A stretch of DNA of 64,000 nucleotides from Mytilinidion resinicola. Its lineage: Eukaryota > Ascomycota > Dothideomycetes > Mytilinidiales > Mytilinidiaceae. The position numbers were made by a program, and so were the translations under genes. Under the pieces are notes generated by a model that saw nothing but the letters and a program-made list of their open reading frames with translations, was not told the origin of the DNA and did no database searches. The stretch lies in NCBI RefSeq assembly GCF_010093595.1, contig NW_022985456.1, positions 615,744-679,743 on the forward strand, written 5' to 3'. Shown here piece by piece: positions 1-64,000 of this stretch. Within the stretch, counting starts at the first letter, position 1. Every line of letters begins with the position of its first letter.

Positions 1-1
1 T

Positions 2-961
2 CTCCACGATTGGTTCTCGAATCTGGAAATCGTGAGGGTTCACTTCGAATACGATAACTCCTGGGGTACGGACCGTTTCAATTATCCGGGAGGCTTGGTC
101 CAATCCGTGTTATTTGCAGAGACCAGCTCAGAACCTGCTATGGTAGTGAAATTGGCAAGTTGGGAGATACTCATGACCAAGGCATACGAAGCTTTGTACC
201 AAAACAAGCACCCTATCAAAAGCCTTCACCTCCAGGACCTTTTACCGGGGCTGGTGTCTACTTTCGCAACGCCGGACTTCCATAAATTTCTCAGCAGGCT
301 TGAAACCTTCAAGATTTCTGTGTCTTCTTCCTATAGCGATGACCGCTTCTTCGCCAAGCGTTCAGGCGGCGATTCCAACTTGTATAAACAGTTCGGAAAT
401 CTATTCTTCAACCACCTGGCTTCGGTCAAACATCTCACCATCAAAGCCGGCCTAGCTCGTCGTGAGTACGACAATACGTACCCGTCGACGGTGCCCTTTG
501 CTACTACGCAGACACCAATGCTCAAGTCGATCCGAATACAAGGCATTCTGATCTCTATGGCTCTCATCGACTTCCTCGCGAATCATTGCAACACGCTTGA
601 GCACGTGTTCTTCGACGACTGCGTTGCTGCACATTTCAATTGGGCCACGCAGAGCTACTGGACTAATACCTGGGGTGAACTGTTCAAGGCTCTTGCTGGC
701 TCTGATTGCAAGAGCTCAACTCTCCGAAAACTTGATATCACGCCTATCAAAAGCTCGGAAATTGTAGGCCCGACAACTGTGGTTGACGTGAGTTGCGAGG
801 AAGAGTTATTTACGCATGCCAAGGCTGGGATGTTCGTGTATGTGGTCAGTCGCTCACCGTGGCAGTTCCGGAGGTTTATCAGGCGGGATGATATGAGGTG
901 GTACCAGGCGGTGCGCGAGGTTATCCGCGCCAATAAGGGGAAAGGGAGGCGCATCCTTTAA
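2..961 (+). CDS. F-box/LRR-like hypothetical protein, 5' end outside the window
   Basis: The reading frame is open from base 2 and ends at TAA 959-961, so only the C-terminal ~319 residues are present and the true start lies upstream. No catalytic motif is visible. The sequence has the irregular leucine-rich look of fungal F-box/LRR-type hypothetical proteins: stretches such as LKSIRIQGILI and TLEHVFFDDC recur at LRR-like spacing. The C-terminus ends in a basic tail (RANKGKGRR). It is clearly related to the next locus: TWGELFKALA against TWGDIFKVLA, DFHKFLSRLETF against EFHDFLVPIDTF, and similar ends (MRWYQAVREVI against TRWHMELREII). The F-box itself would lie upstream. The role is inferred only by analogy, as a possible substrate-recognition part of an SCF ubiquitin ligase. 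Confidence 0.6.
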   Translation, partial: LHDWFSNLEIVRVHFEYDNSWGTDRFNYPGGLVQSVLFAETSSEPAMVVKLASWEILMTKAYEALYQNKHPIKSLHLQDLLPGLVSTFATPDFHKFLSRLETFKISVSSSYSDDRFFAKRSGGDSNLYKQFGNLFFNHLASVKHLTIKAGLARREYDNTYPSTVPFATTQTPMLKSIRIQGILISMALIDFLANHCNTLEHVFFDDCVAAHFNWATQSYWTNTWGELFKALAGSDCKSSTLRKLDITPIKSSEIVGPTTVVDVSCEEELFTHAKAGMFVYVVSRSPWQFRRFIRRDDMRWYQAVREVIRANKGKGRRIL

Positions 962-1300
962 AGGCTCCATATTGGAAGCCACGTGAGCAATGCTACTATA
1001 GCAGGCGTTTGGCGTTCGGCGGGCGGGATTACTCTCAAAGCCATATCGTTGATCTTCAAAGTCTTCTTAAAGTTTCGGTGTCTGCATTAGTATCTTCTTC
1101 GTTCTTCGCAACGTGTGTGGATGTACCATCCGAAAAACTGATATGGCCCACATCGTCAACCGTGGTAGCTAACGTGACTCGCAAGCTTCGCACACACCTA
1201 AAACTTCTCTCTTCCACGTACACGACACAGCAGCCTCTTGAAATTCCAACTTACTACGCTTCACCCTTTTCCCTCCAACTTACCAATAGCGGCTATAGGA

Positions 1301-2598
1301 TGCCTCGAAGACCTACCAGATGAAATAAAACTTCTCATCGTCGAGGCCATCCAAAACCTCGCCGAGACCGAGAAATAAGGCCGCCAGACGCTTCTCCGCC
1401 TCAGCGGTACTTGCTCCGCATTCCGCTTATTTCTCGCACCTGCTCTCTTCGATAGAGTTACACTTCGCAACGAAAGAGAGACCGTGGCCTCGGCACTCGC
1501 TTTGGCCAATAGCCAGTATGACCAGTATATCAAGCAGTTACGTTTCGAAGGATCGATAGATCGGAACAATTACACTCCTGCTACTAAAAATCTCCTCACC
1601 GACGACACGATATTCCCATTGCAAGTCAACCACGTCTTACGCAAGCTCCATAGACATTTTCCGGATCTGGACACTTTGAGAATTCGATTCGGCCTCCGGC
1701 TCCTGGATGACCCCACTCTGTATTGGAACAGTCGATATGGGGAGAAGGAACGGGCTGATGGGAGACTGCTGATGGCGCAAACATATAGAGCGCTGTGTAA
1801 GAACAAAAAACATCAGCTTAAGACGCTTCAGCTTGTAGACGTCCCGCTAATAGAACTATCCATCTTTACTAGCAAAGAATTCCACGACTTCTTGGTGCCT
1901 ATCGATACCTTTCACCTCAGGCTTGGGAAGTATCCAAGCTCCCTAAATAGTTGGGGATCTATCGACACATGCCCGACCTTAGAGAGAATGACGACGATTT
2001 CTGTAGAAAGCTCCCGTCGTTCTTTCTCGATCACCTGCCATCGGTCACATACCTTCGAATCTCAACATGCCACGCCGACTGCTTCGTCTCTCGACAGTAT
2101 CATTGGTACAATAACAGCCAGAAAGAAGAAAAAGACACGTTACCTTGGGACGTCTTCTCCCTGCCGAAGCTCAAAGCAGTCCACTTTCATGGAATTCTTG
2201 TCTGTAAGAAGCTTCTAGGTTTTTTTGACGCTCACGAGGACCGGCTTGAACACATCACGTTCAGCGAATGCGTGGCGGTGGATGTAATCGAATGGGAATG
2301 GAAAGAGACCTGGGGAGACATTTTCAAGGTACTCGCGAGCGCTGAGGCTCCGCCACTGCAATATCTTGAAATCAGTGCCATTGAGGGCCCGGTACGACTA
2401 GAGGCGGACTTGGAAAGCGTGGACGTCACGAAATTGCCTGAGGCCCGGGGATTTGCCTATATTAGTGGTAACAGGGAGTTAAGATGGTCTAAACGACACG
2501 GTGCTCTTTATCCAGGGGATACGCGTTGGCACATGGAGCTGCGAGAGATTATCAATGAGAACAAGATGAGGGGTGAGCGATCGACTAAGCGCCTTTGA
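1301..2598 (+). pseudogene. Tandem paralogue of the F-box/LRR-like gene, broken by a stop and a frameshift
   Basis: From 1301 the frame reads CLEDLPDEIKLLIVEAIQ, an F-box-like start, and is cut by an in-frame TAA at 1376-1378. The same frame then continues with TLLRLSGTCSAFRLFLAPALF and runs to about 1945, where homology to the upstream gene shifts by one base into a second frame (…LGIYRHMPDLRENDDDFC…) ending at 2598. I see no GT-AG intron that would explain either lesion. The C-terminal half still aligns well with the gene ending at 961, so this is a young tandem copy. The likeliest reading is a pseudogene. Assembly error or unusual splicing could imitate it, but two independent lesions make that less likely. 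Confidence 0.65.
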
Positions 2599-3459
2599 TG
2601 AGGAGTTCGCGGGAAGTTCTCCTTCAGTCCTTAGACTAGTAGAACTTGTTAAACCATACATGCAGCGGATATGGCAGTGAAGACCCGGGCGTCCACCTTT
2701 CCATTATATTTTGTTGTGAACCGTTACGGCCAGTGTCCTCTCTGCGCAACAAGATCAGTGGTGCTGTGGCATCAATTCAATGCAGCTTCGAGAAAGAGAT
2801 TCTGATGAAGTATAGACACTCTAAACAACATTCGAATTGCACAACGAATTCATCGTGGTGATGGCAGATAAAGTTCGTGAGCCGTGATGTCGATAGCCCT
2901 ATTTTCACCCTAACCTATTCCTTTCTAGCGTTCTTCATTTCTGTCAACACCAAAACGCCATTCCGCGATCTTCGAAACACCCGCCTCAAGCCCTAAGTCC
3001 CCGCGATTCCCTTTGCGATTGAGCCTCATCGACCTTCCAAAGATAGGCATCATCCCGTCTGCACGAAATACCGCTCATGAACCATGTAACGCTCGCCTCA
3101 AGCCCTCCGGTTGCGCGAGATTGCTTCCGCCATCGCGGATCGAAGACCTTCTGAAGATGGACGCGTTCCCGCTCTGTAGCGCAGCCGCTCCCGCGTTGAC
3201 GCTTCGGAGGTGTTCCGACATGGAGAAGCGTATTCTTTCCAATGTTCTAGAGCCGCCGGGGGTGCGGCGGAGATGGCTAGCTGTGGCTCTCCCATGAAGC
3301 TTTGATCTGGATTTCGATTCAATCGAAACGGCTAGGAGAACGCGCTCCTCTCCTCGATTCCCATCTCATTTCTTGCTTTACAGCGTACGTTTGATATAAC
3401 ATGGCGTTCAGATCCAATCTTTCTTCGAACACTGCGACTCGAGCTTCTTTCAAACTATC
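2599..3459. other. Intergenic, 0.86 kb
   Basis: Only short ORFs of low-complexity composition occur here. I see no conserved motif, tRNA or repeat. The last ~100 bases hold the promoter and leader of the pectin lyase. Confidence 0.5.
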
Positions 3460-4980
3460 ATGCATTCGTTCATCATCTCATTACTGGCCATCTCCAGCTG
3501 TACCGGATCTGCTGCAGCAGTGGGGGTAGTTGGCTCTCCAGTAGGATTTGCGGCCGGAACGACAGGCGGCGGTTCTGCAACTCCGCAATATCCAGCCGAC
3601 ATCGCGCAGCTCACGGCGTGGCTCACGGACAACGTCCCCCGCGTGATTGTATTGGACAAAACGTACGTTGTGCCTACTTATTGCGTCAGTCCTTCTAATC
3701 CATACGGTATTAACAAAATCAAGCTTTGACTATGTTGGTAGCGAGGGTACTGTGACGGGTGCAGGATGTCGACCAAGTTCAAACACATGTCCTGGGCATG
3801 GCGGGCAAGATGCCATCAATGCAAACAACTGGTAGGTTCTTCTATATGGATGGGAGTGCTTGGCTAATGAAGTAGGTGTGATGCTTCCTATCCTAAAATT
3901 TCCGTTACATACGACAAAGCTGCTACTCAAGGTATCAATGTTGGATCTAACAAATCGATAATTGGAGAAGGGAGAAAGGGTGTCATTCGAGGGAAGGGAC
4001 TTCGAATTGCGAACGGTGCACGTAATGTGATAGTCCAGTATGTGAGCGCTGCTAAATCTCTGCTATCGCCGTGCTGACTCTTGCAGGAACATTCACATCA
4101 CATACCTGAATCCCCGGTACATTTGGGGTGGGGACGCCATCACGCTTGCCGGCACAGACCTTGTATGGGTCGACCACGTGAAGGTATGCAACACGCAATT
4201 CTTTACGTATTTCCTCACTCCTGGTCTACAGGATCATTTCGACGTTTCTAAACCGGTCACCAGATTTCTCACATTGGCCGCCAATACTTCGTATCTGGGT
4301 ACGCGCCATCCAATCGTGTTACCATTTCTAATTCTGAATTCGACGGCATCACTAAATGGTCTGCGAGCTGCGACGGACGTCACTACTGGGGCATGCTGCT
4401 GCTGGGGTCGAGCGACCGGATCACGTTGGCTGGAAACTACATGCATCATATGAGTGGCCGCAGCCCAAAGGTCGGCGGTAACACGCTACTCCATGCAGTA
4501 AGTTCCATGTTTCAGCTTTTCATGGAATCCTGCACCCCGCATCTGGCGCCTACGTTCCTGAAAGACCTAGCCGCTGATCCTTTCTGACAGGTCAATAATC
4601 TTTTCGCCGATAACACGGGCCATGCCTTCGACATCCTTGCAGGTGGCCAGGTCGTTGCGGAGGGGAACGTCTTTGAAAATGTCAGAACTACGTTGATGGA
4701 ACCAGTTCAGGGACGGGTGTTTACGTCCCTGAGTGCCGCTATGAATGCAGGGTGCAAACCCTACTTGGACCATGATTGCGCGAAGAACTTATTGCAAAAC
4801 AGTGGCAATTTTAATGGAGACGCGACTGCTATATTGGCTAAGTTCTCGGACTACGATAGTCCGCCGGCGCTGTCAGATACAGCGGTGAAGGACAGCGTCC
4901 TGGCAAATGCTGGAGTAGGCAAAACTGGGAGGAGGCGGCCGTGGCGGCGAGTACGCACGGCTCACCACTCGAAAATCTGA
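3460..4980 (+). CDS. Secreted pectin lyase (polysaccharide lyase family 1), six exons
   Basis: Cleaves highly esterified pectin by beta-elimination outside the cell. Exons 3460-3662, 3724-3831, 3876-4037, 4087-4183, 4264-4497 and 4591-4980 join to 1194 nt (397 aa) without a stop. A signal peptide ([20 protein letters not shown]) precedes the family start motif [16 protein letters not shown]. Other fungal pectin-lyase landmarks follow in order: [77 protein letters not shown] and [10 protein letters not shown]. The WVDHV (Ca-independent lyase type) and SGRSPK segments argue for pectin lyase rather than pectate lyase. The unusual part is a short Arg-rich tail (about 20 residues, [10 protein letters not shown]…) after the normal end near VLANAG. 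The five introns are 44-93 bp. The first uses donor gtacgt and acceptor aag and gives the expected LDKTFDYVG join. Confidence 0.92.
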
Positions 4981-6885
4981 CACGTGGGGTTCGGATGGGG
5001 TTGAGGATACAGGGTAGGGTGTCTTTCTGTCAGATCGATCCCGCAAGGAGTACGCCTAGCCAATATTTTCTCAAATCTTTTCAGTGCTCGCTCTATCCCT
5101 TTAATATGCTCTCCCACGGAGGTCGGACTCGTTTTGGGTGCCTATAAATAACTTTGAAACGATATCACTGACCGTTTTCAGTATACCCTTGCGCCGCACA
5201 CATGAGCTCCTGCGGGCGGAATAGGCTACAGAGGCGTCAATAAAATCTCCAATTATGATGCTCGAGAACCCGCCCGTCCACGTTACGACTGCGTCTGCCA
5301 TTAATCTCATTTGTTGTGGTTGGTTTCATCATGCTAAAGCCAATGGCATCCTTCACTTGACACCACCAAGAGCCTCAGGATTTCAAATACACCCAGGCGG
5401 CGATAGCTATTGTCTAATGCAGGTAGGAGGTACTATTCGCCCCCTTCTTTCCACGCGCGGTTGTGATGTAACATGCAGTCTACCGTCCCGCAAGACAGTG
5501 ATTGCTCATAGACATGGCCCACTGCATGTCGTGGTCACTGCTATCTGGTGCCTTGCGACATGCCAAAGTGGGAATTTTGCCCCCTTCGCAAACCTCGTTG
5601 GACTCGGACATTTTGCGAAGCTGTTGCTTGTAATCGCCAGCAAAATCCGGATGTTGAACTAAGTATCGCCGATGCTGACCGGTGTGCCGGCAACGGCCGT
5701 GCTGTACTATTTCTGACGTATTTCTGACGTCGGGGCGAAGATCGGGCGAAGATCGGGACGTGCCAACCTTGATGCTGCTGCAGGGACCATTTTTGCGGGT
5801 AAAGCAGCAAAGTGGCTGATCGAGCCCGCGTTCCTGGACTAGTGCAGACCCTGAATCATGCAGTGTCTCAATTGGAAGAGTTTGGGAACTCAGACGTCGA
5901 AAAGGAAGCGCCTGGAGGTCACAAAACTCCAATTCGAAGGTGCCGATCTGCAGTTAGAACGCTTCGAGATGATCATCCCGGGGTAAAGAGCCGTTAGATT
6001 CGCCAATCGGTGGTCACAGCGAGAGTGGAGCTGTGGAGCTCTGGAGCGCGACACCAGCTAGGCATCTTGGATTCTCGGAACCGACGTGCCTCTTTAGGAA
6101 AACTCAAAATCCACAATTTTTCTATGGTCTTCATCGATGTGCAACTGTCTGTTCACGACTCAAGGTAAATGTCTCTTCTTTCTGACCAAAGAACACAGTT
6201 AATCAACTTTTGACAGGCTGGTGTTGGCGATAAAACGCCAGACAAAAGCAGTCGCATGTTTCGAATAAGATCTGATCATGGGTTTATTGATACCCTGGAA
6301 TATTGAAGGACCAAACCCCTTGCCATCCAGCCCTAGGCATGTGTCTGCATAAGCCGCCGGCGGTCAATGCCATGAGAATGCTCTCACACCCTCGTATCCT
6401 GCACTATAGCGCGACATAGTACATTTGCACACTAGCTGAAACTTGATCAGGGTCTGGTACGGCCTCTATCGCAATCCTGCACGAGTGTTCTGACATGACG
6501 TCCGGGATCTACCTGGATCACCTGCGACTGACCCCAGAGCGGACTGATTCCTGCATTTCGCCTCTTAAGTTGGTGTTCTAATTTGTGGATCTCTATCACT
6601 GAGTGGACAGAAAGAAGGCTTCGTGTGAATGGATGTAAGATACTCGGTGCTCAACGCGAAACTTGATCATGGACCAGCACCAATGCTCTACCCTGATACT
6701 CAGGGTCTCTTTAGACCCACTGTGACGAGCCCTGGGGGAACGGGCACATTCCTGTTTCCAACGACCGGGAATGATTCCCTGGTTCCCATGGTCCATATTC
6801 CTGTGTATGTCCTTATAAAAGCGTTCCGTCGGGCTGTTTCCCTTGGCCAGTGCATTTATCAATTCTCCGGTTCTTATCTTTCGTC
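4981..6885. other. Intergenic, 1.9 kb, with possible decayed coding remnants
   Basis: No recognisable gene. Around 5730-5990 there are short stretches that look as if they were once coding. One frame reads KRKRLEVTKLQFEGADLQL before a stop, and another reads VQTLNHAVSQLEEFG, but they cannot be joined into a gene. A short direct duplication (gcgaagatcgg, twice) lies near 5735-5757. The rest shows nothing I can support. Confidence 0.4.
6814..6820 (+). promoter_or_regulatory. TATA-like box upstream of the PDR transporter
   Basis: TATAAAA lies 65 bases before the chosen ATG at 6886. The position suits a core promoter with a short 5' leader. Sequence match only. Confidence 0.4.
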
Positions 6886-9800
6886 ATGTCACACCCAGCC
6901 GCCATGCCTGATATCGAGGAGATAATTGCGAGGTATGCTTCACGGAGTCCAACACTGACGGTGTCTCCAACCCATACGACACATTCAAGATACTCAGAGG
7001 ATGCAGCTCTGGTCAAAGACACTGGCAAGAATGGAACTCTACACTCAGACCTCGAATCCGCAGCCAGAAAAGAGTTCCTCCACCCAGAATCACAGCCTCT
7101 CCCACAGATATTGGTGTCAGCAGAGCCGCAAAGCAAATCAAATGAATCAACCCGGGAGTCACGGCAGGATCATCTTTCCCCGAGCTCAAGTTTTTCTCCT
7201 AGGCTCTCACGTCGAACGACCTGGGCCGATCTCCCAGATCTCCCTGAGGATTCCTCGAAGCGACCTATATCGGAAACTCTTCGGAGACTCACCCGACGAG
7301 ACACCTGGCAAGGCCTCGATGAGAGTGTTGGACGTGCGTACCAACCCGAACTCGACCTCAAGGATGAGCTCACTCTTACCGATTCTTATCGTCAAAGGCC
7401 TGTTGCGGAAACCATCAGGAGGCTCTCGCGACGAGTCACGCTCGCAGACCAACTTGATACTGCTGAAGAGCCACAGTGGACATTCGAACGAAAGCTCCGA
7501 GCCGCAGTGGAAGGAATTAGTGGGAACGACAGCACGGGGCTATCGCCTCGTATTTGCATGCGATGGAAGAACGTCAAGGTCTACGGAGAAGATGTTGGTT
7601 CCAGGGCACAGAGCGACATCTCAACCGTGATCAGCGACTTGTACAAGTCTGTCCAAGGAATTTGGCGTAGGAATCCCCAGAAAGAGATACTACACGGCAT
7701 AGATGGAGTGCTCAATGAGGGAGAAATGCTTCTAGTGCTAGGCGGGTAAGATGAAATCCTATGTTGATCTTTGAGATCGTATAATAACAGCAATATCTAG
7801 GCCAGGAAGCGGTTGCACTACTCTTTTGAAGACCCTCGCCGGCCATCATGGTGGATACAGCAAGAAGAAAGGAGTCATCCGCTGTAGCGGCATCTCCATT
7901 ACGAAAGTCATGGAGCGTTTCCGCGGAAGTGTCGTTTATAATGGCGCGGTTGAGAGTCACTTCCCCGAGCTCACCGTTGGTCAAACACTCGACTTTGCTG
8001 CGAAGACCAAAACGCCCCATCGGCGCATCGACGGGATTTCGAGAGCGGAGTATGCGGCCAGGATAACGGACATTATTGGGACTGCCTTTGGACTTCGGCA
8101 CACCTTCCAGACCAGGGTTGGGAATGACTTCATCAGAGGTGTGTCTGGTGGAGAGCGGAGGCGAGTCACTATTGCTGAAATGGTAGGCTTCTCATTTCAT
8201 CTACCAACCGCTAAAATTGGCTGCGAGTCATTGAACTGACAATTCACAGCTGATGACTCGCGCCTCCGTCACATGTTGGGATAATCCGACCCGCGGTCTC
8301 GACTCTTCAACATCTCTAGAGTTTGCTCAGGCACTGCGGGTAGCCACCAACTTGACTGGTAACGTCTCTATCTCAGCATTGTACCAGCCCGGAGAGGCGC
8401 TAGCAGAGATTTACGACAAAGTCACCCTCCTTTACCAAGGCTACCAAATCTGGTTCGGCGAGATCGACGATGCTCGAAAATACTTCACGGAAATAGGATT
8501 CGAAGCCCTCCCTAGGCAGACGACCGCCGAGTTTCTCATTTCCATTACTGACCCAAAGTCTGCGCGGGTGAGAATGGGCTATCAACATCGAGTGCCTCGC
8601 AATGCGGAAGAATTTGTGAAAATCTGGAAATCCAGCGCCGCTTATAAACACATGCTGACTGAGTTCAACGAGCAAGAGCAACGATTTCCCGAGGATGACG
8701 AAGAATCTTATCAGCGCTTGAAAGACCATCAAGTCGTGGAAAAGACACCATTCACACGAAACCATTCCGCCTATACCCTCAATCTTGGCATGCAATTCCT
8801 CATCACGCTGAATCGTGGTTATCAACGACTTGTAGGCAACTGGATCTATTATCTCGTCATGACTACCACGATGGTGGTCATACCAATCATCATCGGAAGC
8901 ATGTTCTACAACATCCCAGAGGATGCTTCTGGATTCATCTCCAGGGGCGGGATGATATTCTTTTCGCTCCTCTTCAACGTCATCATCAATTTCGCTGAAA
9001 CTAGCGCCCAATTTGCGCAGAGACCTATCGTCGAAAAACAGAACTCCTACGCCATGTACCACCCTTTTGTGGACTCACTAGCCACAGGGGTCGTACAGTA
9101 CCCCCTGAAGCTTTTCAACATCGCTATGTTCAGCGCGATTGTCTACTTCGTTGCCCATCTAAAACGGGAGGCGGGTCCGCTTTTCATCTTCATGGCCTTC
9201 ACTTATATCATCTCCATATCAATGACGGGGTTGTTTCGAACAATTGCGATTTTCGTCAATTCCATGGAGACCGCGTTGGCATGTACAGGTCTGGCTATGC
9301 TTCCGCTGGCAATATACAGTGGCTACGTCATCCCACGCCCTTCGATGCATCCATGGTTCAAGTGGATATCATGTTCGTCCAAATTTCTCCCATTCATGAA
9401 AGTCTACTAATTTCAATCGTTTCCAGACATCAATCCAGTTTACTATGCCAACGAGGCTCAAATGGCCGTCGAATTCCACGGCCGAAGGGCTCCATGCACA
9501 ACGCTCGTTCCCTCTGGTCCTGGGTACGAGCACGTCAAACTTGCAAACCAGGTCTGCGCGGTGGTCGGCGCGAAGCCAGGTCAGGCCTTTGTTTCTGGAG
9601 ACGAATATGTCAAGCTGTCATTCGACTTCGAATACGCCCACGTCTGGCGGAATCTGGGCGTCTGCATCGCCTTCTTCGTCCTTTTCACCATCACGTCGGC
9701 ATTAGCGGTTGAGTACAAGAAATCAGCCTCCACGAAGAGTGAGTTCTTAGTGTTTCGCAAGACTACCAAGGTGTCCTCGAAGGTCAGTGGGAATCCTCGC

Positions 9801-12004
9801 AAGCGCGACATCGAACAGCCCCATCGAGGCGTTGAACTGGACGTCATCACGGAGGAAAAGAGAGAGTCCATAGCTATCGAGAGAAGCGACGATATTTTCT
9901 GCTGGCGCAATCTATGCTACGACATTGAAATCAAAGGGGTTCCCCGTCGCCTCTTGGACAACGTCCAAGGTTTCGTAGAGCCAGGTGCGTCTTTGATTAC
10001 TTTCGGTTGCCCTTCTTGACAAAGATCATGTAATTGACATTTTGCTAGGCACCCTTACAGCCCTCGTGGGAGCCTCCGGAGCGGGCAAAACTACCCTCCT
10101 CAATGTCCTTGCGCAGAGAGTTTCTATGGGAGTTATCTCTGGTGATATGCTGGTCAACGGGTCACCACTCGACAAGTCTTTCCAGCGGCGAACTGGCTAC
10201 GTTCAACAGCAAGACGTCCATCTTGCGGAATTGACCGTTCGGGAATCATTCCGCTTTTCTGCGCTTCTACGACAGGGCAAGGAAGTCCCAGTTTCTGAAA
10301 AGTACGCATACGTCGAAAATATCATCGCAGCATTGGGAATGCAGCATTACGCTGATGCTGTAATTGGAACCGCCGAGGAAGGCCTTAGCGCGGAGAAGAG
10401 AAAGCGCATTACGATTGGGCTGGAGCTCGTTGCTAAACCAACTCTACTGCTCTTCCTCGACGAACCCACCTCAGGCCTGGATTCCCAATCAGCGACATCG
10501 ATCATGAAGTTTCTTCGTGAACTTGCAAATGCAGGGCAGGCGATTCTCTGCACCATCCATCAGCCGTCCGCTACATTATTTGAGGAGTTTGATCGTCTTC
10601 TTGTTCTTTCTAGAGGAGGAAAAACGGCATACTTTGGGGATCTAGGGCAGAACTCCAAGATTGCCACCGATTACTTCGAAAGACATGGAGCCCCGCCTTG
10701 CGAGCCCACCGCAAATTCAGCCGAGTACATCTTGGATGTGGTTGGTGCTGGAGCAACTCAGACGGCGATGGCAGACTGGGCAGAGGTGTGGAAAAGCTCA
10801 CCGGAGTGTGCTGCTGTGACTTCACGAATCCGAGCCATCCGAGCACCTAGACTCCAAAACAAATTCCAAGGAATAGACAGCAAATTCCAGTTCAACAAAC
10901 GCATAGATCCGGACGGAAAAATGGAGGCCGACAAAACGACTGATTTTGCAACATCCTGGTTTACTCAGTTCTTCGCGGTGCAAAAACGTTGCTTCCAACA
11001 TGCGTGGCGGTCGCCGGTTTATCTCAACAGCAAGTTCCTCATCAACTTGTTCGGGGGGCTCTTTCTCGGTTTCACCTTTTACCAAGAAAACACGTCAATT
11101 CAAGGACTCCAGAACAAGACCTTCGCCGTCTTCATGATCCTCCTTCTCTGTCTCATTCTCATCGTGCTTCTCCAGCCCCGTCTCCTCGTCATTCGCGACC
11201 TCTACGAAGTCCGTGAGCGCCACTCAAAAATGTACCACTGGACCACCTTCGTCATCGCCAACATCATCGTCGAAATCCCCTTCAATTTTGTCATTTCTTC
11301 CGTCGGCTTCATTTGCTGGTACTTCCCTGTCGGCTGGTACCGCGACTCTGCAGTCACTCCCGGCCGCGGCCTTTTCATCTGGTTCATCTTGTAAGTTTTC
11401 ATCCTTCTCTGACCAAACAGTTCGATTTCTAACATCCTTCCGCAGCATGCTCTACCAGATCTACCACACCACCTTCGCACAAGCCATCGCCATGGTTTGT
11501 CCCAACGCTGACACCGCCGCCATGATGACAATCCTCTTCTACACCTTCATCCTTGCCTTCAACGGCGTCGTGCAGCCGCTCGCCTCCCTCGTCAAGTTCT
11601 GGCACTTCGCGTACTACGTCTCCCCCTTCACGTGGCTCGTCTCCGCCATGATGTCCACCGGCACCCACGATGTCCCTGTCCGGTGCTCTGCCGCTGAGAT
11701 CAACATCTTCCAGCCGCCGAAGGGAATGTCGTGCGGGAAGTACGCCGGCGCGTTCGCGAATGGTACGATGGCCGCTCTATACAACCCGAAGGCTATGAAG
11801 AATTGCGAGTTTTGTAGATTTGGCATTGCGGATGCGTATTTGACCGCTGTGCATATCTCGTATGATGATCGGTGGCGGAATGCGGCGTTCATGGCGGCGT
11901 ATATTGTGTTCAATATTTGTCTGTTTTTCATCACGTTTTATTGTCATGCCAATGGGGTTAAGAGTGTGTTTGGGGGGATGGGGAAGCTGTTTAAGAAGAA
12001 GTAG
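6886..12004 (+). CDS. PDR-type ABC transporter (ABC-G full transporter, NBD-TMD-NBD-TMD)
   Basis: Probable plasma-membrane efflux pump for drugs or metabolites. Exons 6886-7745, 7801-8182, 8250-9372, 9427-9984, 10049-11390 and 11446-12004 join to 4824 nt (1607 aa). The first nucleotide-binding domain has the typical degenerate fungal Walker A with Cys for Lys (PGSGCTTLLKT), an intact signature VSGGERRR and a weak Walker B ending in CWDNPTRGLDSS. The second has an intact Walker A (GASGAGKTTLL) and Walker B (LLLFLDEPTSGLD) but a degenerate signature (LSAEKRKR). That asymmetry is the PDR hallmark. Two membrane domains follow, each with about six helices; INPVYYANEA is a family landmark. The N-terminal ~200 residues hold three spaced copies of a basic RRxT motif. 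A second ATG at 6904 is an alternative start. Confidence 0.93.
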
Positions 12005-13125
12005 ATTGAAGGGGCTTGTAAGCGAGATGGATGGGGATGGTTCGGGACACATTCACGATAATGCTTTATTGACAAATTGTCCACTTCTTCGTTTCTTGGT
12101 ATTATTCTGAGGCTTCTATGTTTATGCGCCTTTGAGATTTCGCTGACTGGTCGCGTTATCGCCTCTATTGTCTCGGCTACTCTCTTTATCGCGTCGCCTC
12201 TATTTCTACACGAAAGTAATGAAATTCTCCGAAGTATGACCTTGACTCCACTTGCTCTGGGAACTCACATGATCGTCACATGTCTACGCTTATGTCAGCG
12301 TCACATCTCCGCAGTCTCCGTCTAGCTATAAAGCCTTGTACAGGCGGGTTTTTGATGTTTTCAGCGTCAACCTCGCGGGGAATAGCTGATGGGACCGGTT
12401 GGGTGTTGGTAACAGCTTCATGGAGCTGACCACATGGCTGCCTTGGTCGGAGACACTAAGTTGGGATTTAGCTGTGTATCATTTGCACTTGATAATGCGA
12501 TCATCTACAGCTGAGACGGCGCTATGTAAACTGTCAATGTTTTTGTCAATCGCTAGTGTCTACCGATATGCTGGCTAATATGTTGGATTAGAACAATCAC
12601 TTACAGCAAGCATTGCTGGTAGCCATCAGGTGTGAATTATACATAATGTCCGGTTCCATCAATGTTCAGACGCTACGGCCTGAAATTCTACATAAATAAA
12701 GGAAGCTCTAGCGCTGATAATCATCATCATCCGCTTTCCCATCTTTTTCAATTCGGCGCGAGTTTCATTCGCTCTGTCTTCTCCTTCTCTCTCCTCCCCC
12801 GCTCCCGCAGCAAGCATTCTCGTTTCGATGCTGCCACATGGTAGGGGTTCGATGATAGTTTTTACGAAGCTAACGCTGCATATTGCTATGCCTTTCCTGA
12901 TTCTGAACGTAGAGGGGTTTTAACCCCACCCACGTCATACAGCACGTGACTGTCACATGATCTGGAACTATTATATGTGAAATAAAATGCAATCCAGGAT
13001 TTAACGCTGGTGACATCCTGTAACTGTGATACATTTAGCTAGCATACCTCAAGTATGTTCGCTTCCCAAGTGCCGCTACATCATCCAAAGCCCGCCAGCT
13101 AGACGACTTGACAAGAATGCACCTT
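12005..13125. other. Intergenic, 1.1 kb
   Basis: 3' flank of the ABC-G gene and 3' flank of the small minus-strand gene. AT-rich stretches and short ORFs only. I see no tRNA, repeat or conserved coding motif. Confidence 0.5.
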
Positions 13126-13605
13126 TCATGCCTCCAAAGTCTCCGAATAGATCTCGCTAAGGAGATCGAAATCCTTCTTTGTCATCTCTTTGTCGTTCAG
13201 TCTGGCCCGCATCCATTCCGCCATCTTTTCCGGAAGCGGCCGCAGCAGATAGACCGTATGAAGATTCTCCTTAGGCGGTTCACTTTCGTCCTTCCATACA
13301 AAGCTGATCAGAAGCCTTCCATCACAGGTAAAGCTTGCAACCAATACGACGTTCAGTTGAAAGTCGTTGCTCGTTGATGTGATCACTTCCTCCCAGGCAA
13401 TATCATTCATCATAGGAAGATGTAGCTTGTCATTCCAGAGCCTGCGGAAGTCGTTCAACTCGGTGTTGAGCGGACTGACTGAAAGATTCGGGATGGACGC
13501 GCTAACTACAATATCCCCGCAGTGTACTGTAGTGGTAGTGCCAACTCGAGGCTTCGCTCCGTCTTCAGGTGCCTGTGGTACAATAGTATCGATGCGTTGT
13601 GCCAT
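13126..13605 (-). CDS. Hypothetical protein, shorter member of a divergent paralogue pair
   Basis: Single exon, 159 aa from the first ATG (13605); an open frame upstream of it has no ATG. No signal peptide or known motif is seen. The C-terminal ~110 residues are clearly homologous to the divergent neighbour that starts at 13970: SFTCDGRLLISFVWKDE matches DFTMCGRDLLLFHWNNE, NLHTVYLLRPLPEKMAEWM matches HLHVLLLLGPFPDEISQWI, and both continue with a charged helix ending in a DLL/DYY..Y..L pattern. It lacks the zinc knuckle of its partner. The shared domain is unknown to me. The two genes are head to head with 364 bases between start codons, so they may share a promoter. Confidence 0.65.
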   Translation of the reverse strand: MAQRIDTIVPQAPEDGAKPRVGTTTTVHCGDIVVSASIPNLSVSPLNTELNDFRRLWNDKLHLPMMNDIAWEEVITSTSNDFQLNVVLVASFTCDGRLLISFVWKDESEPPKENLHTVYLLRPLPEKMAEWMRARLNDKEMTKKDFDLLSEIYSETLEA

Positions 13606-13969
13606 GCTTGGTACTGTGAGAAGCGGGATGAGTAATGACAAGGGAGCTCGCTTGCAGGTTGTCTAAAGGGAGAGAAGAGTCCGTTGAATGGTAAGTTTTC
13701 TCAGTCGTCTAGAACTCGTCTTTATACTAGGGCGAGCCTTGGGCGGTCGGTTCTTGATTGCTGCAAGCTTTCCTTCGCATTACGTTTGGGCTGCCTACGG
13801 TTTTGCATCTAGAAGCAACCAGAAAACGACAAACTCAGTCTTCTTGCAGCATAAAGAACGAATCTTTGAACCTCAGGAACTTTGGAACGGACCTGATACA
13901 TTGGACCAATCTCAGATTATCAATAGGTTCCTGTGCAGCAGCAACTCCGAAGCGAACTATTAGGCAACG
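13606..13969. promoter_or_regulatory. Shared divergent promoter region of the paralogue pair
   Basis: 364 bases between the start codons of two head-to-head homologous genes. No TATA box or palindrome stands out. The bidirectional role is inferred from layout only. Confidence 0.35.
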
Positions 13970-14716
13970 ATGGCACCAAAGAATGAGGGCGGCCAGGGTG
14001 GCAGAGAAGGTAACTCCAGGGGTGAGTGCTACACATGCGGCAGTACAGGTCATCTCTCTCGTGACTGCGCTCAAACCGATAACAAGGGGGGTAGAGGTAG
14101 GACATGCGATAGAGGCGGAGGGTATGACTTCTCTAGAGCTACAGGCGGAAGCTTGCAAGAACACAATTTGATCGAAGTACCCTGGCCTTGCGACGACGAC
14201 GACGACTTCAAATCGCGCAGTTACGAGACGTCCCCTAAATCTTTCCGCTTTGGCATCAACTACGACGAAGAGCCTACCGACATCGATGTACATCGTCTCC
14301 GTCAGGCGTGGAGTGATCTAGATCTTCGCTTTCCGGCCGAGCACCATTCGGAACATATCGAGGCGTGGCAGCAATTTCTAAACTCACCTGAAGAGGATAA
14401 ATACCGCCGGTTCAAAGTTATAGTCATCGAAGATTTTACCATGTGCGGGCGGGATTTGCTATTGTTCCATTGGAATAACGAGGGGCTGCCGGAGCATCAT
14501 CTCCATGTTCTCTTACTGCTTGGTCCCTTTCCAGATGAAATATCGCAATGGATAGAAGCGAATTCAAGGCCGAAGGAGAGGGATGAGAAGTGGTATGATA
14601 CGATGAGAGACTATTATCTCGACTACTTGCGTGGTGAGTATATTACGAAGGACCTCGAACCTTTGATCACAGGCAGACCGGTAGCTTTCGAAGTGCGGAA
14701 GACCGTGGAGCTCTAA
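13970..14716 (+). CDS. CCHC zinc-knuckle protein, longer member of the paralogue pair
   Basis: Single exon, 248 aa. A Gly/Arg-rich N-terminus carries one CCHC zinc knuckle (CYTCGSTGHLSRDC, about residues 20-33; spacing C-X2-C-X4-H-X4-C), a motif that usually binds single-stranded RNA or DNA. RGG-like stretches (GGRGRTCDRGGGYD) follow, then an acidic run (DDDDD). From about residue 100 the protein shares a domain with the neighbour at 13126-13605: FKVIVIEDFTMCGRDLLLFHW, then HLHVLLLLGPFPDEISQWI. The unknown shared domain appears to have gained, or its partner lost, a nucleic-acid-binding head. The molecular role is not known to me. Confidence 0.7.
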   Translation: MAPKNEGGQGGREGNSRGECYTCGSTGHLSRDCAQTDNKGGRGRTCDRGGGYDFSRATGGSLQEHNLIEVPWPCDDDDDFKSRSYETSPKSFRFGINYDEEPTDIDVHRLRQAWSDLDLRFPAEHHSEHIEAWQQFLNSPEEDKYRRFKVIVIEDFTMCGRDLLLFHWNNEGLPEHHLHVLLLLGPFPDEISQWIEANSRPKERDEKWYDTMRDYYLDYLRGEYITKDLEPLITGRPVAFEVRKTVEL

Positions 14717-14941
14717 GTTATGTAGAGGCTAGCAAATTTGCTTTTTTCAAGTTGAGACTGTAAGGATATGTATGTGTGTGTGACTGGAGCAATTTGCGGC
14801 ATCCGTGAACTCTATAGCCCTTGAAGTCACCGTCCGTGCCACATCGGAGCCACTCCGGCCCGCTAGCGCAACGCCACACCTTCACGAGACTTCGCGTTCC
14901 CACACCCATCCATCTCCACTCCCTCCATCCTTTTTTATTGA

Positions 14942-15970
14942 ATGAAATACGAGATTCGCCAAGCCGGCGTGAAAGGCCTGGGACTGTTTGCCAAAAGCCC
15001 GATCGCCCGCGGAACTCGCATCCTCTCCGAACGACCGCTACTCGCTATCCGCCAAGACCAGGAAGTTGACGGCATCTTTTCTGCCACGAAGTCCTTAACT
15101 CAGAATGACAGAAAAGCGTTATTGGACCTTTCAGGCCACAGCGGCGGACAAAGTCTCGAGTTTGCACGATGGATGCAGGTGGTGTGGTGGAATGTGAAGA
15201 GTCTCGTCAGGAGTGTTCGACACCCTAGTACTTTCACTAGCTCTATCCCATCTCCACGTTCGATGCGAGAGCACATGACTATTTTCAACGTCTTTCGCTC
15301 AAATTCGTTCGATTTGGGGGGCGGCGGTAGTATCCAGCAAGCCGTGTTTGATAATGTGGCAAGGATAAATCATTCTTGCCTGCCAAATGCGCAGGGAAAT
15401 TTTCATTCGACGCTAGGTCGGTTCAATGTCCATGCGTTACGGGATATCAAGAGCGGTGAGGAGGTTACGCTGAACTATCTCCCTGAGCTTGGTTCGCTTG
15501 CTGCTTCGAGGGGTAGCAAATTGCAAGAGGGTTATGGCTTCGACTGCGACTGTCCGGCGTGTGATTTGACGACGGCGAGAGGGAAAGCGGGAGAAGAGCG
15601 GCGAGCGGAAGAAAGAAAAAGGATAAAAGAGTTTGCGGCTACGGTTGAGAAGAACGCGGAAGGGATGGATGCGGAGTTGAGGATGACAAAGAGGTTCATC
15701 AAGCTATTTGAGGCCGAAGGGATTACCGGGAGGGAAGTCGCGTCGATGTGAGTATCAGGCTGAAGCAACAACTTACTTTGAGGTGTCATATGCTAATCTC
15801 TTGATAGGTATTTCGAAGTTGCAAAGCTCAACGTGAAGCTCGGGAGACACGACGAAGCGCTTCGGTGCGCCGAGAAGGGATTAGAGCTGGATCAGTACTG
15901 CATTGGATTCGACCATCCGACATATGAAAACGGTGTTGAATTCATTACGGCGTTGAAAAGCAAAGCTTGA
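14942..15970 (+). CDS. SET-domain protein (SMYD/SET5-like lysine methyltransferase family)
   Basis: Exons 14942-15747 and 15808-15970 (60-bp intron, gtgagt…tag) join to 969 nt, 322 aa. It begins with the SET-N motif GVKGLGLFAKSPIARGTRIL, followed by an insertion of about 80 residues. SET-C is complete: ARINHSCLPNA (the NHSC S-adenosylmethionine pocket), the catalytic-side motif EVTLNYLPEL and a Cys-rich post-SET turn (CDCPAC). The C-terminal exon is short and helical, TPR-like (AKLNVKLGRHDEALRCAEKGLEL), as in fungal SET proteins with split SET and helical tail. No MYND finger (CXXC cluster) is seen in the insert. It is a predicted protein-lysine methyltransferase whose substrate cannot be told from sequence. 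Confidence 0.88.
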
Positions 15971-16123
15971 AGGCTGTATGCTCTACAGATATGTATACCT
16001 ACGAAGTACACCATCAACTACATACCCAAAGCTAGAAGAGCTGAGGAAAACCCATTCCTCCTATTCTTCAGTGAAGAGATATGTCCATACCTCCCACATT
16101 CATTCTCCTTGCCGTCGAATCGC

Positions 16124-16852
16124 TTAAATCCCATGCTCACTCTTCCACACCCTCAACTCCTCCCTCAACTCCTCCAAGCCTTTGCTCTCATCATCTTGAT
16201 ATTTCGCAAACTTCCCTCCGCCCATCCCATGAATCAATTCCCTCACCTTTCCCACCCATATATCTGACTCCGACCACTGGCTCTGCTTTCCGGTAGACCT
16301 CGCAATCATGCGCATATAGCTCAGTACCTGCGGCGCATCCGCCCCCAACATCTTATGTCCTTGTAGCCAGGGCAGAACCTCCCTCGCCGCAGACTCGGCC
16401 TCGGGATGTAGTCCGTTATGTTCCAAGATTTGGGAAAGATTAAGCAACGCGCTCATGTTCTTGGTCTTAGCCCCGGAGACGGGGTCGTAGGGTCCATTAG
16501 CATACATCTCCCGCACAATCCTTTCTTGCTCTTCCCACTTCTCGAGGTTTTTCGCGATGGAGCTTCGAGCTAGTTTCAACTTCATCCATAATTGATAGTC
16601 GGCTCTGTGAAGTGATTGCGGTCTGCTCGTATACTCGCGGATCTCGAGAGTTTCATCGAGGATCCTTTCGAGCCAATCAAGCTTTTCCTCGACTGAGAGC
16701 GCATTGTTGAACTTGAATCGCTGCAGGTCGGCCTCGGTGAAGCATTGAAAGAAGTTGCGCGCGGTGGTGTATTCGATGTCGCTCCAGAATGGAGTGTTGG
16801 GGACGTCGTGGTCCCAGAGGAATTTTGGGGCGAGGTTTGCGGTGGCGGCCAT
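16124..16852 (-). CDS. TPR-like helical hypothetical protein
   Basis: Single exon, 242 aa, all-helical look. The middle holds tetratricopeptide-like repeats: a pair around residues 90-175 with ARSSIAKNLEKWEEQERIV, then ALLNLSQILEHNGLHPEAE with the small/large residue pattern of TPR helices. It has no signal peptide and no membrane segment. Its 3' end faces that of the SET gene across 153 bases, so the two are convergent. It resembles small fungal TPR proteins of unknown role. No enzymatic motif is seen. Confidence 0.7.
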   Translation of the reverse strand: MAATANLAPKFLWDHDVPNTPFWSDIEYTTARNFFQCFTEADLQRFKFNNALSVEEKLDWLERILDETLEIREYTSRPQSLHRADYQLWMKLKLARSSIAKNLEKWEEQERIVREMYANGPYDPVSGAKTKNMSALLNLSQILEHNGLHPEAESAAREVLPWLQGHKMLGADAPQVLSYMRMIARSTGKQSQWSESDIWVGKVRELIHGMGGGKFAKYQDDESKGLEELREELRVWKSEHGI

Positions 16853-17452
16853 TTTGAAATATGGGAAGAGAGAGGTATAGCCAGCAAAGGCAAGAGATAT
16901 GCCACGTTTCTGTTGTATATACTATGTACATTCTGAATAGTGGTTGCCTGAATACTGAGCCAAACATGTAGTCTCCATGGAGATCAAAGCGCTTTCGACA
17001 CTCCTATTCAATCCTAGCGCCGTTTTGCCATTGGCTGCGGTAAACTTCAGATGATCAGACCTCCATACTCCATAACGTAGAAAGTCATATCAAGTCTTTA
17101 ACTCGTGAAGTTTTGATTTAAACTCCAAGACGACTTTTGACGCTTCGATATTAGGTTAGTGACTGGGCGTGTGGAACGGACATGCTTTTGAACTCGCCTT
17201 GGCAATCGCGTTATTTTCCTTATCTCGCTTCGTTTTCTCAACCTTTCATTTCGTACCGTGGCTCTCATCTCCACGTAACAAGCACGACAGCTTTCTTTCC
17301 TTCATCATGTAAATAAGTTTTTCGCATTCCGTTAAAACAACGCTTGCCCCCCGCTGCCTGGCTTAGATTAGCCTTGATGTTGGTGGTTTTTGCTTTTTTC
17401 GCCAAAATACCTTTCCAAGGCACTGCTCTCCAAATACAGTCAGACATAAGTA
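16853..17452. other. Divergent intergenic region, 0.6 kb
   Basis: Between the start of the TPR-like gene and the start of the MFS gene. A pyrimidine-rich leader precedes the MFS ATG. No other feature is seen. Confidence 0.45.
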
Positions 17453-19005
17453 ATGGTTCACGGCCACGAGAAAGAGCAAGGAAAAACCCTAGCTCGTACC
17501 CCAGAGGACTCCCTTCAAGCAAATGACCCGGACAACCCCTTCAATTGGTCCCCAACAAAGAAATGGAGCGTAACTTTAGTCGCCTGCTACGTAACCTTCA
17601 TCGTGGGGTTCAACGCGACAGCCCTCACAGCCGCCGTTAACGAAACTAATGCCCAATTCCACATATCCGATGCCTCGTTTCCGCACTCCGTTTGGCCCGT
17701 CACGGCATGGAACACAGGCGGTGCTTTAGCTCCAATGGTTGTGCTTCCGATTATGGAAGACTACGGCACAAGACCTGGGTACCTCATTACGTATTTCCTA
17801 TTTGTCATCTTCGTCATCCCTCAAGCTGTAGCGCAGAACTTCGCAACGTTCATCGTTTGCCGCTTTTTTGCGGGATGTTGCGGAGCAGTACTTCAAGACG
17901 CAATGGATGGGATTATTGCAGATATATGGGCGGAGGCTACTCAGCGAAGCTTACCGGTATCGTGCTACGTTTTCGCGCTTCTTGCGGGTGTGAGTATAGG
18001 ACCAGTCGTCGGTGGAGCGATTATGGAGAGCTTGAGTTGGCGATGGTAACTATTTCTATCGACACGGAGGAATTTTTACATTAGCTTACATGCATCAGGA
18101 TCTTCTACACCCAACTCGTAATCTACGGCGGCTCCGCCCCCATCGTGTTTCTCATCTTCCGCGAAACCCGCTGCCCCATCATCCTCTCCCGTCGAAAAAA
18201 ACGAAATCACCAACATCCACCTGAGCTCGACGATGCCAACCCCAACACCCCAAACACTGCCAAACACCCCATCCCCCTCACCGCCCTCAAAGCCTTCCTC
18301 GCTAGCAACATCCTCCGCCCTCTCCTCCTCCTCACCACCGAACCCGTCGTTGCCTCCTTCACTCTACTCTCCGCCCTCTCCTACGGCCTGCTCTTCCTCG
18401 CCACCCAATCCGTGCCCCAAGTCTACGCCGCCCTCTACGCCTTCTCCGAACCTTCCACCGGCCTAATCCAAGCCTCCATCGTCGTCGGCGAAGTCCTCGG
18501 CTTCCTCGCCTGCGCCTCCATCGGCGACCCCTACTTCGCGCGTGCCTCGGCCGGCACCGCGCGCATCCTCGGCGGCCCTCCCCAGCTCCCCGAAGTCCGC
18601 CTCTACCTCGCCATCCCGGCCTCCTTCATCGGGCTCGCTGGCGGGCTGTTCGTGTACGGCTGGACCGCCTACGCCGACGTCACATTCTGGGCGCCGGCCG
18701 TCGGTCTTTTACTCGTCGGGTTTGGCAGCGTGGTGGTCATGCAGGCGATCATGATGTACATCACGGACGCGTACGCGAAGTACGCGGCGAGCGCGTCGGC
18801 GGCGGTGTGCTTTGGGGAGAACATGGCGGCGGCGTTCTTGCCGCTCGCGAGCCAGAGCATGTATAGCAATCTGAGATTTCACTGGGCGAGCAGCTTGCTG
18901 GCGTTTGTGGCGGTGGCGTTGAGCTGTGCGCCGGTGGTGTTGGTGTGGAAGGGGCGGGCGATTCGGGAGAAGAGTCCGTTTATGAGGGAGGCGATGGTTG
19001 GGTAG
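17453..19005 (+). CDS. MFS transporter, DHA1 (multidrug/polyamine) type
   Basis: Exons 17453-18045 and 18099-19005 (53-bp intron) join to 1500 nt, 499 aa. The cytosolic N-terminus carries the fungal DHA1 motif DPDNPFNWSPTKKW before helix 1. About 12 hydrophobic helices follow with a charged central loop (SRRKKRNHQHPPELDD). The usual loop-2 motif GxLxDRxGRR is weak here (MEDYGTRPGY), while the motif-C-like GPVVGGAI is present in helix 5. It is likely an H+ antiporter in the plasma membrane exporting a small molecule; the substrate cannot be told. The second exon is strongly GC-rich at third positions, unlike the first. Confidence 0.85.
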
Positions 19006-20265
19006 TGGGGGTGGGTTTGGGGACTCCATGTGGTTGTGAGCTAGGAAAGAAAGATGTGCGGCTGATTTACAAGCTCGAGAATGTCACATGCTGGGAGAAT
19101 TTCGAAACCATGCCGCAGTACCTCTTACATTGGCAAGCGGTTGCGGGCTGATATGAATGATGCGCGTCTAATTTGCGTGCATAAGGACGTTGCGAGCTCC
19201 TGCGGTCCTAACTTATAGTGGCGATCTTGAAGGTTATCGTCATTGCGCTTGTTCGTGCTGTGTTGTTTGAAGAGCGCTTGGAGTGCTATTGTGGCAGGCG
19301 AAATTGGATTTGCGAGAACAGCGGGTGTAAGTCTGCTGAGGCGCCCGAGTCCGGGAATGTCTGAGAAAGGTTGGAGATGATCGGTCCGCCAGCCTATTGT
19401 AGCGCTTTGCCACACAAATAAAACACTAACCGACCCTGAGAGACTTTGGATGAAGAAAACTATATGTGCGCCTTAGGGTACTCTTGCCAGCTCTGCTAAA
19501 AGAATAAAAAAAGATGTCCAGTTTGCGAAGTTACAGTTGACATCGTGCTTTCTAAGAGTATGCTGGGTCACCCTTGGCTTGTTAAGTGTACACGAAAAAT
19601 GCTGCCTGATTTAGAAGCTTAGAGTTTCAATAAGCTATCTATATCTTTAATGGTGTGTTGGAGGTCTCATGACGGTGACAAACGTGTGTCCATGAGGTTT
19701 GACTCGTGAAAACGCATTGAGGCACCTCAAATAGTGCCAGCCAAGTGGAAGCTTACCTCTGTGGGCTTTCACCTGACGGGGCCGACACGTTTGTGGGTGG
19801 CGGACCTTGCACGGCGGGGATGAATATATAACCGCTCGGGGCAATGGCAGACCTGGAATTGTCAGTATAGAGCAGCGAGGCCAATGAATAGGTTTGACTT
19901 ACGCAAGCCAAACTCGGAATGAGTTTAAGAGGTTAGCCATGGCGACTAGAGATGATGCATGTGCAAGATGTAAAGTGGGGGGAAAGTGAGGAGAAGTGAG
20001 AGGGGAGTGATGAGTTGCAGAGTGAAGAGTCATAGAAGGCAGATGTAAAGAGAAGAGAGTGAGGTGTAGAGAGTGGAAGAGAATGAAAAGGAAAGACGGA
20101 ATTTCTCCGGGAGAGCACTCCAGTAATTTGTTAATCGCATACTTATGCGGCATTGCTTATTACGCACGGTACCTGATGATGTTTTTCGGGAGCGCGGACA
20201 ATAGATGTCTTGTTCTGGTCAACTATAAATTGGATGCTGGGTATACAAACAAGTTCTCGATATGA
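19006..20265. other. Intergenic, 1.26 kb, before the transposon
   Basis: No gene recognised. A purine-rich run (gagaagtgagaggggagtgatg-like, about 19975-20100) gives low-complexity ORFs on both strands. The last 8 bases before 20274 form the target duplication of the mobile element. Confidence 0.45.
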
Positions 20266-20273
20266 TACCACAA
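20266..20273. repeat. Left 8-bp target-site duplication (TACCACAA)
   Basis: TACCACAA sits directly before the terminal inverted repeat and is repeated exactly at 21633-21640 directly after the opposite end. That is the footprint of one insertion event. Confidence 0.85.
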
Positions 20274-20373
20274 GGACGAGCTTAATTACCACCCCCCTTT
20301 TCTCTTGCTATAACCCGCCCTAGATTTAGCTTAGCTCCGGCCCGCAACAACTTTGTCCTACTAATTCGAAGCT
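20274..20373 (+). repeat. Left terminal inverted repeat (outer), with a short internal deletion
   Basis: Aligns with the reverse complement of 21507-21632. It lacks about 21 bases (a TTTCTCTCCG.ATCACCCCCC unit) found in the right end and in the inner copy. The gap lies between two CACCCCCC direct repeats, as expected for slippage. Confidence 0.75.
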
Positions 20374-20412
20374 TTAAATCTGCAACACCACGAGAGTGAA
20401 CTAATAGTTATA

Positions 20413-20506
20413 GGACGAGCTTAATTACCACCCCCCATTTCTCTCCGCATCACCCCCCTTTTCTCTTCCTACCACCCCCCCTACATTTAGCCTAGCTCCG
20501 GCCGGT
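20413..20506 (+). repeat. Second (inner) left terminal repeat of the same family, running into the gap
   Basis: Starts GGACGAGCTTAATTACCACC again and keeps the CTCTCCGCATCACCCCCC unit missing from the outer left end. It is probably the left end of a nested related copy whose right end is in the N run. The preceding 8 bases are TAGTTATA. Confidence 0.7.
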
Positions 20507-21506
20507 NNNNNNNNNNNNNNNNNNNNNNNNNNNNNNNNNNNNNNNNNNNNNNNNNNNNNNNNNNNNNNNNNNNNNNNNNNNNNNNNNNNNNNNNNNNNNN
20601 NNNNNNNNNNNNNNNNNNNNNNNNNNNNNNNNNNNNNNNNNNNNNNNNNNNNNNNNNNNNNNNNNNNNNNNNNNNNNNNNNNNNNNNNNNNNNNNNNNNN
20701 NNNNNNNNNNNNNNNNNNNNNNNNNNNNNNNNNNNNNNNNNNNNNNNNNNNNNNNNNNNNNNNNNNNNNNNNNNNNNNNNNNNNNNNNNNNNNNNNNNNN
20801 NNNNNNNNNNNNNNNNNNNNNNNNNNNNNNNNNNNNNNNNNNNNNNNNNNNNNNNNNNNNNNNNNNNNNNNNNNNNNNNNNNNNNNNNNNNNNNNNNNNN
20901 NNNNNNNNNNNNNNNNNNNNNNNNNNNNNNNNNNNNNNNNNNNNNNNNNNNNNNNNNNNNNNNNNNNNNNNNNNNNNNNNNNNNNNNNNNNNNNNNNNNN
21001 NNNNNNNNNNNNNNNNNNNNNNNNNNNNNNNNNNNNNNNNNNNNNNNNNNNNNNNNNNNNNNNNNNNNNNNNNNNNNNNNNNNNNNNNNNNNNNNNNNNN
21101 NNNNNNNNNNNNNNNNNNNNNNNNNNNNNNNNNNNNNNNNNNNNNNNNNNNNNNNNNNNNNNNNNNNNNNNNNNNNNNNNNNNNNNNNNNNNNNNNNNNN
21201 NNNNNNNNNNNNNNNNNNNNNNNNNNNNNNNNNNNNNNNNNNNNNNNNNNNNNNNNNNNNNNNNNNNNNNNNNNNNNNNNNNNNNNNNNNNNNNNNNNNN
21301 NNNNNNNNNNNNNNNNNNNNNNNNNNNNNNNNNNNNNNNNNNNNNNNNNNNNNNNNNNNNNNNNNNNNNNNNNNNNNNNNNNNNNNNNNNNNNNNNNNNN
21401 NNNNNNNNNNNNNNNNNNNNNNNNNNNNNNNNNNNNNNNNNNNNNNNNNNNNNNNNNNNNNNNNNNNNNNNNNNNNNNNNNNNNNNNNNNNNNNNNNNNN
21501 NNNNNN
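20507..21506. other. Assembly gap, exactly 1000 N
   Basis: A run of exactly 1000 undetermined bases, most likely a scaffolding placeholder caused by the repeat. The real distance may differ. Confidence 0.97.
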
Positions 21507-21632
21507 GTTCTGCTTCTAATTGGTGAGACAAAGTTGTTACAGGCCGGAGCTAAGCTAAATCTAGGGGGGGTTTTATAGCAAGAGAAAAGGGGGGTGATAC
21601 GGAGAGAAAGGGGGTGGTAATTAAGCTCGTCC
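21507..21632 (-). repeat. Right terminal inverted repeat
   Basis: Reverse complement begins GGACGAGCTTAATTACCACC and carries the full set of C-rich blocks. It is the best-preserved end in the window. Confidence 0.8.
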
Positions 21633-21640
21633 TACCACAA
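21633..21640. repeat. Right 8-bp target-site duplication (TACCACAA)
   Basis: Exact copy of 20266-20273, directly after the right inverted repeat. Confidence 0.85.
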
Positions 21641-22317
21641 CCTATCAAACTATACATAAATGATGAGCGAAACGCTTAATGCTGAAGCCCAGCTACTGCT
21701 TGGGGCTTAGACCACCACAGGGCGCAGCTAATGAGTCATGTGACAAACCCCAAACTACTAGGAATGACACTATCCAGTGACATAGCCGAGCGGAAGAATG
21801 TCTACATGTACTGAATAAGGGTGAATCTCTGTAAAGCATGATTTTTGCATGTTACCCACCGGATGTTAAAGCCCACATGTGACACGTCATGGAGCGCTCG
21901 TCCAAAGAGCCCACCATACACGAATTAGATTTCATGTACGAAGTTTGAAAGCAGACTGCCATGTCCATATTGCTGTCGCTCAGGGCCGGTAGGCGAATCA
22001 ACAAGATAAAATGTGCGATGGCCTTCAGCCCAGCCTGGACACGCCGGAGGTTCATGCGGGGGTTGAGGTACACGGCGAAATATGATACTCAAACTGTTCG
22101 AGCCTGACGAGTTGCCGCGGATGACGACAAGTCTGCTAGGGCTGGGCCGGATTGTGGAGGCAGCGATGCGACAAGGGAGAGATCTAGCTAAGATGCGCGC
22201 CGAATGGGTATCTAGGCATGTTGACTTAGAGAAGTGCTGGCCTGGGATCAGCGTATACCACACTATATAGAACCACGCGCAATAGCTCCACGAGCATTGT
22301 ACAACTCCACTGGTATC
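21641..22317. other. Intergenic, 0.68 kb
   Basis: Contains a 62-codon plus-strand ORF (22082-22270) with a coding-like composition (GLGRIVEAAMRQGRDLAKM) but no recognisable homology, no partner exon and no conserved motif. I do not call it a gene. Confidence 0.4.
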
Positions 22318-22867
22318 TTAATTATATTTTGATCTCTCCTCTGTCTCCCGCAGATTTCCATGCTTAGGTTCCATCTCCTTGATCATCGAGACTCCAATGA
22401 ACGGGTCTAGGATTCCGAGAGGTTTCAAGAGATACCATATACCGACAGTGGCGGGTATGGCGAGTACGCCGAACATGAGGTACTCGTTCCAGTATATGCC
22501 TTCATCTTCAGCACCTTCGTTCGTTGTTTCTCCTTCTTTCCCCGTGCTGGATGCTTTGGAGCTTTCCGCTTGCTTCGGATTGTGCCCACTCTCATCATCC
22601 TTCCGCTTAACGCTGCTGTGTGCGTAGTGCCGTTTGGGCGCGTCGAGTTGAGGATTGCGGCGTTCGATGAAACATGGCGAGGCGGATGCAGTTGACCTGG
22701 ATCGTATTAGACAAAACAGAACTACTGGTATACGGGACAGTTTCCTTGAGTTACATTCTAGTGACATACGTATACGCGAGGGCGCAAGGAAAGGCTCGAG
22801 CCGATGGTGCCATGCGGAGGCAGCGCGTTGCGAGGTATTTGGACGCGGAGCTAGTGGCGGCTGCCAT
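22318..22867 (-). CDS. Predicted mitochondrial single-membrane-span protein of unknown function
   Basis: Exons 22776-22867 and 22318-22696 (79-bp intron gtatac…cag) join to 471 nt, 156 aa. The N-terminus is rich in Ala, Ser and Arg with no acidic residue in the first ~45 positions (MAAATSSASKYLATRC…), as in a mitochondrial presequence. A charged linker (KRKDDESGHNPKQ) follows, then one membrane span near residues 108-128 (YLMFGVLAIPATVGIWYLL) and a short charged C-terminus. Size and layout recall small accessory subunits of respiratory complexes, but I do not recognise a specific family, so the function is left open. It lies 241 bases downstream of the AAA_28-like gene on the same strand. Confidence 0.65.
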
Positions 22868-23107
22868 TGATCGAGATCAGGGGAATGGTAGGTACACAAC
22901 ACGCAATGAAGCAAGTTGCTAGCTATGTGGAAGCTACATCAGAGGCGTGTAGGGTCTGGACGCGAATGGTCATGGTGGATAGAAAAATGTGGCGTGGTGT
23001 TGAACCGAGTTATCCGCTTCCGTTGCGTAGAATACATCACTACAATAATTCCTCCTTTCATCTAGACGTCCTCCAACCTCGTCACCATCTGCCTGCACAG
23101 ATTCACT

Positions 23108-23914
23108 CTATGCTCCATCTGCCTTGTCTGTATGCTCTCCTAGTACAAGCTCTACCCGCTTGGCCAAGTCCGCCGTCTCCTTTTTCACCACAGTAAAGGG
23201 AATGCCCTGCTCTCGGAGTAGTTTGCAAAACGTCTGATGCACCGTCATCCATCTCTCAGTATTTTCAGGCATCAAGCGTACCCCATCGTCTACAAGCCAA
23301 GGCGTTCCGGCTTCGCAAACAAAGACACGCGCCTCCTGCATTCTCAGGCGTGAAACTTGCCACGCTTTTGACTCTAGCATCCTGGCTGCGGCTTCTTCGC
23401 CGACATGGAGCATGGCATACACGACTGGATCCAGCGCTGAACGATCTGAGATAAGCCATTTGCGACCTGCTTCTTCTTCCGCCGCCAATTGTGCGGCGAG
23501 AATAAGATGCTGGAGCTCGAGTGCCCGGACTGGCGAATTGGTGATGTCGGCGGCAGTGTAGTTGTGCTTCCGAAGCACTCCGCGGGCAACTTCTTTGATG
23601 AGCAGAGGTTTCGATTTTGTGTGGCTGAAATGTAATGCCAGCGCGTCAACGAGCGTTGTCTTTCCCGTGCACTGGGCTCCGACGACATATATGTTTTTAA
23701 CTTTTGAGGTAGCGGTATCTCCTCTGGTCTGGATTGGTTGCTCTACCGCAGGAAGAGCAATGCAAGTAGTCGAGTCGACTGATCGGGGTCCAGCGCACTG
23801 AAACGCTTGGGAAATGGCTTCATGGACCTTGAACCCGTCGGGCTCATTGTTAAATTCGTTCACAGGCTCCTCCTGCATCGTGGAGTCGATGCTCTTCGGT
23901 GGGTTTGCCGCCAT
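23108..23914 (-). CDS. P-loop ATPase of the AAA_28 (NadR-like) type
   Basis: Single exon, 268 aa. After a disordered N-terminus of about 70 residues comes IYVVGAQCTGKTTLVDAL (Walker A at about 79-87), then a nucleoside-kinase-like layout: KEVARGVLRKH (substrate-side Arg), LISDRSALDP at about 155 (DRS, Walker-B-like position of NadR-type kinases), and a C-terminal LREQGIPFTVV strand. This matches the fungal AAA_28 domain, which resembles the ribosylnicotinamide-kinase part of NadR. The substrate is unknown; a small-molecule kinase or NTPase is the best inference. It is divergent from the RdRP-helicase gene, with 436 bases between start codons. Confidence 0.8.
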   Translation of the reverse strand: MAANPPKSIDSTMQEEPVNEFNNEPDGFKVHEAISQAFQCAGPRSVDSTTCIALPAVEQPIQTRGDTATSKVKNIYVVGAQCTGKTTLVDALALHFSHTKSKPLLIKEVARGVLRKHNYTAADITNSPVRALELQHLILAAQLAAEEEAGRKWLISDRSALDPVVYAMLHVGEEAAARMLESKAWQVSRLRMQEARVFVCEAGTPWLVDDGVRLMPENTERWMTVHQTFCKLLREQGIPFTVVKKETADLAKRVELVLGEHTDKADGA

Positions 23915-24350
23915 ACTTTACTACTCCTCCAGCGGGTGACGACTACTCCAATATCAAAGGCTGGGGACGCAGAGCTCTAATAGGGTCTTATCTAAAGAGT
24001 GAAGTGCACGATTTGCTAAGCAATGAATTGCTCCTCACGGCTGAAGTAGGTAAGCAAACAATCGAGAAGCTGACCCTGCTGCCTAGGTGTCTATCTTGTG
24101 TAACGTGAGCTGCAAGCCATGGCTACGTGCATGAGCCGATCACCGACTTCACCTCATCACAGTCTTGCTTCACCTCATCACAGTCTTGCTTCACCTCATC
24201 ACAATCTTGCTTCACCTCATCACAATCTTGCTTCACCTCATCACAATCTTGCTTCACCTCATCACAGTTTTGCTTCACCTCATCACAGTTTTGCTTCACC
24301 ACAACTTTGGCAGCATTAATACGCCTGTTGTAGTGATCACAGCTGTCGAT
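23915..24350. promoter_or_regulatory. Divergent promoter/leader between the AAA_28-like gene and the RdRP-helicase gene
   Basis: 436 bases that include a 21-bp tandem repeat (24147-24293) directly before the RdRP start. Apart from that repeat I see no core-promoter element. The region is too short to hold the missing N-terminal half of a normal RdRP. Confidence 0.4.
24147..24293. repeat. Tandem repeat, seven 21-bp units
   Basis: Seven full units of cttcacctcatcacaRtYttg plus a partial eighth. Copies fall into three sequence groups (cagtcttg ×2, caatcttg ×3, cagttttg ×2), so the array grew by local duplication. As 21 is a multiple of 3, all three forward frames and at least one reverse frame stay open; the forward frame that leads into the RdRP would read (LLHLITI)n. 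Confidence 0.93.
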
Positions 24351-27300
24351 ATGGAGAAGTTCCGATGCAAGCTCCAAGACACCATCACACCCAAAGATCA
24401 ATGGTGGAACTTCACTGTGGACGGACTCCCTAAGCCCGCTCGCACGAATGCGGCAAGTTTGATCAAATTCGTATCCGTTACGTCCAATGCAAAAACACAA
24501 GAGATAGTGTTGAGCCTCCAAAAGTGTTCGCCGAATCGGATCACGGCGTCCGATCCCTTGGACAAGTTCATTCAGATCAGCTTCTCCGATTTCCGTCTTC
24601 AGGTACCAATTACTGGAAAGCCCAATGCTACAGATCAGGCCTCTCCAAGAGAATCATCAGACTACATCACCAGGCTACTTCGGGATGGGATCCAGATTAA
24701 TGGTGTTCAATACTACTTTTTCGGCCACAGTAACAGTCAGCTAAAGTCGAGATCATGCCTTCTCTACGCCGCACCCAGACAGGAAATCTCTCGGAAGGTG
24801 GAGAGCCTTGGTGATTTTTCAAAAATCAAGTCAGTGGCTAAGAAAGCAAAGCGGATTGGACTGCTGTTTTCGGCCGCCGACATGGGAGTTTGCCTTCCCC
24901 CGGAACGATGCGAAGATATCCCTGATATCCAGAACAAGGAGTACAACTTTACCGATGGCTGTGGGCTCATCGGTATCCATCTCGCCCGACGCTTAGCAAA
25001 ATCCGCCAATGTACATTTTCGAAACAAGAAGTATCTACCCTCCGTATACCAAATCCGTTACCGTGGATACAAAGGCGTCTTGACCTTAGAACCAGCGCTA
25101 GGAGGCGAGAAACAAGTTCAGTTCAGAGATTCCATGCGCAAGTTCAAAGAGGCGGCAGACTTGACATTATCGGTCGTCGACTATTCAAAGGTGCGTGAGT
25201 ATTGGCCCATTGTAGGACTCTTTGCTTACTACGCTTCAGCCTTATGCTTTTGGTTACCTCAACGATGAGGTTATCATCCTATTACATGCTCTGGGCATTT
25301 CAACTAAGGTTATTGTAGCGAAGCAGGCTCAACATATCGAGTTTCTTGCCCAGGTTCGAGCGCTCCACCCTCAAGCAGCCTTTCAATTTCTCTGCTTCTC
25401 CAGTCGCATGGATCTCGCCGAACGTCTCTTAATCGAAGGAGTTGAGTCCGTCAAATCGCATATCACCAAACTGGTCAAGGACGAGCAAACCAAGATGATC
25501 AATAAGCGCGGAGAGCAGAAATCTCGCATCTTCATTCAAAGTTCACGCCTACTCTTCGGTGTTTGCGATCCGTATAGTATTCTCAAGGAAGGTCAGTGCT
25601 TCGCACGAGTGACAGCACACCAGGATGGGGAGCCGCGAACGATCGCAGGTACGGAGGTCTTAGTTACGAGGAATCCTTGCCTTCATCCGGGCGATCTACA
25701 AAAGTTCAAGGCGGTCGAATGTCCCGAATTGTCCCATCTCGTCGACTGCATCGTATTTCCAACTCGCGGAAAAAGAGCGAGCGCTGATTTGATGTCGGGA
25801 GGAGACCTTGACGGGGACAAATGTAAGTCTAACTCTGAAGTTTCAGTACCTCCTGCTGATGGCATCAGTCTTCGTATGTTGGGACCCAGATATCGTCCCA
25901 CGTACCGTCTCTGAGCCAGCAGAATATCCCGGAGGAAAAGAACCCGTAACATTCGGTGCCATCACCGACGATGACCGAATCAAATACTTTGCCGAATATA
26001 CTTCAGTCTCACTTGGACAAGTGAAGAACCTATATCTTGATTGGGCAAGGCTCAAGGGGCCCATGAGCGCGGAGTGCCAGCAGCTGAACCGACTATTCTC
26101 CCAGTGCGTCGACGGGAATCGAATCAAAATTCCAGATCACTTCAAGGATCCACCAAAACCGCCTCCAGATACTCCTACCTTCATTCTAGATGTTCTTCAC
26201 GAGGAAGCCAAAAGTCTGCTCGATGCGGCCGCGATAATCCCTCGTAACATAGAAGACTGTTCTTTTGACACTCTAGAGTTGCTACTTAGTCGAGATACCT
26301 TAGCCTTGTCAGAATTCGAATTGATTCAGCTGGTCCTCAGGTGGTGCGACAAGAACCACGAGCCCTTGTCTGAACTCGCAACTCTCTTCGACTTCAATTT
26401 CTTGAGCGATGAACAGAAAGCCTGGACGCTGACGAGGCTTCCGACAACTGACAATCTATCGTGCTTGGTCATGAACGGTCTTATGCAATCCGATATCGTA
26501 AGTCACACGGAGCTGAACCGATTTGGTTTGCATCATCCAGGTCTGAGGTGGAAGCGCGTATTTGACTCCACTTTGGACCGTATGGGAGCTTTTTTAGGTT
26601 CCACTTCAAGGATTCTCGAAATCTTCCACAAGAAGCTGATCGTGCTTCGCATTGACGAGAGATTGAGCGTAGCGATTTACGTCCCGAAGAAGATTGAACC
26701 GCACCAGGAATGCGAGGTTGACGCCAGCGTCCGAGTCTTCGCGTTCCCGCACTCGCAAGGCGGCCAATCTCCCAACTACGTTGTCGTGCCCACCAAAGTC
26801 AATTACCGTCTCTTTTGCGACTCTTCTGCTCTTCAGCTTTACCAAGGCGAGAGGCGCAATACTTGGATATTCCTACAGCACGGCCCCTTGAACGACAGCG
26901 CGTATCGAAATACTAAAAGTACTGGTGACAGAAGAAGGAAAAAGCAGATGACCGTTGATGAAGGCGCGAATCTTGAGCTGCGGGCTAGCATCGCGCTGGA
27001 TAAGATCAATAAAAGGATACAGGCTCACGTAGGACGAGTGAACCGCACTGGTGTTCTTGCAGCAGTAAGTGACTTGGCTCCTCGTTTCTGCAGTCAGATT
27101 TCTCATAACCACTATATAGGAGGTGTACGTGATCAGCAATAGAGATGTCAAGTCCTTGCAAAAGCTTGACGAGTGGCTCAACTACATCGACACGGAGAAC
27201 ACGCTTCCACTCTTCGAACAAGAAGCGCGTGCTTATACTACAACAACGTTGAAGGACATTGATTGGTCCGTACTTCCGGAATTCTTCTCGGCCATTGCAA

Positions 27301-29674
27301 GGGACGGGAAGGTTCACGAAGCTAGGAACATAGAATCTGTGGGTGGTCTCACGGCACTCCTCGACTGGCTACTTTGCTTGAAACAACATACCACAATAGG
27401 CGCTATCTATCGACTACTTCTGGAACCAGAGGCAATACAGAAGCTGTCCGATAGGGAGATTTTGGAGATCTTGCTCCGATATCTACCTCACGTTCCTTGG
27501 GTTTCTGCGATTATTCTTAAATCTCACCTTTGGGACCACCATCGCGAGGAAACCCCATTCAGAGATGAAGTCACGGGGATGTCTTTCAATATCTTACGCA
27601 ACCTGACACTTTCTGCCTGCCGCGTTGGCGACTTCATCACGGAACCGTTGCAAAGCGTCCTCCAAGAGATGAGGCAACTCCGCCATCAAGAACTTTCCGA
27701 GCTCGTCGAATTGATTGCATTGACAGCCCCATCTGCGGAGTCCGCAATGAAGTTGATGCTGGAGATCATAGATCCGGAAACCAGTCGCCTCATTGTTGGG
27801 CCTCCAGTAGCAACTGCAGGATTCGCGAAACAGCTCTTTGGAATTGCGCTAGAGCATGTAGACGAGACCGAAGAAGCTAAGAAAGCGAAAAACTTTCCGA
27901 ATAGTCAATTACTTGATTTGACATACAAACACGAAAGCAAGGGATTCTCCATCGTCGAATGCAAGCTCCGGATCGACTCCAAGATTGGTGTTAGAATGGG
28001 AGACCACGTACGATTGACTCCAGCATCGCGGCCTGAAAATGAGCCGGGAAGAAGCCTTGTTGCCATTGACGCAATAGTGGAGTCGGCCGACATGGGCCTT
28101 GGCACATTCCGCTGCCTTCAAGGCCTACCTGAGTATTTAGGAAATTGCTCTTGGACCCTGCTGAACTGCGGTTCATTTACTAGTTGCAAAACGATGATCG
28201 ACGCAGTGACGAGCCTCTATACGGAAAAGCTAGAATGCTGCAGGATCTACGACACCTTGACGCTTCGGAGTGGTAAAGCTAAATCGGGATTCGTGAAATT
28301 GCCATTCCAAATCGATACCGCCCTCAACGACAGTCAGAACCGAGCTATCGAATCTGCAATGGTCAATCCAGTCAGCTTGCTATGGGGCCCACCAGGCACT
28401 GGGAAGACCCGGACGGTGGTCGCGATCTTGCTCCAACTACTCGTCGCGGCGGCAGACAAGCGTATATTAGTTACTGCTCCCACCCACAACGCTGTCGATA
28501 ACATACTTCGGAAGTTTATTGACGAAGGCGTTCATACAAGAACTAATACTACTCCCATCCGGGTATCAACTGATGTCAGATGAAATTCCTAGACCTTGCA
28601 TCCATCCCAACACTGACTAGTTACCAGGTCCGAAAAGTGGCTGAAGATTTGAAATCATACACGTGCGACGCGATGCTTGGGAAAGACTTGAACGCCTACT
28701 TCTCCGCACGCAAAAAAGCCCAAAAAAGAGTCAAAGAATGCCGGCTAGTGTTCACAACCTGCATCGGAGCCAACCTAGGCCTGCTCCGCGACGAAAAGTT
28801 TTCTATCGTACTTATCGATGAAGCCTCTCAGCAGACCGAAGCTACGACGATAGTCCCGCTAGTCAAAGGCTGCGAGCGGGCAGTCTTGGTTGGCGACCAT
28901 GTGCAATTACGTGCAACGGTTGGGCCACATGCGCAAGCGGTCGATTTTAACGTCTCACTCTTTGAACGAATGTACGCCAATGCCAACCGCCCGGACGTAC
29001 AAAAGATTATGCTTGATAGCCAATACCGTATGCACCGAGACATCTGCGCCTTCAGCTCGACGGAATTTTATGGCGGGAAGCTCGCGACTGCAGTTACGAA
29101 CGATTCGAGACCTCTCCCCATTTCGAAGTATCTATGGCCACTGCTGCCATCGAAAGACTCTGCTCGGATGGTCTTTATGCAATGCTCGACTAGCGAGGAT
29201 CTTGGCCACAAATCGAAGGGTAATCCAGGGCAAACGGCACTCTGTCGCGAAATATGCGCTCTTCTTGCAACGCCCCAGGACCCCAAAATACCGATGCAGA
29301 AACACTCCGTTGTCATCTTGACTGGCTATAACCGTCAAGTCGAGCTTCTGCAAAGCCCTCCCATTCCCGGTGTGGAGGCGTTCAGCGTTGATGGCTTCCA
29401 AGGGCGGGAAGCGGACATCGTGATATTCGTGACGGTAAGATGCAATCAGTCCAAGACGATGGGATTTCTCACAGATATGAGACGGCTGAATGTTGCTTTG
29501 ACGCGGGCTAAAGCGGGCTTGATTATCATCGGGGACCGCGCTACGCTAGAGGAAGGGAATGATGAAGTCAGTGCGGCGTTGTGGAAGAGGTTGATTGCGT
29601 GTTGCAGCGTTGTTGCTCTTCCGGATAGCACCGCGAAGACCGCGATGACCAGCCGGCCGAAAGGTCAGAGATGA
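24351..29674 (+). CDS. RNA-dependent RNA polymerase core fused to an SF1 (UPF1/SAD-3/Hrr1-type) helicase
   Basis: Exons 24351-25190, 25240-25822, 25869-27064, 27120-28562 and 28628-29674 give 5109 nt, 1702 aa (an alternative donor at 28575 adds four residues). Residues ~40-590 match the cellular, double-psi-beta-barrel RdRP of RNA silencing: SRSCLLYAA, GDFSKIKSVAKKAKRIG, FTDGCGLIG, YQIRYRGYKGVL, NPCLHPGDLQKF, LVDCIVFPTRGKR and the catalytic GGDLDGDKFFVCWDP (Asp triad intact, about 467-473). A BACK-like helical piece (about 621-665) and a long helical linker follow. Residues ~1275-1690 hold a complete SF1 helicase: Q motif LNDSQNRAI, Walker A GPPGTGKT, DEAS box, GDHVQLRATV, SQYRMH, VDGFQGREADIV and RRLNVALTRAK. 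The 25869-27064 exon runs unbroken from RdRP into helicase linker, so this is one frame, not two genes. The start is the first ATG in frame. The usual RdRP N-terminal region is absent. Predicted role: double-stranded RNA synthesis in quelling or heterochromatic silencing. Confidence 0.85.
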
Positions 29675-30053
29675 GAAACGTTCAGGCTGATCTCGGTTCG
29701 TCATGTGCTCTTTTTGCTGCACGTGGAGTTGAGAACTCGTGAATCCCAGGATGGACCACGTGCTCGGCTTGCTTTCGTATCACGAGGTAGTTAGTCTATC
29801 TATCAGTTCACTTAATTGGCCGTTCTTGCAAAGTTGTATTATGCTACTTCTGTGGAGTGACTACGTTCTGATTTCGATCGGCTTCTCGCACAACACCACC
29901 CATCCGTAGTACGAGGAGCTCTCTTCAAGGTATGATTAGGCCCTGCTGTGTGCCCCTACCCAAACATCAGATTGCTAACCGCTCGTTCAGAGACTCGGCA
30001 CCAGTTGGTGCTTCTTTTCGCACACCCAAGCAAACCAACCATCACCATCACTA
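29675..30053. other. Intergenic, 0.38 kb
   Basis: 3' flank of the RdRP-helicase gene and possible leader of the next ORF. Nothing else is seen. Confidence 0.45.
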
Positions 30054-30590
30054 TTGAGCCATGCCCCGCCCACAAATCCAGTTTGGCAAGCCAACCGTCC
30101 TTGGAAAGTATGGACCCTCAAAGCCCTCCTGCTTTCCATCCCAAAGCAAACACTAACCTCCCCGAGCAATTTTCCCAACCCCCCCGACCCAACCAACGCC
30201 TACCCAGCCAAAGTCTTCCTCCACTCCGGCACGTGCGTTATCACCGACCACTACGCCGCTTGCATCAAAATCATGTTCCCCAACACCCCTCCCCCCTCGA
30301 CCCCTAACCGCGTGTACGCCTGGGAGCAGCCCTATCTCCCCTACTCGCCGTACGCGCCTTGGGATCCCAAGCTTCTGAATCTCCATCAGTGGTATGTGGA
30401 TATTGTGCACCGATATATGTGTACGGATGAGCCGTTACCGACCGTGGTCTATCGGAATGCTATCTTCATTGTGGGGCTAAGAGAGATTCGGCGGGCGATC
30501 TGCAGGAAAAATCCGAAGCGGGGGTGGGAGGTGGTGAAGCTTCTGGAGGGGTTTGCGGAGAAGGGGCTACTTCGGACTCCGCCGGCTTAG
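30054..30590 (+). CDS. Hypothetical protein, start unresolved
   Basis: Open frame of 178 codons whose first in-frame codon is TTG; the first ATG in frame comes much later, so an upstream exon must supply the start or the ORF is not a gene. The composition is Pro-rich and tail-charged (REIRRAICRKNPKRGWEVV), with aromatic-rich stretches (YAWEQPYLPYSPYAPWDP). No known domain is seen. The C-terminal half looks genuinely coding. An out-of-frame ATG at 30061 opens a 31-codon peptide only. Confidence 0.35.
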   Translation: MSHAPPTNPVWQANRPWKVWTLKALLLSIPKQTLTSPSNFPNPPDPTNAYPAKVFLHSGTCVITDHYAACIKIMFPNTPPPSTPNRVYAWEQPYLPYSPYAPWDPKLLNLHQWYVDIVHRYMCTDEPLPTVVYRNAIFIVGLREIRRAICRKNPKRGWEVVKLLEGFAEKGLLRTPPA

Positions 30591-32237
30591 GGGGGCGAGG
30601 GGGTGGGAAATGGGAGGAATGGTGGAGTGGGAATGTTCAGTATACTTGGGGTGCCTGAGCTCACGCCCGGTGATCGGGATTTTGACATAGAGTTGAGGGA
30701 CGTGCGATTGGGATGGAGGTCTCAACACTTCGCTGGGTCCGGGGAAGGCCATTGATGTGCCTTGATCTACCTCTTACTCAGTCGATGAGGGCTCACACCG
30801 GCCCGTAAATGTAATGCGGTTAATTCCTCGATGCGAGTGAGATGAATAGCAAGCATTAGTCATCGGTCTTGGGGGAGGGCGTTCGGGTTCCGGGCTCTCT
30901 TTTAGGCCGGAATGAAGTAAAAGAAATTGGTCGACGTGGCGCTTGAAAATCTGCGCCTTCACACCGACTGCTCGCAGACTGGAAGAACATATAGAGAATG
31001 CTACCTTGTATTGCATCGGAGCTGAAGCGGGCGGCGGAAGCTCATTTCCAGGGTCATTTCGGCCCTTCGACCACCAATACCAGAAACACCAAGTATTGGG
31101 AGATTCTGACATTCTGTATAGGCATGAAAACCCTCAGTCGTGGTTGAGGTTGTGGTGTTGCGGGACGAGTCGGATCCGCCGTCCGACATCGGTCATCTCC
31201 GGAGGTCAATGGGCTCTTCATTCTTCTTCATGCCCTGACCCCCAAAACGCTCGTCACCACCAATCCAGCAACCGGGCTGATCAACCCAGAGCAGTCTTCG
31301 GAAGGCCCGAATATGCAGCATCGCCATTAGTCTAGTCCCGCACCCACGTCTCCACGAGATCGACCTGCACCAGGATGCCCGACTGAGTGCATCCAACGTA
31401 CCAATTGCAAGGAAGGCGGTTTTGTCGCATCCGTTGAAGTAATCAAGCTCGTCAATGAAAACTGCTGCGCTTCGGGTTCCATAAAATCCCCATTTTCCAT
31501 CCGTTCTGTTGGTAGAGAGAGGATTTCATATGTTACGTCGCGCCTGATTTTCCGCTACAGCTGATTGATGGGGGACATGGTGCTGCAAAACTGCGAGGAG
31601 GTTGCGTCCAGCGATAATAAGTATGCTCAACGTTTTAAAGATCATGCGAAAGTTATAAGGCGGTATAATCACGACATGAGAATTAGAGGGAAGTCTAATA
31701 TCGCGCTCTTAACGCTGACCCGACGGAAGAGCCGGTCCAAGGCCAATCAAGGATTGCAAAGTCATCACGTCGTTCTATCCGCTAGAGTCGGAGAATAGGA
31801 TCGACTTGTCGGCGTTCAAGATCCGAGGAGTCTCCGCTTTGGTCTGCTGGAAGAAGCAACACGCCGGGTGTTCAACAGCCGGACAGCCTCTCAGGGGACA
31901 TTCATCGGCGTACGCCGCTAGCGGCCGCGATATGCCCCAGGCTTCTCCACAATCACTTCCCCACAACTCAAGGCCCCCGCAAAAGCTCAGCAAGACTATG
32001 ACCATGCCATGGAGCTGCAAGGGCTGTCGTATCCGTACCCAGTTAGGACCCGGCACTCTCGCAGCTATGCGCACGATCTGCTCTCTGAAGAGCTCGGTAG
32101 ATACAGCCGAGCAAGTCGGGCCACCTTGACATCTCTCATTGAGAGATATAGGTCCCCTGTGCCTCGCGTCTCTCGCAATAAAAGCACCCATGATCTCCTA
32201 AGATTTCGTTGTGGGACTTCTTCACCTTTCAGCAAAC
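30591..32237. other. Intergenic, 1.65 kb
   Basis: Many short overlapping ORFs on both strands without conserved motifs. I find no RNA gene, tandem repeat or transposon end. It may hold decayed sequence, but I cannot tie it to a family. Confidence 0.45.
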
Positions 32238-34840
32238 ATGACGAACCACACCAAAACGCCGTTTAGGGTGGTAATCGCAGGCGGGAGCGTCGCCGGCCTT
32301 TCCCTAGCAAATATGCTACAAGCCAATGGCATCGACTATATCATCTTGGAAGCCTACCCCAAAATAGCGCCTCAAGTGGGCGCTAGCATTGGTCTGCTTC
32401 CCCACGGTAACCGTATTCTGGATCAATTGGGCTTGTTCGAGAAGGTGTTATCGTTGGCGCCACCCGTTGATCGGTTCAGCTTCAGAAATCAGAATGGAGA
32501 AATCATCGCAGGGCACACGGGAATAAATAGATCTTTCATGCAACGGAAAGTATCATCATTGCAAAACGCTGAGCTACATCTAACAATCCTCTAGGCACGG
32601 CTATCCAATTCTGTTCATGGACCGCCAAATGGTCTTGCAAGTCCTGTACGATAACATCAAGGACAAATCGAAGGTCCTGACCGACAAACGTGTCACGAAG
32701 GTCGAGGTCAACGAGAAGGGCGTGAAGGCAATTACAAGCGACGGATCTGTGTATACAGGAGACATCATGATCGGTGCAGACGGCATCCATAGCCAAGTCC
32801 GGAAGGAAATGTGGAGGATCGCGGACGAAAAATCACCAGGCAATATCCCCGCGTCAGAGCACGAAGGTTGGCCAACTGATTTTGTTCTTTGAATGACACG
32901 CACTAACTCTTCCGTTAGCCGTCCCTTGTACCTACGGATGCATATTTGGGATTTCGAAACCGTGCGCTGGAATTGAGCCTGGCGGTCTCCATTCCATTTT
33001 TCGCGTGGACAACTCATACCTAGTGAACGGCGGACCCAACGGCCGGGTCTATTGGTTCTATTTCTTCAAACTGCCCAAGAAGGTCTACGGCTCTGACATT
33101 CCCCGGTACACCAAAGAGGAGGAAGCCAAACTCCTAGCGGCAAGAGCCAATGACAATATTTTGCCAAATCTGAAATTTGGCCACCTGGTCAAAGAAAAAA
33201 TCACGACAAACATGACGGCGCTTCCAGAATATATCTTCAAGAGATGGCATTATGACAGGATTCTTAATGTCGGTGACTCTGCGCATAAGGTAATGCTCTT
33301 GCTCTCTATGGAAGTATTGAACTGACATCTGTAGGTTCACCCAATCGCTGGACATGGAGGCAACGGGGCTATCGAGACTGCAGCCGTCCTGGTCAACTTG
33401 CTAGTCACAGCCTTGAAGAAATCGACATCAACTGGCTTGAGTACGAAGGATGTGGACGAAATCTTCACAAAGGTCCAGGACGTCCGCGAGAAACGGGCCG
33501 ACACCCTAATGGAGGCTTCGCACGAGCAGCAGCGCGTGGAGGGCATGGAAACGCCCCTGAGGAAGTTCCAGGCGCTGTACCTCCTCCAGGTTGCCGGGCC
33601 TGAGGACGTCATGTTCAACTTCTCTAGTAACATTCCGTTCGCTGAGAAACTCGACATGGTTGAACTTCCGCCCAAGCCGAAACTGATTCCGTTCAAGGAC
33701 GAGCTCGCGAGTGCGCCGAAATCTAGAGGTATTCATGGCTGGATACTGATGGCGGTGTACGCTACGTGCGGCTTGCTCGCACATTACGGCATGTGGATCA
33801 GATCTGCGGAGTACGGGCTGGCGGACCAGTTTGCAAGCATCATAACCACGGGCGTCTTCCCCGACGATCCGACTTTCCCTCTCAAGCGAACCTACACAGG
33901 CATCGGTGCCATCGACAACTACCTTACTTTCCTCTCAGCCGCTTACATGCCGGGGCTCGCTGGCTGGGACAAAAGCTTCGCAACGCTGCAGATGTACTTC
34001 CTCGGGATGCTTATCCAGCCTATCGCCGTCTGGACAATCGAATCCTGCCGCAAACGCAACGCCCTAACTCTGCTGAGCATCCCAACGGTCTGGCTCACGC
34101 TAGTCCAATGGGCCGGCGTCGGCATCTACATGCCCTTCTACTACATCGCCTACACCTGGATCTCCGACCGCGAGCCCTACTGGTGGGCCCTCTCCCGCTT
34201 CGTCCCCATCCACTACGCCAAAGCCCTCCTCCCCGCCAACATCATCGGCTACGTGCTCCCCACCATCCTCATGTTCCTCCCCTGGCAAGACCCCGCCACG
34301 ATCCAGAACTTCGAGGCCCTGTGGCAGCTCTCCCCGATGTTCGTCCCGCTACTAACCGTCCTCTTCGGCGCCGTGCACAGCTGGCGCTACCCGCAAAAGG
34401 ACGCCCACTTAACGCCCTACGCGAACGAAGAGCCGGCCGACCTGCGCGACCTCCAGCGCATCTACGCCGTCGTGGGCGTGCTGGGCACCGCGCTGCACTG
34501 GGGCATCCTGTTCAAGCTGCTAACATCCACCGACGCGGCGCTCAGCATCAGCTCTGTCTTCGTGCCGGACTTCCGCGCGGAGAAGAAGAGCCTCGGGCAG
34601 GGGATCCAGGCGCTCTTCTTGGCGGATTTCTGGGGCTTCTATCTCGCATCGTATGTGTGGTGCTGCAGCGCCGTGTGGGACTTGAAGCGCGTGGGCCGGA
34701 CGGTGGCGGATGTGGGCAGGGCCGCTGCGCTGATCTTGCTGGCGAATGTGGTTGTGGGGCCGGGCGCGGCGATGGCGGGCGTGTGGTATTGGAGGGAGGG
34801 GGCGATGGCGAGGACGACGGTGCGTAAGGGTAGGGCGTGA
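32238..34840 (+). CDS. FAD-dependent monooxygenase fused to a polytopic membrane domain
   Basis: Exons 32238-32549, ~32596-32866, 32919-33289 and 33335-34840 give about 819 aa. Residues 1-~390 are a PHBH-fold flavoprotein monooxygenase: VVIAGGSVAGLSLANML (Rossmann motif), HGYPILFMDRQ, IMIGADGIHSQVR (DG motif) and NVGDSAHKVHPIAGHGGNG (GD motif). This resembles PaxM/LtmM-type epoxidases of fungal meroterpenoid and indole-diterpene pathways. The C-terminal ~430 residues have about seven or eight hydrophobic helices (for example GWILMAVYATCGLLAHYG, WLTLVQWAGVGIYMPFYYIAY) of a family I cannot name; it is longer than Pyr4-type membrane cyclases. One oddity: the first intron (gtatca 32550 … ctag 32594, with a good ctaac branch site) leaves the frame one base off before HGYP, so either splicing is unusual or there is a one-base insertion. 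Confidence 0.75.
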
Positions 34841-35150
34841 ACGGTGAGACTCTTTGCAAATCGCAGTGCTAAGATAGTTCAAGATATTTTGAACGTTTGG
34901 TGGAGGTAAGAGACGATTTGCTTGCATTGTAAGTAGGTATCGAGCGGCAAAGCCTATCGCAAGATGTTACGGATTTTCCTCCTCCTTGGAGCCATATTCC
35001 GTGTATTGGATTAGCGCATGTATGTCGACTGAGCATTGCGCTTCTTCAGCGAGGGTACTCCCGCCCTGATCGTGAAAAATTTATAGTATTACATAGGCTA
35101 GACATTGGCCTCCTTTCTAGTGGCATATCAAAGGTCCACGGGTTGACCTG
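34841..35150. other. Convergent intergenic region, 0.31 kb
   Basis: Between the stop of the flavoprotein gene and the stop of the Zn2Cys6 gene. No feature is seen. Confidence 0.45.
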
Positions 35151-37405
35151 TTACCAAACGCTCCTGAGCATCGACAAATCCGGAGACAGCGTCTCGAGCT
35201 GGAACTCAGGCCAAGAGAAGGAGTTGACAGGGTCTGAAGGATCATGCAGCGCGCGTCTGTTATTGTTCGCGAGTTTATCTAGCGCGAAATGATTGTCTGC
35301 ATCTTCAGTATTGGCGCTGTTTAGGTCGATGGGGAACCCGAATGAGGAGAGAATGTCGCTAGCAGTTCCGATCCAACCATCGTCATTCTCCATGCGTTCT
35401 TGGTCCGCAACCACAACCGCGTTTTCTTGTTCTGAAACAACAACAGCGCTTTCTCGATGTTCGGGAGCGTACGGAGGGGAATTTTGCGGCGCACTAGGGG
35501 TTTGTGGCGAGGGACTGCTGAACAGACTGGCTAAAGAAGTTCCTTCCACGCTTTCCTCCAGGCCGATCAACATAGATTTCGTGATGGGGAAGTGAAATTG
35601 TACAGCCTCCATGGTTCTGACCATCTGCCGAAGCCATTTCATATCCTCCTCGCGAGAAGTGTTAGGGCCTGGATGCTCCAATATGTGGCTGACCAGGCAT
35701 TCCATGCCAAGTCTCGCATTATCCAACATGACGGACGGGATGTTTTCGGTGCCAAAGATTTCGCGGTAAGTCAACAAGAGACGAGCAATCCGGAGAGCAT
35801 TCTGATAGATGATCTGCTTGGGAAATTCTTGTGAGGGTGGGCTTGACGGCTCGATTTCGCCAAACTTGCGTTTTCGGGAAGCTGAGTTCCGGATAGCTGC
35901 TTGCTGTATTAGAATCCGGAGCTTGCAGTATTGCATGTGCAAGCCGTATGCGGTGGCGTCGAGCTCGGCCATATGGGCGTCGTCATAAGCTATCCCCGGA
36001 GGGAGATTGTCGTACCATGTGCGCAGCTTGGTGTCGAGCTCAACTAGAGTGGCGGCGGTCGTCGTGTGTGTTGCAGAAGGTTTATTCAGAGTTTCTGTGA
36101 TCTCTGCCATAGGAACGCAAAGTCCGACCCAAGCAGTGACCATGGTTGATGCTGGCTCTTTCCGATTATGGCACCAAGTCGTTGCGATATTCATGACGGC
36201 TTTGGGAATGGAGCTAGGCCTCCCTAAATACGTGCACCAAATCCCTTCATACATAATGCACGCGCAGAGAAGGGAGTGCAGCAAGGTGCTCTCAGATGGC
36301 GATGAGTGTTTCTCCCGATTGCACCCTGTCGGAGTATCGGGAATCTGGTGGAGGTCAAGACTGTAAATTGTACGGCATGCCATTCCTACTACGCGTTAGC
36401 ATAATCGGAAACAGGTCATTTTCAACTCACCACATAGCATCCATCCCATTCCATTATGGCCAAGGGTCACTTCGTATTCGCTGAATAAGAGAAACCCTTC
36501 GAGGGACGCAGGAGTCGGATTCTCAAGCGCGCTGGGGATATCCGCTTGGGCTTGCTTGGCATACTCGTGACGAAGAGCTCGTACCGCATGAGATGTGCTG
36601 TGGCGTGCAGCGCAGGCTAATAACACAGATTCTAGGAATTTGGAATACCACTGCGATGGGCTTCCTATAGCTCGGTGCTTCATGAACGTCTTTTTGTCCA
36701 CAAGAAACACCCAGAGAGGCTGATACTTGAAGTATGACTGAAGAAGATGGTACCTCAGCTGAGCTGAGTTCTTATCTAAAGCAATTCCGGGAGGCGCGGG
36801 CTCGTCTGGCAAGGAATCAAGCCAATGATTCCCAGGTGGGGAGATTTGCTGTTGCACATTCGGACTGAAGGGGCCATACCCGTGATCGCAAGTAGACTGC
36901 GGGGCGGAAGCATTTGGCGGAGACATGACAGTTGCATTCGCGCCGTTTGATGGGCGAGCAAGGTGCGCGGCTTGCGTGTAGTTTTCGTCGGCCGTATCTC
37001 CCGAGCGTCCGTTTTGGACTGGCGGGTTTCCCAAGAGAGTCTCTAAATTCCGAATACGTTCCCGCAGCGTCTCGATATGCGCCCGCGATGTCCATCTGGA
37101 GACTGCGTTAGCTAGCAGAGAGGAATGACGGGGTTTCTGGGAAGCCCTACTTCCTGCGGTCCTCGTGGACGACACAATTGGTCTCCGACTGCTGACAGGG
37201 AGTACAAGGGCGGCCCGGGTCAAGCTTCTGGACGTCGCACTGTCAAAACGGCGTTAGGCTCGTACGGCATACGCGGTGGACGAGAGGGGAAAAAGTAGCT
37301 CCGGTGATGCACCTTGACTTTGCGCTGCCGACAGGTCTGGCAGGCAAGCGACGCGCGCACTCGAGTAGCAGTGGTCGTCGAAGACGATGTTTGGGCCGGC
37401 ATCAT
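35151..37405 (-). CDS. Zn2Cys6 fungal transcription factor
   Basis: Exons 37313-37405, 37151-37239, 36431-37095 and 35151-36385 (minus strand) join to 2082 nt, 693 aa; a second ATG at 37402 is equally possible. The binuclear zinc cluster is split by the first intron: CQTCRQRKVK | CDVQKLDPGRPCTPCQQSETNC, spacing C-X2-C-X6-C-X10-C-X2-C-X6-C. A coiled-coil dimerisation helix follows (HIETLRERIRNLETLL). The middle is the fungal-specific regulatory region (LRYHLLQSYFKYQPLWVFLVDK; LFSEYEVTLGHNGMGWMLCGMA). The C-terminus is acidic and Ser/Pro-rich, a likely activation region. It is convergent with the flavoprotein-membrane fusion gene 310 bases away, so it may regulate it, but no further pathway genes surround them. 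Confidence 0.88.
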
Positions 37406-38630
37406 GGCGACGAGAAGGGGAGGGGGGAGTCAAGGGGAGGGGGGAGTCAAGAGGAGGGGGATTGTTTTGAAGACTGGAGGTTGAAGGTTGGAGGCTGAGA
37501 ATAGAATACCCCAGAGAACGTGGGAGGTGGAGCGTGCTGCGAACGTGGAGCCCCGGACGGCCTGGAGGCGGGGAGGGCCCCCGCCTCGGTACCGATGGCA
37601 GGTATTGCATACCACACCATCGGCATTCGCCGAGCAAGTATCACGGAGAATTGGGCTCCCTTGAACATGAAGTGGCAGTCCTCGAAGTCGGGCGAAGTTC
37701 TAATGCATATTCTGTGTCAAGCTAATTATTCTTTTTTCTATAGGCTTGCTTGTGTACACGCGCCTAGCACTGCTTAGGGCCCTCTGATGCATGACTAGAA
37801 ACTATCGAGCGAGAGTTTTGGCAAGCGTAATAGCTCTTCGGACCACCTCAGACGGTGCCTAAATGGACTCCCACTTTACGTTCAAGGCAGCTTCAGGGGC
37901 TTGGTTAAATGCGGGCGTATGTTGTGTTAGAATAGTACCCTTTCTATTACAGCACCACGTCATAAGTTTGGGCACACTGATACCCTGACACTGTTGTGAG
38001 GAGCCCCCTAGCTAGCAGGTATTGGCCTTGTCAAAAGGTAGTCTAATCTCCACTGCGTTGGTCTTTACATCGAATGTGGGATTATAAAAGCCTATCGGGG
38101 TACCCCACGCAGTTGCAACCAGTGTTTAAACATACAGAATGGTGCTGTAGGCCTTCGTGGTCCATACCAATCTTTTTCAGTTCCACATTAGCATCCAGAC
38201 AACACACTCTAGCCACCGTTAGAGGACCTCCAGCACGCTATGAAAACCTAGGTAGGTAGGATGTTGAAACTCCAAGCTTGCAAATGAGACCGAATCTTGC
38301 GCGTATATTTAACAAGCCCTTACCAATGTCAAGGGCGCCCCAGCATACTCCTAATACCCGACCCAAATATAAAGTCCCCAAGCACGCAAATGAGACTTGC
38401 ATCATTCATTGTAGCTCGCAACCCCTTGCAAACGTTAGAGTCACGCTGCATCGATTTTTCTCTTGTTCGCATGTCTCATATATCATGTGACGTTTCATTG
38501 CTACAAGAGTTTCTTATCGTCATAGTCTTCTCAATCTCTAGGTATCCTTGTCTCTTCCAGCTTTCCCCGCCTATACAACTATATAGACCTCACAATTCCT
38601 CACCGCCATCGCCCTTCGGGCCCCCTGCTT
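37406..38630. other. Intergenic, 1.2 kb
   Basis: Promoter side of the Zn2Cys6 gene, with a G-rich direct duplication (gagggggagtcaag unit, twice, about 37420-37452). No coding sequence is supported. Confidence 0.45.
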
Positions 38631-38756
38631 CACTGACGAGTGGCGCAGCGGCAAGGAACCGGCCGAGGGTCGAAAAAACCCCTTGTGCGAGGGGTTTTTA
38701 GTAGGGCTTCAGCCCGAGTTTTTTGGTTCTGGGTTCGATTCGCACGGGTGTCAGTG
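38631..38756 (+). repeat. tRNA-related element (A box, hairpins, B box inside a 7-bp inverted repeat)
   Basis: TGGCGCAGCGG (38641-38651) fits the RNA polymerase III A box and GGTTCGATTC (38732-38741) the B box. The ends CACTGAC and GTCAGTG pair perfectly. Between the boxes lie a perfect 10-bp hairpin AAAAACCCCT/AGGGGTTTTT (38674-38699) and a GGGCT/AGCCC hairpin (38704-38715). A normal cloverleaf cannot be folded: the T stem has two mismatches and the A box is three bases too far from the terminal stem. Best read as a tRNA-derived SINE head or tRNA pseudogene. One copy only is seen in the window. Confidence 0.45.
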
Positions 38757-39144
38757 ATGAGTGAGGTTGTCTCTTTTTGCTAATCGACACGATATGATTA
38801 GGGTCTACTATACTCCTCACTTGAGCGAGGGCAGAGCGAGTTCATCACAATCAACACGTCAAATTCACTGTAGATCGAAGCATTGATCGATTGAAAGCTC
38901 TTCAAAAACGAGCATTCATCTATATCTATTACAATTCAATAACTCAGCTTTCTAAGAACCTGTCTATCCCTATCCTGAACCCAACTTAGAAAAAACGCCA
39001 ACCCATCTAATTTACAGCACCAGAACTCCCCGCTCTCATTTCCGACAAAAGAAAAAACCACATGAAGATGTACAACCCCGCTCTCATTCCCAACAAAATA
39101 AACACATGAAGATGTTGTACACCACCCCAACCCCAACCCAAAGC
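38757..39144. other. Intergenic, 0.39 kb
   Basis: Contains a short imperfect direct duplication (ccccgctctcatttccgacaa- and ccccgctctcattcccaacaa-like, about 39028 and 39076) just after the end of the glucan synthase gene. Nothing else is seen. Confidence 0.45.
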
Positions 39145-42100
39145 TCACGGCTTACTCAACTGCTCCTTCCGGAACCACACAAAGAACCCCACACAAATAC
39201 TCCCCTGGCACACAAGCGCCACCCAGAACCACGGCTTGTCCAGCCCCTGCAGCAGCCCCGCCGAGAAATCGGGAAACACATCCCCAGGCCCAACCTTATC
39301 CGGTGCAGTTGCTCTGGCTAGGATAGTCGCCACGGACCCGAGGACCTGCGCTGCGATGAGCGTGAAGGCTAAGTGGATGCGCGTCAACGTCTGCAGGAGG
39401 ATCATGCCGAGCCCAACGCCTTGGACTGTATCGAGGAGCCCGAGCCAGAGCCATAGAGAACGGCCGAGGAGTGCGCTGGCGATTGGGGAGCCGGCCCAGG
39501 GGAGATAGAGGCCGATTCCTGAGACGCCCCAGAGCATCTGGAGCCAGCGAGGCGCGCCCAGACCAATGGCGAAGATGGGGAGGATCCAGGTGTGCGAAAT
39601 GGAGAGGCGGGAGAAGATCCAGAGTAGCGCGGCCCAGAGGAAGACGAAGAAGAAGAGAATCAAGAGAATGATAGACCAGGCGGGCGCGTGGCGCGAGGCG
39701 AAGAGGTACGACCAATTGCGGCCATACGGCGCGGAGAGGAAGTAGTTCTGCACCACGACAGCGACAAAGAACCAGAGGATGATGTTGCGGCGGCCGAGGG
39801 ATTTATAGAACGAGGGGACAGCCCCGGGCTCCTGGCGGTAGAAGTCTGGCAGGCCGAGGAAGAGGACTAGGCCGATGGCCCAGAGGAGGATAGCGATCGG
39901 GACGGTGATGACGGTGATGCGCCAGGTGGAGGTGAGGGCGGTGTTGGTCGTGAGAATGCCGGACGCGGTGGATTGCGTGAGGCGGCTGCCCCAGAACCAG
40001 AGCGCGACGACGTAGATCTGCTGCGTGCCTTGGATGACGCAGGCGCGGTAGACCCAGTCTTTAACGGGACTGCCGCCTTCATCGCCGAAGTTGAGCGCGA
40101 AGTAAAGAGATCCGCTGGAGGAGGCGGTGGCGTAGCAGCCTGTAGCGATATTTTGCAACCAGCCAGTGCCGGAAACGGAATGGGCGAAAGGAGCAACGCC
40201 GAGGAAGAGAAATGCCAGGCCGTAAAATACGAAAGGTAGAGAGAGGACGTAGATGGATTTGAGAGTGCGAAACACAAACCACCACATTATTGATGTCACC
40301 AGGTAGATCGTTGCCACGATGTAGAGCTTTTCGGCAGATTGACCGACTGTTCCTGTGAGTAGGTTGATCTGATACGAGTTTGCGGCGATGATCTGAGCAA
40401 AAGCCAGCAAGAAAGCGTAGATGGGCCAATCTCCGATTTTGATCGAGAGATACCTTGAAAATGTTAGCATACTTAAGTTCGAACACTCTTCCCGGAATTG
40501 GACATACTTTTTCAGACCAGTTGGTGGCTTGTAGTCTCTTCCGAGTAAGAATTCATCGTTGAAAGACTCCTCACTCATGACGCTAGGCGTCGGTGGCGCC
40601 GAGCTACCTGGTAGGCTAACGCTGCTCTCGAGATGTGCAGATACCGGATGGACGTACACAGAGCCCCGTAACTTGGCTTCTCGGAATCTTCCAAACCAGC
40701 GCTTTTCGGATTTCACGAGGAACTCTTCGATACACAGCTCGCTTTCCGAATTCTTGCCGTTCAGCTTTTCCAGACGTGACGAAAAAGCATTGTAGTACTC
40801 GCCTGTAGAGTCCGTGAAGAACGGGTCCACTTTCTGAAGCTTGAAATCTTGTCTTTCGCCGACGACAGAGTCAACGCTGAGCGGTGATGCAGAAGTAGGG
40901 CGGGAAGAATGAGCTGGCGGTGGCGGACGCAGGAAGTCTTCCGGACCTGGTGAAGTAGGTGTACTGGGCATTGCTGACAACGGAGACGGAACAGAGCTTC
41001 GAGTTCCACGCTTTTTGGATGCCGGCACTGATGTACCCTGTGCGGCTCTCAATTTGCGAATTTGTTCCAACTCTTTGTCGTCGAGGAGATACTCATCACC
41101 GATTCGGCGCATCTTATCGTCAGTCTCACAATCAGAATTGTATGGTGACGCATGGGCCGGAAGCTTAGATTCGGGTCGTCGCCTTTGCAACTTGCTGATT
41201 CCATGCCCCGGGCCAGATTTGACCCCAAGAGAAAGCTTATGGTGACTGAACAGGCTATCTCTGCCAGCTTGCCCCTCGCGAAGAGTATCGAGGATTCGGG
41301 AAAATGACACAGGACCTTCAAGCGAGACCGTAGATCCCAAATTATGTGTGAAGGGCGGTAAGGGTGGTGTAGCGGCGCCACTAGAGGAGCGAGGTTGGCC
41401 TCGTGTGGGAGAAGATGCCCGGGAAGATCCGCGAGATGAGGGTTTTGCTGCCTCGCGCTTGTGCATTTTGATTGACGTCGACTGCAGAATCTCCAAATCT
41501 TCCTTCCATTGCTCGACAGGAAAGCGTTGTATTGCAGACCTTGCGCGCATCATGGCTCGGGCGTCAGTCTTCGATGCCAGCGCAGCATCAAGGGCCATTC
41601 GGAATTGCTGTAGCAGATGCGATGCGCTGGTGCTTTCGACGGTGTACCACCATCCGGGCATGTTTCCCAGACCGCCGCTAGATAAAAAAGAAGTGTGAGA
41701 AGCGAATTGAGACGAAGATAGATTGATAGTGGGGAGGAGGAGGGGCAAGGGAGGTCGAATGTACTTACACTCTTGCTCCTACTCCGAGAGCACCTTTCCT
41801 ACCGAATTCGACGGCTACCAATCCAAATGGCTCGTCTCGCGAAGGAATGAGGGCAAATTCTGCACCGCTGAAAATGTACGGTGGGAGGGCTGTGAACTCA
41901 GGCTTCGAATAAACGCGGCCCGGATAGAGCTCCATCATCTTACCCAGTTTCAATGCGGCAAATTTTCCATAAAGATCAATGACAGGACCGATGCAGATCA
42001 ATTGGACATTTGGGTTTTCCTCGAGGACTTTAGGGAACGTATCAGCGATGAGATCGACGCCTTTCTGCAGTGACCAGCGACCGACGAACACGAAGAGTTC

Positions 42101-45100
42101 GGCATCTGGGTTCTGATCAAGACTGGCCCACTCCTGCGCTTGTCGTTTTAATTCTGCTCTGCCGTTCTCGAATTCGGTGTCGATGTGTATGTCTTCGTCT
42201 TTGGGCAGCTTCTTGTCCCATGCGGAGAGATCACTGGGATCTGGATTTGCGAGAGCTCCAATTTTGGAAAGACCCCAGAAGATTGGATACCGAGCGAACG
42301 CTCTTGTGCCGTATTTCTTGGACACTCCAACTGCGCCAAAGCCCTTTTGGTGGATGCGAAGATAGCTTGCTCCGGCATGGAGCAGATTAAATACCGATCC
42401 AAATTGAATATACTCGGATACTATGCTATAGTCTAGATCGAATACTTCACACACTTCCTGGCTTTCCTTGGGGGTCCTCATTGGCCAAAGACCCTGGAAC
42501 TCGGCGTTGTGGAGAGATAGACAGCATGGAATGGTTTTCGGCAAGAGATACAGCGGCGCTGCTGCTCCATGGTAGTCGTTGATGTGGTAGAGATCGACGG
42601 GGAAGCGTTCGATGGTCTTTGCAATACATGAGTTCCACGCTGCGTAGTATATTGCGCTGTCGAGGTCGTCCATTCTGGCAGGGTAGGGCTCTGCCTTGCT
42701 TTGCTTCCTGAAAAGGGGAGAATCCAGAAGGACGTATGTTATGTTCTTCAGCGTGTGATACTGCACTTGCACTTCGTAGATGTTGCCTAATATCCTAACA
42801 GCCATCGGCTCAGCGGGTCGATCCGTGGGATAATCGACGCCGCCCACACAAGGAACCACCCAGATTAAATCTTGATGCTCAAGGTTCTTTCCCATCAACT
42901 GCGCCATCACTCCCAGTCCTCCTATCTTGATCTTAATAGCCCAATCCTCGATATCATACTCCATAGTGGCAATCAAGACGCAGCGTCTGCTGGGTGGCTT
43001 GGCTGGAGTCACGGTGCCTGATGGGTGAGACGGGGATCCAAAAGATATAGACAGAGGCCCAGGAGGTGTAACTGGGGTTCCAGGAGACCTGGAAGAGAGA
43101 ATTTCAGAAAGTCTAGGACTGAATGCGTTACGTTTGAAAAGGCGTCTAGGCGGGGGCGCATTAACAGTCTCGCTAGATTTCATCGTTTCGTGTGTCCATC
43201 GCAACGCGGACGGGATGATGGATGCCTTCTCGGATGCACCAAATTCGTTGAACTTGACTCCATAGAACGACTGCATGTACAGCCAGACACCAAAGATAGC
43301 CGCCAAGACTGGGATAATCCAAAGAAGAAGAAAGAGAGTTAGTTGATACCATCTGTTCCCCACAGGTACGCGTTCGAAGCTCAAATTGCCATCGTCGAGG
43401 GAAAATGTATACGCCAAATACGGAGATGGCGGCGAGGTGGTGAAATTAACCACAACATCAGCGAGGGTATTAGGGGGCATTCGATCGAGTACGCCGTCTC
43501 CGTCTACATCCCCGTAGACACCGGTCGCATCGGGCTGGCCATTTGGATCTAGGCCCCATTGGTTGACTTGGAAATGATCGGGCCATTCTGACATGAAGTG
43601 GAATTGCCATCGACCGCCGTTCCCAAGCTCCATCTTGTTCTTCAATCCAGAATCGAAGCCAAATTGGTTAAATCTGCCGTGCGCGAAGAGATGGGGAAAG
43701 CGACGCGGTGGGTCATTCTCACGGTGGAGATCTGCGTGTTGGATGACGGCGCTACTACCTAGAAGCTTACTCCAGTACTGCGCGATGATATGCTGGTCGC
43801 TCCATTCTTGGGCCTTCGTTCCGGTCCAGTTTAGTTTCATGAGGGTGTCGTTTCCGCCGTTATATGGCATCCAGTCACTCCATGTAGACTCCCAATCCAA
43901 TGAATATCGCCACAAATCAGCCCCGGCGGCTTTGTGCGAGATATAGAGAGTCTTGTTCTCTGGGAATTCGTGCAGAAGATTTCTCGTATAGTTAGCGACC
44001 CGGGGAAAGATCACTGGATTGTCCCATTGTCCAATTCGTAGCAAGAATCGATCTACAGAGCCGGTGGAGACTTGCGTCTTGGTGCGCGGTTTGTCCATAG
44101 TAACCTGGTGAATACCGTCTGACACGTTGTCGAGCGTACCTCTCCAGGTCCAGAGGGTAGGAATACCGCCAATGAAGTCAGATGTATTTTTGGCAGGGAC
44201 CATCGTACAGTTGACGCTGTTTTTATCAAGTATTGGCACGGATTTATCCCTAGTCGTAGAATTGATGTAAAGAGAAGCAGTGACTTCATTGCAGTCCATT
44301 TCCTGGTTGAAATCAAACTCAATTTCGAGGGACTGTTGCTTGCCGGGGCCGTTGGTGGACGGCAGCCGATAATCGTGGCCAGGGAAGAACTCGGTGATCA
44401 TCGGAGGAGCTTCCACGTGCTGGATTTTGGGCACATATGCCTTGAACTCGTATGCCTTCATCTCAAGTTGGCTGACACAACCACTGGAACTCTGTGATCC
44501 ATCTTGCTCTACTGCTGATTCGCCCAAAACCAATTCATCGTAAGGGTAAAAAAGATTCTTGACGGTGGTTCCAGCATCAAAGGCAGACACTAGCGCTTTT
44601 TCTTGGCTTGTGCAGTCGAATTGGTAGTTGACGGTTGTGTTGTCGTTATGGTAAACGAACCAAATGGATTGGTTCCCCTTTCCCTTACCTGACAAGTCTT
44701 GAAATTCGGGCATGGTGGCCCGTAACACGCTCCATAACCCTGTCTCCGTTGCGACTCCATTGCTACCAGGCAGGAAGACGTCTTTTGTTTGATTCGAAAG
44801 AGCTTGTAGGAGATAGCCTGTTCTCAGTCAGTACTGTAAAACGATACCAAGAAGCGACCCTAGCCTACCATCGTTCAAAACCGGGTATGCGTTTCTCATA
44901 GAGTACATAGACTTGACAATATTGCGCACGGGATGTGCAGGATCCCGATGGTCCCAACTAACTCGCTCGTCTTCGCATCCACGGAGAGCCGAATCCAGAG
45001 GCATCTGGTAGTACTGAACACTTCCGAGCTTGTAGCATCCATGCGTTTGCCAAGCTGCGCTGGAACTGATGGGCTGCCTTCCGAAGATGTAATTGTCAGC

Positions 45101-46647
45101 AGTGTTGTCGAGAACATAGAATGCCTGTTCCTCGCCCCATGTGAGAAGAGGTATTCCAGGCATGTGAAGGACGGCGATGAACATTCCTAGGATCATTCTG
45201 GCGGTTCCGTCTCGAATGGAGGGCCATCTGAAAACGTCCTGGTTCGTGACGCCGAACATGTGCCTCGGATCAAAGACTCCCGTGTTTGGATTGACTAAAT
45301 CGTTTGAAAGCATCATCGTATCCCAGGACTCTACCCAATTAAGGGGTGCATCATACCCAGCAGCGAGATTTCCATCCATACCGAGGAACCTGGTGAGACT
45401 GCGGTACGTAGTGTAGTGGAATGTGGCGGCATCGAGGGCATTTTTGCCCACGCCGCGGATGAAGTTGCTCGCATCGGATTTGTTGGTCATGGAAACAGCG
45501 TCGTTGAGTGTTTTCGCATATTGCTCAGGCTGCTTTCCACGCCCTAAGTAGATAGAACCAAATGTGTTACCGCCAGTGATCTCACCCGGGATGAAGAAGT
45601 TCTCTTTTCCCAGACGGTGCGCACATTGCCGTAGATGGTCGGCGAAATCTCCTTGAGCGTCGACGGTGACCTGAGTTGCTTTATCCATGCGAAAGCCGTC
45701 TATGTCGAGCATATTGATAGCGATGCATGAAAAGTGCTGTATCTTCTCGCGTACTGAAGGTTGCCATTCGCGAAGTCTATCCTGGACTGAGGCGAACTTT
45801 GAGAGCTGGCGCTGCCAATCTGGGAACACTCCAAAGGCCTCGGTGTCGCCGTACTGATCGAACTCGCTGTCATAACAACCAACCATATTGTCTGTAACAT
45901 CACGACCGACACGTTCTCCGGTTTCGAGCCAGAATCCGGGATAACTGCAAGTCTTGTTGTACTCGTTCCCAAAAGAGAAGTCATGATAGATGCGGTCAGT
46001 TTTGTAAACGACCTTGTGCTCATTGAGGGTAAACGGCGTGGATTCGTTGAGGTAGCCGTCGAAGCCGATGAGGTCGCTCATGGTTGCCATTGTGTTATCC
46101 AACAACACGTACATGTCTCGCCGATGGATCTCGTCTATTACCCTGCGCCAGTTTTCAATAGTCCCGAAGTGAGGATCCAGGATAGTCAAATCCACGGGCT
46201 ACGAGACGACCGTTAATTACAGTGTAGTGACCGGGAAAGCACACTCACCGAATAAGAGTCCGCTTGCCAGGGCAAATTGATGAAGGGCGACCCAGCAATG
46301 TACAGACCTTTAATGCCCATGCCTTGAATATAGTCGAGCGAGTCCAGTACACCGAGTATGTCGCCGCCGTGGCGGAGCTGCGTAGACATGACATCCTGTT
46401 CGAATAAGGTTCCGTTGAGGTTGTTGTTACGAGGGTCTCCATCCGTTAGCCTATCCAGGAAAAAAGCGTAGAAGGGAAATCGCCAATTGTCCGGAGATGG
46501 GGTGAAAGTGTGGTTCTCCCATTGTCCCCAGTAGTCGAGAGGACTGATAGCATCTTGGTTCTGATTAAGGTTGTAATCGGCAAAGGCAGGGTCGTATCGC
46601 AAACTAGCGGCTTTGACCACCAGGAAGGCGAAGAGAGCAAGTATCAT
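39145..46647 (-). CDS. ags1: Alpha-1,3-glucan synthase (Ags1/Mok1 family)
   Basis: Builds cell-wall alpha-1,3-glucan. Exons 46249-46647, 44869-46198, 41769-44817, 40508-41677 and 39145-40453 (minus strand) join to 7257 nt, 2418 aa, the usual length of the family. The order is canonical: signal peptide (MILALFAFLVVKAAS); extracellular GH13 amylase-like domain with MLDIDGFRMDKATQ (nucleophile Asp), PGEITGGN and NWVESWDT; a single span (WYQLTLFLLLWIIPVLAAIFGVWLY); cytosolic GT5 glycogen-synthase-like domain ([74 protein letters not shown]); a Ser-rich linker; and a C-terminal multispan exporter-like domain. The 54-bp fourth intron (40454-40507) is a multiple of three with no in-frame stop; its removal restores TGLKKYLSIKIGDWP. 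All catalytic motifs look intact. Confidence 0.95.
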
Positions 46648-49600
46648 ATCGTCATAAGAGTTTGTTAAGGAACGTCAAGAAGAGAAAGTGAACAACGAGC
46701 ATAGGGCAGAGCAATCCTCAACCGTTAGCAAATCGAGCGACTCAAGGCTTTTGTGCAAGCTCTTAGCACGGCATATTGACGAGCTGCAGGTGGCGTGTCG
46801 TAGCATAGCCATACTTCCCAATCCGTTCCGGGAGTCCGTCCGTGCGTAGGTTCGAGGTCAAGCAGACTAACGCTCAGACAGAGGTGCAGGTGCAGTGTTC
46901 GGCAGAAACGGCATTCAGGGTCCAGGCGCAAAGCTTCACAAAGGAGCCTTTTCGGCGCCAAGGTAGGGGGGCATTGTGGTACCCCAATGCACAACTCAAC
47001 ACTAGTGCCTGCTGAAAAGTTCGCGGAAGATGCGAAATCTGGACGACTCGTAAAGCTTTATCACGCACGCATGATGAATTGTGAGGGAGAAGAGAAGGGA
47101 ACAACAAGAACGTTGCCTCTGGAAGAGTTGTGATATCATGCACCGTTGGTACCTACATCAGGATTGCGGGAAGCCGGCGCGGATGCCTCGTGCCCTGGCA
47201 CCTGGGTTTCCCTGGTAGACTCACCTGAGACCGCATAGCATTTCGACTTGCCGTATGCGACTTTTGACGCCGCCGACGTTGAGGTTGACGCGGCGGAGTG
47301 ATGGACTGCTGTGGCTTGCATGGTGGACATAACGCTGCGGCACCGAAGAAAAGGGCCAGACGACGTGATAGGCAGGCAGACGGCTCCGGACGGCTCCGGG
47401 AAGTCGGAAGGCAGCGTCAAGCCATGTGCGCAGAGCCTAGGGGCTATCGAGAATTGTGCACGCCCAGGGCTCAGAATAAGTTCGGCGCGAGTCTGCTCAT
47501 TTGTACGCTGCTGCATCTAAGGTTAAGATAGCGTGCCACCGTGGGCGGCACGTGGGCGGCAGTGATCTTTAATCGTCCCGGGAGCGTGGGAGTCCGTGGG
47601 TCCGCTGCCAGCCTAGGGGCTACCCGTCCTTGAGCGACTTTCGAGACGCCATTCACATGGAAGCGCCAACCAGTAGCGTCCGGACGGCCGGGGGCCGTTC
47701 CGCCAGTTTCCTTTTGAGCGCCACACAATTTCCTGGTGTACTGATAGCACGCTGCTGGAAGCCCCTATCCGGAAATAGTATTACTCAACGCGCTCAAGGC
47801 GCCAGATAAGGTCTGAAATAGAATAAGGTGCCATGGTTGGAAAGGCCACTTCTATCGGAACCACGCGGGATCAAGCGAGAGAATCGGATTTCAAATAGAT
47901 CCTCCGTCTAGCCTTTGCGTGGCTCATGCTCGGACGAGCCATGTCGACTTTTCCGGCGCAAGAGAGAAGCAGCCGCGGCGGGCTGTGTCGACCAATCTCA
48001 TCGTTTGCGCAAAATCTTCGTAACTGCCGCCGCCGACCCGAGTCATTGATTCTCTGCAGCTTCCGCTGAGCGTTGCTTTGGTCTCGCTATGAAGGCTTCC
48101 CTTGCTTGTCTGTCCCGCACGGCGTGGGGGAACTGCCGATATTGATCCTGCCTCCATCCCGAAGGAACCCGACAAGAGCTGGCATTGCGCAAGGCTTGAG
48201 AGCTTGAGGGTGGAAAGGGAATTCTTCGCGACCGTACAAAATCAACACGGCACTTCGCCGCACTGTGAATCATGGCGGCGTACGATCCGCAGCTCTCTCC
48301 GGACTATTAGTATCATGAGTGCTTCGTTTCGAGGGCATCGACACGTTCGTAGTGCGAACGTAGGCCAAATCGCTTGAGACTGAGCATCATGCCGGTCGGA
48401 AACTCGGTAGCGAAGGGTCATGAAGTAATCGAATCCATCATATCACTCTCCGCTTGCCATTGTCGCTCATTTATCCAGCTCTTTTGATGCGATTCACAGG
48501 ACACCCAAGCGATCGCCCGTATTCTGTCTTCGCCCTCCAGCCAAGCCTTCGTCCACCCAAGGCTTTGTCCAGCCCTACCCAGAGCCGCTTTTCACGGCTT
48601 TCATGACACGCGCACGGGTTCCCGCCGCTCGCATTGGTTTTGATGGCCGCTGTACGAAGTATAGCCCAGTGATGGAGCGTCGGTGGGTATGGGCAGGGGG
48701 ATATCGGTGCTGGGTCGAAGGGAGCGGTGCGCGCGAGGCTGGGCATTCTCAACAGACACAGAGGCTTTGGCACATATGCGATGGCCAACAGTCATCGCCA
48801 TCTAGGGGTGTTGAAGGTGATGAAGGGGTGAGTGTCGTCGCGATGGACGTTGAGATTGACGTGATGCTGAAGCGTGCCCAGGCGGGAGGCTGCGCTTGAG
48901 GCTGCGCTTGAGGCTGTGCGCCACGCGAACCTTCGGTTGGAAGAAATTGAGCTGAAGTTTTGTCCTCCTTGGCACAACCTCCGCGACGTCCCCACTATGC
49001 TGTTCTCCTCTCAGACGAGACCTCGTAAAAACAGTGCCATGATTCCAACTCGAATGACATGGTCTCTGTAGTATGACAAGGTAATCTGGCTGGTGGGGGC
49101 ACATGTATGCTATCCCAGGACCTGCTAGTCGAGAAGTGAACCGATCTATACTCTGGGAACAGGCTAGGGCTGAGTAAGTAAGAGTCGAAGTTCCGTTCTG
49201 ATGCTCTTTCTGTCTTTCTCCTCAGTCTCTATGTGTACGATCCTGCTTGGTGTCGTTTCTTTGTTTTACCATGCGCATCTCCAGTCTTGGCCTTCGTTGC
49301 CATCGATTCACAGAGCACCCGCGCTTTGGACAGTGTCTTGCCATAGATGTCTGTACACTTTCTTGCCACTGTCTGTGGGGCTCTAACGTACTAATAGAAA
49401 TCGGGGGCAGCGGATACACTTCCAATCTGCGTACACCCTGTTGGCACTGTCTGAGGTAGCCTCGCGAGTTTACTAGTTGTCCATAATACCGAATTTCTCT
49501 CTTATTCGGAATGCTGAAAATACTATGAAGCTCCTCACGCAGCAGTAAGCGGGTGTACGGATTTCAATGGTGAGCCATTGGAATATGGCAACATGAATAC

Positions 49601-50050
49601 CACGGCTTGCGATGACGAATGATGATTTCCTGAATATGTTGGCACCGTGGCAATGTCAGTGAGCTGGTAGAGTTTGAAAGAATTTAGGAGTGGTGAGACT
49701 GTGACTTACTCACGAGGTAAATTATGTGATACAATACTTAATGGATATCAAGAATGACGGCTCGAACTGGTATATACTTCAGAAGAATGTCGTCCCATTC
49801 AATGCCTGTATCAAAGCGCCAGTCGACTGAATGCGTGCCCGGGACGGCTACAAAATCATGACAGTCCACACCTCAGCCAGAACGCTTGAGCACAAGGACG
49901 GCGATTTCTTCCTTCCCAGTCCGCGTGGCTACTTGAGTATGGCCCAAAACTTCGCGGAAGCGTCTACCATGGCTGTCCTGGGTCCAATTAAACGCTGGAA
50001 GAAGACAAGCTGGGGTGTAACTACGACTACTGTTCTCTGCCGGCCAAGGC
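46648..50050. other. Large intergenic region, 3.4 kb
   Basis: Upstream region of the glucan synthase. Only short overlapping ORFs on both strands, many rich in Arg, Pro or Ala as expected from chance in GC-rich DNA. I see no tRNA, transposon end or tandem array, except a 14-bp duplication (gaggctgcgcttga, about 48886-48911). Confidence 0.5.
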
Positions 50051-50521
50051 ATGCCAGCTAAAGAAGACATTCTCAAATCCATTCTACAGGGCGCCTCGGA
50101 GGACGACTTCATCGCGAACACGGCGTGCAACGCTACCGCCATCTGTAAGATGTCTACTGACGGGGTTCATGGCTTTGCCGACGAACCCCAAGCAGGTGTC
50201 ATCTCTGCAAATGGCACCATCTGCATCATTGCAGGTGGTAGCGCTGATCTATCAGACTACAACCAGCTCATCGTGGTCCGCCCGAACCTATCTTACAGCC
50301 TAGTTAGGACCGACGACTACAAAAACGCGGTGAAGAGGATCTTGGACCAGTGCATAATTTCAGGCCAACACTATGGTGGGTATTGGAAACGAGCGGACGG
50401 GCTGGATATCGAAACTTCCAGCAGCTTATACAGGCGCGTTCCTTGGATTCCCGATTGTGGTATAAATAGCGAAGACAATGTACCGCAATTGCCTGTTCCT
50501 TATCGGCCAGGGGGTGCTTAA
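50051..50521 (+). CDS. Hypothetical ORF, possibly the last exon of a small Cys-containing protein
   Basis: 156 codons from ATG 50051; the frame is open upstream only to a TAA about 21 bases earlier. The segment with FIANTACNATAICK, then TICIIAGGSADL, then NAVKRILDQCIISGQHYGGYW resembles the ends of small secreted fungal proteins in which a Cys sits in a 'DQCI..G..YGGYW' turn. No signal peptide is in frame. Upstream pieces with coding character (for example near 49741-49830) could be earlier exons, but I cannot join them convincingly. It may be a relic. Confidence 0.3.
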   Translation: MPAKEDILKSILQGASEDDFIANTACNATAICKMSTDGVHGFADEPQAGVISANGTICIIAGGSADLSDYNQLIVVRPNLSYSLVRTDDYKNAVKRILDQCIISGQHYGGYWKRADGLDIETSSSLYRRVPWIPDCGINSEDNVPQLPVPYRPGGA

Positions 50522-51096
50522 CGGCGTTCACCGCAAGCGTCTCGGCATGCCAGGCGTTGGGAATGTTGCTGTTCACATACGCGCGACCTTCTCGACGAGT
50601 TCAAGAACACGCAGGACGACCGTGTTAAATATGCAAAGGCACAAGTGGAATCGAAAGCAACGACATTGCGAAAGTCTGTGTAGCAACCTTCTGGTAATGC
50701 CTCGTTAGGGTATCCACCGTGTCCTAATCAATTGGCTATTCACCTCGGCCCGAGGGAGCGCTAGCTATCCGAACAAAGGAAGATCAGATGTTGTTGGTTG
50801 TGCTATGATCCTATTAGGAAGGAGGGGTGACCGCCAAGAATTACAATCCGAGTTCGCAATTCACTTTGTTCACTACGTCAACAGCAACCAAAACACACCT
50901 CTATTAAGCTCTTGTTCGCACCGGCGTCTTGTGCGGCACGGCTGGGCTTCGAAGCTGACCACTCAGTCAATCCAACAGCCCTTCCTGTGCTCTGCTTTCC
51001 GCCATTGGGCTCACCAAGGGCAAGACGGGGACGCGGCTCGCTACGACGGTGAAATCGGCTCGGATCGAAACCAGTCAGCGTGCTTAGGCGTTCAAG
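50522..51096. other. Intergenic, 0.57 kb
   Basis: Promoter and leader of the ABC-C gene. An upstream exon for that gene's N-terminus cannot be excluded. Nothing else is seen. Confidence 0.4.
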
Positions 51097-54000
51097 ATGC
51101 CCTTTTCTACTGGCAAGGAGGACCTGCTCCAGCTGAACCGAGAGCAATTCGACTTCAACGTACAGTTCGAGCAGCTGTTCTTCTCCATCATACCGTCAGT
51201 GTTGTTCATCGTAACATCAGTATGGCGCACGCTTTCCCAAGCACGAAAGCCCTCCGTGGTGAATGCTCCGGTTTTCCAGCTCATTAAAGTGGTATTCTTT
51301 TCCCCAAAGTGTGCCGGGTATAGTCGAAACGCGCTGATCAAACTACTGCAGGGTGCTATCATAACCTATGTTGCGCTTGAACTCGCACTCCTCATCTTGG
51401 CTGCGGCTGGATTCTTCCGTGTGACCAGCATGTTTATTGCTGCATCTGCCCTCAAACTCGTGTCAGCTCTCCTAATGATAACGCTCAGCGCTGTTGACCA
51501 CAGTAGAAGCCCGAGGCCGTCCGTGCTATTAAGTATCTACTTGTCTCTGACTCTTCTCCTAGACGCGGCTCAGGCTAGAACGCTGTTTCTGTCATCACTT
51601 GGCAAGCCCGAGCTTACCTACAGCAGCATATTCAGTGCTGCTATAGCCCTAAAAGCTGCAGTATTGCTGTTGGAAGCCAAAGAAAAGTCCCCATGGGTAC
51701 GCTGGGACGAGAAAGAGCACAGTCCAGAGGAGACGAGTGGCATATTTTCCCTTGGCGTCTTCTTCTGGCTTAACAAGATGTTCCTCTTGGGAAACAGCAA
51801 AATCTTGACCGTTGAGGACCTGTACCCTCTCGACAGCGCCTTTGACGCCAAGACGCTCCACGACGAGTTCTCTAAGAACATAGATTACTCCAAACTGAGG
51901 GGCGATAAGTTTGGTCTGCCAAAGGTGCTCGTACGCACACTCAGAGTCCCTCTTCTAATTCCCATCCTCCCACGCCTCGCGATGCTGGGTTTCACCTTTT
52001 GTCAACCGCTTTTTATGGAAAAGCTTTTAGACTACCTATCCCAGCCTGAGCTCGACGCAAATGTCGGATATGGCCTTATCGGCGCCAGCATGTTGATTTA
52101 CTCGGGAATTGCTATCTCCACGGCCTTATACTGGTACAGTAGAACCTGCGAAAGAACTATCACCAAGATCAGCTGCTTATGCATTAGTTTAGGTACTTCC
52201 ACAACCGAGCGCGTACTATGACAAGATCGATACTAGTCACCGAGATCTTCATTAAAGCCACGAGGGCTCGAATCGGAATCGCCGATGACAGTGCTGCGCT
52301 GACTTTAATGAGCACAGACATGGAGCGAATTAGGATTGGCTTAAGGTCTCTGCATGAGATTTGGGCCGGCATGATACAGGCTGCTCTAGCTGCGTGGATG
52401 CTGTACAACCGACTTGGCGTGGTTTTCGTGGCACCCATCGGGATTGTTATAGTCTGCTTCACCGGCTTGGGGATCCTAATGAGCTTCACTGGGGACTCGC
52501 AGAGAGCCTGGATGGCAGGAGTCCAGAAGCGTGTTGGTCTGACGGCCACGGTCATCGCCAACATGAAGAACTTGAAGATATCTGGCCTCTCTGCTGCCGT
52601 CAGCAGCTTTGTGCAGAAGCTCCGCCTTGAGGAGCTAGCGGCGGGAGCCCGATTCCGCAAGGTATTCATCACTGCGGCCCTCTTTGGCTTCATTCCGCAG
52701 CTAATCAGCCCGCCACTAACCTTCGCATTTACTCAACAAACATTGGATGCCTCAACAATGTTCACGTGCCTTGCTTTCCTTGCGCTTTTGACCAACCCGC
52801 TGTTGCTGATCTTCGACTCCTCCCCCCAGCTCGTCTCTGGGCTGGCATGTTTGGGCCGAGTCCAGGCTTTCTTGGAGTGCGAGACTCGCCATGATTTTCG
52901 CCAAGTTCTTGCTGAAGTAAGGCATAATGCAGAAAAGGCCCCAGATGACACCGAATCTTCGTCTGATTCGGCATTGATCATCCGAAACGGAAATTTCGGT
53001 TGGGAAGCAGGCAAGTCCGTCTTGCGGAACGTAAATACTCGAATCTCCAAGTCCTCACTCACCGTTGTCGTCGGACCCGTTGGCTCCGGGAAATCTACGC
53101 TCTGCAAGGCACTACTTGGAGAGATACCTTTTAGCGAAGGTAGCGTGATTTCAAGTAGGTTCGCTCACATTGGATATTGCGAGCAAACGGCATTTCTCTT
53201 GAACGGGTCGATCAGAGACAACATCGTGGGATTCTCCCCTTTCAACAACGAGAGATATGCGGAAGTCATCGATGCTACGGCTTTGAGCTTCGACTTTACC
53301 ACGCTCCCGCAAGGAGATCAAACAAATGTTGGATCTGATGGAATCACATTATCAGGGGGCCAGAAACACCGCGTTTCTCTCGCGCGAGCTCTGTATCTGC
53401 AGTCGGACTTGCTAGTTCTCGACGATATCTTCAGTGGGTTGGATGCGGATACCGAGGAACGGGTTTTTCAGCGAGTCTTCGTGCCAGGTGGACTACTCAG
53501 GCGACGACGCTCTACGGTCGTGTTGTGCACCCATAGCATCAAACACCTACCTGCAGCGGATCACATAATAGTACTCGGAGAGGGCACCGTTGCCGAGCAA
53601 GGTAGTTTTGGGGAACTGATGACCGGTCAAGGTTATGTTCAGCGTCTGAGATTAAAGGGTTTTCCAGATAGCGATGCTTCGTCCGAGACAACTACGTCAA
53701 TGCGGAGCGTGCAGGGATCGAAGCAGCAACTACTCCATACGACAACGAACGGCGCAGTGCCTCTTGCGCCGGACACCGATAAATCGAGGCAAGTTGGCGA
53801 TAAAACGGTATACAAGCATTACGTCAAGAGCATGGGTTTGTTGCCGGCAGCATTTAGTCTGCTCTTCGCCATTCTTTGGGGTTTTTTCACGAACTTTCCA
53901 TCAATCTGTCAGTCAGCCTTGTCTTCGGACAGCAGAGTCCACACGACTTGGCCTTTCAATCAAGGCCATCAGAGCCCGTTATGGAATCCAGAATAATATG

Positions 54001-56033
54001 GACTAACATCTGTAGGGCTCACGTACTGGACTGACGACGTCTACTCGGAACATCCGGCGCACTCTTACGCTTACTACGCCCGGATATATGCTTTGTTCCA
54101 AGTATGCGCCCTGGTATCGCTGCTTCTCCTCGCCATAACGCTCTGGGTTGTCGTTATAAAACGAGCAGGTGCCAATATTCACCAGGAAGCCTTGCGAACT
54201 CTTATTCGAGCACCATTGAACTTCTTCACCAAGACGGATACTGGTGTCGTTACAAACCTATTTTCGCAGGACCTGAACCTCATAGACACGGAGCTACCAG
54301 AAGCAACGTTGAACGTTTTGTTTTGCGTAAGTCTGTTCTCATTAAAAATGACAGGGAGTTTGTAGTGACGTTTCCCTCTTTGGTAAAAGTATTTGAAGAA
54401 AACCATCCGGTAGTCTGACGCAGAATTCGCAGATCTTTCAAGTACTCGGGCAAGCGGCTGTCATGCTTACTTCGTCCGTGTGGTTGGCCATAGCCTATCC
54501 GCTCATCGGCGCTATAATGTATGTAGTGGGAAGGTTCTACCTGCGGACTTCCAGGCAGCTCAGATTTCTTGACCTTGAGGCTAAAAGCCCCTTATAGTAA
54601 GTTCACGTGGGCGCTTATTATGCGCTATACTAATCTGCCTTCGTCTAGCACACATTTCCTTGACACTGTTAAGGGCATCACAACTCTGAGAGCCTTCGGT
54701 GAGTAGTATGCAAAACAGAATCGACACCGAAAGCATGTCTAATAAGATACTTCGCGGCATCTCTGTTCAACACTTGGCGTCGCTGCTGACACTAGAGATG
54801 TGCAGGTTTCCTTCCCGACGATGTCCAAAAGAACGCTCGCTTGATTGATACTAGCCAACGACCGGCGTACCTCCTCCTCATGATTCAAGAGTGGCTCAAC
54901 CTCGTTCTTGGCCTCGTAGTCATGCTCATAGCAGTGGTCCTGGTTACTCTTTCCGTCCGGCTTCACTCCAAGTCTGGTTTCGCCGGCGCTGCTTTGTACA
55001 GCCTCATTTCTCTCGGCGAAAACCTCACGGGCATGGTCCTACAATACACTAGGCTAGAAACCTCTATTGGAGCGATTGCCAGACTCAAAACGTTCAACGA
55101 AACCGTCAAGCCGGAGGACAGAGATGAAGAGGACATTGTTCCTCCCGAACAGTGGCCTCACGCGGGCGTGGTAGAATTGAAGGGTGTATCCGCAGCTTAT
55201 GAGTAAGAGAAACATATCTCACGAAAACCACATCATCTAAAACAACGCTAACGCCCCGGTGTAGTGCGGAAGTCCAAATCGACGGCACACCCAACCTAGC
55301 TCTCCGCGACATCCACCTGACAATCGACTCGGGCGAAAAGGTAGCCATCTGCGGCCGCACTGGCAGCGGCAAATCCAGCCTCATCGCGCTGCTTCTCAAG
55401 CTCCTCGATCCCCTCTCCGAAACTGCAGGCAACGCGATTATCGACAACACGGAGCTCCGTCGCATCCACCGGCCCGCGCTACGCCAGCGCATCATCGCAG
55501 TGCCACAGGAAGCCGTGTTCTTGCCCGACAGCACTACCTTCCAGACCAACCTGGATCCGTCCGATGTCTCAGCGCCCGAGGAATGCCAAGCGGTTCTCGC
55601 GGCCGTCGGCCTGTGGGAGTTTGTTCTCGAGCGCGGCGGTCTGCACGCAGGAATGAGCTCGGGGACGCTCAGCGCCGGGCAGCGGCAACTCATCTCGGTT
55701 GGGCGCGCGCTGCTTCGACGTCGCATCCGGGCGCGGAATCTAGAGCGTATGGGTATATCTGCAGACAGCGGTATCTTGTTGTTGGATGAGGTGAGCTCGA
55801 GCGTAGATCACGAGACGGAACGTGTGATTCAGGAGATCATCAGGACGGAATTCAAAGACTACACGGTTATAGCGGTGAGCCATCGGTTGGACATGATTAT
55901 GGACTTTGATACAGTCGTTGTCATGGACTCGGGAGCGGTAGTGGAGGTTGGGAATCCCGCGGTGTTGGCTGGGGAAGCGGGGACGAGGTTTGGGGATTTG
56001 GTGAGGGCTGGGGCTAAGGAGAAATCAAGGTGA
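51097..56033 (+). CDS. ABC-C (MRP/YCF1-type) transporter
   Basis: Exons 51097-52133, 52193-53907, 54016-54326, 54433-54596, 54649-54698, 54806-55202 and 55265-56033 join to 4443 nt, 1480 aa. The N-terminal extension (TMD0, about five helices) starts FDFNVQFEQLFFSIIPS, as in fungal MRPs. It is followed by TMD1 (ADDSAALTLMSTDMERI), NBD1 with GPVGSGKST, LSGGQKHR and LLVLDDIFSGLD, TMD2 (LFSQDLNLID, FLDTVKGITTLRAFG, DTSQRPAYLL) and NBD2 with GRTGSGKSS, LSAGQRQL and ILLLDEVSSSVD. NBD1 has Asp where NBD2 has the catalytic Glu, the usual ABC-C asymmetry. It is probably an exporter of glutathione or other organic-anion conjugates, in the vacuolar or plasma membrane. The 50-nt exon (54649-54698) encodes only the TVKGITTLRAF loop. 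An extra short 5' exon is possible. Confidence 0.9.
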
Positions 56034-57187
56034 GCTTAGTCTACCGCTGGATTATCTTAGTGGTTGCATATTTGGGAAGTTGTTCTAGCCTATTCTAGGC
56101 TATCTGAAGTTGGGGCACTTATAAAGTATCAAGCCATATACGTATAAGTATTACGATTCGTAGATTTTATAACCTGTGAGCTCTTAACCGTAAAGTAGAG
56201 AGAGGGGTGACGCGGAGAAAGGGGTTGGCAATCACGGGCACGTTGTGGCGAGAGTCAAACAATATATTCTTACGACCATCTGGAACCTCTCCATTTCGGT
56301 CTCTTTTGTACCTACCCGGTCGCTGGTCGGAGCGGGTTAACTGCTATTATGCGATTACCCGATGGAAGACGCACGGCTGACCAGCACGTCGTCGAAGCTG
56401 GCAGTAGGAATTACTATGGGGTCATCGAAAAGGGAAGACGGAGCTCGATTTTAGAGGGCTGGGGTTTGTCGTTGGGGTTTGTCGAGTTATTCATGCATTG
56501 GAGAGAGGCGTTGAGAACCCAAAAGCTTAGATAATGAGCTTCGGTGTAAAAAAAGCTTTTTCGAGGCGTAGAAGCTTAGGACTACAGTCCAACTTTCTGA
56601 CGTTGTAGGTTCAGAGCGCCCTACTCATTCACGTTCTGGAGAGTTCTCATGTAATTAGTTGTAGCTTAGTTAGCTGCTGCTGCGTGTACCAGATCGCTCT
56701 GCTCGGTATATCTAATCCATCGATTTACCTTTTGCTCATGCTGTCACATGGTGGACTACCGACTTATGATACACCTAGAGTAACGTTAAGGTCCGAAAAG
56801 TTCATACCCAGTAACCCCTCCCCACAAACCCATGAATGTTTGACGACGCCCAGGCTCCCTTCCCTGGAGGAGAAGAAGGTGCCATAATTCCCCAGAGCCC
56901 GATACTGAATGTCAAGATGTCAATCGACATAAATATACTCTCTCAATAACTTCCGCGGACCGATGTCTTGCTATGACCAAAGACCTAGCTTGGAAAGGCG
57001 ATAGTGACTCAGGGTCCTACCCTTCTTACGTCGATATAGTCCTTGAAAACTAGCTGCTTCCACAAAATGTGGTTCAGCCGGATGGAATATCGATTAATGG
57101 CTTCGAATGAAAGTCTGAAAAGCCTTCCAAGAATCCAAAGCAGTAGAAGGCGAATAAATAGCACGAAGTAGCAAGCTGACGCTGAGA
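56034..57187. other. Intergenic, 1.15 kb, with a decayed transposon-end-like stretch
   Basis: Non-coding apart from short chance ORFs. Bases ~56200-56255 resemble the right end of the transposon at 20-21.6 kb (see the separate repeat entry). Confidence 0.45.
56200..56255 (-). repeat. Possible decayed end of the same transposon family
   Basis: The string ggggtgacgcggagaaaggg, followed by gttggcaatcacgggcacg, lines up with ggggtgatacggagagaaag…ggtggtaattaagctcg of the right inverted repeat, with several substitutions and small gaps. No partner end or target duplication is found. Confidence 0.35.
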
Positions 57188-58004
57188 TCAAAAATACCTG
57201 ACACAATTATTCATACGTTGTCGCTCCTGTCGGGGATGAAGTCTCGGCCTTTGATGACTGGTGCTCGTCCGGTAAGGTCTTATCCTTAGTTTCCTCGTGC
57301 TCAAGAGGTAAAGGAGAGCTAAGACCACGAGTGTAAGCAGTTTATTCCCTCTCACGCAGTGACCTATCCTTTCACCCTGCCGGAAGGCCAAGATGTGTAC
57401 TGGCGCTGCCCTCCCTTTTCTAACTTCTTTGAGCAACAACTTTGACGTTCGAAGTCCGAGAGAGTTAGCTTTGGTCGGATTCTCCTCATATAACCGAATA
57501 TTATGTTTCATTTCCTCGATGAACTGTTCATCGACTCTTTCTCCCCAAATCTGCATCCGGCTCGGGATGATGTTATAATTGATGTTATGATCGACGCCCA
57601 CAAGATCGCACCATTCGTTGGCCTCCAGAGGGTCCAATACCGGGAAGTATTGCAGGGTGCGATCAGCTGCAAGCGCTCGCAAGACTATCTGCCTCGCTTC
57701 CAGGAGGGTCTGACCAGTGTCTTTACTGGCAGGTTTCGCCATCAGAGTTTCCACCCAACGCAGCTCTGCCCCGACCGCCAGGGTTGCACGTTCTTTGTCC
57801 ACGTCGACTACTCTGGATTGCCATCCCTCTGTTCCTGCACTGGAGCTATTGCGGATTTTGGTGAAGAGATGCTCTACTTCCGAGGGGTCTGCACCTGCGG
57901 CCACACGGTCTAGGATGCGAAGTCGTGCGTCGACAGCAGATTTCACCCGAGGGCCGAGGCGCTGTGTAGAAGGATTGGGAGATTTAGGGGGGGTGGGATT
58001 CGAG
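57188..58004 (-). CDS. Unrecognised protein, 5' exon(s) unresolved
   Basis: The minus-strand frame is open from about 58004 (after a ttcag acceptor) to the stop at 57188, about 270 codons. The first part reads QRLGPRVKSAVDARLRILDRV, with an Arg/Leu helix look; the middle has WGERVDEQFIEEMKHNIRLYEEN; the C-terminal part holds one possible membrane span (LLTLVVLALLYLL) followed by a basic tail. No known motif. A first exon MGPLVALREGTILYAV (minus strand, near 58110) is attractive, but I find no donor that keeps the frame. The C-terminus may also be extended by splicing near 57195. Confidence 0.4.
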
Positions 58005-58718
58005 CTGAAGAATCAAGATCGATTAGACAGGTGCTGAGGGTGTATAACAAGGAGGCTGACGCCCGTTACAGCGTAGAGTATCGTACCTTCGCGGAGAGCT
58101 ACGAGGGGCCCCATTTGACCATTAAGGCCATCTTTTCTCCTCCTTGGCGTTGCATATCTTCATACCAGAGCGCGTGAGTATACGTAGGGGAATGCTCGAG
58201 GTATGGGTGCGACACGAAGCCATCGTGTTGCGAGGTAGAGGCGCGGAACTCCGGCCATTGCATACGCAGAATGAGAGAAGCAAAGGAGAGGACGGCCAGG
58301 CAGGAACCCTCAAGGATGAAGTCCCAATACCAAGTCCCGCAGCATTGTAGCTGCTATGTGGAACTGCTGGGAGAGTAGATGGTGTCGATGTGAGGTTGAG
58401 GATGAAGCTGGGAGTTGGACCACTGAAAGGTCCCTGGATTGAATTGCCGCGGTCACGTGAGATTAGTTCTCAACGGACCCCAACGTCAGATGTATCACCT
58501 CAGATAGAATATACGATCTAGATGATGGGTTCTTAAGCCCGAGTAGGCAAAACACTCACGGTGTCACGTGCTGATCAAATGGGACGCGACTCCAGCTTCC
58601 CCTCATCGGACCGACTCTCGATATATGGCTAGCGGATTCGAAGATAACGAGTGGACCCATCTCTAGCACCACTACAACATGCGCCCCCTCGTCTCGCCCA
58701 CACACAGCGCCAACACCA
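58005..58718. other. Intergenic/leader region, 0.7 kb
   Basis: Probably holds the missing 5' exon of the minus-strand gene and the promoter of the Zn2Cys6 gene. Two tCACGTGa palindromes lie near 58454 and 58564, which suits bHLH-type binding. This is suggestive only. Confidence 0.35.
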
Positions 58719-61139
58719 ATGGATCATGAGGAATCGCAGTCGGATAGCTCGCGACCAGCCAAGAGGGCCCGCACCCTAGCTTGCAAAAGATGCCGCCACC
58801 GAAAGCAGAAGTGCGATGAGAGCCGGCCATGTAGGAACTGCAGGAAGTCTGGAGAAGAGTGCGTCGCCACCGAGCCCGCCCCCAGAGGCCATGCTGAAGG
58901 CGAGTATATTCGAGCCTTGGAGGAGCGCATTGCGGAGCTGGAAGCTCTGGATCCGCAGCAGAGTCTTGATCATATTCAGAGACGGTCATCCCTTTTGAAC
59001 AATGCAAGAGCACAACTGGCCGACCACCAGAGCCGGCCTTCAGCTAGCACCTTGGAACGGCCAGAGTCGAATGGCATAGCTGGTCCAGCGCCATCAGAGG
59101 TCGTCTCCGAATCGCCAGGCGACTTCCACGCTGCTGTTTCCCCAGCCTCGACCGCCCGGAGTGCTGCGAATACCCGGGTATCGAACATGTCTAATGAAGC
59201 CCAATTGCGGCATGTTTCGAACCTCGGTCTTGACGATGATTCCGATCTGGACCACCTTATTCTAGGACTCGTCACATCACCTGCTGCGTCAAGGGACGAC
59301 GCGGCATTTGCGGACTCTCCAAATTTTCACCACGCATCGTCCACCAAGTCCGGCTTTCTACCACACAGTCTAGTGGCTCAGCTCCCATTAGAGGTAGAGG
59401 AGCTTTTGCTAGATGCGTACCACGAGCGAGCTCAAGCACAGTATCCCTTTTTCCACTGGGACACGTTCCTCTTTTGGCATTCTACTTGGAAGACATGTCC
59501 ACCCAGCGATTATGGGCGTCAAGCATGGAAAGGTTTCTTCGTCAATATGGTATACGCAACTGCCCTACTTCTGATACCTCGGGTGGGAAAATTCGACTCT
59601 CAGATCTTCTACCGACAAGGCGTCACTCTCCTGCCTTCCGTACTTAGACAAGGCGATCATATCTTGCAGATTCAAGCATACCTGGTCATGGCCATGCATG
59701 CATTGCACAGAAGCTCTACGGATCGTATTATGTCTCTTTCCTCAACCGTAATCCGTTATTGCGTACAAGCGCAGTTTCATCTCGCGGAAATGGAGCCAGA
59801 ACCGATCAACGCGACTATCCACCTAGAGAACCAGCTGCGGCGGCGGACCTTTTGGTGCGCTTACAAGCTCGATCGGTTGGCCGCGTTTTCTTTTGACCTT
59901 CCCCCTTCAATCCCCGACAGCACAATCACAACAAAGGTCTATGCGAACGTAGAGGACTCGGATCTTCTGCAGCTTGCAGCTGCCACACCCGTAGACGTAG
60001 ATATACCGGATAGCCTAGGATATACCTGTGTCTCGCCATCTCTGCACATCATTCAATGCAGGCGAATCCAGTCAGAGATACTGGGCTTCACCCTCCACTG
60101 GAACTATGCCACGCAATTCGAGTCCTCCCCGGAATGGCGGATACGGATCCTTACTGAACTTAACAATTGGAAGTCTCAAGTCCAGACTTTCTCAGATTCC
60201 AGATCCAAAGGATACACCAGTCAGAGGTGGCTTGCCATGATCTATCACTATACACTGGTCATGCTTTATCGACCCACCAAGCAAAATGTGATTGGTCCGG
60301 CGGGGGACTTTGCGGTACAGGCTTCTAGTCAAGCTTGCCTCATGTTCCGAAAAACGCAAATGGACCGGCAGATTGCTCAACGTATGTCTTTGCCCCTTCC
60401 AATGTATATCTGACTATGCTAATCTCCTGGCAGCTTGGCTTGGAGTAAGTTCTCACAACCTCGACGAGGCATAGTCTCTAACCTTGATTCAGCTACTCGT
60501 GCAATTTCAAGCGGGCATAACTCTTTTGTACTGCTTTTGGGCAACCCCACCTCAGTATCGGACGGAGAATTATGATTCCCCCGATGTATCTGATGCACTA
60601 CGAGCGTGTTCCAACATTCTCGCAATCATGGCCGATCGCTGGCCGAAGGCAGACTGTCTGCGAGATGTCTTTGAACTGCTAGCACGAGAAATACCTCTGT
60701 AAGCAGCCATTCTCACTTGCTATCCGCGAACTTGCTAATCTCGTTCTCCAGCGTCGATCGCCCTAGCAGACCACCAGTGCGGATATCGGACAAATCAGCC
60801 ACAAAGCTGCGGCAAGCTCTTCCCGATGTACGCCGTCTCATTGTGCATCGGATTGTCATGCGAATGATTGAGGAAATGATCGAGGACGACTTTCCACGAC
60901 CAAAAAGCACCCCGCTCCAAACTGTATCCTCCATACCTGGGCCCCGAGAGTCAGCCATGAGGGAAAGTATCATGCCGACGCCTCAGTTGAGCCGTCCGCC
61001 GCCGTCTCCGCCACCTACGCATATGACGTTCGAAATGCCGTTCTCGGCGCCGCAGTTCTACAGTATTGATGGGGCCAATGCCTTCGATGCCGAGATGCCT
61101 TCGTTTCCAGGCATCTTTGATTACGATTCATGGACTTGA
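58719..61139 (+). CDS. Zn2Cys6 fungal transcription factor
   Basis: Exons 58719-60381, 60434-60444 (an 11-nt micro-exon), 60493-60698 and 60752-61139 join to 2268 nt, 755 aa. The zinc cluster is at about residues 22-48: CKRCRHRKQKCDESRPCRNCRKSGEEC, with spacing C-X2-C-X6-C-X5-C-X2-C-X6-C. A coiled-coil helix follows (YIRALEERIAELEAL). The fungal-specific regulatory domain spans ~230-560 (LLLDAYHERAQAQYPFFHWDTF; TFWCAYKLDRLAAFSFDLPPSIPD, the classic RRRxFW…YxLDR signature). The C-terminus is Pro-rich and ends in an acidic/aromatic patch (FPGIFDYDSW), a likely activation motif. The micro-exon encodes only P-W-L-G and restores the frame into LLVQFQAGI. The target genes are unknown. Confidence 0.88.
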
Positions 61140-61333
61140 GCAATCCCCAAAAATATAGGCTTAAACTACGCAAAAAAGTTTACATCTGGCTACTCTAAGT
61201 GTCCTTCTTATCCCCATCGCCCTTGAGACGCAGTCGTAAATCGTGGTCCGACGCTTACAGTCTTCAAGTTTTAGGGAATCTCGGTCATTTACTTCTATTT
61301 CTATTTGCATATACCCGAATCAAGCCATTCCAA

Positions 61334-63158
61334 TCAATGCCTCTTAATGTTTGGCGCACTCCCTTTCTCGACTATCTCTTCGCCGGCCACAGTCTCAAAG
61401 AACGCGTCTGCCAGGTATCCACCGCAGTAGCTCAACTTCTCGAACCCATCCGTCATCGGCTTCGTCGCCAAAGCCGGCGTTTGCACTGTCTGGATATAGC
61501 CCGCGATACCTTCCTCAGCAAACAGCTTGCCAAACTGTTCTGTCAAGAGATTCAACCCTTGCAGACTCCAGATGGGCTGTACCTGCCACACTACACCCAT
61601 CTTTGCCAGGTCGAGATGCAGCGTTTTGACTGCGGACTCTGAGAAGCCGGCCTTCCCGTAGTCATAATCACCCGTGTACCCGAATGCAAAAAGTCGATCT
61701 GGGAAGACTTTGCGGACCTCGGTATGGAACTCGACGATATCCTTCCAAATGGGCGAGTCCATGCGTGCCCACGTAACATCTCCGAGCGGTGCAGCAGCAA
61801 TCGCACGTTCGATGATTGTCTTAACTGTAGGCTGGAACATGTACTGGCCAATGTACGACCGCGGCAGCTCCCAGTCAAAGAAAATATCCTTGCCGAGAAC
61901 CTTCGACGCGATCTCCCGGCGGGATGCGATCGAAGGACTCGCTTTTGACAACTCCAGCTTGTATGTCTTGAACTGATCTTCCAAGGCTTGCGCTTTGACG
62001 GCATCGTCGAAGGTGAGAAGACCAGCAGATGCTTTCCATGCACTGCGCACGACTTTGAGGTCCTCTCCAACAGCCTGCGCATCAGCAAGCACGTCCTTAA
62101 GTGGCCGTACTTGCCGAGTAGCGCCAAGAACGTATTCGTGGTCGCGTGCATCTACGACACTGGAGATGAACTCGGAGTGGTCGATGTCACAGCGGCACAG
62201 AAGAAGCGTATCGGCACTATTCATACCAGTCAGCCCCATATCAACTTTGCACTTCGGACCAGAGCTTACCCCATAACATCAAACTGCATCCGCACCGCCT
62301 TTAACCGATCCAAGTACTCGGATGTAGGCACTACCGTCCGTCCCTACAGGTTCAAGGTTAGCCCCAAAGCTCGATAACATCATCCTAGCCCTATCTGGGA
62401 AGCCTACCTGCCCAACCGTAAACTTCTTCATCCCAATCGCCAAATCATCCAAATGGATCATCGCTACTCCACTCTCCACAAATTCTTTCGCCATCTTCAT
62501 TGTGCTCGTCAGGTTCCCGAAACCCATGTCGCCGTCCGCGACAATCGGCGCCAGGTAGTCCCAGTTCTCTAACCCCGCACGCTCGGATACGGGATGTCGC
62601 ATCCGGTACTGGCGCTGTCGCTGGTCGTGCCACAACTGCGACGAGAAGACCTTCTTCACGACTTTGGGGACCGTGTCCCATGGGTAGTCGCACGCGTCCA
62701 TGCCCGGGAAGGACACCTCGCTGAAGCCGCAGAGGGCGCCGGAGACGTAAACGCTTTGTTGGTGCTTGGCCATTTGGGAGACCACGACTGGGTCGGTGGT
62801 GCCGAAGGTCAACTCGCACGTCCCAGCGACATTGTGGGCGTTGAGTTGGTTCCACAGCTTTCGACCTTGGGCGCTTGAGGCGTAGGATTGCGGGATGGTG
62901 TTGCGGAGGGCGGCGATTGTGCGGGCGGTGTATGGGCTTTAATTTCACGTCAGTAAAAAAGAATCGTGTAGGGGGAGATGGAACATGCCGTTTCAAATGC
63001 GGCCGCTCACTCCACTGCTTCTCGATCGCCTTCACCTCTTCCTCGAACGCCGCCTGTTCTTGCTCTACTGAGATGTTTAGTTTTGGCATCGTGGTATCTG
63101 TAGCTTGGGTTCCAGAGTCCGTTGTTCTGAATATGGTAGATGTGAGCTTGGAGAGCAT
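61334..63158 (-). CDS. Isocitrate-lyase-like protein lacking the KKCGH catalytic motif
   Basis: Exons 63016-63158, 62408-62936, 62270-62343 and 61334-62216 (minus strand) join to 1629 nt, 542 aa, the length of fungal isocitrate lyases. The fold is clear: KLWNQLNAHNVAGTCELTFGTTDPVVVSQMAKHQQSVYVSG, DYPWDTVPKVV, WDYLAPIVADGDMGFGN and VDARDHEYVLGATR. Key sites differ. The signature KKCGH is KKFTV (residues ~218-222), so the active-site Cys is gone. The RTDSEA segment is RCDIDHS. The SPSFNW loop is replaced by GYTGDYDYG. It is not a standard isocitrate or methylisocitrate lyase, and may be a relative with another substrate or an inactive paralogue. The first exon (MLSKLTSTIFRTTDSG…) could be a mitochondrial presequence; MPKLN at 63089 is an alternative start. 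The first donor (gtggag) is weak but is the only one that keeps the frame. Confidence 0.78.
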
Positions 63159-64000
63159 TGAACTGTTCGAGCAATGAGGGGATGGTGGGCCGACGAGGTG
63201 ATGAGGGGTGAGTGAGGGACACCTGCTACTGTGGTATTTTGATATTCGCTATTTGCTAGGTATCTTTGCGCAGTAGCCCCACCATTCTCCATTATTTTCC
63301 AATCTCAACGCGTCGCTGCATCCGTGGTCGCGTTGTTAGAATCCGCGATAGCACCCCGAGCTCCATCGGACTCGCGAGTCCGAGAGGGGTGGAGTAGGGC
63401 CGATTGGGTCGACCGGGACCCTGGACTTGGGACCGACCCTTGGATCTCGTGGCGAGCCATGCGGGACGGGAGAGATGCCGAAGATTACGACGGCGTTTGG
63501 GGTCCTTGGAGGGTGAGATATGGCTAAGTGAGGTAGGCAGGGTGCCTCACAGTCTAGCAGGATACCGTTCCGCAGCTCATCTCTCCTGCCATCGACATGT
63601 TTCCTTAAACACGCTTTAGGGTTTAGGAAGGGATGTTTGCATCGTAGTGTTCAACATGCAGTTGTTCTTACAAAGGTAGCTCTATCGCTCGCTACTACTA
63701 TTTCTACCGCCTTCTTGAAAGACGTAAGCAACATGTAAAACCCACCGGAATGGAGCTTGTTTAGTGGTTCAAGCAGCTTCAGCAAACCCTTGATATGTCT
63801 TGTTGTGATGGGAACTGCATTTATAGCTTTCTGGTCACATTTAGTCGTTCTGATTTAGCTCTCACTTTTCCATTCAACGGCTAGCTTCTCTAAGCCCGAC
63901 AAATCCTAACGTACTCCACAAGCGAGCGGCCCACCCAAGCGAGTGGCCCACCTCATCACCGGAACGCGCTCCGTTAACTTTCAACCACCATGCCTCAACA
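63159..64000. other. Terminal region, possible start of a further gene at 63990
   Basis: Non-coding as far as visible. The final bases contain ATG at 63990 in a good context (caaccaccATGcc), which could start a plus-strand gene beyond the window; only four codons are present. Confidence 0.3.

Follow-up and report, generated by a model that had tools for sequence, protein, structure and literature searches.

A Mytilinidion gene of the FgRdRp5 class joins an RNA-silencing RdRP to a UPF1/SEN1-type helicase, with a predicted TLDc-like fold between them

RdRPs that carry helicase or ATPase domains in the same chain have been described in Fusarium: FgRdRp5 (FGSG_09076) was reported in 2015 to have a C-terminal DEAD-like helicase and an AAA domain on its RdRP (PMC4515635), its deletion was studied in 2024 (PMC11237814), and ATPase domains were noted in FFUJ_03638 of F. 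fujikuroi (PMC11130915), according to the excerpts of these papers. Excerpts of two further papers describe helicase and RdRP in one chain in Dictyostelium, peronosporomycete oomycetes, Hydra and Nematostella, where the helicase is a Dicer-like DEAD-box with helicase-C, amino-terminal in the oomycete protein and with the others ordered alike (PMC4791657, PMC3661229), while the available part of one mushroom paper makes no mention of a helicase on RdRPs. An RdRP likewise works with an SF1 helicase in silencing in the RDRC of S. pombe (Rdp1 and Hrr1) and in SAD-1/SAD-3 of Neurospora, but there the two are separate proteins, and the Hrr1 clade is a different SF1 branch from the helicase described here.

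The locus of interest lies on the forward strand of a 64,000-nucleotide stretch of Mytilinidion resinicola DNA (the window), where 24351..29674 holds a spliced frame of five exons encoding 1706 aa with no internal stop. The ATG is at 24351 and the last base of the stop codon at 29674, so that the gene's boundaries are correct as first drawn. The first-pass annotation had placed an intact GGDLDGD and SF1 helicase motifs in one spliced frame, with exon 25869-27064 open across the join, and both points stand: the ends of this exon are exact in the splice model, and its reading frame is free of stops. The features are as follows, with the Pfam domain scores computed on a 1702-aa model (exon 4 end at 28562).

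24351..29674, + strand: whole gene of the RdRP-helicase fusion, coding for 1706 aa in five exons; 17 aligned full-length relatives are collinear with it
24351..25190, + strand: exon 1 (aa 1-280)
25191-25239, + strand: intron 1 (GTGCGT...CAG)
25240..25822, + strand: exon 2, spliced model
25823-25868, + strand: intron 2 (GTAAGT...CAG)
25869..27064, + strand: exon 3, covering the RdRP/helicase join in open frame
27065-27119, + strand: intron 3 (GTAAGT...TAG), interrupting the TLDc-like domain
27120..28574, + strand: exon 4, spliced model
28575-28627, + strand: intron 4 (GTCAGA...CAG)
28628..29674, + strand: exon 5 including the stop codon, spliced model
24558..26182, + strand: RdRP domain PF05183 (aa 70-579), Pfam E 8.8e-121
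25798..25818, + strand: RdRP catalytic motif GGDLDGD (aa 467-473), invariant in 17 relatives
26240..26554, + strand: tentative BACK-like helical bundle (about aa 599-703), predicted structure
26465..27137, + strand: TLDc-like domain (about aa 674-879), predicted structure, split by intron 3
27276..27881, + strand: all-helical region (about aa 926-1127), from the predicted structure of the Lophium ortholog, residues transferred by alignment
27915..28172, + strand: beta-barrel at the place of UPF1 1B (about aa 1139-1224), predicted structure
28320..29539, + strand: SF1 helicase core, AAA_11 and AAA_12 (aa 1274-1662), Pfam E 4.9e-41 and 4.2e-46
28386..28409, + strand: Walker A GPPGTGKT (aa 1296)
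28817..28828, + strand: Walker B DEAS (aa 1422)

Both possible ends of exon 4 (28562 and 28574) keep the frame. The earlier end gives 1702 aa with the loss of four conserved residues, and the donor at 28575, an unusual one (GTCAGA), is preferred because it restores the conserved RVSTDVRKV as in the relatives.

The protein thus described carries an RdRP domain with an intact DxDGD motif and, in the same chain, a C-terminal SF1 helicase whose remaining motifs are TAPTHNAVD at 1325, GDHVQL at 1447, DGFQGREAD at 1613 and LTRA at 1649 (1706-aa numbering). It retains 251 of the 254 columns that are invariant among 17 other fusions. When solved structures were searched by profile, plant RDR2 scored 317.9 bits and UPF1 289.1 bits; UPF1/NAM7 is the best solved match for the helicase half, which has its SF1 core in common with UPF1/NAM7, SEN1 and IGHMBP2, its best solved matches as a group. 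We note that the UPF1 zinc-binding domain PF09416 and SEN1_N, features of UPF1 and SEN1, are not listed for the window by Pfam at E up to 1. Mean pairwise identity across 18 sequences is 58.7% for the RdRP, the highest of four stretches, 56.4% for the helicase, and 38.7% and 33.3% for the middle stretches, with residues 580-1272, between the enzymes, likewise conserved; compared pair by pair in the same 18 sequences, RdRP identity and helicase identity have a correlation of 0.87.

PF05183 stands together with PF13086 in 119 of the best 120 of 645 matches, drawn from six Pezizomycotina classes, bearing out the earlier proposal of one gene and a natural fusion; RdRP, AAA_11 and AAA_12 were all predicted in a single protein in 113 of these 120. 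FGSG_09076 (P0081) aligns with 100% query coverage and 46% identity over the whole protein, is like the window's fusion in length class and RdRP-then-helicase order, and shares a clade with it in both the helicase and the RdRP trees. FFUJ_03638, compared by its description in excerpt and lying outside the alignment, is similar in being an RdRP with ATPase domains. The first-pass annotation had known of no described fungal fusion of this kind, which does not hold in view of FgRdRp5/FGSG_09076 (PMC4515635, PMC11237814) and FFUJ_03638 (PMC11130915). By sequence, we have here the FgRdRp5 ortholog of Mytilinidion, and with it a class of its own among the RNA-silencing polymerases of fungi. The fusion is a real gene of an already known, little studied class, with RdRP preceding helicase, intact motifs and a linkage conserved across Pezizomycotina. 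The polymerase class is common to Agaricomycetes too, as judged by RdRP comparison and tree from a basidiomycete homolog search that admitted proteins up to about 1232 aa (best 120 of 494 matches).

The excerpts of the Fusarium papers name the helicase DEAD-like, whereas that of the window's fusion is SF1 of UPF1 type, PF00270 DEAD appearing on it only below the Pfam cut-off. This C-terminal SF1 position also differs from the N-terminal Dicer-like helicase of the Dictyostelium, oomycete, Hydra and Nematostella proteins, as excerpted; an N-terminal SF2 helicase of the Dictyostelium/oomycete type is absent from the Pfam domains of the fusion.

The folds of the middle region are predicted. A TLDc fold lies between the enzymes in the predicted structures of two orthologs, and in our protein, too, a TLDc-like fold apparently lies between RdRP and helicase, perhaps preceded by a BACK-like bundle. 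Foldseek gives TLDc matches at E 0.02-0.1 only, and identity to the TLDc proteins NCOA7, OXR2, mEAK7, TBC1D24 and yeast Rtc5 is 7-13%. Pfam does not list TLD for the window, and in 2 of 17 relatives PF07534 appears below cut-off, with E 0.09 at best; we therefore write "TLDc-like" and do not file the domain as TLDc. A PF07534 search of the whole genome matched two other places and not the fusion gene, neither TLD nor BACK was found by Pfam at E up to 10 in 10 further, shorter relatives, and an hhalign profile comparison with a true TLDc protein of the genome (L061), a weak test in that the template was a single sequence, gave Prob 0.1. BACK PF07707 is likewise below the Pfam cut-off, the tentative bundle coming from the predicted structure, and "1B" names the beta-barrel by position, since the UPF1 rows spanning it superpose poorly (rmsd 12-13). 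The TLDc-like module is apparently unreported so far: the excerpted FgRdRp5 and FFUJ_03638 papers make no mention of TLDc or BACK, and no link between RNA silencing and TLDc proteins was found among the matches listed in the open-licence literature. If confirmed, the module would provide such a link.

With regard to function, we consider it probable that the FgRdRp5-class chain, which runs from an RdRP core through a possible BACK-like bundle, the TLDc-like domain, the helical region and the beta-barrel to a UPF1/SEN1-type helicase, works as follows. The helicase end would engage messenger RNA and, driven by ATP, remove protein and structure from it, whereupon the attached RdRP would copy the same molecule into double-stranded RNA, to be cut by Dicer into exonic siRNAs. 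UPF1, SEN1 and IGHMBP2 translocate 5' to 3', whereas a polymerase reads its template 3' to 5', and therefore, by analogy, the motor would run opposite to the polymerase and more likely clear or select the template before copying than walk ahead of it. We infer that the two enzymes are active and coupled, and likewise which substrate they choose and what the TLDc-like domain might do, and the fusion protein may, as originally proposed, unwind and copy aberrant RNA. Excerpts of the 2024 study report that deletion of FGSG_09076 lowered antisense-exon small RNAs from 27.3% to 18.91% and 5'-U reads of 21-25 nt by about 32%, a partial effect, with two other RdRPs affecting small RNAs more (PMC11237814). 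As excerpted, this contribution to exonic siRNAs is known for the Fusarium ortholog only (PMC11237814), and the literature, as far as its excerpts extend, reports neither transcripts nor enzyme activity for members of the class. The fusion opens the question of whether mRNA selection and mRNA copying are physically coupled in RNA silencing.

The same study also invites a reading as mainly mRNA surveillance or ribosome biogenesis, with a UPF1-like helicase and a minor or relic RdRP: in its excerpts, the genes changed in the Fusarium deletion show an enrichment for ribosome biogenesis, and a part in rRNA processing or nonsense-mediated decay is also considered by the authors (PMC11237814); among solved structures, UPF1/NAM7 matches the helicase best. 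We regard this as unlikely, however, as all of the 17 relatives have the RdRP catalytic motif unchanged, the motif is intact in the window, the RdRP is the best conserved stretch by mean pairwise identity, the genome has a true UPF1 with zinc-binding domain PF09416 elsewhere (L046), and exonic siRNAs drop on deletion in Fusarium (PMC11237814, as excerpted). TLDc proteins such as Rtc5, mEAK7 and NCOA7 dock on the V-ATPase or on vacuole-type membranes, and solved complexes of this kind are among the structural matches to the predicted model; by analogy, an ancient Dikarya class of RdRP-BACK-TLDc-UPF1-like helicase might dock there through its TLDc, tying dsRNA synthesis to a membrane or else to cell stress, a scenario that we find distinctly doubtful. 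That two adjacent genes were annotated as one is very unlikely on sequence grounds, with next to no probability, because full-length relatives are collinear: while, of 13 named basidiomycete proteins that were compared, 3 have their ends no more than 12 residues from position 1225 (in the search limited to about 1232 aa), no stop breaks exons 3 and 4 across the join, residues 580-1272 are conserved, and the three domains share one protein in the 113 of 120 best-listed matches given above.

The first-pass annotation had further read the gene as the RDRC subunits Rdp1 and Hrr1/SAD-3 fused together; such a protein would do the job of the fission-yeast complex in one chain. The pair of activities matches, and Hrr1 and SAD-3 are silencing helicases (PMC5384783, in excerpt), but we find the proposal highly improbable. 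In the trees, the fusion helicase groups with UPF1, SEN1 and IGHMBP2-like proteins, and its SF1 motifs agree with this branch, within which the exact sister is not resolved; a single clade of fusion and HRR1 is rejected in the 37-row tree (AU p 4.29e-5) and in a 34-row tree lacking three long branches, DNA2, AQR and an 890-aa helicase (AU p 2.85e-5). At AU p 0.111, the test does not reject a deeper clade that unites the fusion helicase with Hrr1 and the NFX1 types. The Hrr1 reference here is Dothideomycetes Hrr1, with S. pombe Rdp1 and Hrr1 not included; the helicase trees exclude L055 and L056, pieces without the Walker A stretch, and L054 is in no tree. The genome also retains a separate Hrr1 gene (L051, from the best 120 of 1301 matches) with the ZNFX1 domain PF25396, which Pfam lists neither for the window (E up to 1) nor, in the 25 families displayed out of 40, for the 17 relatives. 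The RdRP tree, in which each fusion is represented by its N-terminal 620-680 residues and the root lies on a long branch, places the fusion RdRP apart from the genome's three other RdRPs. An origin by subunit fusion thus fails for the helicase under the tree model used and with Dothideomycetes Hrr1 as reference, because the grouping with Hrr1 is rejected and a separate Hrr1 is kept.

A viral origin was also discarded: a scan of viral contigs with A1 gave 25 pattern matches and 0 relatives, and in a viral fold library a phage AAA protein was the one match at E up to 0.001, next to weaker TLD-like rows. A repeat-rich AT island near the gene is ruled out as well, because the low GC at 20-22 kb of the window is a run of N at 20507-21506.

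Splicing of the five exons of the RdRP-helicase gene yields a single 1706-aa protein with zero internal stops, in which the RNA-silencing RdRP occupies aa 70–579 and the SF1 helicase domains are C-terminal (Pfam, on an alternative 1702-aa model). The first-pass annotation was thus right that one gene carries both, and the ends of its exon 25869–27064 are exact. The gene and its surroundings are:
24351–29674, forward strand: RdRP-helicase fusion gene
24147–24300: minisatellite, 21-bp unit, 7.3 copies, 97% matches, 3' end 50 bases upstream of the start codon
20507–21506: assembly gap of exactly 1000 N

The GGDLDGD motif of the RdRP and all helicase motifs looked for are intact, and the protein retains 251 of the 254 positions invariant across 17 aligned relatives; the gene is real and intact. 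We set the intron 4 donor at 28575 rather than 28563 (either version is in frame) because relatives show RVSTDVRKV at that site; the donor sequence, GTCAGA, is unusual. Genome matches to 91 bases of the minisatellite were confined to the array itself, in a search that ignores very common words, and the low GC around 20–22 kb is due to the run of N.

A whole-protein search gave 645 matches at E up to 1e-3 from 7983 scored candidates. Among the best 120 of these, PF05183 and PF13086 occur together in 119, and PF13087 is present as well in 113; the named matches listed belong to Dothideomycetes, Sordariomycetes, Leotiomycetes, Eurotiomycetes, Lecanoromycetes and Pezizomycetes (taxonomy checked for Kalaharituber, Mytilinidion, Dirinaria and Glarea). 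As the fused chain recurs in independent annotations, a gene-prediction artefact is very unlikely. Across 18 aligned proteins (the window's fusion and 17 chosen relatives), the RdRP and the helicase average 58.7% and 56.4% pairwise identity and the two middle stretches 38.7% and 33.3%, with RdRP and helicase identities correlating at 0.87. The Venturia orthologs P0001 and P0079 go by methylisocitrate lyase in the public databases, a name that seems to have been transferred in error, and P0005 and P0098 carry additional unrelated Pfam domains (presumably of short-chain dehydrogenase and transporter types), probably through merged gene models.

The fusion is a member of a known, little-studied class. 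FGSG_09076 (P0081), the Fusarium graminearum FgRdRp5, matches at 46% identity across the whole query. In the mBio 2024 study (PMC11237814), FgRdRp5 occupies a separate branch. Its deletion lowers 5'-U 21–25 nt reads by ~32% and ascospore discharge to 47.6%; antisense-exon small RNAs fall from 27.3% to 18.91%. A 2024 study of F. fujikuroi (PMC11130915) notes ATPase domains for one RdRP. Helicase-RdRP chains are also known (PMC4791657, PMC3661229) in Dictyostelium, oomycetes, Hydra and Nematostella, although there the helicase is Dicer-like DEAD-box, whereas that of Mytilinidion is SF1. The earlier suggestion that such a fungal fusion may be new therefore fails.

A phylogeny of 37 SF1 cores recovers the 18 fusion helicases as a single clade (100/100). 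This clade is nested in a larger group (99/98) that also includes UPF1, SEN1, DNA2, IGHMBP2-like and an unnamed protein from this genome, whereas Hrr1 clusters with a pair of NFX1-type helicases (99/95). UPF1, SEN1, DNA2 and AQR of this genome were named from Pfam domains and Hrr1 from homolog names; the labels IGHMBP2-like and NFX1-type are our own reading. The Hrr1 gene, L051, encodes a product 100% identical over 99% to a protein of Mytilinidion resinicola, a Dothideomycete, which places the genome in that species or a very close one. Constraining the fusion and Hrr1 as one group was rejected (p-AU 4.29e-5), and again without three long branches (p-AU 2.85e-5), such that the proposed origin by joining of the RdRP and Hrr1 subunits is not borne out; a long-branch warning applies to both trees. 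Constraints uniting the fusion with Hrr1 and the NFX1 types (p 0.111) or with UPF1 (p 0.279) were not rejected.

The best-supported reading is a single-chain machine that would select and copy mRNA, its enzyme activities and coupling being predicted: a UPF1-like motor would select and clear mRNA, and the RdRP in the same chain would copy it into dsRNA for exonic siRNAs. UPF1-type motors travel 5' to 3'. The polymerase would read its template 3' to 5', and the motor would face it on the same strand; given these opposed directions, template clearing or proofing would fit, rather than unwinding ahead of synthesis. The exonic siRNA link is partial, demonstrated in the accessible literature for the Fusarium ortholog only.

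RdRP matches lie at four places in the genome. In a 36-sequence tree rooted on L060, a long branch, the 18 fusion RdRPs group together (94/85) and are sisters to a group of basidiomycete homologs and five unnamed environmental proteins (90/78), the two groups together standing apart from the genome's other three RdRPs (97/96). Among solved structures, L060 is QDE-1-like (342.5 bits) and L058 RDR2-like (329.2 bits); the fusion RdRP best matches plant RDR2 (202.8 bits, vs 70.7 for QDE-1). Neither this sister group nor the predicted TLDc-like module of the middle region was found in the available portions of the literature on this class. Three of 13 named basidiomycete proteins compared (P0330, P0351, P0342) are collinear with the window protein to aa 1224–1225, across the whole middle as far as the helicase core, and stop at most 12 residues further with unlike tails, in a search that took proteins up to about 1232 aa; they may be incomplete gene predictions or may lack a helicase. 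These genera are presumably Agaricomycetes (taxonomy checked for Mycena). The environmental proteins P0280, P0287 and P0359 adjoin the basidiomycete group, possibly representing another fungal lineage with this class. The opening stretch of L059, an RdRP gene on contig C4, resembles by eye a candidate RNA-recognition motif, a motif reported for SAD-1.
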